Below, piece after piece: positions 1-64,000 of a stretch of 64,000 nt of DNA. The notes beneath the pieces are model-generated. The model worked only from the letters and a program-made list of their open reading frames with translations. It made no database searches and had not been told where the DNA came from. Source of the stretch: Alloalcanivorax xenomutans (GTDB taxonomy: Bacteria > Pseudomonadota > Gammaproteobacteria > Pseudomonadales > Alcanivoracaceae); contig NZ_OBMO01000007.1 in the NCBI RefSeq assembly GCF_900217905.1, positions 1 to 64,000 on the forward strand. Direction: 5' to 3'. The translations under genes and the position numbers were made by a program. Within the stretch, counting starts at the first letter, position 1. Each line of letters starts with the position of its first letter.

Positions 1-333
1 CCACAGTCTGTACCCTAGGGTCAGAAGCTTGCCTGGTCCCTCCACCCCGACAAGTCTCTTCTTTCTAAGACTTGCCGGGTAACCATACAAGCTTGCCTGC
101 AAGCGAATAGTGGGGGTCCGGAAGCCTATTCGCTTGAAGGCAATCTCCCACAAATGCTGTTGCGGCCCGGAAGGCCTTCGTGCCCCGGTGGAAAGGTTTC
201 CGCGGCGAACCTTTCCCTTCGATGGTGACAGCGCGCGTCAGTGTGCTATTGTTGGCCTCTGTTATGTTTACGGCGTAAACAATAAAGCGCGAAGATAATT
301 CCTGACGATAAAATCCAACGAGAGGAACTGGCC
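1..333. other. Gene-free leader with one REP-like hairpin and an operator-like dyad
   Basis: No convincing gene is present. Positions 88-150 hold a degenerate member of the dispersed GCTTGCCTGCAAGCGAAT palindrome family, its two arms meeting around 110-122. Positions 265-281 hold the perfect dyad TGTTTAC-GGC-GTAAACA, about 50 bp upstream of the first gene. A 62-codon open frame in this stretch lies inside the repeat and is discounted. Confidence 0.6.
265..281. promoter_or_regulatory. Operator-like dyad upstream of SnoaL-like gene
   Basis: A perfect 7-3-7 inverted repeat, TGTTTAC-GGC-GTAAACA, sits 53 bp before the GTG start at 334. Such short symmetric sites are typical of TetR- or GntR-type regulators, but no regulator gene lies next to it in the window. 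Its role is inferred from symmetry and position only. Confidence 0.45.
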
Positions 334-723
334 GTGATAGAAAAAACCATCGCCGAATGGCATAAGCTGGTGGAAGCCCGGGATGCCGCCGGGCTGGATG
401 CGATTCTGGCCGACAACGTGGTATTCCATTCGCCGGTGGTGCATACCCCCCAGGAAGGCAAGGCGATCACCTCCCTGTACCTGACCGCCGCTCTGCGTAC
501 CCTGAATAATGAGCACTTCCGTTATGAACGGGAGATTCTTGACGGTAACAACGCGGTGCTGGAATTCACCACCAATCTGGAAGGGATCCACATCAATGGC
601 ATCGACATGATCCACTGCGATGATCAGGGCCGTATCGATGACTTCAAGGTGATGGTCCGCCCATTGAAGGCGGTGAACAAGATCCACCAGATGATGGCGG
701 CGATGCTGGAGAAGCTGAAATAG
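334..723 (+). CDS. SnoaL/NTF2-like small protein
   Basis: A 129-residue protein with the size and pattern of a single SnoaL/NTF2-like alpha-beta barrel: an N-terminal helix (IAEWHKLVEARDAAGLDAI), a DNVVFHSP strand, then beta strands ending in an FKVMVRPLKAV strand. Family members are pocket-forming enzymes or binding proteins; the substrate cannot be read here. The GTG start at 334 is chosen because AGAGGAA lies 7 bp upstream. It is monocistronic, convergent with the alcohol dehydrogenase gene across a hairpin, and has a symmetric operator-like site upstream. No signal peptide or membrane segment is visible, so it is probably cytoplasmic. Confidence 0.75.
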   Translation: MIEKTIAEWHKLVEARDAAGLDAILADNVVFHSPVVHTPQEGKAITSLYLTAALRTLNNEHFRYEREILDGNNAVLEFTTNLEGIHINGIDMIHCDDQGRIDDFKVMVRPLKAVNKIHQMMAAMLEKLK

Positions 724-733
724 GATAGAAGCG

Positions 734-759
734 TCTGACGCCGGAAGGCCGGCGTCAGA
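734..759. terminator. Hairpin between convergent genes
   Basis: A perfect 11-bp stem (TCTGACGCCGG / CCGGCGTCAGA) with an AAGG loop lies 11 bp after the stop of the SnoaL-like gene and 15 bp before the stop of the convergent dehydrogenase gene. There is no T tract on either side, so it may act as a bidirectional barrier rather than a classical intrinsic terminator. Confidence 0.55.
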
Positions 760-773
760 GCCTGATGCGGGGT

Positions 774-1901
774 TTAGTCGAACAGAATCACCTGGCGGAT
801 CGCTTCGCCATCGGCCAGACGGTCGAAGCCTTCATTGATGTCTTCCAGTTTCAACCGATGGGTGAGCAGCTTGTCCACCGGCAGACGGCCGGCCAGGTAT
901 AGGGCCACGTACTCGGGAATATCCAGGGCCGGCACATGGCCGCCCAAATAAGAGCCCAGCAGACTGCGCTCTTCCGCCACCAACTGCACCGGGCTCACCG
1001 CCATGCGAGTGCTGGGGTGCGGCAAGCCGGCGGTCACCGTTTTGCCGCCCTTGCCGGTGGCGGCGAAAGCGAACTCAAGCGCCGGGCCGACCCCGGCGAA
1101 CTCCGCGGCGATGTCCACACCGCCGCCGCTGATCGCCTTGACCTGTTCCACCGCGTCCTCGTCTCTGGAATTCACCACATGAGTGGCGCCCAGGGACTTG
1201 GCCATGTCCAGTTTGTCCTGGGCGATATCGGCGGCGATGATCTGACGGGCGCCGCCGGCCACCGCTCCCAGTACCGCTGACAACCCGACACCGCCGAGGC
1301 CCACCACCAGCACGGACTGGCCGGCGCGCAGACCGGCGGTGTGCACCACCGCACCGACCCCGGTGAGCACGGCGCAGCCGAAGACGGCGGCGATATCGAA
1401 CGGCAGGTCCTTATTGACCTTCACCGCGGAGCGCCGTGAGGTCACCGCGTACTCGGCGAAGCCGGATACGCCCAGGTGGTGATTCACGGTGTGCTCGTTC
1501 TGGTGCAGGCGCATGCCGCCGCCGAGCAGGGTGCCTTCGTTGTTGGCGGCGGCGCCCGGCGCGCACAGAGCGGCACGGCCATCGAGGCAATAATCGCAGG
1601 TGCCGCAGCTGGGAACGAAGGAGAACACCACATGATCGCCGACCTCCAGATCGGTGACGCCATCACCCACTTCCATCACTTCGCCGGCGGCTTCGTGACC
1701 CAGGGCCATGGGCAGAGGGCGCGGACGGTTGCCGTCGATCACTGACAGATCCGAGTGGCACAGGCCGGCGGCGCGTACCCGCACCAGAATCTCGCCGTGT
1801 CCGGGGGCATCCAGTTCCAGCTCTTCGATCTTCAGCGGCTGGGATGTTTTGTAGGGGCGCTGGGCGCCCATTTCGCGCAATACCGCGGCACGTGTTTTCA
1901 T
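774..1901 (-). CDS. Zinc-dependent alcohol dehydrogenase (MDR superfamily)
   Basis: A 375-residue medium-chain dehydrogenase/reductase expected to oxidise alcohols with NAD(P). Visible motifs in order are the catalytic-zinc segment GLCHSD near residue 45, the GHEAAGEV signature, the structural-zinc cluster CGTCDYCLDGRAALC, and the Rossmann motif GLGGVGLSAV followed by an acidic residue (IIAAD), which favours NAD. The start at 1901 is chosen because GGGGAGAG precedes it; an upstream in-frame ATG at 1967 would run into the permease gene. Its start is 10 bp from the permease stop, so the two are likely co-transcribed, permease first. Benzyl- or aryl-alcohol type activity is possible but not shown. 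Confidence 0.85.
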   Translation of the reverse strand: MKTRAAVLREMGAQRPYKTSQPLKIEELELDAPGHGEILVRVRAAGLCHSDLSVIDGNRPRPLPMALGHEAAGEVMEVGDGVTDLEVGDHVVFSFVPSCGTCDYCLDGRAALCAPGAAANNEGTLLGGGMRLHQNEHTVNHHLGVSGFAEYAVTSRRSAVKVNKDLPFDIAAVFGCAVLTGVGAVVHTAGLRAGQSVLVVGLGGVGLSAVLGAVAGGARQIIAADIAQDKLDMAKSLGATHVVNSRDEDAVEQVKAISGGGVDIAAEFAGVGPALEFAFAATGKGGKTVTAGLPHPSTRMAVSPVQLVAEERSLLGSYLGGHVPALDIPEYVALYLAGRLPVDKLLTHRLKLEDINEGFDRLADGEAIRQVILFD

Positions 1902-1911
1902 CGCTCTCCCC

Positions 1912-3294
1912 TTACTCTTCCGGAGCCTTTTGCTCCAGATCCTTCGTGAAGGTCTGATCGTTTTCACCAGTAAAGAACTGGCGGCCGTAAATCAAAACAC
2001 ACAGGGCCACGCCAACGGCGAAGGCCCAGGTGGCACCCTGGGTGGCAAGGACCGCGGCGGTAACGCCGGCGATACCCAGATCCCGCTGACTGCGGGCCTC
2101 CAGAATGCCAATGCGCACGCTGACATAACCCTGGATCAGCAGGGTCAGCGCCAGCGCCACGCCAAGAATCGGTTCCACCAGGCTGACGATGGGCATCAGC
2201 AGCAGGCCGGTGTTGGTGCCCCAGCGGAACGAGCCGGCGCCACCGAAAATAGAGTCCATGGCCTTGCGGCCTTCCTTGAAACGCTCGGTAATGACCACGT
2301 GCATGGCCGCCCACAGCGGGCCGCACATGGCCACATCAGGGCCGATGATGCTCATGGTGGCATTGCGGCCGCCAAAAATCATATGCGCCCGGTTGGGGTC
2401 GTAGTCGATCTTCTCGTCCTTGCGGGCTTCGTCCGCCTCGGTGAGCAGCGCCTTGCCCTGCAGCACATCGCCGAACAGCACGATATAAGCCGCCAGCATG
2501 GTCGGGATCGCCTGCAGGAACATACCCGCCGAGGGCAGTCCCAGGCCGAACACGGTGTACTCATTCCAGAGCGTGGCGAAGTCCGGTTTGGTGAAGCCCC
2601 ATTCGATGGTTGGCCAGGGCGCTTCACCAAAGATCGGCGCCACCACGATGGCCAGAGCGATGATCGGAAAAATGCCCAGTTTCCCGAGTGTGGCCCAGAA
2701 CGCATTGCGTTTCTTCAGGACATTGAAGTGGCGGGAAAAGATCAGATAGAAGGCGATACCGATGGCAATGGAGATGGTCCAGGGGAAGCTTTCAAAGCGG
2801 CCGCCGACCTTGAACACGGTGATCACCGCGGCGATGCCGGCACCCATGATGATGCCGGCCTTGATGGCCGGCGGCACCACATTGACCACCTTGCGGGACA
2901 GGCCGGTGAGGCCCAGGAAAATACAAAATCCTCCCAGTAACAGCTGGAAGGCGATCAGCGCGTGCACACGCTCCGGGCCTTCCGGGAAGCCGCCGCAATA
3001 GGCCATCAGCAATGGGATCGCCGGAGTGATCCAGCCCGGCACCACCGGGTCGCCCAGCAGGTGGTGAGTCAGATACAGAATGCCGTTGAGCAGTACCACG
3101 GCGAGGGCCGCCTCGAAGGGCATGCCGAGCAGCTCGGTCATCAGCGGAATGGCCGCCAGATCCACCGCGCACATCAACAGCCCTTGCAGATAATCGGGCC
3201 ACTCAAAACGATAGTGGATAAAAGGCAGACGCAGTTTAAACGGGCCGAGAGGCCAATAGAGAGTTTCGCCGTCCGGGCGTCGGTAGTCACGCAT
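1912..3294 (-). CDS. Polytopic inner-membrane permease (NCS2/SulP-like)
   Basis: A 460-residue, strongly hydrophobic protein with about 11-13 predicted transmembrane stretches, for example AAIPLMTELLGMPFEAALAV near residue 50 and IMGAGIAAVITVF near 150. The short cytoplasmic N terminus, proline- and glycine-rich half-helices and overall length resemble the UraA/SulP fold of xanthine-uracil or anion permeases. I do not recognise a substrate signature. It lies directly upstream of the alcohol dehydrogenase (10 bp gap), suggesting it imports a compound the dehydrogenase handles, or that the pair share regulation. Its own start is preceded by a palindrome-rich 122-bp gap. Confidence 0.6.
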   Translation of the reverse strand: MRDYRRPDGETLYWPLGPFKLRLPFIHYRFEWPDYLQGLLMCAVDLAAIPLMTELLGMPFEAALAVVLLNGILYLTHHLLGDPVVPGWITPAIPLLMAYCGGFPEGPERVHALIAFQLLLGGFCIFLGLTGLSRKVVNVVPPAIKAGIIMGAGIAAVITVFKVGGRFESFPWTISIAIGIAFYLIFSRHFNVLKKRNAFWATLGKLGIFPIIALAIVVAPIFGEAPWPTIEWGFTKPDFATLWNEYTVFGLGLPSAGMFLQAIPTMLAAYIVLFGDVLQGKALLTEADEARKDEKIDYDPNRAHMIFGGRNATMSIIGPDVAMCGPLWAAMHVVITERFKEGRKAMDSIFGGAGSFRWGTNTGLLLMPIVSLVEPILGVALALTLLIQGYVSVRIGILEARSQRDLGIAGVTAAVLATQGATWAFAVGVALCVLIYGRQFFTGENDQTFTKDLEQKAPEE

Positions 3295-3337
3295 AGTGAG
3301 GGCCGTACCTACTGGAGGGAATGACAGGGGTCAGTTT

Positions 3338-3397
3338 AGGGCCTGTTCACCCTATTTGCATCCCGCCTGCCGGATGCAAATAGGGTGAACAGGCCCT
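3338..3397. repeat. Perfect 26-bp inverted repeat (AGGGCCTGTTCAC family)
   Basis: Arms at 3338-3363 and 3372-3397 are perfectly complementary over 26 bp with an 8-nt loop. The arm reads AGGGCCTGTTCACCCTAT and continues to GCATCC. A related single arm (TAGTGTGAACAGGCCCTA) occurs at 36982-36999. It lies between two leftward genes, in the position of a terminator for the TSUP gene, but has no T tract. Confidence 0.85.
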
Positions 3398-3416
3398 GGA
3401 GCGCAGCCCTCCCGGG

Positions 3417-4184
3417 TCAAGCGCCGCCGCCCAGTGTGGTCGCCAGATAGCGAGCCAGCATGGCGACGCAGACCACCACGATCAAAGGCCGGATCAGCCG
3501 GGCGCCGCCGCCGATCACCGCGTGAGCACCGAGGCGCGCGCCCAGCAACTGGCCGGCCACCATCACCGCGCCGGTGGCCCAGAGTACCTTGCCGCCGGCG
3601 ATGAACAACGCGAGCGAGGCGATATTGCTGGCGAAGTTGAGCGCCTTGGCGCGGGCGGTGGCGGTAATCAGGTCGCGGCCGCGCAATGCCACTTCCACCA
3701 GGGCGAAAAAGGAACCGGTGCCGGGGCCGAAGAAACCGTCATAAAAGCCGATGCCCGGCACCAGGGTGCGCTCATAGATCTTGTCGCTGACCCGGGGCGC
3801 CCGTTCCACCTGGCCGGCGCCCTTTGAGAACAAAAAATAGAGGGCGATGATCACCAACACCACCGGCACCAGAATCTCCAGAATGTCGGTGTGCATGACT
3901 TGCACCAGGACAGTGCCGAGGGCGCTGCCAATCAGAGAGGCGAGGAAGGCCCGGCGCACCTCGGCAATGCGGAAGCGTCGCCGGCGCCACAACGTGAACG
4001 CGGCCATGCCGGAGCCGAAAGTGCCCTGCAGCTTATTGGTGGCCAGTGCCTGCACGGGCGACAGGCCGGCCAGCATCAAGGCGGGCAATGTCAGCAAGCC
4101 GCCGCCGCCGGCCAGGGTGTCGATGAAACCGGCGAGCAGCGACACCGCCGCCAATATCAGCAATATGGAGAGGTCTAATTCCAC
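3417..4184 (-). CDS. TSUP-family permease (TauE/SafE type)
   Basis: A 255-residue membrane protein of the sulfite exporter TauE/SafE (TSUP) family, which moves small sulfur-containing or organic anions across the inner membrane. The signature FIDTLAGGGGLLTLPALMLAGL at residues 21-42 and the following ATNKLQGTFG segment are diagnostic, and about seven to eight hydrophobic helices follow. The GTG start at 4184 is supported by AGGAAGGGA upstream. It stands alone, leftward, and divergent from a lipoprotein gene. A second, only distantly similar TSUP gene lies at 37099-37896. The substrate is unknown. Confidence 0.85.
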   Translation of the reverse strand: MELDLSILLILAAVSLLAGFIDTLAGGGGLLTLPALMLAGLSPVQALATNKLQGTFGSGMAAFTLWRRRRFRIAEVRRAFLASLIGSALGTVLVQVMHTDILEILVPVVLVIIALYFLFSKGAGQVERAPRVSDKIYERTLVPGIGFYDGFFGPGTGSFFALVEVALRGRDLITATARAKALNFASNIASLALFIAGGKVLWATGAVMVAGQLLGARLGAHAVIGGGARLIRPLIVVVCVAMLARYLATTLGGGA

Positions 4185-4343
4185 GATGTCCCTTCCTGGC
4201 GAGGGCCTACTTTACCCCGGTCGATGGGGGGCTGGCGATGGCCGTCACTATGTTGCAGCATGATCTGCGTTACCATCGCGGAAAGGGACAGGATGGTGCG
4301 GCGTCGCCGGGGCCTCCGGCGTGGACGATTGAGGGCGTTATTG

Positions 4344-5711
4344 ATGGTGGTGTCGGGACAAGGAAGGCTGGAGGGCTGGCTCACGGCGCTGCTGGCGTTG
4401 TGGTCACTGACGCTGAGCGGATGCCAGCTGTTACCGCGGGAGCCGCTGCCCGAACCGGGCGTTGCCGGCGATGCCGGGCGGGATCAGCCTGGTACCCTGC
4501 ATTTCCAGATTTCGCCCGGGCATACCGGATCCTATTACGGCTGGCAGGTGGAAGTGGCCGCCGCCGAGCATAACAAGGGCTTCATCTCATTCACCTCGCG
4601 GCCAATGGAGGCGGGTGAGCGCCTGGACGCGCAGCTTTGGGCGGATCGATATCAGGTGCGGGTGTTGCATTTGGGGCGGGTGCGGTTTCAGGAATGGGTG
4701 CCGGTGTCCGCTGGTGGCGATACGCTGATCTCGGTGAAACTGAGCTTTCTGCGGAGTACCGTTACCCCCCATGTGGGCGCGGAAGCTCGCGGTCGCCTGT
4801 ATGGCAAGCCTTCCCGGATACGCGACCTTTCCAGCAACTATCAGCCGTTTACCGTGCATGCCGGTGACGGTCTGCGGGTGATTTTTGATGGGCCCCAATA
4901 CCGTGGCGAACTGGCTGGCCCGGGGCGGCTCGAGTTCATCCAGAATGGCGCCACGCTGGCCACCATGGAGCAGGCGCGCATCGCCGCCAACGAGATCATC
5001 GGTGAGTTGCGTTTCAAGGACGAGCGTAAAGTGGATCAGGCGCTGAACGGCGCCTTCTCGTTTCCCGATGGTACCGTGTCCGAATGGTCCGACGGCCGCC
5101 GCTTCGAAGGGGCTTACCGGGGGCTGCAGCCGGATCAGGGCAAATTGCAATTGCCCGACGGCGATCTCTGGTACGGCTCGGTGGAGTTGTTGATGCCGAG
5201 GGGGCCGGGTGTGCTCAAGCGTCGCGATGGCAGCTGGCTGGAATTACCGGCGGGCAGTGATTTGCTTACCCTTACCGGAACCGTGCCTTGTGGACGGAGT
5301 AGTGGTGGCAGCCGCCAATGCCATTACCTGGATGGCCAGCGCCTGTCCTCGGAAGCGGATTTGAAACGGCGCCTGGCCAGCCGCCAGACCTCCTCCTCCG
5401 GCCCCGCCGCCGGGTGCCAACTGGCCCAGGGCCATTTCAGCCGTGGCCTCGGCCGCAGCCGGTTGTTGCTGGGACCCGGTGGCGAAGGGGAGTTTGAGCA
5501 GTACTCCGGCAGCCGCCGGTTCCGTTTTTATTCCGCGTTCGAGTACCAGGCGCAGCCCGAGCGGTTGGATGTGAAGTACGGGGAGGGCAGTTACATTCAC
5601 GTGGAGAGCGGACAGGTCCTGCATCGTACCGGTATCAGTGAGGTGGCTTTGCCGTGCCGTTTCGACGGCCACACCCTGTGGCTGGAAGGAAAGCCCTACC
5701 AGCGTGATTGA
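4344..5711 (+). CDS. Predicted lipoprotein with MORN-like C-terminal half
   Basis: About 455 residues starting with a lipoprotein signal: hydrophobic stretch LTALLALWSLTLSGC, with the lipobox cysteine at residue 27. The start at 4344 is preferred because GAGGG lies 8 bp upstream; an in-frame ATG at 4293 would add 17 basic residues. The first part looks beta-rich (a carboxypeptidase-regulatory or PEGA-like fold would fit). Around residues 240-320 there are glycine-aromatic repeats (DGRRFEGAYRG, DGDLWYGSV, RRDGSWLEL) reminiscent of MORN units. I do not recognise a named family and assign no function. It is rightward, with a 17-bp-arm hairpin separating it from the metalloprotease gene. Confidence 0.65.
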   Translation: MVVSGQGRLEGWLTALLALWSLTLSGCQLLPREPLPEPGVAGDAGRDQPGTLHFQISPGHTGSYYGWQVEVAAAEHNKGFISFTSRPMEAGERLDAQLWADRYQVRVLHLGRVRFQEWVPVSAGGDTLISVKLSFLRSTVTPHVGAEARGRLYGKPSRIRDLSSNYQPFTVHAGDGLRVIFDGPQYRGELAGPGRLEFIQNGATLATMEQARIAANEIIGELRFKDERKVDQALNGAFSFPDGTVSEWSDGRRFEGAYRGLQPDQGKLQLPDGDLWYGSVELLMPRGPGVLKRRDGSWLELPAGSDLLTLTGTVPCGRSSGGSRQCHYLDGQRLSSEADLKRRLASRQTSSSGPAAGCQLAQGHFSRGLGRSRLLLGPGGEGEFEQYSGSRRFRFYSAFEYQAQPERLDVKYGEGSYIHVESGQVLHRTGISEVALPCRFDGHTLWLEGKPYQRD

Positions 5712-5735
5712 AGCGTAAGCGCGAATGGGACGTCC

Positions 5736-5783
5736 CTGAATAAGTATGACGATGTTCCAGCAGACGTCGTCATACTTATTCAG
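5736..5783. repeat. 17-bp inverted repeat between lipoprotein and metalloprotease genes
   Basis: Arms CTGAATAAGTATGACGA (5736-5752) and its exact complement (5767-5783) flank a 14-nt loop. The element is AT-richer than its surroundings. It begins 24 bp after the lipoprotein stop and ends 19 bp before the metalloprotease start, so it could attenuate read-through or bind a regulator. Confidence 0.75.
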
Positions 5784-5802
5784 AGACCAGGTGGGTGCCA
5801 TC

Positions 5803-6693
5803 ATGCGTTGGCGAGGAAGACGGCAAAGCAGCAATGTGGAGGATCGCCGGGGCCAGCCGCTCAGCGCCGGCAGTGGCGGTGGCGGCGCGGCTCTGTTAGT
5901 GCTCCGGGTAGTGCCCTGGTTGTTGCGCAGCAAGACCGGCCGGGTGCTGCTTCTGGTGGGCGCGGTGGGGTATGTCGGAGCCCGTTTGCTGGGAATTGAC
6001 GTGCTGTCGATGGGGCAGGGAAGCATGACGGCGGAGCGCGGGCAGCCATTGTCCGCCGAGCAGCAGGAACTGGCGGAATTCTCCGCCGTGGTGCTGGCGG
6101 AAACGGAAGACACCTGGCGACGTATCTTCGCCGGTATGGGGAAACAATACCGCGAACCGACTCTGGTGTTGTTCAGTAATGGGGTGCGATCCGCCTGCGG
6201 CACCGCCAGTTCCGCGGTCGGCCCTTTCTATTGCCCCGGCGACCAGAAGCTTTATCTGGATCTGACCTTCTTTAACGAGCTGCGCCGGCGCCATGGCGCG
6301 CCCGGCGATTTCGCCCAGGCCTATGTGATCGCCCACGAGGTGGGCCATCATGTGCAGACCCTGCTGGGCATCAGCCAGCGGGTGCGCCAGGCCCAGTCCG
6401 GCCTTTCCCAAGCCGACGCCAATGCCCTGTCGGTGCGGCAGGAATTACAGGCGGATTGCTTTGCCGGGGTATGGGGACATGATGCCGGGCAAAAGCAGCT
6501 GTTGGAGGAAGGGGACCTGGAAGAAGCCCTGACCGCCGCCAACGCCATCGGTGACGATACGTTGCAGAAGCAGGCGGGGCGCGCCGCGGTGCCGGACAGC
6601 TTCACCCATGGCAGCTCGGCCCAGCGGATAAAATGGTTCCGGCGCGGATTTGATAGCGGTGATATCAGCGCCTGCGATACGTTCGCGGGTTGA
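5803..6693 (+). CDS. YpfJ-family neutral zinc metallopeptidase
   Basis: A 296-residue protein of the YpfJ (putative neutral zinc metallopeptidase) family. It begins MRWRGRRQSSNVEDRRG, as family members do, which fixes the start at 5803 rather than the upstream ATG at 5746 inside the hairpin. A glycine-rich linker and one N-terminal membrane segment (VLRVVPWLLRSKTGRVLLLV) are followed by the CGTASSAVGPFYCPGDQKLY signature and the zinc site HEVGHH near residue 183. The active domain is likely periplasmic. It is preceded by the lipoprotein gene and followed by a long repeat-filled gap. The physiological substrate is unknown in this family. Confidence 0.85.
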   Translation: MRWRGRRQSSNVEDRRGQPLSAGSGGGGAALLVLRVVPWLLRSKTGRVLLLVGAVGYVGARLLGIDVLSMGQGSMTAERGQPLSAEQQELAEFSAVVLAETEDTWRRIFAGMGKQYREPTLVLFSNGVRSACGTASSAVGPFYCPGDQKLYLDLTFFNELRRRHGAPGDFAQAYVIAHEVGHHVQTLLGISQRVRQAQSGLSQADANALSVRQELQADCFAGVWGHDAGQKQLLEEGDLEEALTAANAIGDDTLQKQAGRAAVPDSFTHGSSAQRIKWFRRGFDSGDISACDTFAG

Positions 6694-6746
6694 GACAAAA
6701 GGGTTCATTGCGGAATGACGGGAATGAGTGTCTCCATCGGGGGCAC

Positions 6747-6850
6747 GGGTCTGCACGGAGGCCTTCCGGGATCGCCGTGAATACGTCCCTGTAGGCTCCC
6801 GGTTTGACGTCCCTGTCAAACAGGGTCCCGGAAGGCCTCCGTGCAGACCC
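6747..6850. repeat. 25-bp-arm inverted repeat, GGGTCTGCACGGAGG family
   Basis: Left arm 6747-6771 and right arm 6826-6850 are exact complements over 25 bp, enclosing a 54-nt loop that carries two copies of ACGTCCCTGT. The long structured loop differs from the REP-like family seen elsewhere in the window. Confidence 0.8.
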
Positions 6851-6983
6851 GCTTCGAGTGAACCGCCGTGTTCCGGGCTCCAACAACGACGAACCTTTCT
6901 GGAAAGGGAGGAGAATGCCCTCCATCCCGGCGTGGTGGTTTCGTCGCGGTCGAAAGGACACCCTCACTTGCCGATCGCCTCGA

Positions 6984-7054
6984 AGCGGAGCCGCGTTACG
7001 CCTTTGCGGGACCCTGCTTTACGGGGTTCCGCAAAGGCGTAACGCGGCTCCGCT
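6984..7054. repeat. 26-bp-arm inverted repeat, CGTTACGCC family
   Basis: Arms 6984-7009 and 7029-7054 pair perfectly over 26 bp. The stem can extend five more pairs (one G-T) toward a small loop at 7015-7023. It sits about 50 bp from the T-tract terminator of the RND operon. Confidence 0.8.
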
Positions 7055-7101
7055 GTCCCTGATGGAGGGCAATTCCTGTTCCCGCCAAACCGCGATGAAC
7101 C

Positions 7102-7128
7102 AAAAAAAGGGGGGGCTTGCGCCCCCCA
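7102..7128 (-). terminator. Rho-independent terminator of the RND efflux operon
   Basis: Read on the minus strand, a GC stem (GGGGGGC / GCCCCCC) with a short CAAG-type loop is followed immediately by seven T residues. It lies 22 bp after the stop of the RND permease gene, the expected position for an intrinsic terminator. Confidence 0.9.
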
Positions 7129-7150
7129 TGTGGACTACCCTTTGCCTGGA

Positions 7151-10100
7151 TTAGCGGGCCGGACGAGGAACCCTGAACCAGGCGGCGTACAGCGCGGGCA
7201 GAAACAGCAGTGTCAGAGCGGTGGCGACGATCAGTCCGCCCATGATCGCCACGGCCATCGGGCCGAAGAAATCACTGCGGGACAACGGAATCATCGCCAG
7301 CACCGCGGTGAGCGCGGTGAGGGCGATAGGCCGGAAGCGCCGCACCGTGGACTCGATGATGGCTTCATGTTGGCCACGGCCCTGGGCCAGATCCTGGCCG
7401 ATCTGATCCACCAGGATCACCGAGTTGCGCATGATCATGCCGGCCAGCGCGATGGTGCCCAGCATGGCGACGAAACCGAACGGTTGGCCGAAGAACAGCA
7501 GGAACAGGGTGACGCCGATCAGTCCCAGGGGCGCGGTCAGGAACACCATCACCGTCAGTGAGAAGCTGCGCAGCTGCAGCATCAGCAGCGTCAACACCAC
7601 CAGCACGAACAGCGGCATGCCGGCGTTCACCGATTTCTGGCCGCGGGCGGATTCCTCCACGGTGCCGCCCACTTCCAGCAGATAGCCCGGCGGCAGTGCA
7701 TCACGGATATCCTGCAAGGTGGGCTGGATCTTGTTGACCAGCGTGGCCGGCTGTTCGTCGCCGTAGATATCCGCGCGGACGGTCACCGTGGGCAACCGAT
7801 TGCGGTGCCAGATGACGCCTTCCTCGAAGCCGTATTCCAGGGTGGCGATCTGGGACAGCGGCACACTGCGGCCGTCCTCGTTCTGCACCGCCAGACTCGG
7901 CAACAGCCCCAGCGCCTCGCGCTCGCGGGCATCACCACGGACTTCCACATCGATCAACTCGTTGTCTTCCCGGTACTGGCTGACCGCTACCCCGGACAAC
8001 GAACTTTGCAGCGCCTGGGACAGATCGGCGGTGTTGACGCCGAGCGCCCGGGCACGGTCCTGGTCGATGTTCAGGCGCACCACCTTGCTGGGTTCTTCCC
8101 AGTCCAGGTGCACGTTACTGACCTGTGGTTGCTCGCGTATCCGTTCCGCCACCTGCCTGGCCAGATCACGAACTTCGCCGATGTGTTCCCCGGATACCCG
8201 GAACTGGATCGGGTAGCCCACCGGCGGGCCGTTCTCCAGACGCGACACCCGCGAACGCACGGTGGGGAACTCCGCCGCCAGCGTGTCGATCAGCCAGGAG
8301 CGTACTTCTTCCCGCTCCTCGATATTGCGGGTCAGTACAACGAACTGGGCGAAGCTCGCCGCCGGCAGTTGCTGGTCCAGAGGCAGATAGAAGCGGGGAG
8401 AGCCGGTGCCGACATACGCCACGTAGTTCTCCACCTGGTCATTTTCCGCCAGCAACGCCTCCAGCCGCTCCGCCTGGGCCTGGCTGGCTTCCAGTGAGCT
8501 GCCTTCGCTCAGCTTCAGGTCCACCATCAGTTCCAGCCGCGCGGATGGCGGGAAGAACTGTTGCGGCACGAAACGGAACAGCGCCACCGCGCCAATGAAG
8601 ATCGCCACCGTCATCACGATCACGGTTTTGCGGTGGTAAACGCACCAGCTCACCAGCGCGCGGAAACGGCGATAAAACGGCTTCTGGTAGGGGTCGTGAA
8701 CTTCACCGGCGTCATCGCGGCGGACCAGATTGGGTAGCAGTTTGTCGCCCAGGTAAGGCACGAACACCACGGCGGTAATCCAGGACACCAGCAACGACAA
8801 CGTCACCACCTGGAAAATGGAGCGGGTGTATTCGCCGGTGCCGGACTGAGCCGTGGCGATCGGTAGAAAACCGGCCGCGGTGATCAGGGTGCCGGTGAGC
8901 ATGGGGAAGGCGGTACTGGTCCAGGCGAAACTGGCCGCCTTGATCCGGCTGAGCCCTTGTTCCATCTTGATCGCCATCATCTCCACCGCGATGATGGCGT
9001 CGTCCACCATCAGCCCCAGCGCCAGCACCAGCGCCCCCAGCGAAATCTTGTGCAGGCCGATGTCGAAGTAATTCATCAGCGCGAAGGTCATCGCCAGGAC
9101 CAGGGGAATGGATAACGCCACCACCAGACCAGTGCGCAGTCCCAGCGAGAAAAAACTCACCAGCAGCACGATCACCAGGGCCTCCACCAGCACCCGCACA
9201 AAGTCGCCAACGCTGGCGCGTACCGCCGCTGGCTGGTCGGAGACCTTATGCAGTGACAGGCCGGCCGGCAGAGTCTCCTGCAGGCGCGCGAATTCCTTTT
9301 CCAGGTTTTCACCGAGGGCGAGAATGTCGCCGCCGGCCTTCATGGAGACCGCCAGGCCGATGGCGTCCTCGCCCATGAAGCGCATGCGTGGTGCCGGCGG
9401 GTCGTCAAAGCCACGGTAAACCTTGGCGATGTCCGCCAGACGCAGGGTGCGGCCCTCGAACCGGATGGGGAAGCGGCGGATCTCCTCCACGCTTTGAAAA
9501 TTACCGGAGGCACGCAGGCGCACGCGGTCGGTAGGGGTCTCAAAATAACCGGCGTCGGAAACCGCGTTCTGTTGTTGCAGGGCCTGCTGCACCGCGCCGA
9601 GCGGGATGCCCAGGGCGGCCAGCTTGGTATTGGACAGCTCCACCCAGATTTTCTCGTCCTGCAGGCCAAGCAGCTCCACCTTGCCCACGTCCTCGACCCG
9701 TTGCAGGGCCAGTTGCAGGCGGTCGGCGTAGTCTTTCTTCAGCGCGTAATCGAAGCCGTCACCGGTGAGCGCGTAGATATTGCCGTAGGTGGTGCCGAAC
9801 TCGTCATTGAAGAACGGGCCCTGGATACCCTGGGGCAGGGTGTGGCGGATATCGCCCACCTTCTTGCGCACCTGATACCAGAGATCGGGAATGTCGTCGG
9901 AGTGCATATCGTCCCGCGCCATGAACATGACCTGGGACTGACCGGGGCGGGAGAAGGACGTGATGCGGTCATAGTCCCCGGTCTCCATCAGCTTCTTTTC
10001 AATACGCTCGGTGACCTGGCGGGAGACGTCCTCGGCGCTGGCGCCGGGCCACAGCGTATTCACCACCATGACCTTGAAAGTGAACGGCGGGTCCTCGCTT

Positions 10101-10207
10101 TGTCCAAGCTGGCTGTAGGAAAGCGCGCCGAGGGCGCCCAGGAGGATCATCGCGTAGAGCACCAGGGAGCGGTTGTGCAGCGCCCATTCGGACAGATTGA
10201 AACGCAT
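7151..10207 (-). CDS. RND efflux transporter, inner-membrane permease
   Basis: A 1018-residue HAE1-type resistance-nodulation-division pump subunit, proton-driven, extruding small hydrophobic compounds through an adaptor and an outer-membrane channel. It has the expected plan: N-terminal helix, large periplasmic loop (residues about 35-330), a helix bundle containing the GLMVDDAIIAVE motif with its proton-relay Asp pair, a second periplasmic loop and a C-terminal bundle with GMIMRNSVILVDQ. Length is normal. It starts 2 bp after the adaptor gene stop and ends at a strong terminator. No outer-membrane channel gene accompanies it, so a TolC-like partner must lie elsewhere. The divergent TetR gene likely regulates it. 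Confidence 0.92.
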   Translation of the reverse strand: MRFNLSEWALHNRSLVLYAMILLGALGALSYSQLGQSEDPPFTFKVMVVNTLWPGASAEDVSRQVTERIEKKLMETGDYDRITSFSRPGQSQVMFMARDDMHSDDIPDLWYQVRKKVGDIRHTLPQGIQGPFFNDEFGTTYGNIYALTGDGFDYALKKDYADRLQLALQRVEDVGKVELLGLQDEKIWVELSNTKLAALGIPLGAVQQALQQQNAVSDAGYFETPTDRVRLRASGNFQSVEEIRRFPIRFEGRTLRLADIAKVYRGFDDPPAPRMRFMGEDAIGLAVSMKAGGDILALGENLEKEFARLQETLPAGLSLHKVSDQPAAVRASVGDFVRVLVEALVIVLLVSFFSLGLRTGLVVALSIPLVLAMTFALMNYFDIGLHKISLGALVLALGLMVDDAIIAVEMMAIKMEQGLSRIKAASFAWTSTAFPMLTGTLITAAGFLPIATAQSGTGEYTRSIFQVVTLSLLVSWITAVVFVPYLGDKLLPNLVRRDDAGEVHDPYQKPFYRRFRALVSWCVYHRKTVIVMTVAIFIGAVALFRFVPQQFFPPSARLELMVDLKLSEGSSLEASQAQAERLEALLAENDQVENYVAYVGTGSPRFYLPLDQQLPAASFAQFVVLTRNIEEREEVRSWLIDTLAAEFPTVRSRVSRLENGPPVGYPIQFRVSGEHIGEVRDLARQVAERIREQPQVSNVHLDWEEPSKVVRLNIDQDRARALGVNTADLSQALQSSLSGVAVSQYREDNELIDVEVRGDAREREALGLLPSLAVQNEDGRSVPLSQIATLEYGFEEGVIWHRNRLPTVTVRADIYGDEQPATLVNKIQPTLQDIRDALPPGYLLEVGGTVEESARGQKSVNAGMPLFVLVVLTLLMLQLRSFSLTVMVFLTAPLGLIGVTLFLLFFGQPFGFVAMLGTIALAGMIMRNSVILVDQIGQDLAQGRGQHEAIIESTVRRFRPIALTALTAVLAMIPLSRSDFFGPMAVAIMGGLIVATALTLLFLPALYAAWFRVPRPAR

Positions 10208-10209
10208 CC

Positions 10210-11364
10210 TCAGTGTCCCCCGTCGCCGAAGTCCACCTGGCGATTGCGCCGGTCCACCGGTTTCACGGTCTGGCCTTCGCGAAATAACTGGGTACCGGCG
10301 GCGACGATCCAGTCACCGGCTTGCAGGCCGGCCAGCACCGGTACCTGGTCTTCCTGGTAAGGCCCCACGCGGACGGGGGTCTTCACCAGGGTCTGGTCCG
10401 CGGGATTCACTTTCCAGACATAAGGGGCGCCGTCCTCGGCGGTGAGCGCGCTAAGCGGGATGCTCATGCGGGTGCCACCCTGAGGGAAGAATACCCGGGC
10501 ACTTTGTCCCAGATCGGCGGGTACGTCGCCACTGGTGAAAGCCACCCGCGTCGCGTAGGTGCGCAATTGCGGATCGGCGGAGGGGGCGATCTCGCGGACC
10601 CGGCCGTCATAGTGGTCACCGGGCCGCGACCACAGCTCCACTTTGACGTCCTGCTGGAGAGAAACCTGGTTGACGCGGTTTTCCGGGAGATGGATCAGCA
10701 CTTCACGATCGCCGTCGGCGGCCAGAGTGAACACGGTCTGACCGGCCGCCACCACCTGCCCGACTTCGACCTGGCGGCTCATGATGACCCCGTTCCGGGG
10801 CGCACGCAGTTCGGCGTAACCGGCCTGGTTCCGGGCTACTTCCAGATCGGCGCGGGCTTGGCGTAATTGCGCCGCGGCGGCTTCGAGCTGGCTGCTCACC
10901 GAATCGTACTGGGACTGGCTGATCACCTTGCGTTCCAGCAGGGTCTGGTAGCGTTTCTGCTCACTGAGCGCCAGATCATGGTCGGCCTTGGCGGCGGCCA
11001 CCCGGGCCCGGGAAGCATCCAGCCGCAGGCGCACGTCGCGAGGGTCGATACGGGCCAGCGGCTGTCCCTTCTCCACCCGGTCTCCGACTTCCACCGAACG
11101 CTCGATCACCTTGCCACCGACCTGGAACGCCAGATCGGGCTCGTAGCGGGCGCGGACCTCGCCGGCGAAGCTGTCATGGCCGGCGTGGGTACTGTCCGGC
11201 TGGACCACCAAAGCAGTACTGATGGTGTGCTCGGTGGTGGCGGCATCACCGCTGCAGCCGCCAAGCGCGCTGGCAAGCAGGGCGCCGAGAAACAACAGAG
11301 GCAGGCCGGAAGCGCCCACGCGATGAGTGGGTAAATGCGATGTGGATCGGTTGCGGCGAGTCAT
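10210..11364 (-). CDS. RND efflux periplasmic adaptor lipoprotein
   Basis: A 384-residue membrane-fusion protein linking the downstream RND pump to an outer-membrane channel. It has a lipoprotein signal with lipobox SALGGC at about residues 32-37, a split lipoyl/barrel-sandwich motif (YEPDLAFQVGGKVIERSVEVG and APRNGVIMSRQVEVGQVV), an alpha-hairpin coiled region between them, and a C-terminal beta-barrel and membrane-proximal domain. It is the first gene of a two-gene operon. The 149-bp gap to the divergent TetR gene contains the likely shared promoter and operator. Confidence 0.92.
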   Translation of the reverse strand: MTRRNRSTSHLPTHRVGASGLPLLFLGALLASALGGCSGDAATTEHTISTALVVQPDSTHAGHDSFAGEVRARYEPDLAFQVGGKVIERSVEVGDRVEKGQPLARIDPRDVRLRLDASRARVAAAKADHDLALSEQKRYQTLLERKVISQSQYDSVSSQLEAAAAQLRQARADLEVARNQAGYAELRAPRNGVIMSRQVEVGQVVAAGQTVFTLAADGDREVLIHLPENRVNQVSLQQDVKVELWSRPGDHYDGRVREIAPSADPQLRTYATRVAFTSGDVPADLGQSARVFFPQGGTRMSIPLSALTAEDGAPYVWKVNPADQTLVKTPVRVGPYQEDQVPVLAGLQAGDWIVAAGTQLFREGQTVKPVDRRNRQVDFGDGGH

Positions 11365-11455
11365 GGAACACCTTATCCCTTGTTGGTACCCCCGGGCGGG
11401 AAAGAGCGCCTGCGGATAGCAGCAACAACAACGTCGTTATTTTGTCGGTTGAATG

Positions 11456-11495
11456 GTAAACTCGCCGGTATAGTAAAATTAGTGAACTCGCCAGT
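11456..11495. promoter_or_regulatory. Direct-repeat operator candidate between RND operon and TetR gene
   Basis: GTAAACTCGCCGGT (11456-11469) and GTGAACTCGCCAGT (11482-11495) match at 12 of 14 positions and start 26 bp apart, immediately upstream of the tetR start at 11514. An AATGGT / ACCATT pair (11452-11457, 11497-11502) flanks them. Position in the divergent promoter fits autoregulation by the adjacent TetR protein; this is inference. Confidence 0.5.
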
Positions 11496-11513
11496 CCACC
11501 ATTTGTTGAGATC

Positions 11514-12146
11514 ATGTCGAACAATCTGACCCGCAGCGGCCCGGGCCGCCCCAAAGACCCCGCCAAACGCGACGCCATCCTGGCCGCCGCCACCACCCTG
11601 TTTCTGGAACAGGGATATTCCGGCACCAGCATGGATGCCATCGCCGCCGCCGCCGGTGTCTCCAAGCTCACGGTTTACAGCCACTTCAAGGACAAGGAGG
11701 CGCTGTTCGCCGCCGCGGTGGAGATCAAATGCCAGGGACAGATGCCCTTGCCGATCTTCCATTTCGACGAGAGCCAGTCGGTGGAACAGGTGTTGCTGCG
11801 CATCGCCCGCTCCTTCCATGAACTGGTGACCCAGGACGACGCGGTCAATCTGATGCGGCTGATGGCGGCTCAGGCCGGGCAGGACCAGACCATGGCCCGG
11901 TTGTTCTTCGAAGTGGGGCCGCAGAAGACGCTGCTGGATATGGAGCGGCTGCTGGCGGAACTGGACCGGCGCGGATTATTGCGGGTGGCGGCGCCGGATC
12001 GCGCCGCCGATCATTTCTTTTCCCTGATCAAGGGTTGCCATGAGATGCAGGTGCTGATCGGTTGCGGCGAGCCGATGACGGCGGAGGAGGCGGAAGCCCA
12101 TATCACCGATGTGGTGGCCATGTTCCTGCGCGCTTATGCGCCATAG
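11514..12146 (+). CDS. TetR/AcrR-family transcriptional regulator
   Basis: A 210-residue regulator. The N-terminal domain (residues about 15-62) carries the TetR helix-turn-helix: ILAAATTLFLEQGYSGTSMD followed by IAAAAGVSKLTVYSHFKDKEALF. The remainder is the all-helical ligand/dimer domain. It is divergent from the RND operon and almost certainly represses it, being released by a pump substrate. The start at 11514 gives the usual short basic leader (RSGPGRPKDPAKRDAIL). It converges with the kinase-phosphatase gene, with a 13-bp overlap of coding ends. Confidence 0.92.
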   Translation: MSNNLTRSGPGRPKDPAKRDAILAAATTLFLEQGYSGTSMDAIAAAAGVSKLTVYSHFKDKEALFAAAVEIKCQGQMPLPIFHFDESQSVEQVLLRIARSFHELVTQDDAVNLMRLMAAQAGQDQTMARLFFEVGPQKTLLDMERLLAELDRRGLLRVAAPDRAADHFFSLIKGCHEMQVLIGCGEPMTAEEAEAHITDVVAMFLRAYAP

Positions 12147-13864
12147 AGACGCACGGCGAGCAGTACCACCAGCAGGGCCAGCACGGCACTGACGCTCTGC
12201 CAGAAGCGCACCGGATGGCGTTCCATCAGCGGCGGCCGGATGGGGTGCGCCAGACCCGGACCAGGGTGGCGCAGATCATGGATAAATTCCGATAACTCCC
12301 GGTAGCGCTTGTCCGGGTGGGGATGCACCGCCTTGCGCAGCGCTCCGTCCACCCAGGCCGGCAGATCGCGGTCATCGCGCAAGGCGCTGCGATAGCGGAG
12401 CCGGTTCTGCGCGGACCGGGTCCGGCACTGGGACACGGCGGTACCGTAGGGCAAATCCCCGGTCAGCAGTTGATAGGCAATGACACCGAGGGAAAACAGA
12501 TCAGAGGCGGTATTGCCCGGTTCTCCGAGAAAGTATTCCGGTGCCATGTAGGGCAGGGTGCCTTGCGGCGCTTCCCGGTCCCGGGGCGGGGCCAGCTCCG
12601 CCAATCCGGCCACGCGGGCGGCGCCGAAGTCGATCAGGGTGATGGTGCCGTTGGCGTCGACCATCACGTTCTCCGGGCGCAGGTCCTGGTGCAGGATCTC
12701 GCGCCGATGAAAGGCGTACAGCGCGCGGGCGATCTGTTCCACCAGATCCCGAACTGTTTCCAGCGAAGGGTTGGGGTGGTCGCGCATCCACTGAGTCAGG
12801 GTTTCCCCCTCCACATAGTCCGTCACCGTGTACAGGTAACGACGTTGCCGTTGCCGTGGCGGCGCCTTGAGAACATGGGGATGGTCAATGCGGTGGGCGA
12901 TCCACTCCTCCATCATGAACCGTTCCAGAAAGGCGCGATCATCGGCGCGGTCGATGGCCGGGGTTTTCAGCACCACGGTGACGCCGCTGTCCAGATCTTC
13001 CGCCAGGTAGACGTGGCTGCGGCTGCTCGCATGCAACTCCCGCAGGATGCGGAAGCCGTCGAATTCCATGCGCGCATGCAGCTCCGGCGGTAGCGGCAGA
13101 TCGTCAAGACGGCCGGACAAGGCGGAAGATTCATCCCGCGGCAACCGATCGACGCGCAGGACCTGCACGGTCAGGTTATCCTCACTGCCGCGTTCGTAGG
13201 CCAGCGCCGCCAGGGTCCGCGCCGCCTGTCGCGGATCGGTTTGCGAGGCCAGAGTGCTGGTCAGGGTGTCGGTATCCAGATACTCGTGGACGCCGTCGGT
13301 GGCCAGCACGAACCAGTCCCCTTCCGTCACCGGCATGCTGAGATGATCGATTTCCGCGCGGGCGTTCATGCCCAGCGCCCGGCTCAGGTAACTCTGTTCC
13401 CGTGACACCCATAACCGGTGGTCTTCGGTGAGCTGTTCCAGGACGCCGTTACTCAGCCGATACAGACGGGCATCACCCAGATGGAAGCAGTGGGCGCTGT
13501 CCCCCTTGATGACCAGAGCGGTAAACGTGCATACGTAGCCCCGGTCCAGGTCATAACGGTATTGGCTTTGGCGGGTTTGCGCGTGCAGCCAGGCATTGGT
13601 GGCGTTGATCACCCGTTGCGCGGACTGCCGTACCGACCAGGTTTCCGGGGTGCTGAAGTAGTCTTCGAGAAAGCTGCTGACCGCGGTTTCCGAGGCGATG
13701 TGACTGACGTTGCTGCTGCCGATGCCATCGGCCAGCGCCAGCACCAGCCCCTTGCTGATCAGCGCCATCCCTTCGGGAATCAGGGCGCCGTGGAAATCCT
13801 GATTGACGGCTTTGCGGCCTTTGTCGGAGTACTGTCCCAGGGATACCTGAAGGGAGGAAGGCAT
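12134..13864 (-). CDS. Fused PP2C-type phosphatase and Ser/Thr protein kinase
   Basis: About 576 residues. The N-terminal half (to about 240) is a PP2C phosphatase: SDKGRKAVNQDFHG, ALADGIGSSN, GDARLYRL, FVLATDGVHEYL and SEDNLTVQVLRVD supply the metal-binding aspartates. The C-terminal half is a Hanks-type kinase with VVLKTP (Lys), a catalytic loop HQDLRPEN in place of the usual HRD, DFGAARV and MAPEYF. A final hydrophobic helix (VSAVLALLVVLLAVRLYG) anchors it to the inner membrane. The start at 13864 is chosen to match family members beginning near VSLGQYSDKGRK; ATG 13885 is an alternative. Fusions of this type sit beside nitrate/nitrite assimilation genes in pseudomonads; here the upstream neighbour is a formate/nitrite channel. 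Confidence 0.88.
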   Translation of the reverse strand: MPSSLQVSLGQYSDKGRKAVNQDFHGALIPEGMALISKGLVLALADGIGSSNVSHIASETAVSSFLEDYFSTPETWSVRQSAQRVINATNAWLHAQTRQSQYRYDLDRGYVCTFTALVIKGDSAHCFHLGDARLYRLSNGVLEQLTEDHRLWVSREQSYLSRALGMNARAEIDHLSMPVTEGDWFVLATDGVHEYLDTDTLTSTLASQTDPRQAARTLAALAYERGSEDNLTVQVLRVDRLPRDESSALSGRLDDLPLPPELHARMEFDGFRILRELHASSRSHVYLAEDLDSGVTVVLKTPAIDRADDRAFLERFMMEEWIAHRIDHPHVLKAPPRQRQRRYLYTVTDYVEGETLTQWMRDHPNPSLETVRDLVEQIARALYAFHRREILHQDLRPENVMVDANGTITLIDFGAARVAGLAELAPPRDREAPQGTLPYMAPEYFLGEPGNTASDLFSLGVIAYQLLTGDLPYGTAVSQCRTRSAQNRLRYRSALRDDRDLPAWVDGALRKAVHPHPDKRYRELSEFIHDLRHPGPGLAHPIRPPLMERHPVRFWQSVSAVLALLVVLLAVRLYGA

Positions 13865-13872
13865 GGCGTTGG

Positions 13873-13896
13873 GTGCTCCGGCCATGACCGGAGCAC
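13873..13896 (-). promoter_or_regulatory. Hairpin in the leader of the kinase-phosphatase gene
   Basis: GTGCTCCGG and CCGGAGCAC pair perfectly over 9 bp with a 6-nt loop, 27 bp after the stop of the transporter gene and 8 bp before the chosen start codon. The alternative ATG at 13885 falls in the loop. With no T tract it is more likely to modulate translation or transcript stability than to terminate. Confidence 0.45.
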
Positions 13897-13922
13897 GTTC
13901 CTGTTGGTTTTCGTTCCTTCGA

Positions 13923-14732
13923 TTACAGGGAACGTTTCGGCGCGGTGCGCACATGGGTGGTATAGAGGGTCAGACCAGTGAAGGCGAGGCCGCCCACCAG
14001 GTTGCCCAGCGCGGTGGGGATCTCGTTCCAGATAAAGTAGTCGGCCACGGAGAAATCGCCGCCCATGAGCATGGCGCAGGGGAACAGGAACATGTTCACC
14101 ACCGAGTGCTCGAAGCCCATGTAGAAGAACAGGAAGATCGGCATCCACATGGCGATCACCTTGCCGGAAACCGTGGTGGAAATCATCGCGCCCACCACGC
14201 CCATGGACACCATCCAGTTGCACAACATGCCGCGGATGAAAATGGTGATCCAGCCAGCCAGGCCGAACTCGGCATAGCCCAGCGTACGGGATTCACCAAT
14301 GGCCGCCAGCTTTTCGCCCACGGTTCCCGGCTCGGTGTTGAAGCCGTAGGTAAGGATGAAAGACATCATGAACGCCACGGTGAGCGCGCCGGCGAAATTG
14401 CCCAGGAACACAAGGCCCCAATTCTTCAGGACGCGATTGGTGGTCACTCCCGGGCGCCGGTCCAACAGCGCCAGCGGGGTCAGCATGAATACGCCGGTCA
14501 GGAGATCGAACCCCATCAGATACAGCATGCAGAATCCCACCGGAAACAGCAGGGCACCGATCAGGGGATTACCGGTTTGTACCGTGATGGTCACCGCCAT
14601 GGCCGCCGCCAGGGCGAGGATGGCGCCGGCCATGTAGGCACGGATCAAAGTGTCGCGGGTCGCCATGTAAATCTTCGATTCACCGGCATCCACCATCTTG
14701 GTGACGAATTCGGAAGGCACTAAGTAAGACAT
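13923..14732 (-). CDS. Formate/nitrite transporter (FNT family)
   Basis: A 269-residue pentameric-channel-type protein of the FocA/NirC family that carries formate, nitrite or related anions through the inner membrane. It has about six transmembrane helices. The segment FLGNFAGALTVAF matches the conserved FNT helix break, and LCNWMVSMGVVGAM matches the CNxxV-type motif of the second half. It probably forms a leftward unit with the kinase-phosphatase fusion (58-bp gap). No nitrite reductase or formate dehydrogenase gene is in the window, so substrate direction is open. Confidence 0.9.
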   Translation of the reverse strand: MSYLVPSEFVTKMVDAGESKIYMATRDTLIRAYMAGAILALAAAMAVTITVQTGNPLIGALLFPVGFCMLYLMGFDLLTGVFMLTPLALLDRRPGVTTNRVLKNWGLVFLGNFAGALTVAFMMSFILTYGFNTEPGTVGEKLAAIGESRTLGYAEFGLAGWITIFIRGMLCNWMVSMGVVGAMISTTVSGKVIAMWMPIFLFFYMGFEHSVVNMFLFPCAMLMGGDFSVADYFIWNEIPTALGNLVGGLAFTGLTLYTTHVRTAPKRSL

Positions 14733-15026
14733 GGTCGCACTCTCTGGATCATCAATGTTTGCGGAAAGCCCTTAAAAGCGTCGTTCTATTGCTATGGAGA
14801 GGGTCAGCAAGAACCGCACCAGGAGCGCGAGTGAGTTTTTAAGTTGTTGATATAAAATAAGTTTTTATTTTTGTTGGTAGGGGTGATCAAGGGCCGGGCC
14901 GCACGCGTGGCGCCATTATGGTGCAGGGCGCCGGGTCCGTTTTGGTGCTTTTCCGGAAGGGGGGCGTCAATTGTGCGGTGTCGGCAATCGGGGTAGGCTG
15001 CCGGCTTCCCCCTGCCGGCCTTCACC

Positions 15027-15578
15027 ATGCTTCAACACTTCCTGGAACACTTTGGCTATCCCGCCCTGTTCGTGGGGACCTTTCTGGAAGGCGAGACGAT
15101 TCTGGTGCTGGCGGGGTTCCTGGCGTTCCATGACTATCTGCGTCTGGATCTGGTGATATTCACCGCTTTCGCCGGTGCTTTTTGCGGGGACCAGCTCTGG
15201 TTTCTGCTCGGGCGCCACCATGGCCGGCGGTTGTTGCGACGTAAACCCCGCTGGGAAGCGACGGGCGAAAAGGCTTTGAGGCTGGTGCGGCGTCACCCTG
15301 ATTTGTGGGTGCTCGGTTTCCGTTTCGTCTATGGCCTGCGAACCGTAATGCCGGTGGTGATTGGCTTGTCCGGCTACCCGCCGCGCCGGTATTTGCTTTT
15401 CAACGCTCTGGGCGCCGCGATCTGGGCGACGGCGCTGGGCTTCGCCGCCTTCCATTTCGGTACCTTGCTGGAAGGGCTGCTTGGTCATCTGAAACGCTAC
15501 GAGTTTTATGTCTTGGGGGCGCTGTTTCTGATCGGTGTACTGATGTGGCTGTGGCGCTATTTTCGCGCACCCCGCTGA
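15027..15578 (+). CDS. DedA/SNARE-associated family membrane protein
   Basis: A 183-residue inner-membrane protein of the DedA (VTT/SNARE-associated) family, linked to lipid-carrier or phospholipid scrambling. Visible family features are the GTFLEGETILVLAGFLAF segment with an acidic residue in a re-entrant loop, the GDQLWFLLGRHHGRRLL stretch, and the arginine-rich GFRFVYGLRTVMPVVIGLSG motif. Two C-terminal hydrophobic helices follow. It is monocistronic and divergent from the FNT gene across 294 bp of AT-rich sequence. A ladder of charged residues ends the protein (RYFRAPR). Confidence 0.85.
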   Translation: MLQHFLEHFGYPALFVGTFLEGETILVLAGFLAFHDYLRLDLVIFTAFAGAFCGDQLWFLLGRHHGRRLLRRKPRWEATGEKALRLVRRHPDLWVLGFRFVYGLRTVMPVVIGLSGYPPRRYLLFNALGAAIWATALGFAAFHFGTLLEGLLGHLKRYEFYVLGALFLIGVLMWLWRYFRAPR

Positions 15579-15583
15579 CACAG

Positions 15584-15660
15584 GATTCGCTGCCAAGGCC
15601 GCTTCCCACAGAATGAGCGCTACGGAGCCGCCGTGGAACCTGCCTTGGCTGCGACCGGCG
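15584..15660. repeat. Degenerate REP-like element downstream of dedA-type gene
   Basis: GATTCGCTGCCAAGGCCGCT followed by TCCCACA, then a complementary but decayed half (GCCGCCGTGG, GCCTTGGCTGCGA), has the order of the window's REP-like family. The arms pair only partly. Confidence 0.45.
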
Positions 15661-15815
15661 TGTAGGCGTGCCCGCCCTCAGCGGTGGGACATCCATGGTC
15701 CACGGGCCGCTTTAGCCTTTCTATACTCTGAGCTCAGTACATATCGTTTTCCCCGAGCCCGTGGTCCGGCTACCTTGCGATTCTGGTTTTTCTGACAGAG
15801 AAGCGAGCCGGGCCC

Positions 15816-16439
15816 ATGATCACCGTATTCACGGATTCTTCCCCCAACGGCTTCAAGGTCACTATTGCCCTTGAAGAGCTGGGGCTGCCTTATACACTGG
15901 AACAGATCAATCTTCATGCTGGCGAGCAGCGCCAGTCGTCGTTCCTGGCAATCAACCCCCATGGCCGGATTCCCGTCCTGCGTGATGAACAAACCGGAGT
16001 GACGCTTTTTGAGTCCTCGGCGATCCTGTTGTATCTGGCGGAAAAAACCGGGCGCCTGCTGCCGGAGGCGTTGACGGCCCGTTGGGAAGCCATCAAATGG
16101 CTGCAGTTTCATTCCGCCAGCATGGGGCCGATACTGGGGCAGCGCGTGCATTTCGAGTTGTTCGCGCCGACCCGGTTGCGCGAGGCTATTGATCGTTACC
16201 GGAGCTTGAGCGAGGAAGCCTTCGCCACGCTGGACCGTCATCTGAGTAGCCGGGTCTTTCTGGCTGGCGACAGCTATTCCATCGCCGATATCGCCACCTT
16301 CGGCTGGACGCATATCGCCGTGATTTGCGGCTTCGGATTCGAGCACCATCGCCATTTGACACGCTGGCATGATGCCGTGGCGCGGCGGCCGGCGGTGCGG
16401 CGTGGCGTGATGCTGCCGGCACCGGCCACCGGGCCGTAA
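15816..16439 (+). CDS. Glutathione S-transferase family protein
   Basis: A 207-residue GST with an N-terminal thioredoxin-fold domain (residues 1-80: FTDSSPNGFKVTIALEELGL, NPHGRIPVL with the cis-proline, and FESSAILLYLAEKTG for gamma-glutamyl contacts) and an all-helical C-terminal domain (YSIADIATFGW matches the conserved N-capping box). It resembles YfcG/YghU-type disulfide-bond oxidoreductases with SPNG in the active loop. Predicted cytoplasmic. It lies alone on the plus strand just upstream of the broken ogt gene, so a stress or xenobiotic role is plausible. Confidence 0.85.
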   Translation: MITVFTDSSPNGFKVTIALEELGLPYTLEQINLHAGEQRQSSFLAINPHGRIPVLRDEQTGVTLFESSAILLYLAEKTGRLLPEALTARWEAIKWLQFHSASMGPILGQRVHFELFAPTRLREAIDRYRSLSEEAFATLDRHLSSRVFLAGDSYSIADIATFGWTHIAVICGFGFEHHRHLTRWHDAVARRPAVRRGVMLPAPATGP

Positions 16440-16483
16440 CGCCACCTATAAAGATCAAGAACAGATTCCAAGGTGAATCGGGT

Positions 16484-16992
16484 ATGACGTACAGGGCTGA
16501 TGTGTTAACCACGCCGCTGGGGCCGATGATGGCTCTGGTCGATGATCAGGGCGCTCTGGTTCGTCTGGAGTTCGTTGATGGGCAGCACCATCCGGCCAGT
16601 GTGCATTGGCGCGGCCTGTCTATGTTCGGGATGCGGCGGCTGTCCGTCCTGTGGCGGAGCAACTGGACGCTTATTTCGCTGAGCAATTGACGGATTTCGA
16701 CGTGCCGCTGGCGCCCCTGGGTAACGCTTTTCTGCAAGAGGCCTGGCGCCATCTGCGGCGAGTGCCCTACGGCACCACCATCTCCTATGGCGAGTTGGCA
16801 ACGCGGCTGCCCCGGCCCACTTCGGCGCGGGCTATTGGCCGTGCCAATGCGGTCAATCCGATCGCCATTATTGTCCCCTGCCACCGGGTGATCGGTGCCG
16901 ACGGCAGCCTTACCGGCTACGCCGGCGGGATCGAACGCAAGCAGGCTTTGCTTGAGCTGGAGCGCGCGCTGCCGCAGCGGAGTTTGTTGTGA
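16484..16992 (+). pseudogene. Frameshifted O6-methylguanine-DNA methyltransferase
   Basis: Two overlapping frames together make one Ogt-type protein. Frame A (16484 to about 16605) encodes the N-terminal beta domain (VLTTPLGPMMALVDDQGALV). Frame B (about 16606-16992) encodes the C-terminal DNA-binding domain with RAIGRANAVNPIAIIVPCHRV and YAGGIERK. The switch at about 16600-16615 amounts to loss of one base or gain of two. The catalytic PCHRV cysteine (codon 16879-16881) is intact. A real pseudogene, a base-call error, or translation of the C-terminal part from the TTG at 16606 are all possible. An intact paralogue lies at 19507. Confidence 0.8.
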
Positions 16993-17886
16993 TCAGTCCT
17001 CGCCGCACGATGCCTCCTGTGCCAGCCATTCTCTGAAGAGTGTCATGGCCGGCTTTTCCTGTACCGAAGAAGGCCACACCAGATAATAGGCGAAATCCGA
17101 TGGCCAGGGCTGATCCAGGGCCAGTACCAGCCGGCCGGCATCAATTTCCGCCCGGGCATGCACGTCCCGGATCAAAGCGAGACCCTGCCCGGCCTCCGCC
17201 GCCCGGATCAGCAGCAGCTCGTCATTGAAGGCGGGCCCCCGGTCGGCATGAGCCGGTTCGTTTATTCCCAGTGCCTTCAGCCACAGTACCCAGTCCGCCC
17301 GGTTGCTGTTTTGCAGTAATGGAAAGGCCAGACAGTCGGCGGGTTCCCGGATCGGTGGGCCCTGGGCCAACAGGGCGGGGCTGGCCACCGGCACCAGCAC
17401 CGAAGCCATCAGTCTCTGGCACGCCAGCCCGGGATAATCGCCCAGGCCATGACGGATCGCCACATCCACCCGGTCGCGCTGAAAGTGGATCAAATCGGAT
17501 GAGGCCTCCACGCGAACATCGATATCCGGGTGACGCTCGGTGAAGCGGCCGAGACGGGGCACCAGCCAGGAGGCGGCAAAGGACGGCGTGGTGCTCACGG
17601 TCAGTGTTTGCCGGGCGTTCCGGGCTTCCAGGCTGCCCAGGCTGCGTTCGATCTGTTCGAAGGCCTGGAGCAGGGCGGGATAAACCTGTTCGCCGGCTTC
17701 GGTGAGCTGCATGCCCTGGCGGGTTCGGATAAACAGAGGGGCTCCGATCCGCTCTTCGAGCTGTTTCAGTTGCTGACTGACGGCTCCGGGCGTAACCCCC
17801 ATCACCCCGGCGGCGCGCTTGACGCTGCCATGGCGTCCGATTTCAGTGAAGGCGCGTAGGGCCAGTAACGGCAGAACCGCACTCAT
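16993..17886 (-). CDS. LysR-family transcriptional regulator (GcvA-like)
   Basis: A 297-residue LTTR. The winged helix-turn-helix occupies residues about 5-64 (LRAFTEIGRHGSVKRAAGVM, GAVSQQLKQLEERIGAPLF), followed by a linker helix and a two-lobed effector domain. The order LLALRAFTEIGRHGSVKRAA resembles the GcvA/DsdC-type subgroup. Its stop abuts the stop of the frameshifted ogt, the two stop codons forming TGATCA. It is divergent from the Ada-AlkA gene across 163 bp of AT-rich sequence, so control of that gene, or only of itself, is possible. The effector is unknown. Confidence 0.88.
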   Translation of the reverse strand: MSAVLPLLALRAFTEIGRHGSVKRAAGVMGVTPGAVSQQLKQLEERIGAPLFIRTRQGMQLTEAGEQVYPALLQAFEQIERSLGSLEARNARQTLTVSTTPSFAASWLVPRLGRFTERHPDIDVRVEASSDLIHFQRDRVDVAIRHGLGDYPGLACQRLMASVLVPVASPALLAQGPPIREPADCLAFPLLQNSNRADWVLWLKALGINEPAHADRGPAFNDELLLIRAAEAGQGLALIRDVHARAEIDAGRLVLALDQPWPSDFAYYLVWPSSVQEKPAMTLFREWLAQEASCGED

Positions 17887-18049
17887 GATTTAGTTTGCCT
17901 ATGTGGAATGTTTGAGAAAGATTGGATTGCTGTTCTTTCAAAAAAGGGAGTTTCTCTCTTTTGGTGTCATTTTGGAATTTAGTTTTTCTGAATAAAAAAC
18001 AAAAATCTCGAGGTCCGAAAAGGGCGAGTAGCGGACGCCGCGGCGGGGT

Positions 18050-19510
18050 ATGATCGATGCCATGTGGATTGACGATGATCAGTGTTATCAGGCCCTGCGC
18101 ACCCGCGATGTTCGTTTCGACGGGCGCTTTTTCGTGGCGGTGTCCTCCACCGGCGTGTACTGCCGGCCGGTGTGTCCGGCGCGTCTGCCGAAGCGGGAGA
18201 ACTGCCGCTTCTTCGCCAGCGCCGCGGCGGCGGAATCCGAGGGCTACCGTCCTTGTTTGCGCTGCCGGCCGGAACTGGCGCCGGGGGATGCCAGCGTGGA
18301 CGCGAACCGGCGCCTGGCCAGACAGGCGGCGGAATATCTGGATGCCGGGGCGGGCGATGGGGAATCGCTGGCGGCTCTGGCCGAACGCCTTGGCGTCACC
18401 GATCGCCATTTACGAAGGGTTTTCCACTCCGAGTTCGGCGTGGCGCCGGTGGAATACGTGCAAACCCGGCGCTTATTGCTGGCTCGGCGCCTGTTGCGCG
18501 ACACAGGCCTGACCATTACCGAGGTGGCGCTGGCCGCTGGTTTCAACAGTTTGCGGCGCTTCAACACTCTGTTCCGGGGGCGTTATGGCCAGCCGCCCTC
18601 GGCATGGCGACGGGCCGCGTCGGGGCGCCGTACCAGCGACGGCGAATTGGTTTTTCATTTGAGCTATCGGCCGCCCTTTGATTGGGAGGCGCTGCGCGAT
18701 TTTCTCGCCGCCCGGGCCATTCCCGGAGTGGAAGGCATGGAGCGGGGGCAATACCGGCGTACCGCGTTGATCCGGCGTGGCGGCAACGTTCACCGTGGCT
18801 GGCTGACCGTGGCGCCGGGGCCGCGCAACGGACTCACGGTGACGTTGTCCGAGTCTCTGTCACCGGTGGTACCGGAGGTGTTGGTTCGCTTGCGCCGGCT
18901 GTTCGATCTGGACGCCCAGCCGGCGCTGGTGGCGCAACGGCTGGGTTCGCTGGCGGCGGCGCGGCCGGGGCTGCGGGTGCCGGGGGCCTTCGATGGTTTT
19001 GAAGCGGCGGTGCGCGCGGTGCTGGGACAGCAGATCACGGTCAAGGCGGCGCGAACCCTGGCCGGCCGGGTGGCGGCGTCACTGGGCGAGCCGCTGGACA
19101 CGCCGTTCGAGGATCTGACCACCAGCTTTCCGGAGGCCGCCGTGGTGGCCGCCGCCGAGGCGGAAACGCTGGGATTGCTGGGCATCATCCGTGCCCGGGT
19201 TAAGGCGATCCAGGCGCTGGCCGCGGCCTGCGCCGAGGATCCCATGCTGCTGTCGCCGACGGCGGATGTGGAGCGTACCCTCGCCGAGCTCAAGGCTCTG
19301 CCCGGCATTGGTGACTGGACCGCCCAATATCTGGCGATGCGGGCGCTGTCCTGGCCGGATGCGTTTCCCGCCGCCGACCTTGGCGTGCTCAAGGCGTTGG
19401 GGGAGACTTCGGCGGTGGCGGTGAGACGGCGGGCGGAGGCCTGGCGCCCCTGGCGCGCTTATGCGGTGATGCATCTTTGGTTTAGCGGCCAGGAGAACAA
19501 GACCCCATGA
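18050..19510 (+). CDS. Ada N-terminal / AraC / AlkA 3-methyladenine glycosylase fusion
   Basis: A 486-residue alkylation-response protein with three modules. Residues 1-75 form the Ada zinc domain with Cys38, Cys42, Cys69 and Cys72 in the same spacing as E. coli Ada, Cys38 being the expected phosphotriester methyl acceptor. Residues about 85-185 are an AraC helix-turn-helix pair. Residues about 195-480 are an AlkA glycosylase with helix-hairpin-helix LKALPGIGDWTAQYLAMRAL and the catalytic Asp at about 443 (AADLGVLKAL). It therefore senses, regulates and removes alkylated bases. Its last four bases overlap the ogt start. ATG 18062 is an alternative start. Confidence 0.9.
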   Translation: MIDAMWIDDDQCYQALRTRDVRFDGRFFVAVSSTGVYCRPVCPARLPKRENCRFFASAAAAESEGYRPCLRCRPELAPGDASVDANRRLARQAAEYLDAGAGDGESLAALAERLGVTDRHLRRVFHSEFGVAPVEYVQTRRLLLARRLLRDTGLTITEVALAAGFNSLRRFNTLFRGRYGQPPSAWRRAASGRRTSDGELVFHLSYRPPFDWEALRDFLAARAIPGVEGMERGQYRRTALIRRGGNVHRGWLTVAPGPRNGLTVTLSESLSPVVPEVLVRLRRLFDLDAQPALVAQRLGSLAAARPGLRVPGAFDGFEAAVRAVLGQQITVKAARTLAGRVAASLGEPLDTPFEDLTTSFPEAAVVAAAEAETLGLLGIIRARVKAIQALAAACAEDPMLLSPTADVERTLAELKALPGIGDWTAQYLAMRALSWPDAFPAADLGVLKALGETSAVAVRRRAEAWRPWRAYAVMHLWFSGQENKTP

Positions 19511-20007
19511 TCGAGTATCACGCTTTACCCACATCCCTGGGCGCCTTGTTGCTGGCGGCGGAAGACGACGCGCTGGTGGGCGCCTGGTTCGAAGGACAGA
19601 AATACCATCCCGACCCGCGACCCTGGCGGCACAACCCGGCCCATCCCCTGCTGTTGACCGCCGCCGAGCAGGTGCGCGCCTACTTCAGCGGGGAGCGCCG
19701 CGATTTCGATTTGCCGCTGGCGCCACGCGGGACCGAATTTCAGCGCCAGGTCTGGGGCGCTCTGAGGGAAATCCGTTGCGGGAACACCTCCACCTATGGC
19801 GAATTGGCGCACCGGCTCGGCCGGCCCCGGGCGGTACGGGCGGTGGGGGCCGCCGTGGGCCGCAACCCCTGCTCGGTGATCATTCCCTGCCACCGGGTGC
19901 TGGGTGCGAACGGCAGCCTGACCGGCTATGCCGGCGGTGTCGACCGCAAAGCCCGACTGTTGGCACTGGAAGGCGGCGGACCGGATAACGGCACCCTGTT
20001 CGATTGA
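19507..20007 (+). CDS. ogt: Methylated-DNA-protein-cysteine S-methyltransferase
   Basis: A 166-residue suicide repair protein that transfers the methyl of O6-methylguanine to its own cysteine. The C-terminal helix-turn-helix domain carries the arginine-finger region RAVGAAVGRNP, the active site PCHRV with Cys128, and the closing YAGGVDRKARLL. The N-terminal domain is short, as in Ogt. ATGA overlap with the Ada-AlkA fusion shows translational coupling in one operon. This is the intact copy; the paralogue 2.5 kb upstream is frameshifted. Confidence 0.93.
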   Translation: MIEYHALPTSLGALLLAAEDDALVGAWFEGQKYHPDPRPWRHNPAHPLLLTAAEQVRAYFSGERRDFDLPLAPRGTEFQRQVWGALREIRCGNTSTYGELAHRLGRPRAVRAVGAAVGRNPCSVIIPCHRVLGANGSLTGYAGGVDRKARLLALEGGGPDNGTLFD

Positions 20008-20183
20008 CCACGGCTGCAGGTTGATTCGCGAGCAAGCGCTCATGGTGGACCCACGAAAGCATCGCGAAGAACCGCTTGGGCAGGGACCGGACTTTTTTGT
20101 CGAAATCCGGAGGCGTGGTACGACTAACCGGGAAACGGCGGCTCCAGCCGTCTTTTTGACCACCACCTTGAGAGGTCCCGAAC

Positions 20184-20591
20184 ATGTCCAAAATGATTTT
20201 CGTCAACCTGCCCGTGGCGGATTTGCCTGCGTCCATGGCGTTCTATGCCGCGCTCGGCTTCGAGAACAATCCGCATTTCACCGATGACACCGCCGCGTGC
20301 ATGGTCTGGAGCGAGTCGATCCACGTCATGCTGCTCACCCATGACAAATGGCGCTCATTCACCCAGAGGCCGATTCCGCCCGCCACCGCCAGTGAAGTGA
20401 TGCTGGCGCTCAGCCTTGATGATCGCGAGGCGGTGGATGCCATGAACGACACCGCCGCCGCCCATGGCGGCACCGCCGACATCAATCCGGTCCAGGATCT
20501 GGGGTTCATGTACAACCGCAACCTGGCGGACCCGGACGGCCATGTCTGGGAGGCGTTCTGGATGGACCCGTCGGCGATTCCCGGGCAATAA
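20184..20591 (+). CDS. VOC-superfamily (glyoxalase/bleomycin resistance-like) protein
   Basis: A 135-residue single-domain vicinal-oxygen-chelate protein. It has the paired beta-alpha-beta-beta-beta plan: IFVNLPVADLPASMAFYAAL at the N terminus and DPDGHVWEAFWMDPSAI at the C terminus. The terminal WE-type glutamate is the usual metal ligand. Members include glyoxalases, dioxygenases and antibiotic-binding proteins, and I cannot tell which this is. GAGAGG lies 8 bp before the start. It is monocistronic and convergent with the MFS gene across 7 bp. Confidence 0.85.
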   Translation: MSKMIFVNLPVADLPASMAFYAALGFENNPHFTDDTAACMVWSESIHVMLLTHDKWRSFTQRPIPPATASEVMLALSLDDREAVDAMNDTAAAHGGTADINPVQDLGFMYNRNLADPDGHVWEAFWMDPSAIPGQ

Positions 20592-20598
20592 GCCGGAT

Positions 20599-21819
20599 TC
20601 AGTCGGCCAGGCCGGCGCAGGTTTGCGGGGGCGGTCGCTGGTAACGGCGGCTGCGATGCCCCAGGTAGACACCCAGGGCCAACACCACCGAGGTGGCGGC
20701 GAAAGTGGCCCGAAAGCCGCCGCTCCACTCAATGATCAACGAGGCGGCGGCCGGGCCGATCAGCTGGCCGACGGCGTAGAACAGGGTGACGAAACTCACC
20801 GCCACGGCGGCCTGATGGGGCGCCACGGTTTCGGTGGAGGCGGCCAGGATGGACGTGAACAGGCCGGAGATGCACAGGCCCAGAATCAGGAAGTGGGCGA
20901 CGAACATGGGCTGTACCGGCCACAGCACCGGCAGGGCGGTGCCCACCAGCGACAGCGTCATCGCCAGCACCAGACTGTTGGAATAGCCCAGCCGGTCCGC
21001 CAGGCCGCCCCACAGCGGACCGGTGAACACGGACATGATGCCCATCATTGACACCAGATGACCGGTGGTCAGCGCCGGCACTTCCGACTCCAGGGCATAG
21101 CTGTACATGAACGTGGTCTGCACGATGTAGGTAAGACCCTGTACGCCGTACACCAGTCCCACCGTGATCACATGGGGATTGCGGAACACCGGCAAATCCT
21201 TGGTGCGTAGCTTGGGTCTGGCGGCGTTGGAATGGCCCAGAGGGTTGCGCAGAATCAGCACTGACATAATCAGCACCGCCAACCCGCCGGTGGCGAACAG
21301 CAGCCAGACATCGCGCCAGCCCTGCTCGGCGCTGCGTTCGGTCATGGCCGGAACGATCAGGCCAACCAGCAGCATGCCCAGCCCCACGCCACTGTTGGCG
21401 AAGCCGATCACCGCGCCGCGCCGGTGCGGGAAAGTGTTGGCCAGCAGCGAGATCAAAGGGGTGTAGCCGAAGGCCGTGCCCATGCCCAATACCAGCATCA
21501 ACAGCAGGATCGGCACGAAGTCACTGGCGTGGGCGAGGCCGAAGAAGCCGCCGGTCACCAGCATGAGTCCGAGTACCACCGAAGTCTTGCCGCCGAAGCG
21601 GGCGGCGAACACGCCGGCCACCATCACCAGCAGCAAATAACCGAGGGCGTTCACCGTGCTCAGGTTCGCCGCCTGGGCGTTGCTCAGCCCCAGCCCGTCG
21701 CGCATGGCCGGCAGCACCAGACCATAGCTGAGGCGGGCAAATACCAGGATGGCGATGGTGCATAAAGCCCCGTTGATCACCATCAAGGCGAAGGGCGGGC
21801 GGCGGCGGAAAAACGGCAT
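20599..21819 (-). CDS. MFS transporter (YbfB/YjiJ-like)
   Basis: A 406-residue major facilitator with about 12 transmembrane helices. The loop 2-3 motif reads FAARFGGKTSVVLGL, and the helix 1 pattern FARLSYGLVLPAMRDGLGLS resembles the YbfB/YjiJ group. The protein ends in a cytoplasmic tail with HRSRRYQRPPP. Substrate and direction are unknown. It is leftward and alone, with a REP-like element upstream at 22028-22099. Confidence 0.82.
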   Translation of the reverse strand: MPFFRRRPPFALMVINGALCTIAILVFARLSYGLVLPAMRDGLGLSNAQAANLSTVNALGYLLLVMVAGVFAARFGGKTSVVLGLMLVTGGFFGLAHASDFVPILLLMLVLGMGTAFGYTPLISLLANTFPHRRGAVIGFANSGVGLGMLLVGLIVPAMTERSAEQGWRDVWLLFATGGLAVLIMSVLILRNPLGHSNAARPKLRTKDLPVFRNPHVITVGLVYGVQGLTYIVQTTFMYSYALESEVPALTTGHLVSMMGIMSVFTGPLWGGLADRLGYSNSLVLAMTLSLVGTALPVLWPVQPMFVAHFLILGLCISGLFTSILAASTETVAPHQAAVAVSFVTLFYAVGQLIGPAAASLIIEWSGGFRATFAATSVVLALGVYLGHRSRRYQRPPPQTCAGLAD

Positions 21820-22027
21820 GGTGGCCTCGGATTGATCTGATGTTTTTATTCGTGCTCCCGGTTCGTCACCTCCGGTCGGGGAAGACGGATCAAGGCGCTT
21901 GCCATATTGGCTGCATTTGAGTGTAGCTCAACAAGTGGTGGTGGGCATACTGGTTGGTTTGATGGTCGATGAGTCCGTGGCGATGGAAAGGCTGGTCTGC
22001 GGGTGTTGGAGACATGGATTCACGCTG

Positions 22028-22099
22028 CATTCGCTGGCAAGCCAGCTTCCCACGGAGGCGTTACGAAGCCGCTGTGGGAAGCGGCTTTAGCAGCGAATG
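22028..22099. repeat. REP-like palindrome
   Basis: Contains TTCGCTGGCAAGCCAGCTTC and then TTACGAAGCCGCTGTGGGAA followed by GCGGCTTTAGCAGCGAA. The inner GAAGCCGC / GCGGCTT pairs closely. It matches the GAAGCCGCTGTGGGA core of the dispersed family and lies between divergently placed minus-strand genes. Confidence 0.6.
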
Positions 22100-22103
22100 A
22101 TGT

Positions 22104-22838
22104 TTATTCCCGCCCCTGGAAGAACCGTAAAACCTTGCGGATTCGCCGACGGTCCGAGTGATTGAGCCGGGAGCGGCCGGTATAGCGCAGATAAAAGCGC
22201 AGACGTTGCGTGCGGCTGAGAGTGTGCTTGGCGACTTTGTCCAGGCAGGCGAGATCCTTGATCACGCGGTAGCGCAGGAACGGGCCGAACCAGAAGCGTC
22301 CGGCGGGGCAATCAATGAAGAACACCCGGGGCGGGGTACCGGTAACCAGAATATTGCGCCACTTCATGTCGCCATGGCAGAAGCCCCGGGCATGCATGAC
22401 ACGCAGGCCGTCGGCGACCTGATCGGATACCGCGGCCACCCAGGCCCGGTCCCGCAGGCAGCCCGCGCCGGAGCGGGCCAGAGTGGCGAGATCGGTGCTG
22501 TCGGGGATACCCACGGTGATCAGGGCGCCCTGATGAAAGCGGCCCCGGCGCCGGCGGAAACCGGCGCCGACCACGTCCGGTACCGGCAGTCCCCAGCGAC
22601 GGAACAGGTCCAGGTTGCGCCATTCCCGCTGCACTCGTGGGGTGCCGATCCAGTTGTGCAGATGGCCGCCGCCGTTACGGTACCGTTTGACGAAGAAGGT
22701 TCGCTCGCCACGGCGCAGGTGCACCACGTCTCCCATGGGGCCATCGGAGACCACCTGGCCCTGGAGTTGAAACACGGCGTCCAGACCGTCGAAAGCGTGT
22801 TGGTCCGGGGCGCTTTTGACCCACCATCTCATGGCCAT
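22104..22838 (-). CDS. Lipopolysaccharide-kinase-like protein (InaA/WaaP type)
   Basis: A 244-residue protein with an eukaryotic-like kinase fold reduced to its core. Residues about 40-55 hold a lysine strand (RTFFVKRYRNGG), residues about 155-170 the catalytic loop ARGFCHGDMKWRNILV (HGD..N), and FFIDCPAG replaces the DFG metal site. This pattern is that of the Kdo/WaaP/InaA family, which phosphorylates lipopolysaccharide core sugars or acts in stress. No LPS-core cluster surrounds it. AAGGGGA precedes the start at 22838. It is divergent from the DEAD-box helicase gene. Confidence 0.8.
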   Translation of the reverse strand: MAMRWWVKSAPDQHAFDGLDAVFQLQGQVVSDGPMGDVVHLRRGERTFFVKRYRNGGGHLHNWIGTPRVQREWRNLDLFRRWGLPVPDVVGAGFRRRRGRFHQGALITVGIPDSTDLATLARSGAGCLRDRAWVAAVSDQVADGLRVMHARGFCHGDMKWRNILVTGTPPRVFFIDCPAGRFWFGPFLRYRVIKDLACLDKVAKHTLSRTQRLRFYLRYTGRSRLNHSDRRRIRKVLRFFQGRE

Positions 22839-23032
22839 GCCCGTCCCCTTGTATAAAAAGTCTCGCCCGAAAACAGCGTCTATTGTAACGCCGCGATCCG
22901 GGAAAATCCGGTGCTGGCGGGGCCGGCTCTCGCGGACACGGTAAAACCCCCTTAAAGCGGGCGCAAATCCGTTACACTACGCCTCTTGGCCCGACCGCTG
23001 GCGGGTGGGTAACGATGCGAGGAGAGAATGGC

Positions 23033-24391
23033 ATGACGGGGTTCGCCGAACTGGGGCTGCATGAGCGCTTGCTTAAGGGCATAGAGGCGTGCTCGATGGA
23101 GACGCCCACGGAAGTGCAAAGCGAGGCGATTCCACAGGCGTTGGCCGGACACGATCTGCGTGTCACCGCCCGCACCGGCAGTGGCAAGACCGCCGCCTTC
23201 GCGCTGCCTTTGCTGCAACATCTGTTGCTGGAGCCCAAGCCGCTGGCTGGTACCCGTGCTTTGATCCTGTCTCCCACCCGGGAGCTGGCCAGCCAGTTGC
23301 AGAAACAGGTGCAGGCGCTGGCGGGATTCACTTTCATTCAGTCGGAAGTGGTCACGGGTGGCGAGGATTTCAAAGTCCAGGCGGCCCGCATTCGCAAGAA
23401 TCCGGAAATCCTGGTGGGGACACCGGGGCGCCTGCTGGAACATCTGGAAGCGGGTAATCTGGCCCTGGCGGATCTGGCGGTGCTGGTGATCGACGAAGCC
23501 GACCGCATGCTCGATCTCGGCTTTGGCGAGGATGTCAGCCGTCTGGCCGCGGCCTGTCCGGAACAGCGCCACACCTGGCTGTTCTCCGCCACCCCGGGAG
23601 ATGCCAACATGGAGCGCCTGGTGCGCGGCGTGCTGCGTGAACCCCGGGTTCTGGCGTTGCATACCGTCCGTGAAATCCACCACGGCATTCGCCAGCAGGT
23701 GATTACCGCCGACGACGCGGCGCACAAGGAGCGCCTGACCCAATGGCTGCTGGCCCACGAAACCTATGCCAAGGCCATGGTGTTCACCAATACCCGGGTG
23801 CAGGCGGATCGTCTCGGCGGGGTGCTGCGCGCCACCGCCCGCAACAAGGTTTATGTGTTGCATGGAGAGAAAGCGCAGAAAGAACGCAAACAGGCCATGG
23901 ACCGTTTACGCAATGGTGATGTGGATATCCTGGTGGCCACTGACGTGGCCGCCCGTGGTCTGGATGTTTCCGGTCTGGATCTGGTGATCAATTTTGACAT
24001 GCCGCGCAGCGGTGACGATTACGTCCATCGCATTGGCCGTACCGGCCGGCTTGGCGGCGAGGGGGTGGCGGTATCGCTGGTGAGTGCCAGCGAATGGAAT
24101 CTGATGGCGAGCATCCAGCGTTATCTCGATCAGCAGTTCGAGTTTCGCATCATCGAACCGCTCAAGGCCCGCTATCAAGGGCCGAAGAAACGGCGCGCCG
24201 ATGGCCGTGCGGTGGGCAGCAAAAGCAAAAAGCTGAAACGCAAGGCCGCCGCCAAAAGCGGCGTGAAAGGAACGAAAGCGGCGAAAGGCGCAAAGAAAGC
24301 CGCCAACCCCCGCCGTAAGGCAAAACCCGCCGCCCAGGAACTCAAGGGCGGCCATGCCACCCTCAAGCGCAAACCCCGTTCCCAAGACTGA
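23033..24391 (+). CDS. DEAD-box ATP-dependent RNA helicase
   Basis: A 452-residue superfamily-2 RNA helicase. Motifs in order: Q-motif region near residue 20 (PTEVQSEAIP), motif I ARTGSGKT, Ia PTRELASQ, Ib TPGRL, motif II DEAD in VIDEADRMLD, motif III SAT, motif V ATDVAARGLD, motif VI HRIGRTGR. The last 70 residues are rich in Lys and Ala (KSKKLKRKAAAKSG), a basic RNA-binding tail. ATG 23033 is chosen since AGGAGAG lies 8 bp before it. Gene context is an RNA pair: an rRNA methyltransferase follows 29 bp later, so a ribosome-assembly role is likely. Confidence 0.92.
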   Translation: MTGFAELGLHERLLKGIEACSMETPTEVQSEAIPQALAGHDLRVTARTGSGKTAAFALPLLQHLLLEPKPLAGTRALILSPTRELASQLQKQVQALAGFTFIQSEVVTGGEDFKVQAARIRKNPEILVGTPGRLLEHLEAGNLALADLAVLVIDEADRMLDLGFGEDVSRLAAACPEQRHTWLFSATPGDANMERLVRGVLREPRVLALHTVREIHHGIRQQVITADDAAHKERLTQWLLAHETYAKAMVFTNTRVQADRLGGVLRATARNKVYVLHGEKAQKERKQAMDRLRNGDVDILVATDVAARGLDVSGLDLVINFDMPRSGDDYVHRIGRTGRLGGEGVAVSLVSASEWNLMASIQRYLDQQFEFRIIEPLKARYQGPKKRRADGRAVGSKSKKLKRKAAAKSGVKGTKAAKGAKKAANPRRKAKPAAQELKGGHATLKRKPRSQD

Positions 24392-24420
24392 TTTGCGGTC
24401 CATTTCTTTAAGGTGCTGTC

Positions 24421-25623
24421 ATGAGTGAATCGACCCCGGTGATCCGGTTGAAGAAAAACGAGGAACGCCGGCTCAAGGCCGGGCACGAGTGGATTTACGC
24501 CAATGAGATCGACACTCGCGAGCAGCCGCTGAAAACCCTGCCCGCCGGTGGCGCCTGTGTGGTGGAAGACCATCGTGGCAAAGTGCTGGGGCGGGCATTG
24601 CTCAGCCCCAACTCCCTGATCGCCGCGCGCCTGTACAGCCGCGATGTCCGTCAGGAACCCAGTAAGAGTTTCTTCAAGAAGCGCATTGCCGAAGCTCTGG
24701 CGATGCGCGATACCCTGTTTGCTGAACCTTTCTATCGGCTGATCTACGGCGAGGCCGACGGCCTTCCGGGGCTGGTGGTGGATCGTTTCGGCGATACCCT
24801 GGTGCTGCAGTGCGGCACCGCCGGCATGGAAGCGTATCTGCCTTTGCTGGTGGAAGCCCTGGACGCGGTACTGGAACCGGCTTGCATCGTTGTCAAAAAC
24901 GACGCCTCCGTGCGCGCCCTCGAGGGTCTGCCCATTTATGTGCGGGCGGAAAAGGGCGAACTGCCGACGGTTTTGTCGCTGCGCGAGAACGGGGTGGACT
25001 TTCAGGCGCCACTGGCGGAAGGGCAGAAAACCGGTTGGTTCTTCGATCACCGTGCCGCCCGGGCGCGCATGGCGCCACTGGCGAAGGGCGCGCGGGTGCT
25101 GGATGTCTTTTCCTACTGCGGTGGCTGGGGCGTGCAGGCGGCGGTGGCCGGGGCTGGAGAAGTGACCTGTATAGACAGCTCCTCCACGGCGCTGGATTTC
25201 GTGCACGCCAATGCCGAGCGCAACGGTGTGGCGGATAAAATGCGGACCCTGGAAGGCGATGCCACCGCCGCCATGAAGCAACTGGTGAGCGACGGCGAAA
25301 AGTTCGATCTGGTGGTGCTGGACCCGCCGGCATTCGTCAAGCGGCGCAAGGATTTCAAGAACGGTCTGGCCGGCTATCACGCCATCAATGAGCTGGCGGT
25401 GCGGCTGGTGAAACCCGGTGGTTACTTCGTATCGGCGTCCTGTTCCATGTTGCTGCCAGCGGAGAAGCTGCTGGATGTGGTGCGCGCCAGCGCCCGCCAC
25501 ATTGACCGGCGTCTACAGGTGATTGGCTATGAAGGGCAGGGGCCGGATCACCCGATCCACCCGTCGATACCGGAAACCGCTTACCTGAAGAGCTGGTTCA
25601 CCCGGGTGCTGTTCAAGGTCTGA
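24421..25623 (+). CDS. rlmI: Class I SAM-dependent rRNA (cytosine-C5) methyltransferase, RlmI-like
   Basis: A 400-residue protein with an N-terminal PUA domain (residues about 5-80, RLKKNEERRLKAGHEWIYANE) followed by an RlmI-type domain. The SAM site is VLDVFSYCGGWGVQAAVAG near residue 225, and the catalytic segments are LDPPAFVKRRK and SASCSMLL with the cysteine pattern of m5C methyltransferases. E. coli RlmI modifies C1962 of 23S rRNA; the same target is inferred from architecture and equal length. It is probably co-transcribed with the DEAD-box helicase and is followed by two tandem REP-like units. Confidence 0.85.
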   Translation: MSESTPVIRLKKNEERRLKAGHEWIYANEIDTREQPLKTLPAGGACVVEDHRGKVLGRALLSPNSLIAARLYSRDVRQEPSKSFFKKRIAEALAMRDTLFAEPFYRLIYGEADGLPGLVVDRFGDTLVLQCGTAGMEAYLPLLVEALDAVLEPACIVVKNDASVRALEGLPIYVRAEKGELPTVLSLRENGVDFQAPLAEGQKTGWFFDHRAARARMAPLAKGARVLDVFSYCGGWGVQAAVAGAGEVTCIDSSSTALDFVHANAERNGVADKMRTLEGDATAAMKQLVSDGEKFDLVVLDPPAFVKRRKDFKNGLAGYHAINELAVRLVKPGGYFVSASCSMLLPAEKLLDVVRASARHIDRRLQVIGYEGQGPDHPIHPSIPETAYLKSWFTRVLFKV

Positions 25624-25660
25624 GGCCGGACATACCGACCAGCGCATGAATTCACATGTT

Positions 25661-25835
25661 GCCACGAAGCCGCTGTGGGAGCTTGCTTGCAAGCGAATGT
25701 CCCAAACGTCGGAGGGCGAATTCGCCAGCAAGCTGGCTCCCACAGGCCCTGCCACGAAGCCGCTGTGGGAGCTTGCCTGCAAGCGAATGCCCAACGCCGG
25801 AGGGCCGTATTCGCCAGCAGGCTGGCTCCCACTGG
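25661..25835. repeat. Two tandem REP-like units, 90-bp period
   Basis: GCCACGAAGCCGCTGTGGGA begins at 25661 and again at 25751. Each is followed by GCTTGC(C/T)TGCAAGCGAAT and later by the divergent return arm ATTCGCCAGCA(A/G)GCTGGCTC. The arms of each unit pair imperfectly in the middle. They separate convergent rlmI and lysE-type genes. Confidence 0.85.
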
Positions 25836-25847
25836 CGGACATTGGAG

Positions 25848-26462
25848 TCATAAAGCAATCCGCGCCAGCACCGCCAAGGCCAGTCCCGCCAGAATCAGCG
25901 CGGTTCCTCTTTCCAGCCAGTCGTGATGCCGCGCCAGCCAGGCCGGCGCCGGCCCTCGCGCCAGGACCAGTGCGAACAGGCTGTACCAGGCGCCGTCGAT
26001 GACCACGGCGGTGGTGGCCATCTGGATCCGCGCCGGGGTACCCATATCCGCCTCGATGAACTGGCTGAACAACGCCAGGAAGAACAGAGCCACCTTGGGG
26101 TTCAGCAATGCAATGAGGAAACCGTCGCGGGCGGCACCGTGAGTGGCTTGTACCTCGGCTTCGGGAGCCGGTCCGGCGGCGGCGCGCCAACTTTTCCAGG
26201 CCAGCCACAACAGGAACAGCGCCCCGGCCGCCGAGATCAGGGTTTCCAGCCAGGGGAAGCGGTGCAGCAGCGCCGCCAGTCCCGCCACCGAGGCCGCGGC
26301 GTAGACGGCGATGCCGCCGGCGTGGGCCAGACCGGCGGCGACCCCGCCGCGCGCACCGCTCAGCACCGTGTGGCGGGTCACCACCGCCAGACTGGCGCCC
26401 GGCGTCATCGCGCCGAACAGACACACCGCCGCGAGAATCAGCCAGGAATGAAGATCCAACAT
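25848..26462 (-). CDS. LysE/RhtB-family exporter
   Basis: A 204-residue inner-membrane exporter with about six helices. The family start LDLHSWLILAAVCLFGAMTPGASLAVV contains the conserved TPGP-like turn, and ALLNPKVALFFLALFSQF is the diagnostic second-half motif. LysE/RhtB members export amino acids or related compounds. It is the last gene on the same strand as the copper operon, 52 bp after the DUF411 stop, and may be transcribed with it although its function need not be linked. ATG 26462 is preferred over 26477. Confidence 0.85.
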   Translation of the reverse strand: MLDLHSWLILAAVCLFGAMTPGASLAVVTRHTVLSGARGGVAAGLAHAGGIAVYAAASVAGLAALLHRFPWLETLISAAGALFLLWLAWKSWRAAAGPAPEAEVQATHGAARDGFLIALLNPKVALFFLALFSQFIEADMGTPARIQMATTAVVIDGAWYSLFALVLARGPAPAWLARHHDWLERGTALILAGLALAVLARIAL

Positions 26463-26514
26463 GCTATCGGCCCCCATGGCAAAGAGGGCATTTCAGTGCG
26501 CCGGGGCCTTGCCG

Positions 26515-26937
26515 TCAATATTGCGCGTAGACCCTGGTACCTTTGTCATCGAACAGCAGCACCTGATAGGGATCCTGGCGATCGCCCATTTCCATGCCGG
26601 GAGAGCCGATCGGCATGGCCGGCACGGTCAGGCCAACGGCCTCGGGCCGCTCTTCCAGCAGGCGTTTTACTTCCTTGGCCGGCACATGGCCCTCGATGGT
26701 ATAGCCATCGATAAAGGCGGTGTGGCAGGAACCCAGTCCCGCCCGCAGCCCGGCTTTTTCCTTGATCGGTTGCAGGTTTTGGGTTTCGTGTACCTTCACG
26801 TCGAAACCGTTTTCGCGCATGTGCTCCACCCACTTGATGCAACAGCCGCAGGTGGGGGATTTGTACACCTCGAGGCTGGCGGCGGAGACGGCCATGCTGG
26901 CCAGGGTAAGGGCGGCGCCCAGCAGTAGTTTTTTCAT
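26515..26937 (-). CDS. DUF411 secreted metal-binding protein
   Basis: A 140-residue protein with a clear signal peptide (KKLLLGAALTLASMAVSAA). The DUF411 domain begins LEVYKSPTCGCCIKWVEHM, with a CGCC motif in a thioredoxin-like position. GSCHTAFIDGYTIEGHVPA and a methionine-rich PAMPIGSPGMEMG stretch follow, and such residues bind copper in related proteins. It is periplasmic and lies 26 bp downstream of the cupredoxin gene in the copA operon, consistent with a periplasmic copper-handling role. Confidence 0.88.
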   Translation of the reverse strand: MKKLLLGAALTLASMAVSAASLEVYKSPTCGCCIKWVEHMRENGFDVKVHETQNLQPIKEKAGLRAGLGSCHTAFIDGYTIEGHVPAKEVKRLLEERPEAVGLTVPAMPIGSPGMEMGDRQDPYQVLLFDDKGTRVYAQY

Positions 26938-26963
26938 GGTGCGGTTCCTTTTCTCAAAAAAAA

Positions 26964-27329
26964 TTATTCGTTGACGATCAATGTACCCTGGTACATCTGC
27001 ATCTGGCAGGTGAAACGGTACTCGCCCGGCCGCTCCGGGGTCAGCGTTACGGTGGTGGCTTTGCCGGTGTCGAGGAATTCGGAGACGCCGAGCTCATGGA
27101 AGATCACTTGCTCCGCGCACGGACTCGGGTCCCGGCGCAGGAAGCGCAGCGTCAGTGGCTGCCCGGCCCGGGCCTGAATCACCGACGGCTCGTAGACACC
27201 GTTGTCCACCACAATATCCAGCGGCGCGTCACCGGCGCGCTTGGCCGGGCCGCGACCGGATAGCCAGAACCACCAGACGATCAGGGCCATCAGCAACAGC
27301 CCGCCGAGATTGATTAGCCAGGTTGTCAT
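26964..27329 (-). CDS. Membrane-anchored cupredoxin-domain protein
   Basis: A 121-residue protein: one N-terminal transmembrane anchor (LINLGGLLLMALIVWWFWL) and a cupredoxin fold of about 90 residues. Candidate copper ligands are in CAEQVIFHELG and YRFTCQMQMYQG (His, Cys, Met), as in blue-copper-like domains. Its ATG overlaps the upstream methyltransferase stop (ATGA). Facing the periplasm, it may accept copper from CopA or pass it to the DUF411 protein; this is inferred from gene order. Confidence 0.85.
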   Translation of the reverse strand: MTTWLINLGGLLLMALIVWWFWLSGRGPAKRAGDAPLDIVVDNGVYEPSVIQARAGQPLTLRFLRRDPSPCAEQVIFHELGVSEFLDTGKATTVTLTPERPGEYRFTCQMQMYQGTLIVNE

Positions 27330-27985
27330 TCGCTTGTCTCCGCTTTATCGCCCACCACCACCAGACGTTCCTTATCCATCATCTGGCCGAGTACGTTGAC
27401 GGTCTCCTCCCGGGCCTGCTCCAGGCGCACGGAGTGGAACCCCGCTGCTTCCAGGGCGGCGACCAGATCGGGGCCGTCATACAGGGCGAAACCATGTTCG
27501 AATACCGGCAGTTCCCGCATGCTGGCGCGGCTGCGCAGACCCAGGGCGCAGCGCCCGCCGGGAGCGAGCAGCGCATGGATACGTTCCAGTGCCGGCGCCA
27601 GCGGTTGCCAGAAATAAACCACGTTCACCGCCACTATCCGGTCCATGCCGCCGTCCGCCAGGGGCGGGGCCAGCAGATCGCCGAGCAGGAAACGGGCGCG
27701 GCCTTTCTCCACCCAGTCATGATTGGCGGCCCGTGCTTCACGGACCATCAACGGGGACAGGTCCAGGCCGGTGTAATCGAGCCCCGGCCGGTCCCGCAGC
27801 AAGGTGGCCACATGACCGCCGCCGCCGGGGCCGATTTCCAGTACTCGCTGGCCGGCGCGGCAATCGAGGGCGGCATAAGCCGCCTCGATCACTTCGGCGT
27901 TGCGCTGGTCCATGCTGGAGGCCACCTTGAGTCCGTCGTCGTCGTGGGGGCAGCGCAGTTGCGCCGCCAGTTGTTCAGGATTCAC
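27326..27985 (-). CDS. Class I SAM-dependent methyltransferase in copper operon
   Basis: About 219 residues with a typical Rossmann methyltransferase core: [16 protein letters not shown] (motif I), [13 protein letters not shown] (motif II), [14 protein letters not shown] and [13 protein letters not shown]. The GTG at 27985 is chosen because AAGGAGA lies 6 bp upstream; it overlaps the end of copA by 11 bp. Substrate is not evident; it resembles small-molecule methyltransferases of the UbiE type. Placement between copA and the cupredoxin gene with overlaps at both ends shows tight coupling to copper resistance. Confidence 0.8.
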
Positions 27986-30554
27986 CACGGGTCTCCTTGT
28001 TGCCGCGGGATGCGCCACGGGGCCGAAACAGACGCAGCCGGTTGGCGTTGGTGACCACCGTCACCGAGCTCAGTGACATGGCGGCGCCGGCGATCACCGG
28101 GCTGAGCAGCCAGCCGGTGAAGGGATAAAGAATGCCCGCCGCCACCGGTACGCCGAGCGTGTTATAGGCAAAGGCGCCGAACAGATTCTGCTTGATGTTG
28201 CGCACGGTGACCCGGGAAATCGCCATGGCATCCGCCACGCCGTGCAGCGAGCCGCCCATCAGAGTGATGGCGGCGGACTCGATGGCCACATCGGTGCCGG
28301 TACCGATGGCGAAGCCCACGTCCGCCTGGGCCAGTGCCGGAGCGTCGTTGATGCCGTCGCCGACCATGGCCACCTTGCGGCCTTCGCCCTGCAGACGCTC
28401 GACCTCGCGGGCCTTGTCCTCGGGCAGCACCTCGGCCAGCACCTTGTCCACCCCGGCCTGGCGGGCAATGGCCTCGGCGCTGGTGCGCACGTCCCCGGTG
28501 ATCATCACCACGGTGAGACCCAGGTCGTGCAGGCGTTGAATGGCGGCGCGGGAGTCCTGCTTGATCGGGTCGGCGACGCCGATCACGCCCAGCAGTTGCT
28601 GATCCCGTGCCAGGAACAGCGGCGTGGCGCCATCCCGGCCCAACGCTTCCGCCTGCTCTTGCAAGCCGCCGGCCACGCCTTCCCGGTCCAGCCAGCGGCG
28701 GTTGCCGAGCCGGAGCAGGGCGCCGTCCAGGCGGGCGCTGACGCCCTTGCCGTTGTGAGCCTGGAAATCGGTGACCGCTTCGGTTCGCAGGCCGCGTTCC
28801 TCGGCGGCGGCAAGGATGGCCCGTGCCAGTGGATGTTCCGATCCCGTTTCCAGGGACGCCGCCAGCGTCAGCAAGGTGGCCTCGCTTTCGCCGTTGATGG
28901 CGTGTACGCCGGTCACCGCCGGATGCCCCTCGGTGATGGTGCCGGTTTTATCCAGCACAATGGTGTCCAGGTCCCCGGCGGTTTGCAGCGCCTCGCCCTG
29001 GCGGATCAGGATGCCGGCCTCCGCCGCCTTGCCGACGCCGACCATCACCGACATCGGCGTGGCCAGTCCCAGGGCGCAGGGGCAGGCAATGATCAGCACG
29101 GTGGTGGCGGCTACCATCATGTGCACGATGCGCGGGTCCGGTCCCAGGTTGTACCAGGCCAGAGCCGAGGCCACCGCGATCAGCAGGATGGTGGGCACGA
29201 ACACCGCCGAGATACGGTCCGCCAGGCGTCCGATGGGCGGCTTGGCGCCCTGGGCTTTTTTTACCAGGGCGATGATCTGCGCCAGGGCGGTATCCCGTCC
29301 CACCCGGGTGGCGCGATAGATCAGGGTGCCGCTGTCGTTGACGGTGCCGGCGGCGACGCTGTCGCCGGGGCCCTTGCTCACTGGCATTGGTTCCCCGGTG
29401 AGCATGGACTCGTCCAGGCGGCTTTCGCCTTCCTCCACTTCGCCGTCCACGGCGATTTTCTCGCCGGGGCGGACGCGCAGCAGGTCGCCGGCCTGTACCG
29501 ATTCCACCGGTATGTCCCGTTCCTCGCCGTCACGGATGACCCGGGCGGTGCGGGCGCCCAGGTCCAGAAGCCGGCGGACCGCCTCGCTGGTCTTGCCGCG
29601 GGCGCGCATCTCCAGGGCCTGGCCCAGGTTGATCAGGCCGATGATCATGGCGCTGGCCTCGAAATAAACGTGGCGCGCCGCCTCCGGCAGCCAGTCCGGG
29701 AACAGCACCACCACCATGGAATAGGCCCAGGCCGCGCCGGTGCCCAGGGCGATCAGGGTGTCCATGTTGGCATTGTGGTGGCGGCCCGCTTTCCAGGCGC
29801 CGATGAAGAAATGCCGCCCGGACCAGGCCAGCACGCCGAGGGTGACCAGGCCCACCGCCAGCCAGCCCCACTGGCTGGCGGTGCCCGCCGTCACCATCAT
29901 GGTGCCGCCGGCCAGCCCCCATGCCATCAGCGGGATACCCACCGCCAGGCCGATCACGGTGTGGCGGATCAACTCGCGGTAATGCGCTTGTTCCTGCTCA
30001 TCACGCTGCTGATCGGCCTGTTGCTCATCGTCGATCACGCTGGCGCCATAGCCGGCGGCTTTTACGGCTTCTATCAGGGCCTCGGTATCGGCGTCACCGG
30101 CCACCCGGGCAGTGCGATCAGCCAGGTTCATACTGGCCTCGTCAACGCCGGCCACCCCGTTCAGCGCGGACTCGATGGTGCGCACACAGGAGGCGCAGGT
30201 GGCGCCGGTGATCGCCAGCAGATGCTCGCTGGTGCCCTGGGTGGTGTCCCCGTGTCCCGCGGTGCCGCCATGGTGGTGGTCGCCGCTGCCTTGCGCCGGC
30301 TGGCGCGGGGCTTCGATATGACACTCGGGCGCGGATTGTTCCGGTGAGGGAGAGGGGGCTTCCACCCCGTAGCCGCTTTCCAGCAGCGCCTCGCGCAGGG
30401 CATCGCCGTCGGCGTCACCGCTGACAGTCACCGTTTGTTGCTCCAGATCAACCTCGGCGCCGGAGACCCCGGGTACCGCCAGCAGGGCGGTACGGATCTT
30501 GCGGGCGCAGCCCTGGCAGGTAGCGCCCTGAATCGGCAGAGTCTGTTCATTCAT
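27975..30554 (-). CDS. copA: Copper-translocating P1B-type ATPase
   Basis: An 859-residue Cu(I) export ATPase. There are two N-terminal heavy-metal-binding domains with CxxC motifs ([11 protein letters not shown] near residue 10, [13 protein letters not shown] near 115), then eight membrane helices, the transport site ACPCALG, the phosphorylation site DKTGT, the EHPLARAI nucleotide-binding HP motif, GDGINDAP, and the Cu-type YN (AYNTLGVP) and MSLSS residues in the last helices. ATG 30554 is chosen since GGAGGA precedes it and because a MerR-type promoter overlaps the alternative ATG at 30608. First gene of a copper operon of four or five genes. Confidence 0.95.
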
Positions 30555-30576
30555 GGAATAGTCCTCCATGGACAGC

Positions 30577-30608
30577 ACTATCCAAGCTTGGGGTAACCCC
30601 AGGGTCAA
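30577..30608 (-). promoter_or_regulatory. CueR/MerR-type promoter of copA operon
   Basis: On the minus strand, TTGACC (-35) and GATAGT (-10) are separated by 20 bp (19 if the -10 is read GGATAG). The over-long spacer contains the dyad CCTGGGG-TTA-CCCCAAG. An elongated spacer with a central dyad is the hallmark of MerR-family activation, CueR in the case of copper. No cueR gene is in the window. Confidence 0.8.
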
Positions 30609-30826
30609 GAAGGAAACGCTTCGAGCCGACAGCCTTTTTCCTCACAGCGGCATAGCACGCCGGATTTAAATCGCAAACTTTTATAAAAGCGTCATAAAAC
30701 AACGACTGCCCCATGGCGGGGCAGCGGCCCCGGGTGCACCATGGGCGCACTATTTAGGCTGGGTGACGGGCCAACCTGTATCAGGCGGCGCCCGCGTTGT
30801 TCGACCGGTTAAAGAGGACCTGAATC

Positions 30827-31414
30827 ATGAAAAAGACGTTGATGTTTTCCGCGCTTGCCGCTGCCACTCTGACCGGCAATGCGCTGGCCCAGAACGCGCC
30901 GGTGCGCGATAACGGTTTTTCCTATACCTACGGCCAGCTCGGCTACGATCGTTGGGATTATGACAATGGCCTGGACGTCGACGCACTGACCGCGGAAGGG
31001 GCCTTCGCTCTGGATGAGCACGTCTTCCTGCGTGGTGGCGTTAGCTTCTATGACGGTGACTACAACCGCTCCCATTGGGACGACGACGTGGATGGCCATC
31101 GCATGTACATCGGTGCCGGCATGCATACCCCGCTGAACCGGGGTCTGGATCTGGAACTGATGGGTGATGTGATTTACGACGATAACGACTTCGACGATGA
31201 AATGGGTTATGCCCTGCGCGCGGGTCTGCGTCACCGTACCCTGGACATGGTGGAGCTGTCCGGTGGCGTGGTTTACGAGGACATTTATGACGACCAGTTC
31301 GGTGTCTATGGCCAGGGCCTGCTGAATATCACCCCGGCGGTGGATGTGGGGGCCCGCATCACCCTCGCCGATGATGTGGATACCTTCGGCGTTTTCGGTC
31401 GCTATAACTTCTAA
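30827..31414 (+). CDS. Small outer-membrane beta-barrel protein, Asp-rich
   Basis: A 195-residue secreted protein: signal peptide ending NALAQ, then alternating aromatic and polar residues in about eight to ten strands (YTYGQLGYDRW, VFLRGGVSFYD, MYIGAGMHTPL, YALRAGLRHRT) and a C-terminal Phe (FGRYNF), the signature for BAM-assisted barrel insertion. Loops are rich in Asp (DGDYNRSHWDDDVDGH, DDNDFDDEMG), which suggests cation binding at the cell surface. AAAGAGGAC precedes the start. Adjacency to the divergent copper operon is suggestive but no shared regulatory site is seen. Family unknown (OmpA/OmpW-like fold). Confidence 0.8.
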   Translation: MKKTLMFSALAAATLTGNALAQNAPVRDNGFSYTYGQLGYDRWDYDNGLDVDALTAEGAFALDEHVFLRGGVSFYDGDYNRSHWDDDVDGHRMYIGAGMHTPLNRGLDLELMGDVIYDDNDFDDEMGYALRAGLRHRTLDMVELSGGVVYEDIYDDQFGVYGQGLLNITPAVDVGARITLADDVDTFGVFGRYNF

Positions 31415-31446
31415 GCGGCACGCTGATTGCTTTCTCACCGAGAGGG

Positions 31447-31479
31447 CTGCGAAGCCGCTTCCCACAGCGGCTTCGTAAT
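31447..31479. repeat. REP-like mini-hairpin
   Basis: GAAGCCGC and GCGGCTTC at 31451-31458 and 31468-31475 pair around a TTCCCACA loop, the core of the dispersed family without its outer arms. It lies between two convergent genes. Confidence 0.65.
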
Positions 31480-31517
31480 CAGGTCGAAGGGACCGCGGTC
31501 CCTATTCGGGAAAATCC

Positions 31518-32453
31518 CTAGGGCCCGCTCTGATCGTTGTTCAGCCAATTGCTGATCGGCGCCCACTGCCCGCTTTCACTGGCCTGTTGCAAGGCCTTCT
31601 TGAACCCCTGTTTTTGTTTTTCCAGTGCCGCCCGCAAGGGGGCGAGATCGTCGCCGTTCAGCTGTGCCAAAGCGGCATCCGGTAAGGTCTCGTGCACTAT
31701 CGCCAGACTTTCCCCGGGCACCATCCGGTCTCCTTTCGTGGCCTCGCCTTTCGAGTCCGCCATCCAGCGGCGCGCTTGACGCAATCGCCGATCCAGCAGC
31801 CGCAAGCCGCAGCGTAACTCCGCCGCGCTGACACCGTTGGCGTCCCGTAGTGGCGTCAGATCGTCCATCAGCAGGGTGCCGGCCACGCGCACATAATCGT
31901 GGCGGCGCTGAGTGATCGGGCTGCCGGTATCGAATTCGGAGGCCGCCCGGGGCGAGCCGTCACTGTTATGCAGTAATAGCCATAGCGGCTGAAATCCCAG
32001 GCTTACTTCGCCGGGCGCGGCCATCCGGTGCTGCTCCAGCAAGGTATCGCGGCGGATCGGCAGGGCCTGGTCGTTGACGATGCCGGACTCCGGCCAGCTT
32101 GGCGTGGCATCCACGTAAGCCGGGTAGAGCGGCCAGTCGTCCACGCGTTCCAGGGAGGCCACCTGGTCCCGGCCGCAGGCGCGGGTGGCCAGCACCAGCC
32201 AGAACTGGTTGGTGGTGCGGTACAGCGCCCGCCACTGCTCGATCAGCGTGGCGAGGGTCTGGTCGTCGGCGCCGCTGGTGAAGGCTTCCAGGGCCTGTCG
32301 CCAATCCTCGAGAGCCGGTGCCAGCGCCTGGTCCGCCTGGCTGTCCAGGGTTTCCACCAGAGGGACGCGTGCCGGTTCCGCCTCCTGTTTCGACGGCTCG
32401 TTGCAGCCGGCCAGGGACAGCGCCGTCAGCATCAGCAGAGCCGCTTTTCTCAT
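31518..32453 (-). CDS. Imelysin-like lipoprotein
   Basis: A 311-residue lipoprotein (lipobox LSLAGC at residues 12-17) with an all-helical imelysin/EfeO-like pattern: QADQALAPALEDWRQALEAF, then ERVDDWPLYPAYVD, then GFQPLWLLLHNSDG and RRHDYVRVAGTLLMDDL. In imelysins the second block carries GxHxxE metal-ligand residues; here that stretch reads GFQPLW, so the site appears lost. Imelysins are outer-membrane or periplasmic proteins linked to iron uptake. Its start overlaps the upstream HAD phosphatase stop by ATGA. The family assignment is moderate and made from pattern only. Confidence 0.6.
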   Translation of the reverse strand: MRKAALLMLTALSLAGCNEPSKQEAEPARVPLVETLDSQADQALAPALEDWRQALEAFTSGADDQTLATLIEQWRALYRTTNQFWLVLATRACGRDQVASLERVDDWPLYPAYVDATPSWPESGIVNDQALPIRRDTLLEQHRMAAPGEVSLGFQPLWLLLHNSDGSPRAASEFDTGSPITQRRHDYVRVAGTLLMDDLTPLRDANGVSAAELRCGLRLLDRRLRQARRWMADSKGEATKGDRMVPGESLAIVHETLPDAALAQLNGDDLAPLRAALEKQKQGFKKALQQASESGQWAPISNWLNNDQSGP

Positions 32454-33112
32454 TGGCTCCGCCGCAGCGAGATGATCGGCCAGTCCCGTTCACGGGCCGC
32501 CGCCGCCAGCTTGTCGTCCGGGTCCACGGCCACCGGATGGGCGACCTCGCCCAGCAGGGGCAGGTCATTGTGGGAATCGCTGTAGAACCAGCTGCCGTCC
32601 AGGGACTCGTCGTGCTCCTCCAGCCATTGATGCAGGCGCTTGACCTTGCCGTCCTGATAGCAGGGGATTCCCGCCACCCTGCCGGTGTAACCCTGGCTGG
32701 TCATTTCCGCCCGGGTGGCCAGCAGATGCGGCACGCCCAGCCGTTCGGCGATGGGGGCGGTGATGAAATCGTTGGTGGCGGTAATGATCATCAGGGTATG
32801 GCCCTGGTCGCGGTGCTTTTGCAGCAACGCTTCGGCCGCCGGCAGCCACAGGTCTTGGATCACCTCCTCCATGTATTGCTCGCGCCAGGCGTGGAGCTGC
32901 TCCAGAGGACGGCCCGCCAACTCGCCGAGCACGAATTCCTGGTAGGCGATGATGTCCAGAGTGCCGTCCAGGTAGTCCTGATAAAAGCGGTCATTGGCGG
33001 CCTGGTAGGCGGCGGCGTCCACCAGGGACTGGCTTACCAGCCATTCCCCCCACTGATGGTCGGAGTCGCCGGCAATGAGGGTGTTGTCCAGGTCAAAGAT
33101 GGCCAGAGTCAT
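32450..33112 (-). CDS. HAD-IB family phosphatase (SerB-like)
   Basis: A 220-residue haloacid-dehalogenase hydrolase. Motif I is FDLDNTLI with the nucleophile Asp, motif II is MIITATND, and motif III/IV is SDSHNDLPLL; the small helical cap lies between I and II, as in SerB and the IB subfamily. It removes phosphate from a small metabolite. ATG 33112 is chosen as it leads straight into TLAIFDLDNT. It is translationally coupled to the imelysin-like gene and divergent from rppH; the same HAD/rppH neighbourhood is known in pseudomonads. Confidence 0.88.
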   Translation of the reverse strand: MTLAIFDLDNTLIAGDSDHQWGEWLVSQSLVDAAAYQAANDRFYQDYLDGTLDIIAYQEFVLGELAGRPLEQLHAWREQYMEEVIQDLWLPAAEALLQKHRDQGHTLMIITATNDFITAPIAERLGVPHLLATRAEMTSQGYTGRVAGIPCYQDGKVKRLHQWLEEHDESLDGSWFYSDSHNDLPLLGEVAHPVAVDPDDKLAAAARERDWPIISLRRSQ

Positions 33113-33321
33113 GCTGGATCCCATGAAATAGAGAGAAAGGTTGGCGCGAGGAGCATAGCAAAGGCCGATCCGTTCGGCAGCCGATTGATCGAGGCTACCG
33201 GGACAAGGTTTAATGAGTGAGTATCGGAGCCGCCATGATGGCCATGGCGCGGCACGCCCTGTGTGTGCCCCTCCGGCCCCGGCGGGCCGGATGTCGCTGG
33301 CTCCCCCGGGTTTGGAAGACC

Positions 33322-33825
33322 ATGACTGGCATTATTGATGAACAGGGGTACCGGCTGAATGTCGGTATCGTGATCGCGGGGCCCGATGGCCGGGTGTTCT
33401 GGGGGCGCCGCGTCGGTAACCGGGATGCCTGGCAGTTTCCCCAGGGCGGCATGATGCCGGGGGAGACGCCGGAAGAGACCCTGTTCCGGGAACTGGAAGA
33501 AGAGGTGGGACTGCGCCAGGAGCACGTCAGCATTCTCGCCCACACCGAAGGCTGGCTGACCTACCGCCTGCCGCGCCGCTTCCTGCGGCCTCCACGCAAC
33601 CGGCCCCGCTGTATCGGCCAGCGGCAAAAATGGTTCCTGCTGCGGCTTAACGCGGAGGAAGCAGCCATCGACCTGACTCTGGGACCGGAGCCGGAGTTTC
33701 AGGACTGGCGTTGGGTAAACTACTGGTACCCGATCCGCAAGGTGGTGCATTTCAAGCGCGCGGTCTATGCGCGGGCCCTGAGAGAGTTGGCCCCCGCCCT
33801 ACCCAAGAGGAGCAAACATGCTTGA
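33322..33825 (+). CDS. rppH: RNA pyrophosphohydrolase
   Basis: A 167-residue Nudix hydrolase that removes pyrophosphate from the 5' end of mRNA and starts decay. It begins with the family sequence [16 protein letters not shown], carries the Nudix box [20 protein letters not shown] at residues about 38-57, and has the RppH-type QKWFLLRL and [13 protein letters not shown] segments. ATG 33322 is fixed by GGAAGA upstream; an upstream in-frame ATG at 33217 would add a non-conserved arginine-rich leader. It overlaps ptsP by 8 bp. Confidence 0.95.
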
Positions 33826-36094
33826 TACCCTGCGCCGCATTGTGCAGGAAGTGAATAACGCGCCGGACATCCGCTCGGCCCTGGATCTTATGGCCCAGCG
33901 GGTGCGTGATGCCATGGGCACCGAGGTGTGCTCCATTTACTTGCGGGACAACGACCGGGAACGCTACGTGCTGATGGCTTCCGAGGGCCTCAAGCGCGAA
34001 GCGGTGGGCCGGGTCAGCCTGGGCCTGTCCGAGGGGCTGGTGGGACAGGTGGGGCAGCGCGAGGAACCGATCAACCTGGAAGATGCCTTCGCCCACCCGA
34101 AATTCCATTATCTGGCCGAGACCGGCGAGGATCCGTTCCACGCCTTCCTCGGCGTGCCGGTGATGCACCACGGCGAGGTGCTGGGCGTGCTGGTGGTGCA
34201 GCAGCGCGATGCCCGCCGCTTCGATCAAAGCGAAGAGGCGTTTCTGGTCACCATCTCCGCCCAATTGTCGGCGGTGATCGCTCATGCCCATGCGTCCGGC
34301 ATTCTGTTCGAGCAACTGGAAACCCGCGAGCGGCAGGCCAGCATGTACGACGGCCAGCCCGGCTCCTCCGGTGCCGCCATCGGCATCGCCAAACTGCTGT
34401 TTCCGGCGGCCGACTTGTCGGCGGTGCCGGACCGGGAAGCGGAGGACATCAGCGCCGAGATCGCCCGCCTGGACGATGCGCTGGTACGGGTGCGCAAGGA
34501 AATCCGTGACCTGGCCGAGCGCGCCAAGGCAAGCCTCGGGGCCGAGGAGCAGGCCCTGTTCGATGTCTATTTACGCATGCTTGACCGCCATGCCCTGCCG
34601 GCGGAAGTAGTGGCCAAGATTCGCGAAGGCCACTGGGCGCAGGGTGCCTTGCGCATCGTGGTGGACGCCCATGTGCACAATTTCGAGATGATGGATGATC
34701 CTTACCTGCGTGAGCGGGCGGCGGACGTTCGTGATCTGGGGCGCCGGGTGCTGGCGCAACTGCAAAGCTACAACCGGCGTGAGCTGGAGTTTCCCGACCA
34801 CTGCATTCTGCTTGGCGAGGATATTTCCGCGCCGATGCTGATGGAGCTGCCGCAGGAGCGCATTGCCGGCATCGTCACCACGCGCGGCTCGCGTAACTCG
34901 CATATGGCCATCGTGGCCCGGGCCATGAGCATTCCCACCGTGGTGGGGGTGGCCAACCTGCCGCTGAAGAAACTGGACGGCAAGGAGCTGATCGTCGACG
35001 GTTTTCGCGGCCGGGTGGTGGCCAACGCCACTCCGGAGCTGAAACATCAGTTCGAGGAATTGATCGCCGAAGAGCAGAGTCTGCTGGAAGGGCTGGAGAA
35101 GCTGCGCGATCTGCCGGCGGAAACCGAGGACGGGGTCAGTGTTCAATTGCAGGTGAACACCGGTCTGATGACCGACATCAACCGCTCCCTGGAGCGCGGC
35201 GCCCAGGGCGTGGGGCTGTACCGCAGCGAAATTCCGTTCATGATCCGTGACCGCTTCCCCTCCGAGGAAGAGCAGCGTGTGTTGTACCGGGAGCAGTTGC
35301 AGGCGTTCGCGCCGCTGCCGGTGACCATGCGCACGCTGGACGTGGGGGGCGACAAGTCACTGAGCTATTTCCCCATTGAGGAGGACAACCCGTTCCTCGG
35401 CTGGCGCGGTATCCGGGTCACTCTGGACCACCCGGAAATTTTCATCGTCCAGGTACGGGCCATGCTCAAGGCCGCCGCCGGCCTGAACAATCTGCGCATC
35501 ATGCTGCCGATGATCACCAATGTGTTCGAGGCCGAGGAGGCCCAGCACCTGATTCATCGCGCCTGGCTGGAGGTGCGCGAAGAGAACGTGGACGTGGAAA
35601 TGCCGCCGGTGGGCGTGATGATCGAAGTGCCGGCTACCATCTATCAGGCCCGGGCGCTGGCCCAGCGGGTGGATTTCCTGTCCGTGGGCACCAACGACCT
35701 GACCCAGTATCTGCTGGCGGTGGATCGCAACAACCGCCAGGTGTCGGACCTGTACAACTCGTTCCATCCGTCGGTGCTGCATGCGCTGCTGCATGTGGTG
35801 GAGCAGGCCCATGCCGAGGGCAAACCGGTGTCGGTGTGCGGGGAAATGGCCGGCGATCCGGCGTCCGCTCTGCTGCTGATGGCGATGGGCTTCGACGCCT
35901 TGTCCATGAACGCCTCCAACCTGTTACGGGTCAAGGCGGCGGTGCGTCAGGTCAACATGGGCTTCCTGCGCCGTCTGCTCAATGAGGTGCTGGCCATGGA
36001 CAACGGTGAAGTGATCACCGCCTACATGGATCTGCAATTGACCAAGGTCGGCCTGGGCGATCTGATCCGCCACCGCGCGCCCGCGGCGGCGTAG
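33818..36094 (+). CDS. ptsP: Phosphoenolpyruvate-protein phosphotransferase PtsP (EI-Ntr)
   Basis: A 758-residue enzyme I of the nitrogen PTS. An N-terminal GAF sensor domain (residues about 1-165) precedes the EI core: the His-containing domain with [12 protein letters not shown] (phospho-His at about 362) and the PEP-binding domain with [20 protein letters not shown] and [10 protein letters not shown]. It passes phosphate from PEP to NPr and then to EIIA-Ntr, linking carbon and nitrogen status. It overlaps rppH, the usual arrangement, and is followed by a REP-like hairpin that likely ends the transcript. Confidence 0.95.
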
Positions 36095-36161
36095 TTCGCG
36101 TGCAAGCACGCTTCCCACAGCGGCTTCGTATCGACTTGTGGGAAGCGTGCTTGCACGCGAA
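36095..36161. repeat. REP-like inverted repeat after ptsP
   Basis: Arms TTCGCGTGCAAGCACGCTTC plus CCACA (36095-36119) and the exact complement (36137-36161) pair over 25 bp around a 17-nt loop containing GCGGCTTCGT. It starts immediately after the ptsP stop, between convergent genes. Confidence 0.85.
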
Positions 36162-36194
36162 TGATCCTTCCCCTGGATCGGCGGGATGCCCCGC

Positions 36195-36950
36195 TCAACT
36201 GTCCGTGGGCGCCCCGTCCGCCTCGCCATCCGCCCGCCAGCACTGCTCGCGCATCATCGGAGCCCCTTCCCGGGGCAGCAGCACCGCCGAACTGGCGCGG
36301 GTGCCGTACTGTTGCGACTGAATGAAGATCGGCGCCACCAGTCGCTCCAGCTCCCGCTCCACGCCGGTATCCGGCAGGTCTTCTTCCGGCGGCTGGTAAG
36401 GGTCCACCACCACGCCGAGTAGATCGCGGAGAGACGGGGGATTGGAAGCGGCGCCGTCCAGCACCCGGGCCAGCCGCTGTTTGCCCCGTTCCACCTTGGG
36501 CCAGGGATCGTCCAGGATGCCGTTGGAAAGGCCGTGCAGGCCCGGCTTCACCGGCTGCGCCGCCGGCCCCCGGTTACTCAGGTACCACAGGCTTTCACGG
36601 TCGCCCACCAGCAGATTGAAACCGGAGTAACGATGCTCCTCCGCTTCCAGCGAAAGGCAAAACAGTTCCGGGCTCTGATGGCTCTCCAGGAAGGACTGTG
36701 GCAACAACCCCCGGGACAGCTCGCCGACGGTGCGTTCGGCCACCGGCTCGCGGTAATTGGTGACTACCGCGAAACGGCCGTCGCGGTGGATGCCCAGCCA
36801 GGTGCCGCCGGCCCGCAAATCCAGGCCGCAGAACACATCACCGCGCCAGCGGGCCGGCTCCGCCGGGCGCTGGTGGAATTCGTCACGATTGGCGGAAACC
36901 GCCAGAGGGTAGGCATCGCCGGGCTGCCAGCGGAACAAAACAATACACAT
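36195..36950 (-). CDS. NRDE/TANGO2-family protein
   Basis: A 251-residue protein starting MCIVLFRW, then SANRDEFHQRPAEPA, the NRDE motif that names the family. GGTWLGIHRDGRFAVVTNYRE, FNLLVGDRESLWYLSNR and LHGLSNGILDDPWPKV follow in the normal order. Members (TANGO2 in eukaryotes) have an Ntn-hydrolase-like fold with the second-residue cysteine exposed; roles in heme or acyl-CoA homeostasis have been proposed for the eukaryotic members. It sits between ptsP and the TSUP-lgt-thyA-folA unit but on the opposite strand. Confidence 0.9.
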   Translation of the reverse strand: MCIVLFRWQPGDAYPLAVSANRDEFHQRPAEPARWRGDVFCGLDLRAGGTWLGIHRDGRFAVVTNYREPVAERTVGELSRGLLPQSFLESHQSPELFCLSLEAEEHRYSGFNLLVGDRESLWYLSNRGPAAQPVKPGLHGLSNGILDDPWPKVERGKQRLARVLDGAASNPPSLRDLLGVVVDPYQPPEEDLPDTGVERELERLVAPIFIQSQQYGTRASSAVLLPREGAPMMREQCWRADGEADGAPTDS

Positions 36951-36976
36951 GGGCGTCTCTTTCGGGGTCGGAAAAC

Positions 36977-37000
36977 GAAATAGTGTGAACAGGCCCTAGC
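36977..37000. repeat. Single arm of the AGGGCCTGTTCAC element
   Basis: TAGTGTGAACAGGCCCTA at 36982-36999 matches one arm of the perfect palindrome at 3338-3397, with a C-to-A type change in the middle; the partner arm is absent. It lies upstream of the NRDE gene start. Confidence 0.6.
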
Positions 37001-37098
37001 TGCTAGCATACCGGCTCGGCGCGTACCTGGCGAAAGCGGTCGGTGGCGCGGCGCTTTATCTGTTTGCCTGACCTGTTTACCAGAGGAATGGGCCTACC

Positions 37099-37896
37099 AT
37101 GACCCTGTTTTTGATCTGTGCCCTGATCGGTGTGTTCGCCGGCCTGTTGGGCGGCGCCCTGGGGCTCGGCGGTGGTGTGGTGATCGTGCCGCCGCTGATT
37201 TACCTTTATCACGCCATGGGCATCGACCCTCAGGTGGTGGCCCAATTGGCGGTGGGTACCTCGCTTTGCACTATCATCGTCACCTCGATCAGTTCCGTGC
37301 ACACCCACCACCGGGCCGGCTTCGTGCGCTGGCCGGTGGCGTTTCGGCTCGGTGTCGGTATCGTGGTGGGAGCGCTGATCGGCGCGGTCATCGCCGACCG
37401 CCTGTCCGGCCCGATGCTGACCCGGTTGTTCGGCGTGTTCGCGGTACTGGTGGCGTTGCAGATGCTGCTCAGCGGCCGCCGCAAGCAGCAACAGGGCGAG
37501 GAACGGGTGCCGGGAAGCGCCGGTCTTGCCGGGGCCGGCGGTGTGATCGGCACCATCTCCAGTCTGTTTGGTATCGGTGGCGGTTCGCTGACCGTCCCGT
37601 TTTTGTCCTGGTGCCGGTTGCCGATGCAAAATGCGGTGGCGATCTCCGCCGCCTGCGGGCTGCCCATCGCGCTGGCCGGCACGCTGGGCTTCATGGTCAC
37701 CGGCTGGGGCAAGCCGGAATTGCCGGAATGGGCACTGGGCTATGTGTATTTTCCGGCGGCGCTGGCCATCGTCGTCACCAGTTTTCCGATGGCACGGGTG
37801 GGGGCGCGGCTCAGTCACCGCCTGCCCTCCGCCACTCTGAAGCGTATTTTCGCCGTGGTGCTGATCGTGATCGGCACTGAACTGATGCTTGGTTAG
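37099..37896 (+). CDS. TSUP-family permease
   Basis: A 265-residue member of the TauE/SafE (TSUP) family with two related halves. The first has [21 protein letters not shown] near residue 15 and [14 protein letters not shown]; the second has [20 protein letters not shown] near 150. These glycine-rich half motifs define the fold of about eight helices. A putative anion exporter with unknown substrate. It precedes lgt by 10 bp and is presumably co-transcribed with lgt-thyA-folA, an order also known in pseudomonads. Confidence 0.9.
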
Positions 37897-37906
37897 GGAG
37901 CCTTTG

Positions 37907-38704
37907 ATGACCTTCCCGCAAATCGATCCCGTGCTGGTCTCCCTGGGGCCGTTGCAGATTCACTGGTACGGGGTGATGTACATGATCGGCTTCGCCGGCG
38001 GCTGGTGGCTGGCGAAGACGCGAGCGGACCGGCCCGGCAGCGGCTGGACCCGGCAGCAGGTCAGTGACCTGCTGTTCTACGCGGCGCTGGGTGTGATCCT
38101 CGGCGGCCGCGTGGGCTACGTTCTGTTCTATGGTTTCGACCGGTTTCTCGACAACCCGCTGTGGTTGTTCCAGATCTGGACCGGCGGCATGAGCTTCCAT
38201 GGCGGCGCCCTGGGCGTGCTGTTCGCGTTCTGGCTGTTCGCCCGCCGCACCGGCAAGCGCTATTTCCAGGTGGCGGATTTCGCCGTGCCGGTGGTGCCCA
38301 TCGGTCTGGGTGCCGGTCGTTTCGGTAACTTCATCAACGGCGAACTGTGGGGGCGCGCCTCGGACATGCCCTGGGCCATGGTCTTCCCCTCCGACCCCAT
38401 GGGCGTGCCGCGCCATCCTTCCCAGCTCTATGAGTTTTTTCTGGAAGGCGTGGTGTTGTTCCTGGTGCTGTGGATCTACTCCGCCAAACCGCGACCGGCG
38501 GGTTCGGTCACCGGCTTGTTTGGCATTGGCTACGGGCTTTCGCGGATACTGGTGGAATTCTTCCGCGAGCCGGATGCGCACATCGGTTACCTGGCCGGCG
38601 GCTGGCTGACCATGGGCATGCTGTTGAGCCTCCCCATGGTGCTGATCGGCGCCGCCATGGTGGTCTGGGCGTATCGACATGATCAACGGAGAGCGGCGGC
38701 ATGA
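37907..38704 (+). CDS. lgt: Prolipoprotein diacylglyceryl transferase
   Basis: A 265-residue inner-membrane enzyme that adds diacylglycerol to the lipobox cysteine of prolipoproteins. Seven hydrophobic helices, the HGGALG motif (residues about 103-108), the signature [14 protein letters not shown] at about 142-155 with its essential Arg and Asn, and HPSQLYE near 172 are all present. ATG 37907 is fixed by AGGGAG upstream. It shares an ATGA overlap with thyA. Confidence 0.96.
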
Positions 38705-39534
38705 AGCAATATCTCGATCTGTTGCGCGAAGTGCGTGAGCACGGCATTCAGAAAGGGGATCGTACCGGTACTGGTACCTTGTCCCTGTTCGGTTATCAGA
38801 TGCGCTTCGATCTGCGCGACGGCTTCCCGTTGCTGACCACCAAGAAGGTGCATCTCAAGTCCATCATCCATGAGTTGCTGTGGTTCCTGGCCGGTGATAC
38901 CAACATCGGCTATTTGAAGGACAACGGGGTGTCGATCTGGGATGAGTGGGCCACCGAAGAGGGAGACCTGGGGCCGGTGTACGGGGCGCAGTGGCGTTCC
39001 TGGGCGACGCCGGACGGCCGTGTCATCGACCAGATCAGTGAAGTGGTGGACGAGATTCGCCGCAATCCGGATTCCCGGCGGCTGATCGTGAGCGCCTGGA
39101 ATCCGGCGGTGTTGCCGGATCCGGCGGTGTCTCCGGATCAGAACGCGGCGCAAGGCCGGCAGGCGCTGCCGCCCTGCCATTGCCTGTTCCAGTTCTACGT
39201 GTCCGACGGCCGGCTCAGTTGCCAGCTTTATCAGCGCAGTGGCGACGTGTTCCTGGGCGTGCCCTTCAACATCGCTTCCTATGCACTGCTGACCCTGATG
39301 ATGGCCCAGGTCTGTGATCTGCAGCCGGGGGTGTTCGTGCACACCCTGGGCGACGCCCATCTCTACAGCAATCACCTGGAACAGGCGGATACGCAATTGG
39401 CGCGGGAGCCCCGCGCTCTGCCCACCATGCATCTCAATCCGCGGGTGCGTGATCTGTTCGCCTTCCGTTATGAGGACTTCACCCTGGAAGGCTATGACCC
39501 CCACCCCCTGATCAAGGCGCCGATCGCGGTATGA
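38701..39534 (+). CDS. thyA: Thymidylate synthase
   Basis: A 277-residue enzyme that methylates dUMP to dTMP using methylene-tetrahydrofolate. Hallmarks: [14 protein letters not shown], the Arg loop, [12 protein letters not shown], the active site [12 protein letters not shown] with Cys159, and the dUMP-binding [20 protein letters not shown]. Compared with the 264-residue E. coli enzyme it has a short insertion just before the catalytic loop ([16 protein letters not shown]). ATGA overlaps couple it to lgt and folA, so the enzyme and the reductase that regenerates its cofactor are made together. Confidence 0.97.
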
Positions 39535-40058
39535 AGGCAAGCAATGAACAAGGCGTGCGAGTGGCGATGATCGTGGCCATGGCCCGTAATCGGGTGATCG
39601 GCCGCGACAACAAGCTGCCCTGGTATCTGCCCAACGATCTCAAGTACTTCAAGCGCACCACCCTGGGCAAACCGGTGGTGATGGGGCGGCTGACCTGGGA
39701 ATCTCTGGGGCGGCCATTACCGGGCCGTACCAATATCGTCATCAGCCGGGATCCGGACTATCAGGCCGAGGGCGCCAGGGTGGTGGCGGATCTGGATCAG
39801 GCTCTGGCGCTGGCGGAGAACGTGGCGTTCATCGACGGTCAGGACGAAGTGATGATTCTGGGTGGCGCGCAGATCTATGCTCTGGCGCTGCCCCGGGCGG
39901 ACCGGCTCTACATCACCGAAGTGCAGGCGGAGGTGGATGGGGACGCCTGGTTCCCGCAATGGGACCGGTCACAGTGGGTGGAGCGGGGCCGGGAGTCCTT
40001 CAAAGCGGAAGGGCCGAACCCTTACGATTACGACTTCGTGGTTTTTGACCGCCGCTGA
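39531..40058 (+). CDS. folA: Dihydrofolate reductase
   Basis: A 175-residue reductase restoring tetrahydrofolate after thymidylate synthesis. Motifs: [27 protein letters not shown] (residues about 14-40, with the catalytic Asp in PNDL), [18 protein letters not shown], and the NADPH loop [13 protein letters not shown]. An extra 10 N-terminal residues relative to the short form come from the ATG overlapping the thyA stop. Its 3' end overlaps the convergent XRE gene by 31 bp. Confidence 0.95.
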
Positions 40059-40420
40059 CGGCGGCGGGCAGCGGGCGTGCGTTTGGCCAGGACCCGGGCC
40101 ATTTCCACCAGCGTGATACGGTCCGCCGGGCTCATGGTGCCCACCACCGACAGTAATTCCCGGGTATGTTTGTCGAAGGCCGCTGCGGGATCGCTCAAGG
40201 CAGCGCCGCTACGGCCTTGCAGTTCCTGAAAGAAGTCCGCCAGCGTTATTTCCAGGGCGTCGCAAAGCCGCCCCAGCCGCTGTACCGTGACGTCCTGCCG
40301 ATTGCGCTCGATGCGCGACAGATTGCCCGCGTCGGTGTCCGCCCGGAACGCCACGTCCTCGAGAGTTTCGTTGCGGCTAAGCCGCCGCCTTTTCAAGATG
40401 CCGCCGATATCCGTGTCCAT
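40028..40420 (-). CDS. XRE-family regulator, paralogue A
   Basis: About 130 residues. The N-terminal HTH_3 domain reads DIGGILKRRRLSRNETLEDVAFRA, then DAGNLSRIERNRQDVTVQRL. The C-terminal part is helical with AFDKHTRELLSVVGTM and a basic tail ([12 protein letters not shown]). It is closely similar to the neighbour at 40545-40898, most strongly in the recognition helix (GNLSRIERNRQD identical). ATG 40420 is chosen by alignment with that paralogue; 40456 is the alternative. A pair of 6-4-6 palindromes begins 43 bp upstream. It likely binds these sites and controls itself, its paralogue or the methyltransferase gene. Its 3' end overlaps folA. Confidence 0.88.
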   Translation of the reverse strand: MDTDIGGILKRRRLSRNETLEDVAFRADTDAGNLSRIERNRQDVTVQRLGRLCDALEITLADFFQELQGRSGAALSDPAAAFDKHTRELLSVVGTMSPADRITLVEMARVLAKRTPAARRRQRRSKTTKS

Positions 40421-40462
40421 GGAATAAGTGTCGGGAAGCGCTCTTTTGCCCGCCATGACCTA

Positions 40463-40502
40463 TTTGCAAGAATGCAAAAGAGCGAATTTGCATTTATGCA
40501 AT
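40463..40502. promoter_or_regulatory. Operator pair A: two TTTGCA-N4-TGCAA sites
   Basis: TTTGCA-AGAA-TGCAAA (40463-40478, perfect) and TTTGCA-TTTA-TGCAAT (40487-40502) start 24 bp apart, separated by AGAGCGAA. They lie 43 bp before the start of XRE paralogue A. The spacing and separator match operator pair B almost exactly. Confidence 0.8.
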
Positions 40503-40544
40503 AATAGAGCAGATGCTCTTGCCATTGCGCAAGGGAAATCGTGC

Positions 40545-40898
40545 TCAAGCCAGCCGGCCGCTTTTGGCGATGGTCTCGGTGATTTCCAGAATCAGGCGCC
40601 GCCGGGTCGGCGGGACGGTCTTGATCGTCTTCAGCAGCCAGCGGGTTTCCTTGTCGAAAGCCGCGGTGGGATCGCTGAGCCGGTTGCCGCCGTCTCGTTT
40701 CTCCAGCTCCGCGAAGAACTCGGAAAGGCTTATTTCCAGGGCTTCACACAGTTTGATCAGACGATTGACGGAAAGATCCTGCCGGTTGCGCTCGATGCGG
40801 GACAAATTGCCCGGATCGGTGCCCGCGCGAAACGCCACCTCTTCCAGAGTTTCTTTGCGGCGCTCGCGCCGTTCCTTGAGTAGTGCCCCGATATCCAT
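40545..40898 (-). CDS. XRE-family regulator, paralogue B
   Basis: A 117-residue helix-turn-helix protein: DIGALLKERRERRKETLEEVAFRA, then DPGNLSRIERNRQDLSVNRL, then EALEISLSEFFAELEKRDGG and a helical end (AFDKETRWLLKTIKTV). It is homologous along its length to paralogue A, indicating tandem duplication. ATG 40898 gives MDIGALL at the same position as the MDTDIGG start of A; the upstream open frame to 40994 runs through its own operators and is discounted. It is divergent from the DNA methyltransferase gene (245-bp gap), as restriction-modification controller proteins often are. Confidence 0.88.
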   Translation of the reverse strand: MDIGALLKERRERRKETLEEVAFRAGTDPGNLSRIERNRQDLSVNRLIKLCEALEISLSEFFAELEKRDGGNRLSDPTAAFDKETRWLLKTIKTVPPTRRRLILEITETIAKSGRLA

Positions 40899-40940
40899 GA
40901 TGAAAGTTTCATAGGCCGATGTCCGGGGCGCAATGACATA

Positions 40941-40980
40941 ATTGCAACATCGCAAAGAGCGACATTTGCAATTGAGCAAA
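40941..40980. promoter_or_regulatory. Operator pair B: two TTTGCA-N4-type sites
   Basis: ATTGCA-ACAT-CGCAAA (40941-40956) and TTTGCA-ATTG-AGCAAA (40965-40980) start 24 bp apart with separator GAGCGACA. The pair begins 43 bp upstream of XRE paralogue B, exactly the distance seen for pair A and paralogue A. Confidence 0.8.
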
Positions 40981-41046
40981 GAGAGCTGCGTCACATTTGT
41001 TGAACTGCAAGGCGGTGACTTGCCGGTCGCTCTAATTTATTTCCAT

Positions 41047-41062
41047 ATTGCGTTTATGCAAA
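41047..41062. promoter_or_regulatory. Fifth operator-like site, methyltransferase promoter
   Basis: ATTGCG-TTTA-TGCAAA lies 82 bp before the methyltransferase start, in an AT-rich stretch (TCTAATTTATTTCCATATTG) that could hold the promoter. It shares the 6-4-6 layout with the paired sites but stands alone. Confidence 0.65.
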
Positions 41063-41143
41063 CCAAAATGCTCTGCTTCGTGCTACGGTTACTCCACGGA
41101 GGGCCGTGGAAAAGTCGGTAATTAAAGAGCGAAGTGAGCACTG

Positions 41144-42565
41144 ATGGATATGGATGGGGCTGCTGTTCGTAATTTTTATTATAGACCTTCCAGCAAGAAT
41201 GATTTTGCAAATTCGCAAACCGGATTTTCCCTCAACGACCCTCGTGACAATGGCGGTTTCGGCCTTTACTGGCCAGGCAAGGAGGCCATGCTTGCCGAGC
41301 TGGCCCGGGTGCCCGCTGGCCGTCTGGAACACCTGGAGCGGCCGCCGCTGACCGGCGGGGCGGCCCCTCATCGCATCATCGAGGGCGACAACCTGGCGGT
41401 GCTCCATCATCTGCAGCCGGACCTGCGCGGCCAGGTGAAAATGATCTATATCGATCCGCCCTATAATACCGGCCGAGGCTTTCTGTATCCGGACAATTAT
41501 CGCCATTCCGTGGCCGCCTATCTGGCCCTGGCCGGTGACATCGGCGAGAACGATGACAGTGGCCGCCTGCATGCCCGCTGGCTGAACATGATGTACCCGC
41601 GGCTGCTGCTGGCGCGGGAGCTGTTGCGTGATGACGGGGTACTGTTCGTCAGCATCGATGATCACGAGGTACACACTCTGCGCCTGATTCTCGACGAGAT
41701 CTTCGGCCCGGACAATTTCGTCGCCACTTTTCCCTGGCAGTCGCGCACCTCACGGCAAAACGACACCGATCTCAGCGTGCAGCACGAATACATCCTTGCC
41801 TATGCCCGGACGCGGCGGCGCCAGCAGCGGCGTCTGACCGCCAGTAATCAGGAAGTATGGGATCGTTTGCCCGGGTTCGCGGTGCGCCCCGGCCCGTTGA
41901 TCGATGACCGTTACAGCAATCCGGATGACGATCCGCGCGGCCCCTGGAAGCTGGACCCCTTCGACGCGCCCAACCGCCGCCCGGGGTTGACCTACGCGAT
42001 CACCAATCCAAACACCGGCGAAACATTCTGGCCGCCGGAGGGACGGTGCTGGCGTACCGGTGAGGAACGGTTCAAGGAGCTGAACGGGCAGAAGCGCATC
42101 CTGTTCGGGCGGCGCGGGAGGGGGCGGCCGCAACTGAAAGTATTCCTGCGCGAGAAAGCGCCTTTTGGCGAGGTGCCGGTGACCTGGCTGGATGGGCACC
42201 ACTACGGCACCGCGCGCTCCGGTACCCAGGAGCTGCAGGCCCTGTTCGGCGGTCAGGCGCCGTTCTCCTATCCCAAGCCCACCCGCTTGATCCGCTTTCT
42301 GCTCGAGATCGCCACCGGCCCCAGGGATCTGGTGCTGGACTTCTTTGCCGGCAGCGGCACCACTGGGCAGGCGGTGTTGGAATTGAACCGGGATCAGCAC
42401 AGCCGCCGCCGCTTCGTCCTGGTGCAGGGCAGCGAACCCACCGGTGATGCTCGCTGGCCCACCATCGCCGAGCTGACCCGCGAGCGGGTGCGGCGGGTAT
42501 TGGAGCGGGATGCTTTGGTGAACCAGGGATTCCGGGCCCTGCGCTGGGTGCCGCGGGGCCGCTGA
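41144..42565 (+). CDS. Orphan beta-class adenine-type DNA methyltransferase (type III Mod-like)
   Basis: A 473-residue DNA methyltransferase. Motif IV DPPYNTG is at about residue 104, ahead of motif I FAGSGTTGQAV at about 401, so the order is beta-class (N6-adenine or N4-cytosine). LYWPGK...IIEGDNLAVLHHL before motif IV and ILFGRRGRGRPQLKVFLRE in the middle match type III Mod proteins, but it is shorter than the usual 550-650. The target-recognition region is about 170-380. The first 25 codons are AT-rich and contain a sixth operator-like site (41204-41219). No Res or other nuclease gene is adjacent; the following gene is an unrelated membrane protein. It is probably a solitary, regulated methyltransferase. 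Confidence 0.88.
   Translation: MDMDGAAVRNFYYRPSSKNDFANSQTGFSLNDPRDNGGFGLYWPGKEAMLAELARVPAGRLEHLERPPLTGGAAPHRIIEGDNLAVLHHLQPDLRGQVKMIYIDPPYNTGRGFLYPDNYRHSVAAYLALAGDIGENDDSGRLHARWLNMMYPRLLLARELLRDDGVLFVSIDDHEVHTLRLILDEIFGPDNFVATFPWQSRTSRQNDTDLSVQHEYILAYARTRRRQQRRLTASNQEVWDRLPGFAVRPGPLIDDRYSNPDDDPRGPWKLDPFDAPNRRPGLTYAITNPNTGETFWPPEGRCWRTGEERFKELNGQKRILFGRRGRGRPQLKVFLREKAPFGEVPVTWLDGHHYGTARSGTQELQALFGGQAPFSYPKPTRLIRFLLEIATGPRDLVLDFFAGSGTTGQAVLELNRDQHSRRRFVLVQGSEPTGDARWPTIAELTRERVRRVLERDALVNQGFRALRWVPRGR
41204..41219. promoter_or_regulatory. Sixth operator-like site inside methyltransferase 5' end
   Basis: TTTGCA-AATT-CGCAAA falls 60 bp after the annotated ATG. It could be a roadblock site, or show that the true start is further downstream, although conserved LYWPGK residues just after it argue against a much later start. 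Confidence 0.55.
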
Positions 42566-42568
42566 GGG

Positions 42569-43249
42569 TCAGGCTTGCTGAGTGCCGGGATCGTTCAGCA
42601 GCCAGAAACGGAATACCACGACGTTGATCAGAGTGGTGATCAGGGAGGCCAGCACGTTGATCACCAGGCCGACCCCGGCGCTTTCACCAAGCAGACCGAC
42701 GAACAGGGTATTGGTCAGGCCGATCAGGCCGAACATGATCAGCCCGGTGAGGAGGATGGCGCCCAGCAGCGGCCACTGGCAAGGGCCGCTGTACTGGAAG
42801 GCGCCACGCAAGGCGGCGATCGGGGACTGCCGGTGCAACACGACCCGGAAGGGGGCGAAGCACAGGCGGGTGTAAACCCACAGAGCCGGGAAGAACAGCA
42901 GCGTCCAGCCCAGAGTGACGCCGATACCGATCAGAAAGTAGGTCAGCACCAGTGCCGGGTACAGCATCAGCGCGGGCAGGGTACATGCGATCACACCCTG
43001 GGCACGGCCCTGGTGTATCGACGCCAGCTGCATGATCAGCGCGCCCTCCGCCAATGGCCGGATCAGCAGCATGACCATGCCCACGCTCAGATTGATGCCG
43101 GTCAGTTGATCCCCGTCGAACATCAGAAACGGGCCCATCACCCACTGCGCGGCTTCACCGAGCAGGGCGAAAGGGGCACTGATCAGAAACAGGGCGGCCA
43201 AGTGGCGTCGCCAGAAATAAAGGGCTTCCTTGAGGCGCTCGAAGATCAT
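42569..43249 (-). CDS. Polytopic inner-membrane protein (YciC/UPF0259-like)
   Basis: A 226-residue protein with about six transmembrane helices (FLISAPFALLGEAAQWVMG, LPALMLYPALVLTYFLIGIG, LGWTLLFFPALWVYTRLCF, LLTGLIMFGLIGLTN, VINVLASLITTLIN). The N-terminal amphipathic leader LKEALYFWRRHLAAL and the central ARLCF-APF-type loop resemble the YciC family of unknown function. It is leftward and converges with the methyltransferase gene (3-bp gap). Nothing links it to restriction or modification. Confidence 0.65.
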   Translation of the reverse strand: MIFERLKEALYFWRRHLAALFLISAPFALLGEAAQWVMGPFLMFDGDQLTGINLSVGMVMLLIRPLAEGALIMQLASIHQGRAQGVIACTLPALMLYPALVLTYFLIGIGVTLGWTLLFFPALWVYTRLCFAPFRVVLHRQSPIAALRGAFQYSGPCQWPLLGAILLTGLIMFGLIGLTNTLFVGLLGESAGVGLVINVLASLITTLINVVVFRFWLLNDPGTQQA

Positions 43250-43343
43250 CGGTCTGCATGTCTGGACGGGTCGCGCGTCACCTTACTTGAGGCGCGCGGT
43301 CTTGGCTACCGGCCGGGAATAAATCCCGGCTCGTGGGCCTCGA

Positions 43344-43862
43344 TCACCACCAATACTTGCCCCAGTTCTCCGGATTGGCCCAGAAGCGCGGATTATTCCA
43401 GGCGCGTTTGAAATTGTACGAATCCAGGTCGTAGCTATAGAGCAGAAGTTCTCTTTGATCGTGAGCGAAATGACCTTCCTCCCGGCACCCCAGAGCGAGG
43501 AAGCCATTGCTGGGCCAGCGCAGTTTTTCCGGTGCCAGGTGCGGTTGGTAGACCGCCACCAGGGAATCGGTGTGCAGGTTGCGCAGCAGGCCGATCAAGG
43601 ATTCACCGTCACGCTGACTCATGTATTCCAACTGATCGGCGACGATCGCCATGTCCACCCGGTCGATGTGATCCAGAGCCTCGAACGGGTTTTGTTCCTG
43701 GATGCGGATCAACTCGCAATCATGATCGTCGCACCAGTGTTCGGCGACCGGGACCGGGTTAAGGCTGACGGTGAGCAGGCGACGGGGTTGGTGGCTGTCG
43801 AGGATGGCAGCCAGTTTTTCTTGCGGCGTACGAATGGCGGAAGCAGCTATCGATGTCATCAT
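43344..43862 (-). CDS. DUF6231-like protein, degenerate methyltransferase fold
   Basis: About 172 residues. The pattern of a Rossmann-like domain without a clear SAM motif: RRLLTVSLNPVPVAEHWCDD, then RVDMAIVADQLEYMS, then GLLRNLHTDSLVAVYQP. The end is aromatic and Asn/Trp-rich (NNPRFWANPENWGKYWW). It resembles the DUF6231 family of pseudomonads; this is from memory of the pattern and unverified. ATG 43862 is preferred to the upstream ATG at 43928, which would add a basic leader. It is divergent from hemP, so the Fur site at 43950-43970 could also affect it. Confidence 0.6.
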   Translation of the reverse strand: MMTSIAASAIRTPQEKLAAILDSHQPRRLLTVSLNPVPVAEHWCDDHDCELIRIQEQNPFEALDHIDRVDMAIVADQLEYMSQRDGESLIGLLRNLHTDSLVAVYQPHLAPEKLRWPSNGFLALGCREEGHFAHDQRELLLYSYDLDSYNFKRAWNNPRFWANPENWGKYWW

Positions 43863-43931
43863 GATTTCGAGTGTAACCAGGATCGAACGGCGCGGCGAGA
43901 TGATGAGGGTCGGATTTCTTGTAAACAAAGG

Positions 43932-43970
43932 TTGACGGCACTATTGAGGTGTGATGATAATCATTCTCAG
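43932..43970 (+). promoter_or_regulatory. Fur-regulated promoter of hemP
   Basis: TTGACG (43932-43937) and TGATAA (43955-43960) are spaced 17 bp. The -10 is covered by GATGATAATCATTCTC (43953-43968), which contains the GATAATCATT core of the Fur consensus. Overlap with the -10 predicts repression when iron is plentiful. Confidence 0.85.
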
Positions 43971-43998
43971 TTAAAGGATGAGCGAACAGGAGCCCGCC

Positions 43999-44181
43999 AT
44001 GTCGCAATGGAAAAAACCGGTGACCATCGCCACTCGCAGTGGTCGACGCATCGCCGTACAGGAAGACAGCGTCGCCAGCCGTGCCTTGCTCAACGCCGAT
44101 GGCAAACTCTGGATCGAGCACGGCGGCGAGCGTTACCTGTTACGGCGCACCGCCAATGACCGCTTGATTCTGACCAAGTAG
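43999..44181 (+). CDS. hemP: Hemin uptake protein HemP
   Basis: A 60-residue protein ending SRALLNADGKLWIEHGGERYLLRRTANDRLILTK, the HemP pattern (SR.L....L.IEH.G..Y.LR.T...KLILTK). ATG 43999 is preferred because AGGAG lies 6 bp upstream; ATG 43978 with AAAGG is an in-frame alternative adding seven residues. HemP acts in heme-iron acquisition. A Fur box overlaps its promoter, and a HemS-like gene follows 126 bp later. Confidence 0.88.
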   Translation: MSQWKKPVTIATRSGRRIAVQEDSVASRALLNADGKLWIEHGGERYLLRRTANDRLILTK

Positions 44182-44307
44182 CTTGATTCTGACTAACCAG
44201 AATGCCGGCCACGCCCGTGGCCCCCGACAGTTCTCCCTGACTGTGGAAAGCCAGCCGCCGCCAGCTGCCCACACCCTAATTTCTTCGCGTACCTTGGAGG
44301 TAGGATC

Positions 44308-45288
44308 GTGACGGTAATGGCCATAGGCGGCACTGCCCAGTCGGCGACCCTGCGACATTGTCGTGCCGCCCTGGGTGATCGCGTACTGAGGCTCCAGGAA
44401 GAGCCCATGGCGATTCTCAAAGGGCTCTATCGGCTTGGTTCCCTGGTGGTAACCACTTTCGCCAGCGGCGGCCGGGTCTCCCAGTCAATACGCTATCCGG
44501 CCCTGACCGGTTCCAGCCCTGGGCTGGACTGCCGCGGTGAGCAGTGCCGCATGCGTCAGGAACTGGACGTTCGCCAATGGCGCTCGGTGCTGGCGGTACT
44601 GGCACCGGTGGCGGATCTGCCGGCACGCAGCCTGCTGTTTTTCGACGACTACGGTGAGCCGGTACAACAAATGGCGGTGGCGCCGGAAAGCGGCGGCCTG
44701 GCCTTCGAGGAACTGGTCTGCGCCATGCTGCATCCGGATCAGCAGCAATTGGGCTGCCCGCTCGCTGTTCGTGCGCCGCACCGCCCGACAGGCTCGCTCA
44801 TGGATTGGGAACGACGCTGGTCGCAAAGCGACGAGGACGCGTTCGAGGAACTACTGCGCCAGGTGGGGGATCGCCGGCAGGTGTTGTATCAGGCGGTGCG
44901 AGACAAGTTCGCCTGTCCGATACGCAGTGAAACGGTACCGTCACTATTGTCTCTGGCCGCCGAGCGCGCCACGCCATTGACGGTGTGTACCGGTAACCGT
45001 GGCGTCAGGTTGTGCCTGAGCGCGCCCTGGTCTTCGCCACGTTGGCAGCAAGGGCAATGTCATCTGGCCCATAACGGCACCCTGATCAGTCTCGATATGG
45101 GACGGGTGGCATCGGTGTGGCGTCTGCGCCGCCCGGGACCGGGCCGGGTGCTGACCGCGCTGGAAGCGCTCGACTCGGAAGGGCGTTGGTTGTGGACGCT
45201 GTCTTCCGGCGGGGACGAGGATGCCTGGTTGGCCTTGCTCGGTGAAGCCCTGATTCAGGAGGGCCGCCCCGGCGCTTTGTTCGCCTGA
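44308..45288 (+). CDS. Diverged HemS/ChuX-like heme-utilisation protein
   Basis: A 326-residue protein with the two-repeat layout of HemS-type hemin-degrading factors. Repeat 1 (about 40-150) has LDVRQWRSVLAVLAP and SLLFFDDYGEPVQQM; repeat 2 (about 210-320) has TVCTGNRGVRLCLS, GTLISLDMGRVASVWRLRRPGPGRVLTALEALDSEG. In HemS the first matches the DLR..W..f and SLqfFD segments, the second the VRKP..DG.VTSLE segment. Conserved heme-ligand residues are not obvious, so activity is uncertain. The GTG start follows GGAGGT by 6 bp. The hemP context supports a heme role. Confidence 0.65.
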   Translation: MTVMAIGGTAQSATLRHCRAALGDRVLRLQEEPMAILKGLYRLGSLVVTTFASGGRVSQSIRYPALTGSSPGLDCRGEQCRMRQELDVRQWRSVLAVLAPVADLPARSLLFFDDYGEPVQQMAVAPESGGLAFEELVCAMLHPDQQQLGCPLAVRAPHRPTGSLMDWERRWSQSDEDAFEELLRQVGDRRQVLYQAVRDKFACPIRSETVPSLLSLAAERATPLTVCTGNRGVRLCLSAPWSSPRWQQGQCHLAHNGTLISLDMGRVASVWRLRRPGPGRVLTALEALDSEGRWLWTLSSGGDEDAWLALLGEALIQEGRPGALFA

Positions 45289-45307
45289 GGCCGGGGGACC
45301 GAGATCA

Positions 45308-45399
45308 CTACGAAGCCGCTGTGGGAGCTTGCCTGCAAGCGAATCTTGGGGCCCGGAAGTCCATTCGCTTGCAGGCAAGCTCCCACAGCGGCTTCGTAG
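45308..45399. repeat. Perfect REP-like inverted repeat, 37-bp arms
   Basis: Arms 45308-45344 and 45363-45399 pair without mismatch around an 18-nt loop. The arm begins CTACGAAGCCGCTGTGGGAG and ends CTGCAAGCGAAT, which can be taken as the intact form of the dispersed family. It lies between convergent genes, where it may serve as a barrier to read-through. Confidence 0.9.
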
Positions 45400-45408
45400 C
45401 TCTCTTTG

Positions 45409-47322
45409 TTAACTGTTCACTGCCTTTTCCGCCTCTTCCAAGGCTTCCATCGCTTCCAGCAGCGCCATTTCCTGTTCTTCCTTCTCGTTGCGCAGTTGCC
45501 CCTGGCGGGCGAGCAGATCGGCCAGCTCCTGTTTGCGTGCGCTGTCGGTATACAAGCCCTCATCACCCAGCAGCATTTCCACCTCGGCCAGTTCCCGGCC
45601 AGCGACTTCCAGCCGCTGCTCGTATTTCTCCACCGTTTTCTTCAACGGCCGCAGCTGTTCGCGGCGGCGGGCCGCGTCTTGGCGCCGCTGTTTGGCGTCA
45701 TCGCGTACCGGTGTCCGGGTGTCGTCCGCTTTCGCTTCGGCCTGCTCATCGCGGCGGGCTTGTTGCAGCCAGCGGGCGTAGTCATCCAGGTCGCCATCGA
45801 AGGGGCGCACGCCGCCGTCCGCCACCAGCAGAAACTCGTCGACGGTGGTTTCCAGCAGATGGCGGTCGTGGGAAACCAGTACCACGGCGCCGGCGAAGTC
45901 CTGCAGCGCCATGGTCAGCGCTTCGCGCATATCCAGATCCAGGTGGTTGGCGGGTTCGTCGAGCAGCAGCAGCGACGGTTTCCGCTGCACGATCAGTGAC
46001 AGCGCCAAACGCGCCTTCTCGCCGCCGGAAAAACGGCCGATCGGGGCGAACACCTCGTCGCCATGAAAACCGAAGCCGCCCAGCTCATTGCGAATCTGCT
46101 GTTCGCTCCATTGCGGATATTCGCGGTTGAGCAGCTGGTAAGGGGTGTCCTTGGCGTCCAGCCGGTCCACCTGTTGTTGATGGAAGTAACCGATTACCAG
46201 GTCCGGGCCGTGCAACAGATGGCCGCCGATGGCCGGCAGCTCGCCCACCAGGGTGCGGATCAGGGTGGACTTGCCGGCGCCGTTCTGGCCAAGCAGACCG
46301 AGCCGGGATTCCGGGCGCAGATTCAGGGTGACATTGGTGAGCACTGGCTGACCGTCGTAACCGCAGCCGACCCCTTCCAGGTCGATCATCGGATCCGGCA
46401 GCCGCTTGGGCGTGTGAAACGAGAAGCGGAACGCGGAATCCACATGGGCCGGGGCAATACGCTCCAGCTTTTCCAGCGCTTTTACCCGGCTCTGCGCCTG
46501 TTTCGCCTTGGATGCCTTGGCCTTGAAGCGGTCCACGAATTTCTGCAAATGAGCAATCTGGGTCTGCTGCTTCTCGTACAGCTTTTGTTGTTGCGAGAGC
46601 TGTTCCGCCCGTTGCCGTTCGAAGTCCGAATAAGTGCCGGTATAGCGCTTGAGCCGCCCCTGGTCGATGTGCAGGATCTCGCCCACGGTGGCGTCGAGAA
46701 AAGCGCGGTCGTGGGAAATCACCATCAAGGCGCCGGGCTGCTGCACCAGCCATTGCTGCAACCAGAGAATGGCGTCCAGATCCAGGTGGTTGGTGGGCTC
46801 GTCGAGCAGCACCAGATCGGCGTTGGCGAGCAGCACCTGGGCCAGATTCAGACGCATGCGCCAGCCGCCGGAAAAGGCGCTGACCGGCTGTTGCTGTTGC
46901 GCTTCACTGAATCCCAGCCCGGCCAGCAGGGTGGCGGCGCGGGCCGGCTGCTCCCAGGCACGCAGGGTGTCCAGGCGGGCATGGGCGTGGGCCATGGCGT
47001 GGCTGTCGTCGTTGTCCTGGGCGCGGGCCAGCTCCCGCTCGGCGTCGCGCAGCTCCTGGTGGCCGTCCAGAACATAGTCGATGGCCGGTTGGGGCAGGGC
47101 CGGGACTTCCTGGGCCATCATCGCCAGACGCCAGTCGGCGGGGCGGAATAACTGGCCGGCGTCGGTGTCCAGCTCGCCGCTGATCAACTTGAACAGGGAG
47201 CTTTTGCCGCTGCCGTTCTTGCCCACCAATCCGACTCTCTGACCCTGATGCAGAGTGAAATTGGCGTCTTCCAGCAGCAGGCTGGTGCCACGGCGCAGGT
47301 TGATGTGTTCCAGGGAGAGCAT
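45409..47322 (-). CDS. ABC-F family ATPase, YheS-like
   Basis: A 637-residue soluble protein with two ABC domains and no membrane segment. Domain 1 has Walker A GLVGKNGSGKSSLF and signature SGGWRMRLNLAQ; domain 2 has LLGQNGAGKSTL and SGGEKARLALSL. The linker between them is charged and helical, and a C-terminal coiled coil ends the protein. ABC-F proteins bind the ribosomal E site and relieve stalls. The length equals that of E. coli YheS. ATG 47322 begins LSLEHINLRRG, matching the family; the open frame upstream to 47772 is proline-rich shadow of the opposite gene. Confidence 0.92.
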   Translation of the reverse strand: MLSLEHINLRRGTSLLLEDANFTLHQGQRVGLVGKNGSGKSSLFKLISGELDTDAGQLFRPADWRLAMMAQEVPALPQPAIDYVLDGHQELRDAERELARAQDNDDSHAMAHAHARLDTLRAWEQPARAATLLAGLGFSEAQQQQPVSAFSGGWRMRLNLAQVLLANADLVLLDEPTNHLDLDAILWLQQWLVQQPGALMVISHDRAFLDATVGEILHIDQGRLKRYTGTYSDFERQRAEQLSQQQKLYEKQQTQIAHLQKFVDRFKAKASKAKQAQSRVKALEKLERIAPAHVDSAFRFSFHTPKRLPDPMIDLEGVGCGYDGQPVLTNVTLNLRPESRLGLLGQNGAGKSTLIRTLVGELPAIGGHLLHGPDLVIGYFHQQQVDRLDAKDTPYQLLNREYPQWSEQQIRNELGGFGFHGDEVFAPIGRFSGGEKARLALSLIVQRKPSLLLLDEPANHLDLDMREALTMALQDFAGAVVLVSHDRHLLETTVDEFLLVADGGVRPFDGDLDDYARWLQQARRDEQAEAKADDTRTPVRDDAKQRRQDAARRREQLRPLKKTVEKYEQRLEVAGRELAEVEMLLGDEGLYTDSARKQELADLLARQGQLRNEKEEQEMALLEAMEALEEAEKAVNS

Positions 47323-47399
47323 GGTATAAGGACTCAGCGACAATTGAGTGGAAACCGGCGCAGTGTAGGGTATGGCCGCGCGCAACTGAAGGACTGCCG

Positions 47400-47870
47400 A
47401 TGACCGAGGACTCGCTTTGGACTTTCGCGCTGCGTTTGTGGCGACGAGCGGATGTGGAGCGCTTGTGCCTGCGCCTGCAGGATGAGTATCAGGTGCCGGT
47501 GGCGGCGGTGCTGGCGGCGCTGTGGCTGAGTCGCCGGCCCAGTCCGGCGGACGCGGCCCTGGGCCGGCGTTTGCTGGCACGGGCGGAGACCATGGAGAAG
47601 GATTATCTGCGGCCGCTGCGGGAGGTGCGCCGCCGGGCCGCCGCCGAGAGCTGGGCGCGGGAGCTGAAACGGCAGATCCAGGAGGCGGAACTGGAGGCGG
47701 AGCGCCTGCTATTGAATCAACTGGCGGATATGACTCAGGGGGCGCCGCCCACGGATCAGCCGGTATCGGCATTGTCCTGGTTGTTGATGGTGGCGCCGGA
47801 AGCCGGCGTTTGCCAGGGTTTGCAGGCGACCCTGGAGGCGTTGTGCGAGGCGGCGGAGTTGGCGCGGTGA
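47400..47870 (+). CDS. TIGR02444/DUF2390-family protein
   Basis: A 156-residue all-helical protein: [38 protein letters not shown], then [35 protein letters not shown] and a C-terminal helix. The opening W.FAL.LY..PGV...CL.LQ...G..V...L...WL-like pattern is that of TIGR02444. Function is unknown. It diverges from the YheS-like gene with only 77 bp between starts, and overlaps the YnfA gene (GTGA). Confidence 0.85.
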
Positions 47871-48190
47871 CGCCGCTGGTATACCTGGCGGCGGCACTGG
47901 CGGAGATCGCCGGGTGCTTCTCATTCTGGGCCTGGTGGCGGCTGGATCGCTCGGTGCTCTGGCTGGTGCCGGGGATGCTCAGTCTGGCGGCGTTTGCCTG
48001 GTTGCTGAGTTTGGTGGACGCCGACTACGCCGGGCGTGCCTACGCCGCCTATGGCGGTGTCTATATCGCGACGTCGCTGTTGTGGCTGTGGGTGGTGGAG
48101 CAGCGCGCGCCGGATCGTTGGGATCTGATCGGCGCGGCGGTTTGCCTGGCCGGCGCCGGCATTATTCTGCTTGGCCCGCGGTCGGCCTGA
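47867..48190 (+). CDS. YnfA/UPF0060-family membrane protein
   Basis: A 107-residue protein with four transmembrane helices, as in the YnfA (UPF0060) family related to small multidrug resistance proteins: [62 protein letters not shown] and [19 protein letters not shown]. The GTG start at 47867 overlaps the preceding stop and is supported by GGAGTTGG 5-10 bp upstream; the longer open frame to 47522 is a shadow of the preceding gene. Confidence 0.9.
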
Positions 48191-48195
48191 GACGG

Positions 48196-48312
48196 TTTCC
48201 CACGGTGGTGTCGTGGCTCCCTGTGGGAAGCTGGCTCGCCAGCGAATCCGGCGTGAGTTTGATCTCGGGACCTTTTCGCTGCCAAGGCAGTCTTCCACAG
48301 TGGCTTCGTAGC
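48196..48312. repeat. Degenerate REP-like cluster
   Basis: GTTTCCCACGGTGG, GTGGGAAGCTGGCTCGCCAG followed by CGAAT, and TCGCTGCCAAGGCAGTC followed by TTCCACAGTGGCTTCGTAG are two decayed halves of the dispersed family. They lie between the convergent YnfA and AtuA-type genes. Confidence 0.6.
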
Positions 48313-48353
48313 GCTTTCCGTGGGAGGCGGCAATGGCGTGCCGGTACGGCCTC

Positions 48354-50141
48354 TCAGCTGCCGGGCAGCAGTCCTTTGGGCACCGGGATTTCCATATCCA
48401 GTAACACCTGGGCATAGGTCTTGGCCTGCGCGTCCAGGTGCAGGGAGGCGACACCGCCGCCGTCCAGAGCGTGGCGCAACAGAAAGTTCATGGCGTGGCT
48501 GCCGGGCAGATCGAAGCGCTCCACCTTGCCCTTGAGAGTATGGGAGAAGCGTTCGGCGACCGCGTCCTCGGTGAGCGCCGCGCGCAGTGCCGGCAGATAT
48601 TCCGGCCGCCGGGCGATGACTCCGATATTGGCGTGGTCGCCTTTATCGCCGCTGCGTGCCACGGCCAGGCGATACAGTGGCACCTTGACCGCGCTATCTT
48701 CCAGTGCCGGCGCCGGATCGGACTGGCTGGCCACCGGCCGGCCGCCGCCGCGCTCCGCTGCCTGCGCCAAAGATACCGGTTCCCCATCCACCGCCACCTG
48801 TACCGGCACCCGCTCCTTGTCGATCAGGAACGAGAACAGCCGCACGATCGGCGTGGGGCGCGGCCGCCCAGGGCTGAGGCCGGTGATGCCCGGCGCCATG
48901 GACAGGCCGGCGCCGACGAATTCCTTGGAGAACAGTTCCACCCCTTCCCGGCGTGGATGGTGCACGCCCAGACGCAGTACCACCTCCCGCACCTGCCGGG
49001 CACTGTCGCTGGCGTGATCGCCGTAGCTGCTTTCCGCGCCAACCAGTTGCATCGCGGTTTTGCTGAAGTCGCCCAATTCCGACTGATCCAGCAGACGGCG
49101 GACTTTTTTCAGCACCGCTTCCCCTTGCCGGCGGGCCTTGGTGGCGGCGTCGCGTCCGGCGATAACGAAGGTGCCGACACAACCGAAGCCGTCGGCGTAG
49201 GTGGCGCTGACCTTGTAGGTATCGGTGGGGGCATGGCCCCGGGCGCCCTCGATGCGGACCCGGTCCGGTCCGTCCTGTTCCAGGGTCACCTGGCGGAAAT
49301 CCGCGATCACGTCCGGCAGCACATAGGCGCCCGGATCACCGATCTCATAGAGCATCTGTTCGCCGGCGGTGAACGGGGTGACGGTGCCGCCGGTATCACG
49401 GGGTTTGGTCAGTACGAAAGCGCCATTGGCGGAGACCTCGGCGACCGGGAAGCCGGTGTCGTCCCAGCCGTCCACGGTATCCGGCCAGTCGCTGTAATTA
49501 CCGCCGGTGGCCTGGGCGCCGCACTCGATCACGTGGCCCACCAGGGCTCCGGCGGCGAGGCGGTCATACTCGTCCGGCCGCCAGCCGAATTCGTGGATCA
49601 GTGGGCCCACCGCCAGGGCACTGTCCACGCAACGGCCGGTGAGCACGATGTCGGCGCCGGCATCGAGGGCGGCGGCGATCGGGAAGGCGCCCAGATAGGC
49701 GTTCATACTCATCAGTTTGGCGGGTAACGGGGCGCCGGTGTCCAGTTCGGTGGGACCAAGAGCACGTACCGATTCCACTTGAGGGAGCAGGTTGTCGCCT
49801 TCCACGGTGCCGATGCGCAAAGGCAGGCCGGCATCAGCCGCCACCTTCTCCAAAGCCTGGCGGCAGGCGGTCAGATTCACGCCGCCGGCGTTGGCGATCA
49901 CCTTGATGCCCTGGCGGTGGATCTCCGGCAGCAAAGGCACCATCACCCGTTCAATGAAATCGGTGGCATAGCCCAGGGCCGGGTCGCGGGCCTGGGCCTT
50001 GGCCAGAATCGACATGGTGATTTCCGCCAGATAGTCGAAGATCAGGTAGTCCACCTGCCCCTGGCGAATCAACTGCACGGGGCCAATGGCGGTATCGCCC
50101 CAGTAGCCGGAAGCGCCGCCGATGCGGATCGTTTTGCTCAT
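48354..50141 (-). CDS. AtuA-family (DUF1446) protein of acyl-CoA catabolism
   Basis: A 595-residue AtuA/DUF1446 protein. It begins IRIGGASGYWGDTAIGPVQLI and contains VDYLIFDYLAEITMSILAKA, GIKVIANAGGVN and the C-terminal YRLAVARSGDKGDHANIGVIAR, characteristic of AtuA. AtuA is required for acyclic-terpene use in Pseudomonas but its reaction is unknown. It ends a leftward operon of ligase, acyl-CoA dehydrogenase and AtuA (gaps 42 and 16 bp). Two parts of the protein (AtuA core and a C-terminal AtuA-like domain) are visible. The role in this pathway follows from neighbours. Confidence 0.88.
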   Translation of the reverse strand: MSKTIRIGGASGYWGDTAIGPVQLIRQGQVDYLIFDYLAEITMSILAKAQARDPALGYATDFIERVMVPLLPEIHRQGIKVIANAGGVNLTACRQALEKVAADAGLPLRIGTVEGDNLLPQVESVRALGPTELDTGAPLPAKLMSMNAYLGAFPIAAALDAGADIVLTGRCVDSALAVGPLIHEFGWRPDEYDRLAAGALVGHVIECGAQATGGNYSDWPDTVDGWDDTGFPVAEVSANGAFVLTKPRDTGGTVTPFTAGEQMLYEIGDPGAYVLPDVIADFRQVTLEQDGPDRVRIEGARGHAPTDTYKVSATYADGFGCVGTFVIAGRDAATKARRQGEAVLKKVRRLLDQSELGDFSKTAMQLVGAESSYGDHASDSARQVREVVLRLGVHHPRREGVELFSKEFVGAGLSMAPGITGLSPGRPRPTPIVRLFSFLIDKERVPVQVAVDGEPVSLAQAAERGGGRPVASQSDPAPALEDSAVKVPLYRLAVARSGDKGDHANIGVIARRPEYLPALRAALTEDAVAERFSHTLKGKVERFDLPGSHAMNFLLRHALDGGGVASLHLDAQAKTYAQVLLDMEIPVPKGLLPGS

Positions 50142-50157
50142 AGTCTTTCACCCATTA

Positions 50158-51306
50158 CTACAGTCCCATTTGCCGCACGGCCAGGTCGCGCATGATTTCC
50201 TCGGCGCCACCACCGATGGCGTTGACGCGGACCTCCCGGTAGATTCTTTCCGACTTGCAGCCGCGCAGATAACCGGCGCCGCCGAGGGTCTGCACCGCTT
50301 CGCGGGCGCAGTATTCCATGGTCCGGGTCGCCTGGTTTTTCAGCAGACAGACGTCCGCCACCGGGTTCTGACCGTTCTGCACCCGCCACGTCAGTTGTTC
50401 CAGATAGGCCTGAGTGGCGTTGATGCGCATGCACATGTCCGCCACTTTATGGCGGATCACCTGATGTTCCATCAGGGCTTTGCCGAAGGTCCTGCGCTGC
50501 TGGCCGTACTCGATCATCTCCTCCAGGCAGACCCGCGCGTAGGCGGTACAGGCGGCGGCCATGAACAGCCGCTCGCTATTGAAATTCTGCATGATCAGCT
50601 TGGAACCCTGGTTCTCCTCGCCCAGCAGGTTTTCCACCGGCACCCGGCAATTGTCGAAATACAGGGTGGCGGTGTCGGAGCACCACCAGCCCATTTTTTT
50701 CTCCAACTGGGTGCGGGTGAATCCGGGTGTGTCGCGCTCGATGGCGAGCAGGGAAATGCCCTTGTGGCCGGGCTCGCCAGTGCGCACCGCCACGGTATAA
50801 ATATCGGCGCGCATCCCCGAGGTAATAAAGGTTTTGCTGCCGTTGACGACATAATGGTCGCCGTCACGTCGGGCGGTGGTGGTCAACGCCGCCACGTCCG
50901 AGCCGCCGCCCGGTTCGGTAATCGCCAGGGCGCTGATCTTGTCACCGCGAAGCACCGCCGGCACCCATTTGTCCTTTAACGCCGGGAGGCCGGCGCGGAT
51001 GATCGGCGGCAGGCCGATGTGGTGGCTCATCAGGCTGGCGTGGAGGCCACCGACACCGGCGCGGGCCAGTTCCTGGGCATTGATCAACATGTAGAACAAA
51101 TCCAGATCCAGACCGCCGTACTGCTCCGGATAACCGGCCGCGAACAGGCCGACCTCGGCGGCTTTGCGGTACAGCTCACGGGGAAAGGTGCCTTCCTCAT
51201 CCCATTGCGCCGCGTGGGGTTCCAGTTCCTTGCCGACGAAGGCGCGCAGCGTGTCGCGGTAGGCTTCGTGCTCTTCGGTATAGAACGGACTGCTGACTGC
51301 GTTCAT
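50158..51306 (-). CDS. Acyl-CoA dehydrogenase
   Basis: A 382-residue FAD flavoprotein that introduces a 2,3-double bond into an acyl-CoA. N-terminal helical domain, middle beta domain with ALAITEPGGGSDVAAL and YVVNGSKTFITSG, and C-terminal domain with AYARVCLEEMIEYGQQRRTFGKAL and QTLGGAGYLRG. The C-terminal stretch NAIGGGAEEIM replaces the IYEGT segment of short-chain enzymes, as in citronellyl-CoA-type dehydrogenases. GGAG lies 6 bp upstream of the start. Operon with the ligase and AtuA. Confidence 0.92.
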   Translation of the reverse strand: MNAVSSPFYTEEHEAYRDTLRAFVGKELEPHAAQWDEEGTFPRELYRKAAEVGLFAAGYPEQYGGLDLDLFYMLINAQELARAGVGGLHASLMSHHIGLPPIIRAGLPALKDKWVPAVLRGDKISALAITEPGGGSDVAALTTTARRDGDHYVVNGSKTFITSGMRADIYTVAVRTGEPGHKGISLLAIERDTPGFTRTQLEKKMGWWCSDTATLYFDNCRVPVENLLGEENQGSKLIMQNFNSERLFMAAACTAYARVCLEEMIEYGQQRRTFGKALMEHQVIRHKVADMCMRINATQAYLEQLTWRVQNGQNPVADVCLLKNQATRTMEYCAREAVQTLGGAGYLRGCKSERIYREVRVNAIGGGAEEIMRDLAVRQMGL

Positions 51307-51348
51307 TACTTACTCCAGGCTTGGGACGGCGCGAGACGGCGTCCGGGA

Positions 51349-52914
51349 TCAGGCGCCGGTGAACCGGTCGCGCAGGGTGCGTTTAAGTATTTTTCCAGTG
51401 GCGTTGCGGGGCAGTTCGTCCACCAGAGCCAGGTGTTTGGGAATCTTGAAACGGCCCAGTTTGCCGTCGCAGAAGTCACGCAGGGATTCCAGTGTCGGCG
51501 TCTGGCCGTCCCTGGGGACCACCACCGCCATGGGCACTTCGCCCCATTTGTCATCGGGGACGCCGATCACCGCCACTTCCAGCACCTGCTCGTGTTTGTA
51601 GAGCACCTGCTCCACTTCGGTGGGGTAGACGTTTTCGCCACCGGAAATCAGCATGTCCTTCTTCCGGTCGACGATGTAATAGAAGCCTTCCTCGTCACGG
51701 CGGGCCAGGTCACCGGAGTGGAACCAGCCGTTGCGGCAGGCCTCCTCGGTGGCGTCCGGTCGCCCCCAATAGCCCAGGAACATGGTCGGGCCGCGCAGGA
51801 TCAGTTCGCCCACCTCGCCGGTCGCCACATCCTGGTCGTTTTCGTCGACGATGCGCATCTGCACGTACACCAGGGGCTTGCCCACCGAGCCGTTTTTGCG
51901 CACCGCGTCGGCGCTGCCGAGGATGCAGGCACCGGCGCAGGTCTCGGTCATGCCGAACCCTTCCTGAAAGGCCAGGCCCCGTTTTTGGAAGAACTCGATC
52001 ACCGGTATGGGGCAAGGCGCGCCGCCGGAAAGCAGGCTGCGCAGGGAAGACAAATCGTAGTCGTCGACGTTGGGTAACTGACTCAGTGCCTGCCACATGG
52101 CCGGCAGCAGGAACAGTTCCGTGATTCGTTCCTCCTGTACCGTGGCCAGCGTGTGTCGTGGATCGAACTGCGCGTGCAGCACCACCTGGGCGCCGATATT
52201 CAAGGCCGGCAGGGTATGCACGGCGAGCCCGCCGATATGAAACAGCGGGGCGATCGTCAGGATCACGCTGTCACGGCTGATGGCCGCGTCGCTGGCGACC
52301 ATGTCGGCGGTCAGCCAGGTCGGATTGCCGTGGCTGAGCAGGGCGCCCTTGGGTTTGCCGGTGGTGCCGGAGGTGTACATCATCATCAGTGGATCGTTCT
52401 GATTCAACGGCACCCCGGGCTCGCTGGCGGGCGCGGCGTCGAGCAGGGCGTCATAGTGGTGATCTCCCGGTTCCGCCTCGCCTTCGGTGGCGATGCCGTG
52501 ACGCAGGGCGGAGCTCTGGCGAATCGGGCGGAACAGATCCGCCAGGGCCGGCTGGTAGAGCAACACGGTGGCGCCGGCGTCGCCGAGGATGAAGCCGATT
52601 TCCTCGGCACTGAGGCGGTAGTTCAGAGGCAGGGCGATGGCGCCCAGCTTGGCGCAGGCGAAAAAGCTCTCGATGAAGTGGTTGCCGTTGAGCATCAGCA
52701 AGGCGACACGGTCGCCCTTGCCGACGCCGAGATCGGTAAGGGCGTTGGCGAGCCGATTAATGCGCTGGTTCAGCTCCGAGTAGGTCAATCTCAGATCGCC
52801 GAACACCAGCGCCATGCGTTGCGGATCCTGGGTGGCGTGATGGGTTATCCAGTCGCCGACCCCACCCAGATAGTGCACATCCTGGTGGGTTGGGAAGGAG
52901 GAGGGTTGGGTCAC
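51349..52914 (-). CDS. AMP-forming acyl-CoA synthetase
   Basis: A 521-residue ligase activating a carboxylic acid with ATP and CoA. Core motifs: MMYTSGTTGKPKGALLSHGN (A3), AGACILG and MTETCAG (A5), GELILRGPTMFLGYWG (A7), HSGDLARRDEEGFYYIVDRKKDMLISGGENVYP (A8) and NATGKILKRTLR with the C-terminal lysine. The GTG at 52914 is chosen because GGAG lies 8 bp upstream and the N terminus then begins TQPSSFPTHQ. First gene of the leftward operon; the substrate is inferred to be a branched or terpenoid acid. Confidence 0.9.
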   Translation of the reverse strand: MTQPSSFPTHQDVHYLGGVGDWITHHATQDPQRMALVFGDLRLTYSELNQRINRLANALTDLGVGKGDRVALLMLNGNHFIESFFACAKLGAIALPLNYRLSAEEIGFILGDAGATVLLYQPALADLFRPIRQSSALRHGIATEGEAEPGDHHYDALLDAAPASEPGVPLNQNDPLMMMYTSGTTGKPKGALLSHGNPTWLTADMVASDAAISRDSVILTIAPLFHIGGLAVHTLPALNIGAQVVLHAQFDPRHTLATVQEERITELFLLPAMWQALSQLPNVDDYDLSSLRSLLSGGAPCPIPVIEFFQKRGLAFQEGFGMTETCAGACILGSADAVRKNGSVGKPLVYVQMRIVDENDQDVATGEVGELILRGPTMFLGYWGRPDATEEACRNGWFHSGDLARRDEEGFYYIVDRKKDMLISGGENVYPTEVEQVLYKHEQVLEVAVIGVPDDKWGEVPMAVVVPRDGQTPTLESLRDFCDGKLGRFKIPKHLALVDELPRNATGKILKRTLRDRFTGA

Positions 52915-53214
52915 CTTGGTGTCTCCTGAGCGAGTGTTGTTATCGGTATGGGGCGGCGCCCGGGAAGACGCCTTTGTAGAAAGGAACGCTAGCAACGGCC
53001 ACGGTGCTGGTCTTGTGTTAACTGGCTGGTCTTGGAGACATGAGTCAAACGGCCGCTGCAAGGCCGCTGTAGGAGCTTGCCCTGCAAGCGAATTTCTTGA
53101 GGCCGTGCCCATTCGCTTGCAGGGCAAACTCCTGCAGGGGCTCCGTAGCTCTCATGGAGGGAGAGCAATCAGCATATGGAGCTGCCAGCGGGGCGCCCGG
53201 AAACCATTGGACAG
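52915..53214. other. Gene-free gap with degenerate REP-like element
   Basis: No gene is seen. Positions 53063-53150 hold a variant palindrome: GCCGCTGTAGGAGCTTGCCC..CTGCAAGCGAAT against ATTCGCTTGCAGGGCAAACTCC, with the outer stem decayed. The upstream part (52915-53040) should contain the promoter of the ligase operon but I see no clear boxes. Confidence 0.6.
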
Positions 53215-54360
53215 CTATAGCCCGTAACGGTCGACATCGACCTTGGATTGCACCTCTTGCCAGTACAGATCGGCCAGGGCCTCGGTGCTATCGATATCGG
53301 CGGTGAGTTCCAGCCATTTCTTCACCAGTGGCCGCATCACCTCGATCTTGCCGGCCGCGTCGCGGACCTGGTGTTTTTCTTCATAATATTGAACGATGTT
53401 TTTCGCATCCTGGCGAACAAAGTCACGGGAGGCGGCGATCAGCGCCTCGCTGGCCTCATGCCGTTTGGCGCCCCGTTGCTCGGCGGCTTTCAGATCCCGC
53501 TCTCCATAGTCCCGGTAGAGAACAGCGGCGTTGGCGGACATAACGGTACCGGCATGCAGAAGCGCTTTGCGTTGATCAGCATCGAGATCCTGCCAGACTT
53601 TTTGGTTGATATTGGCGGGCCCGGAACCACCGAACACGCCGCCGGGCACCGACATGGTGATATCGCTGACCGCGTCCATCAGCCCCAAACCGCTCAGTTC
53701 GGCCGCCGATTGAATGGTACAGTCCACCACGCCCTGATTCAGAGCCTCGAAAATCTCGTTACCGGGCAGTGACACCGGAGAGGCCTCGAAATGCTTGGCC
53801 CAGCGTGCCCATTGCGCGCCGCCGGCACGCAGGCGCTTGCCTTTAAGATCGGCGGCGGTGGTGACCGGTGTGGTGCACAGAAGACCGTACTGAGGGCTGG
53901 CGCCGCCACCGGTAAAGACCTGGTTTTGCTGCTTCAACTCCGCCACGCAGTCGTCGCAGTGCAGCATGATGTATTCGCTCATGGCGCCGGCGTAGGCCAG
54001 CCCTTCGTTTCCGGTGGGGTCATTCAGCGCCAGCAGCATGGACAGCTCCGCCGCCATGTTGATATTGGGGTATTCGGCCGGGAAGTAGGGCGTCAGCAGG
54101 TAGCCCACGTCGGCAATGCCCTGCTTGAGCCCGCCGCTCATCTCGGCCAGGTTGAGCAGGGAAAGCTCGTAGATTTTTATTTCCAGATCGCCGCCGGAAT
54201 AGTCCGCCACCGCCTTGGCATAAGCCTTGGCGGCATCCACGTTGGCGGAAGCGGAAGGGAAGCCCACGGCGAATCGCAGAGATTCAGCCTGGGCCGTTGA
54301 CGTCAGCGCGGTAACACCTGCCAGCGCGGAGCTGGCCAGAAGCGTGGTGAATCGTTTCAT
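53215..54360 (-). CDS. Solitary TRAP transporter substrate-binding protein (DctP type)
   Basis: A 381-residue periplasmic protein with signal peptide KRFTTLLASSALAGVTALTSTAQA. The mature part follows the DctP pattern: LRFAVGFPSASANVDAAKAYAKAV, GGLKQGIADVGYLLTPYFPA, then DLKGKRLRAGG with the conserved Arg, GVVDCTIQSAAEL. It binds an acid for a TRAP uptake system. AAGGAGA precedes ATG 54360. No DctQ or DctM membrane gene is adjacent, so the membrane partner must be elsewhere. Located between two acyl-CoA modules, it probably captures the pathway's acid substrate. Confidence 0.88.
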   Translation of the reverse strand: MKRFTTLLASSALAGVTALTSTAQAESLRFAVGFPSASANVDAAKAYAKAVADYSGGDLEIKIYELSLLNLAEMSGGLKQGIADVGYLLTPYFPAEYPNINMAAELSMLLALNDPTGNEGLAYAGAMSEYIMLHCDDCVAELKQQNQVFTGGGASPQYGLLCTTPVTTAADLKGKRLRAGGAQWARWAKHFEASPVSLPGNEIFEALNQGVVDCTIQSAAELSGLGLMDAVSDITMSVPGGVFGGSGPANINQKVWQDLDADQRKALLHAGTVMSANAAVLYRDYGERDLKAAEQRGAKRHEASEALIAASRDFVRQDAKNIVQYYEEKHQVRDAAGKIEVMRPLVKKWLELTADIDSTEALADLYWQEVQSKVDVDRYGL

Positions 54361-54445
54361 TTTATTCTCCTTATCGATTGGTCGCGCGGAGATTTCGGCG
54401 CGGCCATTAGCGAGCAAAATGGGCGTGGAGGTGGTGATCGGGCTG

Positions 54446-55600
54446 TTAGCGTTTGTCCGGAAAAGTACCCATGAATTTGGCGATGATGCCGAGCATCACT
54501 TCATCGGCGCCGCCGCCGATGGAGGTCAGACGGGTATCCCGATACATGCGCGTGATTGGCGTTTCGTTCATGAAACCCATGCCGCCGTAGTACTGCAGGC
54601 AGCTGTCGGCGACTTCGCGGCACAGCCGGCCGGTCTTCAGCTTCGCCATGGACGCGAGATAGGTGACGTCCTCGCCATTGATCATCTGTTCGACGGCGCG
54701 ATACACCATGGAACGCAGCGCTTCGATTTCCGTTTGCAATTCCGCCAGGCGGAAATGCACCACCTGATTGTCCAGCAGTGACTTGCCAAAGGCCTGGCGG
54801 TCGCGGGTGTAGGTGATGACGTCCTGTACCGCGATATCCATGTAGCGCAGATTGCAGGCCGCTCCCCACAGTCGCTCTTCCTGGAACTGCTGCATCTGGT
54901 AAATGAAGCCCATGCCTTCTTCGCCAATACGGTAGCGCTGCGGCACGCGCACATCCTCGAACCAGATTTCGGCGGTGTCGGAAGCGCGCATGCCGAGTTT
55001 GTCGAGCTTACGGGCGATGGTGACACCTTTGCTTTTCAGTGGCAGCACAATCAGGGATTTGTTCTTGTGCACCGGGCCATCACCGGTGTTGGCGAGCAGG
55101 CACATGAAGTCCGCCTGGGTGCCATTGGTGATCCACATCTTGCCGCCGTTGATGATGTAATCGTCGCCATCCTTGCGGGCGTGGGTGCGGATGGACGCTA
55201 CGTCGGAGCCGGCTCCCGGTTCGGATACGCCGATGCAGGCCACGTAATCGCCGGCGATGGCCGGTACCAGAAATTCTTCACGCAGGGCATCGGAGCCCTG
55301 TTTGGCCAGGGCGGGAGTGGCCATGTCGGTTTGCACACCCACCGCCATTGGAATGGAGCCGCCGTTGACTTCGCCCATGGCTTCGCAGAAGGCCAGGTTG
55401 TAGCTCCAATCCAGGCCCATGCCGCCAAACTGTTCCGGTTTGGCAATGCCAAGAAAACCCTTGTCTCCCATTTTCTTGAACAACTCATGGGCGGGGAAAA
55501 TACCCTCCTTCTCCCATTCATCCACGTAGGGGTTGATCTGCGTGGCGACAAACTTCTTCACCGATTCCGACAGCGCCCGGTGCTCGTTAGTGAACAGCAT
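54446..55600 (-). CDS. Acyl-CoA dehydrogenase, AtuD-like
   Basis: A 384-residue acyl-CoA dehydrogenase. Middle-domain motifs CIGVSEPGAGSDVASI and YIINGGKMWITNG; the C-terminal domain contains YYGGMGFMNETPITRMYRD and RLTSIGGGADEVM, the pattern I associate with citronellyl-CoA dehydrogenase (AtuD). ATG 55600 is preferred, 9 bp after AGGAG. It is leftward, 85 bp upstream of the TRAP binding protein, and divergent from the AraC regulator. Together with the ligase and carboxylase it would supply the unsaturated acyl-CoA to be carboxylated. Confidence 0.9.
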   Translation of the reverse strand: MLFTNEHRALSESVKKFVATQINPYVDEWEKEGIFPAHELFKKMGDKGFLGIAKPEQFGGMGLDWSYNLAFCEAMGEVNGGSIPMAVGVQTDMATPALAKQGSDALREEFLVPAIAGDYVACIGVSEPGAGSDVASIRTHARKDGDDYIINGGKMWITNGTQADFMCLLANTGDGPVHKNKSLIVLPLKSKGVTIARKLDKLGMRASDTAEIWFEDVRVPQRYRIGEEGMGFIYQMQQFQEERLWGAACNLRYMDIAVQDVITYTRDRQAFGKSLLDNQVVHFRLAELQTEIEALRSMVYRAVEQMINGEDVTYLASMAKLKTGRLCREVADSCLQYYGGMGFMNETPITRMYRDTRLTSIGGGADEVMLGIIAKFMGTFPDKR

Positions 55601-56101
55601 TTTCAAATTCTCCTGTTGTTTGGATTCGCGGCGCGGCTGTTGATGTGACGACGCATGCGCGCAATCGACATGATGGTATGGCTATAAAAAACACGGGAAT
55701 CAAGCGTTAAAAAAGCGAAAAACAAAAAAAGAGAAATAAAGTAAGGATTAGCCAGTTGGCACAAGTCCATGACCGGGGCAGTGACTATGCTGAAGGATTG
55801 CAGCGTGCCGGTCCTGCCTGGGTATGCGGGTCGGGAACCCCTGCCGGGGCGGCGCGGAAGGGTGCGGCCGTGAGCCGATGTAACCTTTCAAAGACCAGGT
55901 CCAGTGGTCGTTGCATTTAGCCGATCGTTTGGTTTAAGTTCGAACACGCCTTCATGGCTCGGGATTTATATTTTTGGCCGATGGTTTTTGATATTTTTCG
56001 CCAATCGGCTATGTGGGAATAAGGGTAAATCCTTTTTCTTATATTCCTCGCAGGCCTGTGTGGATACGGGCCCTGCGGTGACGTTGTCACCGGAGGAGGC
56101 A
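55601..56101. promoter_or_regulatory. 500-bp divergent control region of the catabolic island
   Basis: No gene in either orientation that I would accept. The left end (55679-55745) is A-rich and AT-biased, the expected promoter of the leftward dehydrogenase. The right part has repeated (A/G)GCCGAT words: 55873-55879, 55919-55925, 55976-55982, and inverted as ATCGGCT at 56004-56010, candidate half-sites for the adjacent AraC protein. It ends in GGAGGAGG, the ribosome-binding site of that gene. Confidence 0.5.
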
Positions 56102-56932
56102 ATGATGACAACAAAGACAAGTTCCCGTCGGCGTCGTGGACGGGTCATGCTGCTCGGGCCTGAGCGGGTCTGCTACCTGGGTCTGCTGGGACGGCCACGT
56201 CTGCGCAGTTTTGGTTCCTTGACCGTCTATTGCGGCCCGGACCAGCCATTCCGTTTCAGCATTGACGGCCGCAATTGGCAGGAAACCGCGGTGGCGGTGG
56301 TGCCCCCCTATTTGCCGCACTGGGTGGAAACCGGTGAGCGTTTGCTCGGCTCGGTGATGGTGGAGCCGGAAACCGTGAATATGGGGGCGTTGCCCCCCAT
56401 GTTACGCAGCGATTATTGTGGCGACCGTGATGAGCTGCTGCAAACCCTGAGACGTGGCTTCGCCCGCATTCAGGCGCTGGCGGAAGACGGGGCTGATCCT
56501 CGCGTGGAAGTGGACCCGCTGTTTCTCGGGCAGACGTTGCCGCGCCGCGAACTGGACCCTCGCGTGGCTCGAGTGCTGGCGTATCTGAGAGAGGATCCCT
56601 CCCGCCATTGTCCTGCGGAGGAGGCGGCGCTGCTCAGCGGTCTGTCGTTTTCCCGTTTCCTTCATCTGTTCAAGGAAGACCTGGGTATCACTTTCCGCAA
56701 GTTCCGCGCCTGGAAGCGCGCCCGAAGCCTGCTTTACCACGTTAATCGTCGTGACACCCTTACCGACATCGCCCTGGATGTGGGCTATCCGGATTCCACC
56801 CACTTCAGTCATTCCATTCGGCAGTTCTACGGCCTGACACCCAAGGACATCCTGGTCGGGTCGCGCAAACTGGCGATCCTGTTGCAGAGCCGGGTTGGCG
56901 CGCCGGACGCCCTGGTCAACGCCGGCCTGTGA
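56102..56932 (+). CDS. AraC-family transcriptional regulator
   Basis: A 276-residue regulator. The C-terminal pair of helix-turn-helix units spans about residues 155-255: CPAEEAALLSGLSFSRFLHLFKEDLG and DTLTDIALDVGYPDSTHFSHSIRQFYGLTPKD. The N-terminal part is short and beta-rich (FGSLTVYCGPDQPFRFSIDG), possibly a reduced effector domain. ATG 56102 follows GGAGGAGG; the upstream open frame to 55904 is discounted. Its position facing the AtuD-like gene and TRAP gene makes it the likely local regulator. Confidence 0.9.
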   Translation: MMTTKTSSRRRRGRVMLLGPERVCYLGLLGRPRLRSFGSLTVYCGPDQPFRFSIDGRNWQETAVAVVPPYLPHWVETGERLLGSVMVEPETVNMGALPPMLRSDYCGDRDELLQTLRRGFARIQALAEDGADPRVEVDPLFLGQTLPRRELDPRVARVLAYLREDPSRHCPAEEAALLSGLSFSRFLHLFKEDLGITFRKFRAWKRARSLLYHVNRRDTLTDIALDVGYPDSTHFSHSIRQFYGLTPKDILVGSRKLAILLQSRVGAPDALVNAGL

Positions 56933-57270
56933 TCTCCCGGAAGCCTTTGCGGGCTCCCAAAACGTCGACCTCCAGCACAGAAAGGGCTACGAAGCCGCTG
57001 TGGGAGCCTGCCTGCAAGCGAATGGGTTTCCCGGTCGCAAGTTTCGCTTGCAGGCAAGCTCCCACAGCGGCCCCCGAATTTATGTCTACAAGGCGGCTCC
57101 GCTGTCCTTGATGGAGGATAAGGCTGGTTCTCTCTAAACCGCGATGCCCCCCAAAAAGCCATTCACAAAAGTTCACCTTAATGTCCGACAAAGCGCCCCC
57201 GACAGCGCGCCAGACTGTTTAAAATACGCCCCTTGTCTGATGCGAGCGGATTGCCGGCGGAGCGTAAAGA
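56933..57270. other. Gene-free gap with REP-like palindrome and repeat tail
   Basis: Positions 56987-57070 hold a family member: GCTACGAAGCCGCTGTGGGA and CTGCAAGCGAA returning as TTCGCTTGCAGGCAAGCTCC plus CACAGCGGC, with a 3' outer stem lost. It is followed at about 57103-57123 by GGCTCCGCTGTCCTTGATGG, nearly identical to the tail at 7046. The last 100 bp probably contain the promoter of the next gene. Confidence 0.65.
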
Positions 57271-58158
57271 GTGAATACCCGAGGACGAAGCGTCATCGCC
57301 TTGCTGATGTTGCTACTGACGGCGGTATCGGTGGCGCAGCCGCGGATACTGGTGCGGGAATGGGATACCCGGGAGCGGCTTTATCGGGGTGAGCAAGGAG
57401 ACCAGCCGCTGACGTTGATGCTGAGAGTGCATGAATTCTCGCCTGGTCACCGTGATATCTACTCTCTCAGCGGGGCCTATCGCCGTGGAGATTCGCGCAC
57501 CTGGGTGCCCGTGGTGGGGCTGCATGACACCGATGGCTGGGTGCTTTATCGCTTCGACAGTCCGCTGCCAGGGCGGGAGTTGCTGGATTTCACCTACGAG
57601 GGCAGCCGCTTTTGGGACAGCATTGCCTACTACCGTGCGCTGACCGGCTGGACTGAACGGTTCGAGGTGAATCAGGAGGGCGTGGGGATTTGGCGTGACG
57701 AAGACGACAGTGCCCCCTTGCGCCTGTATAACCCGGATCTGTCGGTATACCGCCGGTATTCTTTTCTGCATCTGGAAGACGGCGACCGCGAGAGGGAGCT
57801 GGACCTGACCGCGTTCGATATGCCGACGGCGGGTAACCAGGTGCTGGACTGGCGTGAGGACGAGCAGGGTCTGGTGGTCTTGCTAGGTTATCAACACCCA
57901 TCCCGCCCCTATGCGTTGGGCATGTGTGGCGCCGGCGACGAGAGCGGCCTGGTACGCGTGCGGTTGGACACGCAATGGCGGCTGCTGGACTGGCGTACGC
58001 TGGCGCTGGACAGCTGCCTGAAGAATCAGATCTCCGAGCGCGAGGTCACCCGGGACGGCGACTATCGCTACCGGGTGCAGGACAGCGACGGCCGCTGGCG
58101 CACCTGGCTGCTGGATCAGGAAACCCTGGATTGGAAGCCGGTGGACGACGACGCTTGA
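57271..58158 (+). CDS. Unknown secreted protein between araC-type gene and bioA
   Basis: A 295-residue protein with a signal peptide (GRSVIALLMLLLTAVSVAQP) and no further membrane segment. The mature part is rich in Trp, Tyr and charged residues in beta-like runs (TLMLRVHEFSPGHRDIYSL, WVPVVGLHDTDGWVLYRF, YRYRVQDSDGRWRTWLLD). I do not recognise a family. GTG 57271 is chosen because GGAG lies 8-10 bp upstream. It is rightward, 88 bp before bioA, and may share its transcript. Two cysteines (in GMCGAGD and DSCLKN) could form a disulfide. Confidence 0.7.
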   Translation: MNTRGRSVIALLMLLLTAVSVAQPRILVREWDTRERLYRGEQGDQPLTLMLRVHEFSPGHRDIYSLSGAYRRGDSRTWVPVVGLHDTDGWVLYRFDSPLPGRELLDFTYEGSRFWDSIAYYRALTGWTERFEVNQEGVGIWRDEDDSAPLRLYNPDLSVYRRYSFLHLEDGDRERELDLTAFDMPTAGNQVLDWREDEQGLVVLLGYQHPSRPYALGMCGAGDESGLVRVRLDTQWRLLDWRTLALDSCLKNQISEREVTRDGDYRYRVQDSDGRWRTWLLDQETLDWKPVDDDA

Positions 58159-58246
58159 GCATTGGCGCCGGTCTTGGCATGGTGCTCGGGCTTTCCCTGT
58201 AAACCGCTGTCCCCGTAAACAGCCGTCCTCTTAAATAGGTAGTCCC

Positions 58247-59518
58247 ATGGCCTCCATCGACCTCGATTTCGACCGCGACCATCTCTGGCATCCTTACACC
58301 TCCACCTCCCGGCCCTTGCCGGTGTACCCGGTACGCGCCGCCGAAGGCGTCTACCTGGAGCTGGAAGACGGGCGCCGGCTGGTGGACGGCATGTCGTCCT
58401 GGTGGGCGGCGATCCACGGCTATAACCACCCGCGTCTGAATCAGGCCCTGCGTGACCAGACCGAACGCATGGCCCACGTGATGTTCGGCGGCATCACTCA
58501 CGAGCCGGCGGTGGAACTGGGCAAGCGGCTGGTGGCGTTGACGCCCGCCGAATTGACCAAGGTATTCCTGGCGGACAGCGGTTCGGTGTCGGTGGAAGTG
58601 GCGATCAAGATGGCGCTGCAATACTGGATGAGCCAGGGCAAGACCGGCAAACACCGGTTGCTGGCGCTGCGCAACGGCTATCATGGCGACACCTTCGGGG
58701 CCATGGCGGTGTGCGATCCGGTCAACGGCATGCACGATCTGTTCAGCGGCATTCTGCCGCGGCATTACTTCGCCGAGGCGCCCTCGGTGCGGTTCGACGG
58801 CGTCTGGGACGATGGCGCTCTGGACTCCGTGCGCACGCAACTGGAGCAGCACGCGGACGAGATCGCCGCGCTGATTCTGGAGCCAGTGGTGCAGGGGGCC
58901 GGCGGTATGTGGCTGTACCACCCGGAATTCCTGAAAGGTTGCCGCCGTCTGTGCGACGAGCATGGCGTGCTGCTGATTTTCGATGAGATCGCCACCGGTT
59001 TCGGCCGCAGCGGCAAGTTGTTCGCCCTGGAGCACGCTGATGTGGTGCCGGATATCCTCTGCCTTGGCAAGGCCATTACCGGCGGCTACATGACCCTCGC
59101 CGCCACCCTCTGCAATGATCGCGTGGCGGCCGGCATTTGCGACGGTCAGGCCGGCGTCCTGATGCATGGCCCTACTTTCATGGGCAACCCGCTCGCCTGC
59201 GCGGTAGCCAACGCCAGCATCGACCTGCTGTTGGAAAGCCCCTGGCAGCAGCGCGTTCAGGCCATCGAAGCGCAGTTATGGACGGAACTGACGCCCTGCC
59301 TGGAATCCGACAAAGTGGCGGATGTGCGGGTGCTCGGCGCCATCGGCGTGGTGGAACTCAAACAGCCTTGCGATGTGGGCCAGGTGCAGAAGCAACTGGT
59401 GGACCTGGGGGTCTGGATTCGCCCGTTCGGTAAACTGCTTTACATCATGCCCCCGTTCATCATCGAGCCGGAGCAACTGAGGCAACTGACTCACGCCATG
59501 CGGGTGGTGAGCCAATGA
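58247..59518 (+). CDS. bioA: Adenosylmethionine-8-amino-7-oxononanoate aminotransferase
   Basis: A 423-residue PLP enzyme that makes 7,8-diaminopelargonate in biotin synthesis, with S-adenosylmethionine as amino donor. It begins [19 protein letters not shown], then [48 protein letters not shown], the PLP aspartate in [14 protein letters not shown], the Schiff-base lysine in CLGKAITGG and [14 protein letters not shown]. Length is normal. No other bio gene is nearby. Its placement just upstream of a biotin-dependent carboxylase pair is suggestive of coordinated supply. Confidence 0.95.
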
Positions 59519-59851
59519 CGATCTGACGGCGCAGAACGAAGAGACAAAACAGCCCGTTATCAGCCGCTGTGGGAGCTTGTCCGGGCGGCGGGCCGCTGCA
59601 AGCGAATTTCTTGAGGGCCGGGATCCCATTCGCTTGCAGCGGCCCGCCGCCCGGACAAGCTCCCACAGCGGCTAAAGATCATTCGCTTTTGATTTCCGCT
59701 GTTACCTGTTCACTATTCACCGTTAACTTTCCTTCCCCCCATAGCTATTTTTCGCAAGACCCGCCGCTTTGCCGCTGCGTAGGCTACCAGCACTGTTTTA
59801 ACACCAAGGCGCCGGTGATCCCCGGTGCCGACAGACTGGGAAGCCCTTTTC
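59519..59851. other. Gene-free gap with long palindrome before carboxylase genes
   Basis: Holds the 46-bp-arm inverted repeat (59562-59673), then an AT-rich stretch around 59695-59760 (TTACCTGTTCACTATTCACC) likely containing the promoter of the carboxylase operon. No gene is seen. Confidence 0.6.
59562..59673. repeat. REP-like inverted repeat, 46-bp perfect arms with symmetric insert
   Basis: Arms 59562-59607 and 59628-59673 are exact complements over 46 bp, with a 20-nt loop. Compared with the copy at 45308, both arms contain the same GC-rich insert (TCCGGGCGGCGGGCCG) between GAGCTTG and CTGCAAGCGAAT. Equal insertion in the two arms keeps the hairpin perfect. Confidence 0.9.
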
Positions 59852-61474
59852 ATGGCAGTACTCGAAACCCAAGTGTCCTCCGCGGACACCACTTTCCGGG
59901 AAAACCGGGCCGGTATGGAGGCGCTGCTGACGCGTTTGCGCTCGGTGGAGCAACGGACCCGGGACAAGTCCGCCGCCGCCAAGGGGCGCTTTGAAAAGCG
60001 CGGGCAACTGCTGCCGCGTGAGCGTGTGGCGCTGGTGCTGGACCCCGGCGCCCCTTTTCTGGAACTGGCTACCCTGGCCGGTTACGGCATGGACAACCCG
60101 GATCCGGAGAAAACCATCCCCGGCGGCGGCAATATCGCCGGCATCGGCTATGTCCGCGGCGTGCGCTGCATGATCCTCGCCACCGATTCCGGCATCGACG
60201 CCGGTGCCGCCCAGCCCATGGGGCTGGACAAGGTGCTGCGGGTGCAGGAGCTGGCACTGGAAAACAAGCTGCCGTACGTGCAACTGGTGGAAAGCGCCGG
60301 GGCCAACCTGCTCAAGTACCGGGTCGAGGAGTTCATCCTGGGCGGCTCCTCGTTCCGCAACCTGGCGCGTCTGTCCGCCGCCGGTCTGCCGGTGGTGACC
60401 GTCACCCACGGCTCCTCCACCGCCGGCGGCGCATACCAAACCGGACTGTCGGACTACATCATCATGGTGCGCGGCCGCTCCAAGGCCTTCCTGGCCGGTC
60501 CGCCGTTGCTGAAGGCGGCCACCGGTGAAGAAGCCACCGATGAGGAACTGGGCGGGGCCGAGATGCACACCACCTTGTCCGGCCTGGGGGACTACCTGGC
60601 CGAGGATGATCGCGACGCCCTGCGTCTGGTACGCGACATCATGGGCAAGCTGGACTGGAATCGGGATATCCCGGCGGCGGCCGCTGAACCGGCTCCACCG
60701 CCCCGTTACGACGGCGAGGAACTGCTCGGCATCATGCCCATGGACCACAAAAGACCGGTGGATATGAAGGAAGTGATCGCGCGCATCGTCGACGATTCCG
60801 ACTTCCTCGAGTTCGGTGCCAACTACGGCCCCGCCACCGTCTGCGGGCAGGCGCGCATCGAAGGCATGGCGCTGGGCATCATTACCAATAACGGGCCGAT
60901 CGACCCCGCCGGGGCGACCAAGGCCACCCATTTCATTCAGGCCTGTTGCCAGTCGCGCACACCGATCCTGTATCTGAACAACACCACCGGTTTTATCGTC
61001 GGCAAGGACTATGAGCAGGCCGGCATCATCAAGCATGGCTCCAAGATGATCCAGGCGGTGACCAACGCCACCGTGCCGCAAATCACCCTGTACTGCGGTG
61101 CTTCCTTCGGCGCCGGTAATTACGGCATGTGCGGCCGGGGTTTTCACCCGCGTTTCTGTTTCTCCTGGCCCAACGCCAAGACCGCGGTAATGGGCGGGGA
61201 ACAGGCCGCCCGCACCATGAGTATCGTCACCGAATCGGCGGCCAAACGCCGTGGCCAGGAAGTGGATCGCGCCGCCCTGGAGGATCTGGAAGGGCGCATT
61301 ATCGAGACCTTTGAAAAGCAAATGGACGTGTTCGCCACCAGCGGCCGCCTGCTGGACGATGGTGTCATCGACCCGCGCGATACCCGCGGCGTGATCGCCT
61401 ATGTGCTGTCCATCTGCCGCGAAGCGGAGCAGCGGCAAACCCAGCCGATGCAGTTCTCCGTGGCCCGTCCCTGA
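59852..61474 (+). CDS. Acyl-CoA carboxylase, carboxyltransferase (beta) subunit, AtuC/LiuB-like
   Basis: A 540-residue carboxyltransferase of the biotin-dependent acyl-CoA carboxylases. The N half has KGRFEKRGQLLPRERVALVLD, GGGNIAGIGYVRG, and the oxyanion/CoA region HGSSTAGGAYQTGLSDYIIMV and FLAGPPLLKAATGEEATDEELGGAEMH; the C half has NNGPIDPAGATKATHFIQAC, LYLNNTTGFIVGKDYE and GASFGAGNYGMCGRGFHPRF. These patterns fit methylcrotonyl- or geranyl-CoA carboxylase; the stretch SFRNLARLSAAGLPV is more AtuC-like. ATG 59852 is chosen. It is followed 16 bp later by the alpha subunit. Confidence 0.9.
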   Translation: MAVLETQVSSADTTFRENRAGMEALLTRLRSVEQRTRDKSAAAKGRFEKRGQLLPRERVALVLDPGAPFLELATLAGYGMDNPDPEKTIPGGGNIAGIGYVRGVRCMILATDSGIDAGAAQPMGLDKVLRVQELALENKLPYVQLVESAGANLLKYRVEEFILGGSSFRNLARLSAAGLPVVTVTHGSSTAGGAYQTGLSDYIIMVRGRSKAFLAGPPLLKAATGEEATDEELGGAEMHTTLSGLGDYLAEDDRDALRLVRDIMGKLDWNRDIPAAAAEPAPPPRYDGEELLGIMPMDHKRPVDMKEVIARIVDDSDFLEFGANYGPATVCGQARIEGMALGIITNNGPIDPAGATKATHFIQACCQSRTPILYLNNTTGFIVGKDYEQAGIIKHGSKMIQAVTNATVPQITLYCGASFGAGNYGMCGRGFHPRFCFSWPNAKTAVMGGEQAARTMSIVTESAAKRRGQEVDRAALEDLEGRIIETFEKQMDVFATSGRLLDDGVIDPRDTRGVIAYVLSICREAEQRQTQPMQFSVARP

Positions 61475-61490
61475 TCCGAGCGGTAACGAT

Positions 61491-63476
61491 ATGAGTAAAG
61501 CGACCCCTTTCAGCAAGATTCTGATCGCCAACCGTGGCGAAATCGCCCTGCGCATCCAATGTAGCGCCAGGGAGCTGGGCTACCGAACGGTGGCGGTTTA
61601 TTCCAGTGCCGACCGCGATGCCCGCCACGTCCTGGAGGCGGATCAGGCGGTTTGCATCGGTGAGGCTTTGCCGGCGCAATCCTATCTGAATATCGACCGC
61701 ATCGTTGACGCCGCCAGACGCGCTGGCGCCGACGCGGTGCATCCCGGCTATGGTTTTTTGGCGGAGAATCCGGCGCTGGCCAAGGCCTGCGCCGACGCCG
61801 GCCTGGTGTTCATCGGCCCCTCCGCCGAGGCCATCGAAGCCATGGGGCACAAGGCCCGCGCCAAACAGTTGATGGAGCAGGCCGGCGTGCCCTGCGTGCC
61901 CGGTTATCAGGGCCAGGACCAAAGCGAACAACGGCTGCATCGGGAAGCGGATGACATCGGCTACCCGGTGATGATCAAAGCCACCGCCGGTGGTGGCGGA
62001 CGCGGTATGCGTCTGGTGGAAAGCACGGACACTTTTCTGGAGGCATTGGCCAGCGCCCGTTCGGAGGCGCAAAGCGCTTTTGGCGATCCGGAAGTGATTC
62101 TGGAAAAAGCCATCGTCGAACCGAGGCATGTGGAAATCCAGGTAGTGGCGGATCGTCACGGCAAGGCGCTGCATTTCGGTGAGCGGGATTGTTCGGTGCA
62201 GCGCCGTCATCAGAAAGTGGTGGAAGAAGCGCCATCTCCGGCCGTGGATCAGGCGCTGCGTGAGCAGATGGGCGAGACCGCCGTGCGGGCGGTGCGGGCC
62301 ATCGGCTATGAAGGCGCCGGCACCCTGGAATTCCTGCTGGATGGCGAGGGCCGCTTCTACTTCATGGAAATGAACACGCGCCTGCAGGTGGAACACCCGG
62401 TTACCGAGGCGATCACTGGTGTGGACCTGGTGGCCCTGCAATTGCGGGTGGCCGCCGGGGAGGCCCTGGCTTTGGAACAGGATGACATCCGCTTCCGGGG
62501 GCACGCGATCGAAGTACGTCTCTGCGCGGAAAGTCCGCGCCAGGGCTTCATGCCGCAAAGCGGCACTCTGGTGCGCTGGCGCGCGCCGCGAACTCTGCGG
62601 GTGGACAGTGCCTTGCGGGACGGCGCCGAGGTGCCGCCGTTCTATGACTCCATGGTGGCCAAGTTGATCGCCTGGGGCGAGAACCGCGACGAAGCCCGCC
62701 GCCGTCTGGCCACGGGGCTGGAAGAACTGGTGGCGCTGGGGGTCGAAACCAACCAGGGCTTTCTGGCGCGCTGCCTGCGCGACCCGGTGTTCGCCGCCGG
62801 CGAAGCGACTACCGCTTTCGTGGAACAGCGGCAGGCCGACTTGCTGCACCAGGATGAGGAACACGGGCAGCAACTGCGGGCGCTGGCCGCCGCTTTGTTG
62901 TATCTCACCGACAGTGGGGCCGGCAGCGCCAGATCCGGTTTGTCTTCCCGGTTGCCGCTGATCGTGCGCTATCAACTGCGTGATGAAGACGGCGCCGCGA
63001 CCTTGACCCGCTTGCGGGCGGATCGTTTGCAAGTGGTCATCGAGGATGTCGCCACGGAGTTCGGGCTGCTCGGTTTCACCGCTGACGGGGTGCGACTGGA
63101 GCGCGGCGGCGTGGTGGAGACGGTGCCGCTGGCGCGGCGCGGTGACGTGCTGCACTTCCTCCATGGCGGCGAAGGTTATTCGGTTACGGACCGCACCTAT
63201 GCCGCCGCCGCCCAGGGTGCCGCCGATGGTGGCGACGGCCGGGTACGGGCGTCCATGAACGGCCGCCTGGTATCGGTGGCGGTTAGCGAAGGTCAGCGGG
63301 TGGAAGCCGGCGAAGCGGTCCTCACCTTGGAAGCGATGAAGATGGAGCACGTGCACCGGGCCGGTGTCGGCGGTGTGGTCTCGGTGATCAGCGCCGCCGA
63401 AGGAGATCAGGTGGCCGCCGGCCGGGTGCTGGTGGAAATCGAAGCGGATGCCAGTGAGGAGAACAAACCGGAATGA
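61491..63476 (+). CDS. Acyl-CoA carboxylase, biotin carboxylase and carrier (alpha) subunit
   Basis: A 661-residue biotin-containing subunit. Residues 1-445 are biotin carboxylase (KILIANRGEIALRI, GYGFLAENPALA, ATGP-type ATP grasp KATAGGGGRGMR, MEMNTRLQVEHPVTE with catalytic Arg, YDSMVAKLIAWGENRDEA). Residues about 590-655 are the biotin carrier with EAMKMEH, the lysine being biotinylated. A middle domain links them. With the beta subunit it forms an alpha6-beta6-type complex. It overlaps the crotonase gene by ATGA. The need for biotin here matches bioA 1.97 kb upstream. Confidence 0.93.
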   Translation: MSKATPFSKILIANRGEIALRIQCSARELGYRTVAVYSSADRDARHVLEADQAVCIGEALPAQSYLNIDRIVDAARRAGADAVHPGYGFLAENPALAKACADAGLVFIGPSAEAIEAMGHKARAKQLMEQAGVPCVPGYQGQDQSEQRLHREADDIGYPVMIKATAGGGGRGMRLVESTDTFLEALASARSEAQSAFGDPEVILEKAIVEPRHVEIQVVADRHGKALHFGERDCSVQRRHQKVVEEAPSPAVDQALREQMGETAVRAVRAIGYEGAGTLEFLLDGEGRFYFMEMNTRLQVEHPVTEAITGVDLVALQLRVAAGEALALEQDDIRFRGHAIEVRLCAESPRQGFMPQSGTLVRWRAPRTLRVDSALRDGAEVPPFYDSMVAKLIAWGENRDEARRRLATGLEELVALGVETNQGFLARCLRDPVFAAGEATTAFVEQRQADLLHQDEEHGQQLRALAAALLYLTDSGAGSARSGLSSRLPLIVRYQLRDEDGAATLTRLRADRLQVVIEDVATEFGLLGFTADGVRLERGGVVETVPLARRGDVLHFLHGGEGYSVTDRTYAAAAQGAADGGDGRVRASMNGRLVSVAVSEGQRVEAGEAVLTLEAMKMEHVHRAGVGGVVSVISAAEGDQVAAGRVLVEIEADASEENKPE

Positions 63477-64000
63477 GTACGGAACAAGCGGTACTACTGG
63501 AAAAACGCGGCCGGGCGCTGTGGATCACGGTGAACCGGCCGGACAAACGCAACGCCATCAATCAGGCGGTGATCGACGGTATCCGCCAGGGTTATGAGCA
63601 GGCCCAGGCGGATCCGCAAGTGCGTGTGATCGTGCTCACCGGCAGTGGTGACAAGGCCTTTTGCGCCGGCGCCGATCTGCGTCCCGGAGAGGGGTTTGTC
63701 TTCGATTACGCCAAACCCAATGCCGACTACGCCGATCTGATGCGTCTCGCCAGCAACAGTACGGTGCCGAGTATCGCCCGGGTGAACGGGGTCTGCATGG
63801 CTGGAGGCATGGGACTGTTGTGCATGACCGATATGGCGGTGGCGGTGGATACAGTGCGCTTCGGCTTGCCGGAAGTGAAGGTCGGGGTCTTCCCGATGCA
63901 GGTGTTGAGTTTGTTGCAACGGCTGGTGCCGCAGCGGGTGCTGCGTGAATGGTGCTTCACCGGTGAGCCTTTCACCGCCGACGAAGCGCTGCAGGCGGGG
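63473..64000 (+). CDS. Enoyl-CoA hydratase/isomerase family protein (partial, cut by window end)
   Basis: The first 176 residues of a crotonase, open at the window edge. It shows VNRPDKRNAINQAVI, the oxyanion segment DKAFCAGADLRPGEG, RVNGVCMAGGMGLLCMTDMAV and the second conserved region RFGLPEVKVGVFP with a Glu. The first catalytic Glu of classical hydratases (GGGCEL) is absent (GGMGLL), as in methylglutaconyl- or isohexenylglutaconyl-CoA hydratases. It overlaps the alpha-subunit stop by ATGA. It would hydrate the carboxylated product, completing the pathway order. Confidence 0.88.
   Translation, partial: MSTEQAVLLEKRGRALWITVNRPDKRNAINQAVIDGIRQGYEQAQADPQVRVIVLTGSGDKAFCAGADLRPGEGFVFDYAKPNADYADLMRLASNSTVPSIARVNGVCMAGGMGLLCMTDMAVAVDTVRFGLPEVKVGVFPMQVLSLLQRLVPQRVLREWCFTGEPFTADEALQAG

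Follow-up and report, generated by a model that had tools for sequence, protein, structure and literature searches.

The window, the whole 64-kb stretch of DNA that was analysed, falls in the genus Alloalcanivorax, judging by its relatives, and contains genes that we take, from reading their sequences, to be lgt, thyA and folA. They are followed on the opposite strand by two small regulator genes, reg1 and reg2, and then by a DNA methyltransferase gene (N6/N4 type) that is transcribed divergently from reg2. The features of the locus are, in window coordinates:

40028-40420, minus strand: reg1, XRE/HTH_3 regulator of 130 aa (HTH_3 30.7 bits, cut-off 23)
40464-40477, minus strand: predicted reg1 operator O1, TTGCATTCTTGCAA, 43 bases before the ATG (A at 40420)
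40488-40501, minus strand: predicted reg1 operator O2, TTGCATAAATGCAA, 24 bp from O1
40519-40532, minus strand: predicted reg1 operator O3, TTGCGCAATGGCAA, 31 bp from O2, core 8/8
40545-40898, minus strand: reg2, XRE/HTH_3 regulator of 117 aa, tandem paralogue of reg1 (HTH_3 44.5 bits, cut-off 23)
40905-40933, minus strand: putative weak, leaderless reg2 promoter, TTGCGC-17-GAAACT, with 6 nt between its end and the ATG, 6/12 consensus matches, no Shine-Dalgarno
40942-40955, minus strand: predicted reg2 operator O1, TTGCGATGTTGCAA, 43 bases before the ATG (A at 40898)
40966-40979, minus strand: predicted reg2 operator O2, TTGCTCAATTGCAA, 24 bp from O1
40997-41010, minus strand: predicted reg2 operator O3, TTGCAGTTCAACAA, 31 bp from O2, core 7/8
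41048-41061, plus strand: operator-like site upstream of the methyltransferase gene, TTGCGTTTATGCAA, core 8/8 (7/8 in G001)
41144-42565, plus strand: Type III Mod-like DNA methyltransferase of the beta class, 473 aa, PF01555 at 118 bits, lacking the C-terminal domain of Mod
41205-41218, plus strand: operator-like site within the methyltransferase 5' end, TTGCAAATTCGCAA, identical in 4/4 clade-1 genomes

A further in-frame ATG is present upstream of reg1 at 40456. The site at 41205-41218 lies in coding sequence, and coding conservation may explain its identity among the clade-1 genomes. An earlier sequence-only reading had described a duplicated module of regulator and operator pair, the pair lying 43 bp from the gene with a spacing of 24 bp in both copies. 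These distances were reproduced at 40464/40488 and 40942/40966. The operator pair itself was thus correctly recognized, but the module had been drawn too small: it left out a third site in each promoter, 31 bp distal to the pair and 98 bases away from the ATG, the sites at 41048 and 41205, and the neighbouring methyltransferase.

The exact motif TTGCA-N5-GCAA was confined to the regulator locus within the 64-kb window. With one mismatch allowed, 26 matches were obtained, which is unremarkable (shuffle mean 18.05; 26 was reached by 11 of 100 shuffles), so the signal is carried by the clustering and spacing of the sites and not by the motif alone. Spacing was analyzed in 13 loci of the genus (132,033 bases) by scanning for near-core pairs 15-40 bp apart. 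The commonest distances within the regulator stretch were 24 bp, with 23 places in 13 genomes, and 31 bp, with 18 places, likewise in 13 genomes; a distance of 32 bp occurred at 8 places in 4 genomes and eight further distances at 1-3 places each; the rest of the 132,033 bases held 3 near-core pairs in total, at 33 or 36 bp. Paired palindromic sites were present upstream of their own gene in all 26 regulator copies, with some degenerate cores: 6 or 7 of 8 positions matched in group X (G008, G009 and G011) and group Y (G003, G004, G005, G007 and G010), and also at second or third sites elsewhere. The 24-bp pair was found in 13/13 reg1 and 12/13 reg2 copies, the exception being reg2 of G006 with 23 bp, and the site at 31 bp in 13/13 reg1 and 5/13 reg2 copies (clade 1 and G006), which makes 18 of 26 overall. 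Between site and ATG there were 44-45 bases for reg1 in groups Y and X, and 87-103 for reg2 in group Y. Equal spacing had been read as a sign of duplication. It is indeed identical in both copies, but it is no proof of a simple recent copy, since a 24-bp spacing kept throughout the genus points to constraint and not to youth.

Regulator relatives from outside carried an exact TTGC-N6/7-GCAA site at most 160 bases from their start in 13 of 15 cases, compared to 23 of 2823 random 160-base stretches from the same loci; the TTGC-N6-GCAA motif therefore fits the regulator protein family. As candidates for genome-wide targets, occurrences of TTTGCRNNNNYGCAAW were collected in G000, where it is present at 11 distinct places, 6 of them outside the locus. 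These were, by judgement, not counted as targets. Four of the six (L131, L133, L134 and L136) adjoin AATAGTTAACAG-like intergenic repeats when inspected by eye, L135 lacks such a repeat, also by eye, and L132 lies inside a 671-codon open frame. The repeats at the four places, on contigs 4, 13 and 32 of G000, are dispersed and intergenic, have AATAGTTAACAG-like arms beside TTTGC/GCAA palindromes and are apparently unrelated to the operators.

Base-by-base alignment of the reg1 and reg2 promoters, anchored at the ATG, resulted in 59 identical bases of 112 (shuffle mean 30.1, maximum 49, n=1000), and other registers within 12 bases gave at most 39. Outside the three operator cores the window promoters were identical at 30 of 70 bases, a value reached by 4 of 1000 shuffles; the remaining clade-1 genomes had 28-29 of 70 (1-7 of 1000 shuffles) and G006 had 39 of 70 (0 of 1000). 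A gapped DNA alignment of both modules spanned the distal operator through most of the gene. As the identity extends beyond the operators, gene and control region were copied together, in agreement with what had been proposed from the sequence.

The two regulators are 58.6% identical over 116 aligned residues, and the recognition-helix stretch GNLSRIERNRQD was confirmed to be the same in both. A recognition stretch of the form NLS[RK][IV]E was present in 41 of 41 family regulators compared, so that having it in common does not point to recent copying. It is plausible from the sequences that reg1 and reg2 bind each other's sites. The nearest solved structures in a profile search were ClgR (1.5e-7), C.Esp1396I (3clc; 1e-6) and C.BclI (2.2e-5). 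C.AhdI was matched weakly, ClgR outscored C.Esp1396I, C.BclI and C.AhdI, and no match named C.Csp231I appeared when the PDB was searched by profile with E-values up to 1. The best Foldseek E-value was 1.1e-3. With ClgR ranking above the controller (C) proteins and a Foldseek value of this size, the likeness to C proteins rests on a generic HTH.

Relatives were sought in the GTDB species set by means of short conserved peptides, a scan in which diverged copies can be missed. It returned 26 loci, 11 of which are this locus (56-97% identity to reg2), while the other 15 had 30-61% identity to reg2, the higher values over partial length. Plasmids gave no match to reg1 or reg2 at E 1e-6, and phages gave none to reg2, the query used there, at the same threshold. 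The tree grouped reg1 and reg2 with a paralogue from the genus (L102, L105), separately from the 13 other relatives (98/98). Closer relatives of either gene in unrelated genomes, which had been named as the observation that would speak against duplication, were not found among these loci. The paralogue at L102 and L105 is a distant third member located elsewhere in some Alloalcanivorax genomes and has a TTGCGC(C/T)AGTGCAA site upstream.

In all 13 Alloalcanivorax genomes reg1, reg2 and the methyltransferase gene are found in the same order between folA and the same downstream gene. Of 46 genomes searched in the family, 45 had folA, and 19 loci outside the genus were inspected. All 19 had lgt-thyA-folA and 16 had the same downstream gene, and no regulator or methyltransferase match was present within about 1500 bases. 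Among six of these loci that were read closely, a gene that reads as OsmC-like intervenes in three of the four from group g4, and at L152 (G308) a frame resembling Rho factor, again by reading, follows folA on the opposite strand, unlike the other loci read closely. The presence of the cassette in 13/13 genus genomes and 0/19 other family loci shows by sequence comparison that it was gained, and the regulator duplicated, before Alloalcanivorax radiated; the arrangement is old, not recent. The synonymous distance between reg1 and reg2 was 1.04 in G000 and 0.93 in G006. Reconstruction in relatives, which had been suggested as a check, placed the pair as ancestral to the genus. For its internal branching order, with 117 columns and 9 of the 15 outside relatives, 5 of 5 clade tests were non-significant (p-AU 0.105-0.354), and the allowed topologies comprise a single reg1 clade (p-AU 0.105), a single reg2 clade (0.179) and a duplication inside clade 1 alone (0.354). 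A1 holds 8 and A2 holds 4 of the 26 regulator copies.

The reg1 protein of G000 was 77.7 or 83.5% identical to that of G001 or G012, compared to 93.9-99.6% for five neighbours, and most of the change was located in the C-terminal half. For reg1 codons 69-118 (40067-40216) dS from G000 was 1.32 (G001) and 1.62 (G012), versus 0.24 and 0.27 in the HTH half. In equal windows of the neighbours, pS for G001 did not exceed 0.35 (1004 windows) against about 0.62 for the reg1 stretch, and for G012 it rose to 0.72 (1083 windows, in the methyltransferase) against about 0.66. The pattern in codons 69-118 appears as it would after allelic exchange, being a clear outlier for G001 and not for G012. Codons ~288-334 of the G012 methyltransferase gene (L054) form a local patch where synonymous divergence from G000 is 0.72, the median over the windows being 0.24; this is a hint that recombination has taken place within the gene. 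In G001 (A. balearicus, L053) the usual stop of reg1 is lost and the frame of 297 codons continues antisense through folA; it was trimmed to 130 aa in the trees and to 121 codons in the dN/dS analysis. In X and Y it is reg2 that changes fast, with 37-50% identity to reg1, so the fast-changing copy differs by clade: the C-terminal half of reg1 in the window's clade, and reg2 in X and Y. The proposal that one copy senses something different is not directly supported by these data, which consist of a faster change of one copy.

Two types of regulator promoter were found. Eighteen copies are of the triad type (13 reg1, 5 reg2). None of them had a Shine-Dalgarno-like word (GGAG, GAGG, AGGA or AAGG) in the 22 bases before the ATG, and their best start-proximal promoter pair, often approximately TTGAGN-17-GAAACT, had 6-8 of 12 matches and ended 3-7 nt before the ATG. 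The poorest fit among them was that of the window reg1, CGGGCA-17-ACTTAT, which ends just 3 nt before the ATG, and a consensus promoter scan of 40380-41320 found no promoter. In the triad copies the operators end 43-45 bases before the ATG, upstream of the sole start-proximal promoter-like pair found. From this we infer weak, probably leaderless promoters with operators just upstream, a geometry like that of activation. The TLE of the regulators aligns with the TQE of C.Esp1396I in a profile alignment, and the helix-2 residue aligned with the C-protein sigma contact is glutamate in 18/18 triad copies. The reg2 genes of X and Y (8 of 13 genomes) have other promoters and a ribosome-binding site upstream, and the aligned residue is K in 5 and Q in 3 of the 8; the L102/L105 paralogue also has Q. 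The eight X and Y copies of reg2 form one clade (97/97), so the lack of the glutamate reflects one or two events and not eight. On the evidence of promoter and residue, triad copies would be able to activate, whereas reg2 of X and Y would act as a repressor. The activator features are retained in both copies within the window's clade. In group X (L059, L061, L063) the gap between reg2 and the methyltransferase gene is nearly symmetric, with two inverted TTGCGCATAAGCAA-type sites and outward TATAAA/TATACT-like elements, as judged by eye.

PMC4824078 describes C.Csp231I as leaderless, like many C genes, and as activating at low and repressing at high dose; the word 'leaderless' is absent from PMC6237814. 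The SQE motif of C.Csp231I is thought to touch sigma-70, according to PMC4824078, and mutation of the motif also abolished DNA binding in vitro (PMC4824078). Because of this loss of binding, the glutamate is no clean marker of activation.

The methyltransferase matched EcoP15I Mod (E 1.9e-51, 178.9 bits), with the match stopping at Mod residue 514, the Mod of 6k0w (E 2.9e-58) and the PADLOC MTase_III profile (8e-113). It has the beta-class order, DPPY before FxGxG with the TRD between, and DPPY and FAGSG are kept. For the motif comparison, the usable order-level relative was L070, one of six. A central stretch, SRTSRQNDTDL, was invariant in 13/13 genomes, which is compatible with one target common to the genus. 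A predicted structure of the enzyme was set aside (mean pLDDT 56.4). In PMC4490356 the Res-contacting C-terminal domain of EcoP15I Mod is given as residues 539-644; the window enzyme lacks this domain, which docks the endonuclease in EcoP15I. Its length is 469-473 aa in clade 1 and X and 549-567 aa in Y and G006. The tail of the longer G006 enzyme gave no match to the EcoP15I C-terminal domain either, and for this reason the missing Res-docking domain is not put forward as proof of domestication. The endonuclease search covered the Type III domain PF19778, which was absent from 12 of 13 genus genomes and also from 14 control genomes. It was found in G007 (A. profundimaris) on another contig, away from the solitary methyltransferase: on contig 7 (L016, L130) a Mod-like frame of 697 codons is followed after ~5 kb by one of 1044 codons that bears the Type III endonuclease domain. 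Within clade 1, dN/dS was 0.07-0.10 for the methyltransferase and 0.08-0.14 for reg2, low values that indicate selection on both. In PMC3874152 a solitary DNA methyltransferase is a modification activity without cognate restriction activity, and C proteins are treated separately. These sequences are most economically read as a solitary methyltransferase kept in the chromosome and controlled by regulators of C-protein-like character, whose likely client is this adjacent enzyme.

Cross-genome comparison of the sequences demonstrates three-site arrays of predicted operators, duplication of the whole module and the age of this event, and a genus-wide link to the methyltransferase gene, with no Type III endonuclease domain detected in its vicinity. 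Together they lead us to favor, with reasonable but far from full confidence, a model in which duplicated autoregulators resembling restriction-modification (R-M) controllers govern a solitary Type III Mod-like methyltransferase whose retained role is to methylate the chromosome. Before the genus radiated, an XRE regulator that controls itself from a promoter with three sites would have been duplicated in tandem, promoter included, within a cassette that holds the methyltransferase between folA and the conserved downstream gene. Dimers of reg1 and reg2, perhaps heterodimers, would bind the TTGC-N6-GCAA sites cooperatively. At their own promoters, with the sites just upstream of a weak, probably leaderless promoter, a low dose would activate and a high dose would limit expression, as in C proteins, and the sites at the methyltransferase gene would hold the enzyme at a low, set level. 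The circuit would then be that of an R-M controller whose remaining client serves chromosome methylation and not restriction. Binding, cooperativity, activation, control of the methyltransferase gene, and the activity and target of the enzyme are presumed here from sequence features.

Autorepression is, as established knowledge, the common mode of small XRE regulators, and both proteins may simply repress themselves and the methyltransferase gene via operators over unrecognised promoters, with the second copy as a dosage backup. Such pure negative autoregulation would agree with two arrangements seen by eye: in group X an operator lies over the TTGCTT-17-TATAAA promoter of reg2, and a TTGCCG-18-CATATT pair would place the 41048 site over the methyltransferase start region. 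It appears rather unlikely, however, given that the triad sites end 43-45 bases before the ATG and upstream of the promoter-like pair, that all 18 triad copies keep the helix-2 glutamate, and that the unequal, faster change of one copy speaks against a plain backup. We give little credence to a further model, in which the two regulator copies have divided the work: one would activate, the other would be a repressor only, and jointly they would fix whether genome methylation is on or off, in a heritable manner. This would be a bistable switch of the CI/Cro kind, driving a domesticated Type III methyltransferase free of restriction. Under this split, reg2 of X and Y, having exchanged the leaderless three-site promoter for one with a ribosome-binding site, with an operator over the -35 element in X and no glutamate, would block what reg1 activates.

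That the locus is a decayed Type III R-M remnant, in which the endonuclease was lost and the three remaining genes survive although no regulatory role is under selection, would be in line with the 12 of 13 genomes without a Type III endonuclease domain and with the Res-docking tail missing from the methyltransferase in clade 1 and group X. We regard this as highly doubtful, since the three genes have open frames in 13/13 genomes, the clade-1 dN/dS values of methyltransferase and reg2 speak for selection, and no relative was seen that combines the regulators with both Mod and Res. It is hardly credible that two similar regulators were acquired independently, with no duplication: the clade tests allow both a reg1 clade and a reg2 clade, but the genes are adjacent, their promoters match in sequence and register, no closer relative was found elsewhere in the sets scanned, and the 98/98 grouping unites them.

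Solitary methyltransferases that have become core genes, such as Dam and CcrM, shape the cell cycle and gene expression. The controller-like circuit favored above would add a Type III-like methyltransferase that is apparently kept throughout a genus without an endonuclease, under two controller-like regulators. The 26 natural regulator copies and their promoters constitute a test series for how duplicated autoregulators divide activation and repression, and for the reuse of an R-M controller circuit once restriction is gone. In the open-access literature searched no paper on this locus was found.

Among known systems, C.Csp231I, as described in PMC4321490 and PMC4824078, is also a small autoregulator of the HTH type that is extended at its C terminus (98 aa, versus 117 and 130 aa here). 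Its palindromic sites are separated by a long spacer whose length is critical (18 bp, versus 10 and 17 bp in the window), its leader is short or absent, as mapped for C.Csp231I and predicted for the window, and a methyltransferase is encoded in the same locus. It differs in its sites, which are two of the form CTAAG-N5-CTTAG instead of three of the form TTGC-N6-GCAA, and in belonging to a Type II R-M system with an endonuclease and one regulator, whereas the window has a lone Type III-like methyltransferase and two regulators. C.Esp1396I shares HTH similarity and, according to PMC3758141, has binding sites both at its own promoter and ahead of the methyltransferase gene; unlike the regulators here it has 82 aa (PDB entry), GACT boxes with adjacent dimers, an endonuclease and a single regulator. 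The operators described here are neither GACT/AGTC nor CTAAG-N5-CTTAG, the two C-box classes compared. RptR, according to PMC12255303, is likewise a small autoregulator encoded close to an R-M system, and its promoter also contains three sites, but these are 6-bp TAGCTA sites in a single major groove, the system is Type I, and RptR is described as a repressor. EcoP15I Mod has the same beta-class motif order (PMC4490356), while the window methyltransferase has neither an adjacent Res nor the Res-contacting domain. The best sequence and fold match among solved structures is to ClgR-type XRE regulators, from which reg1 and reg2 are set apart by scoring 34.6 and 35.4 bits where the NCBIfam cut-off is 170.
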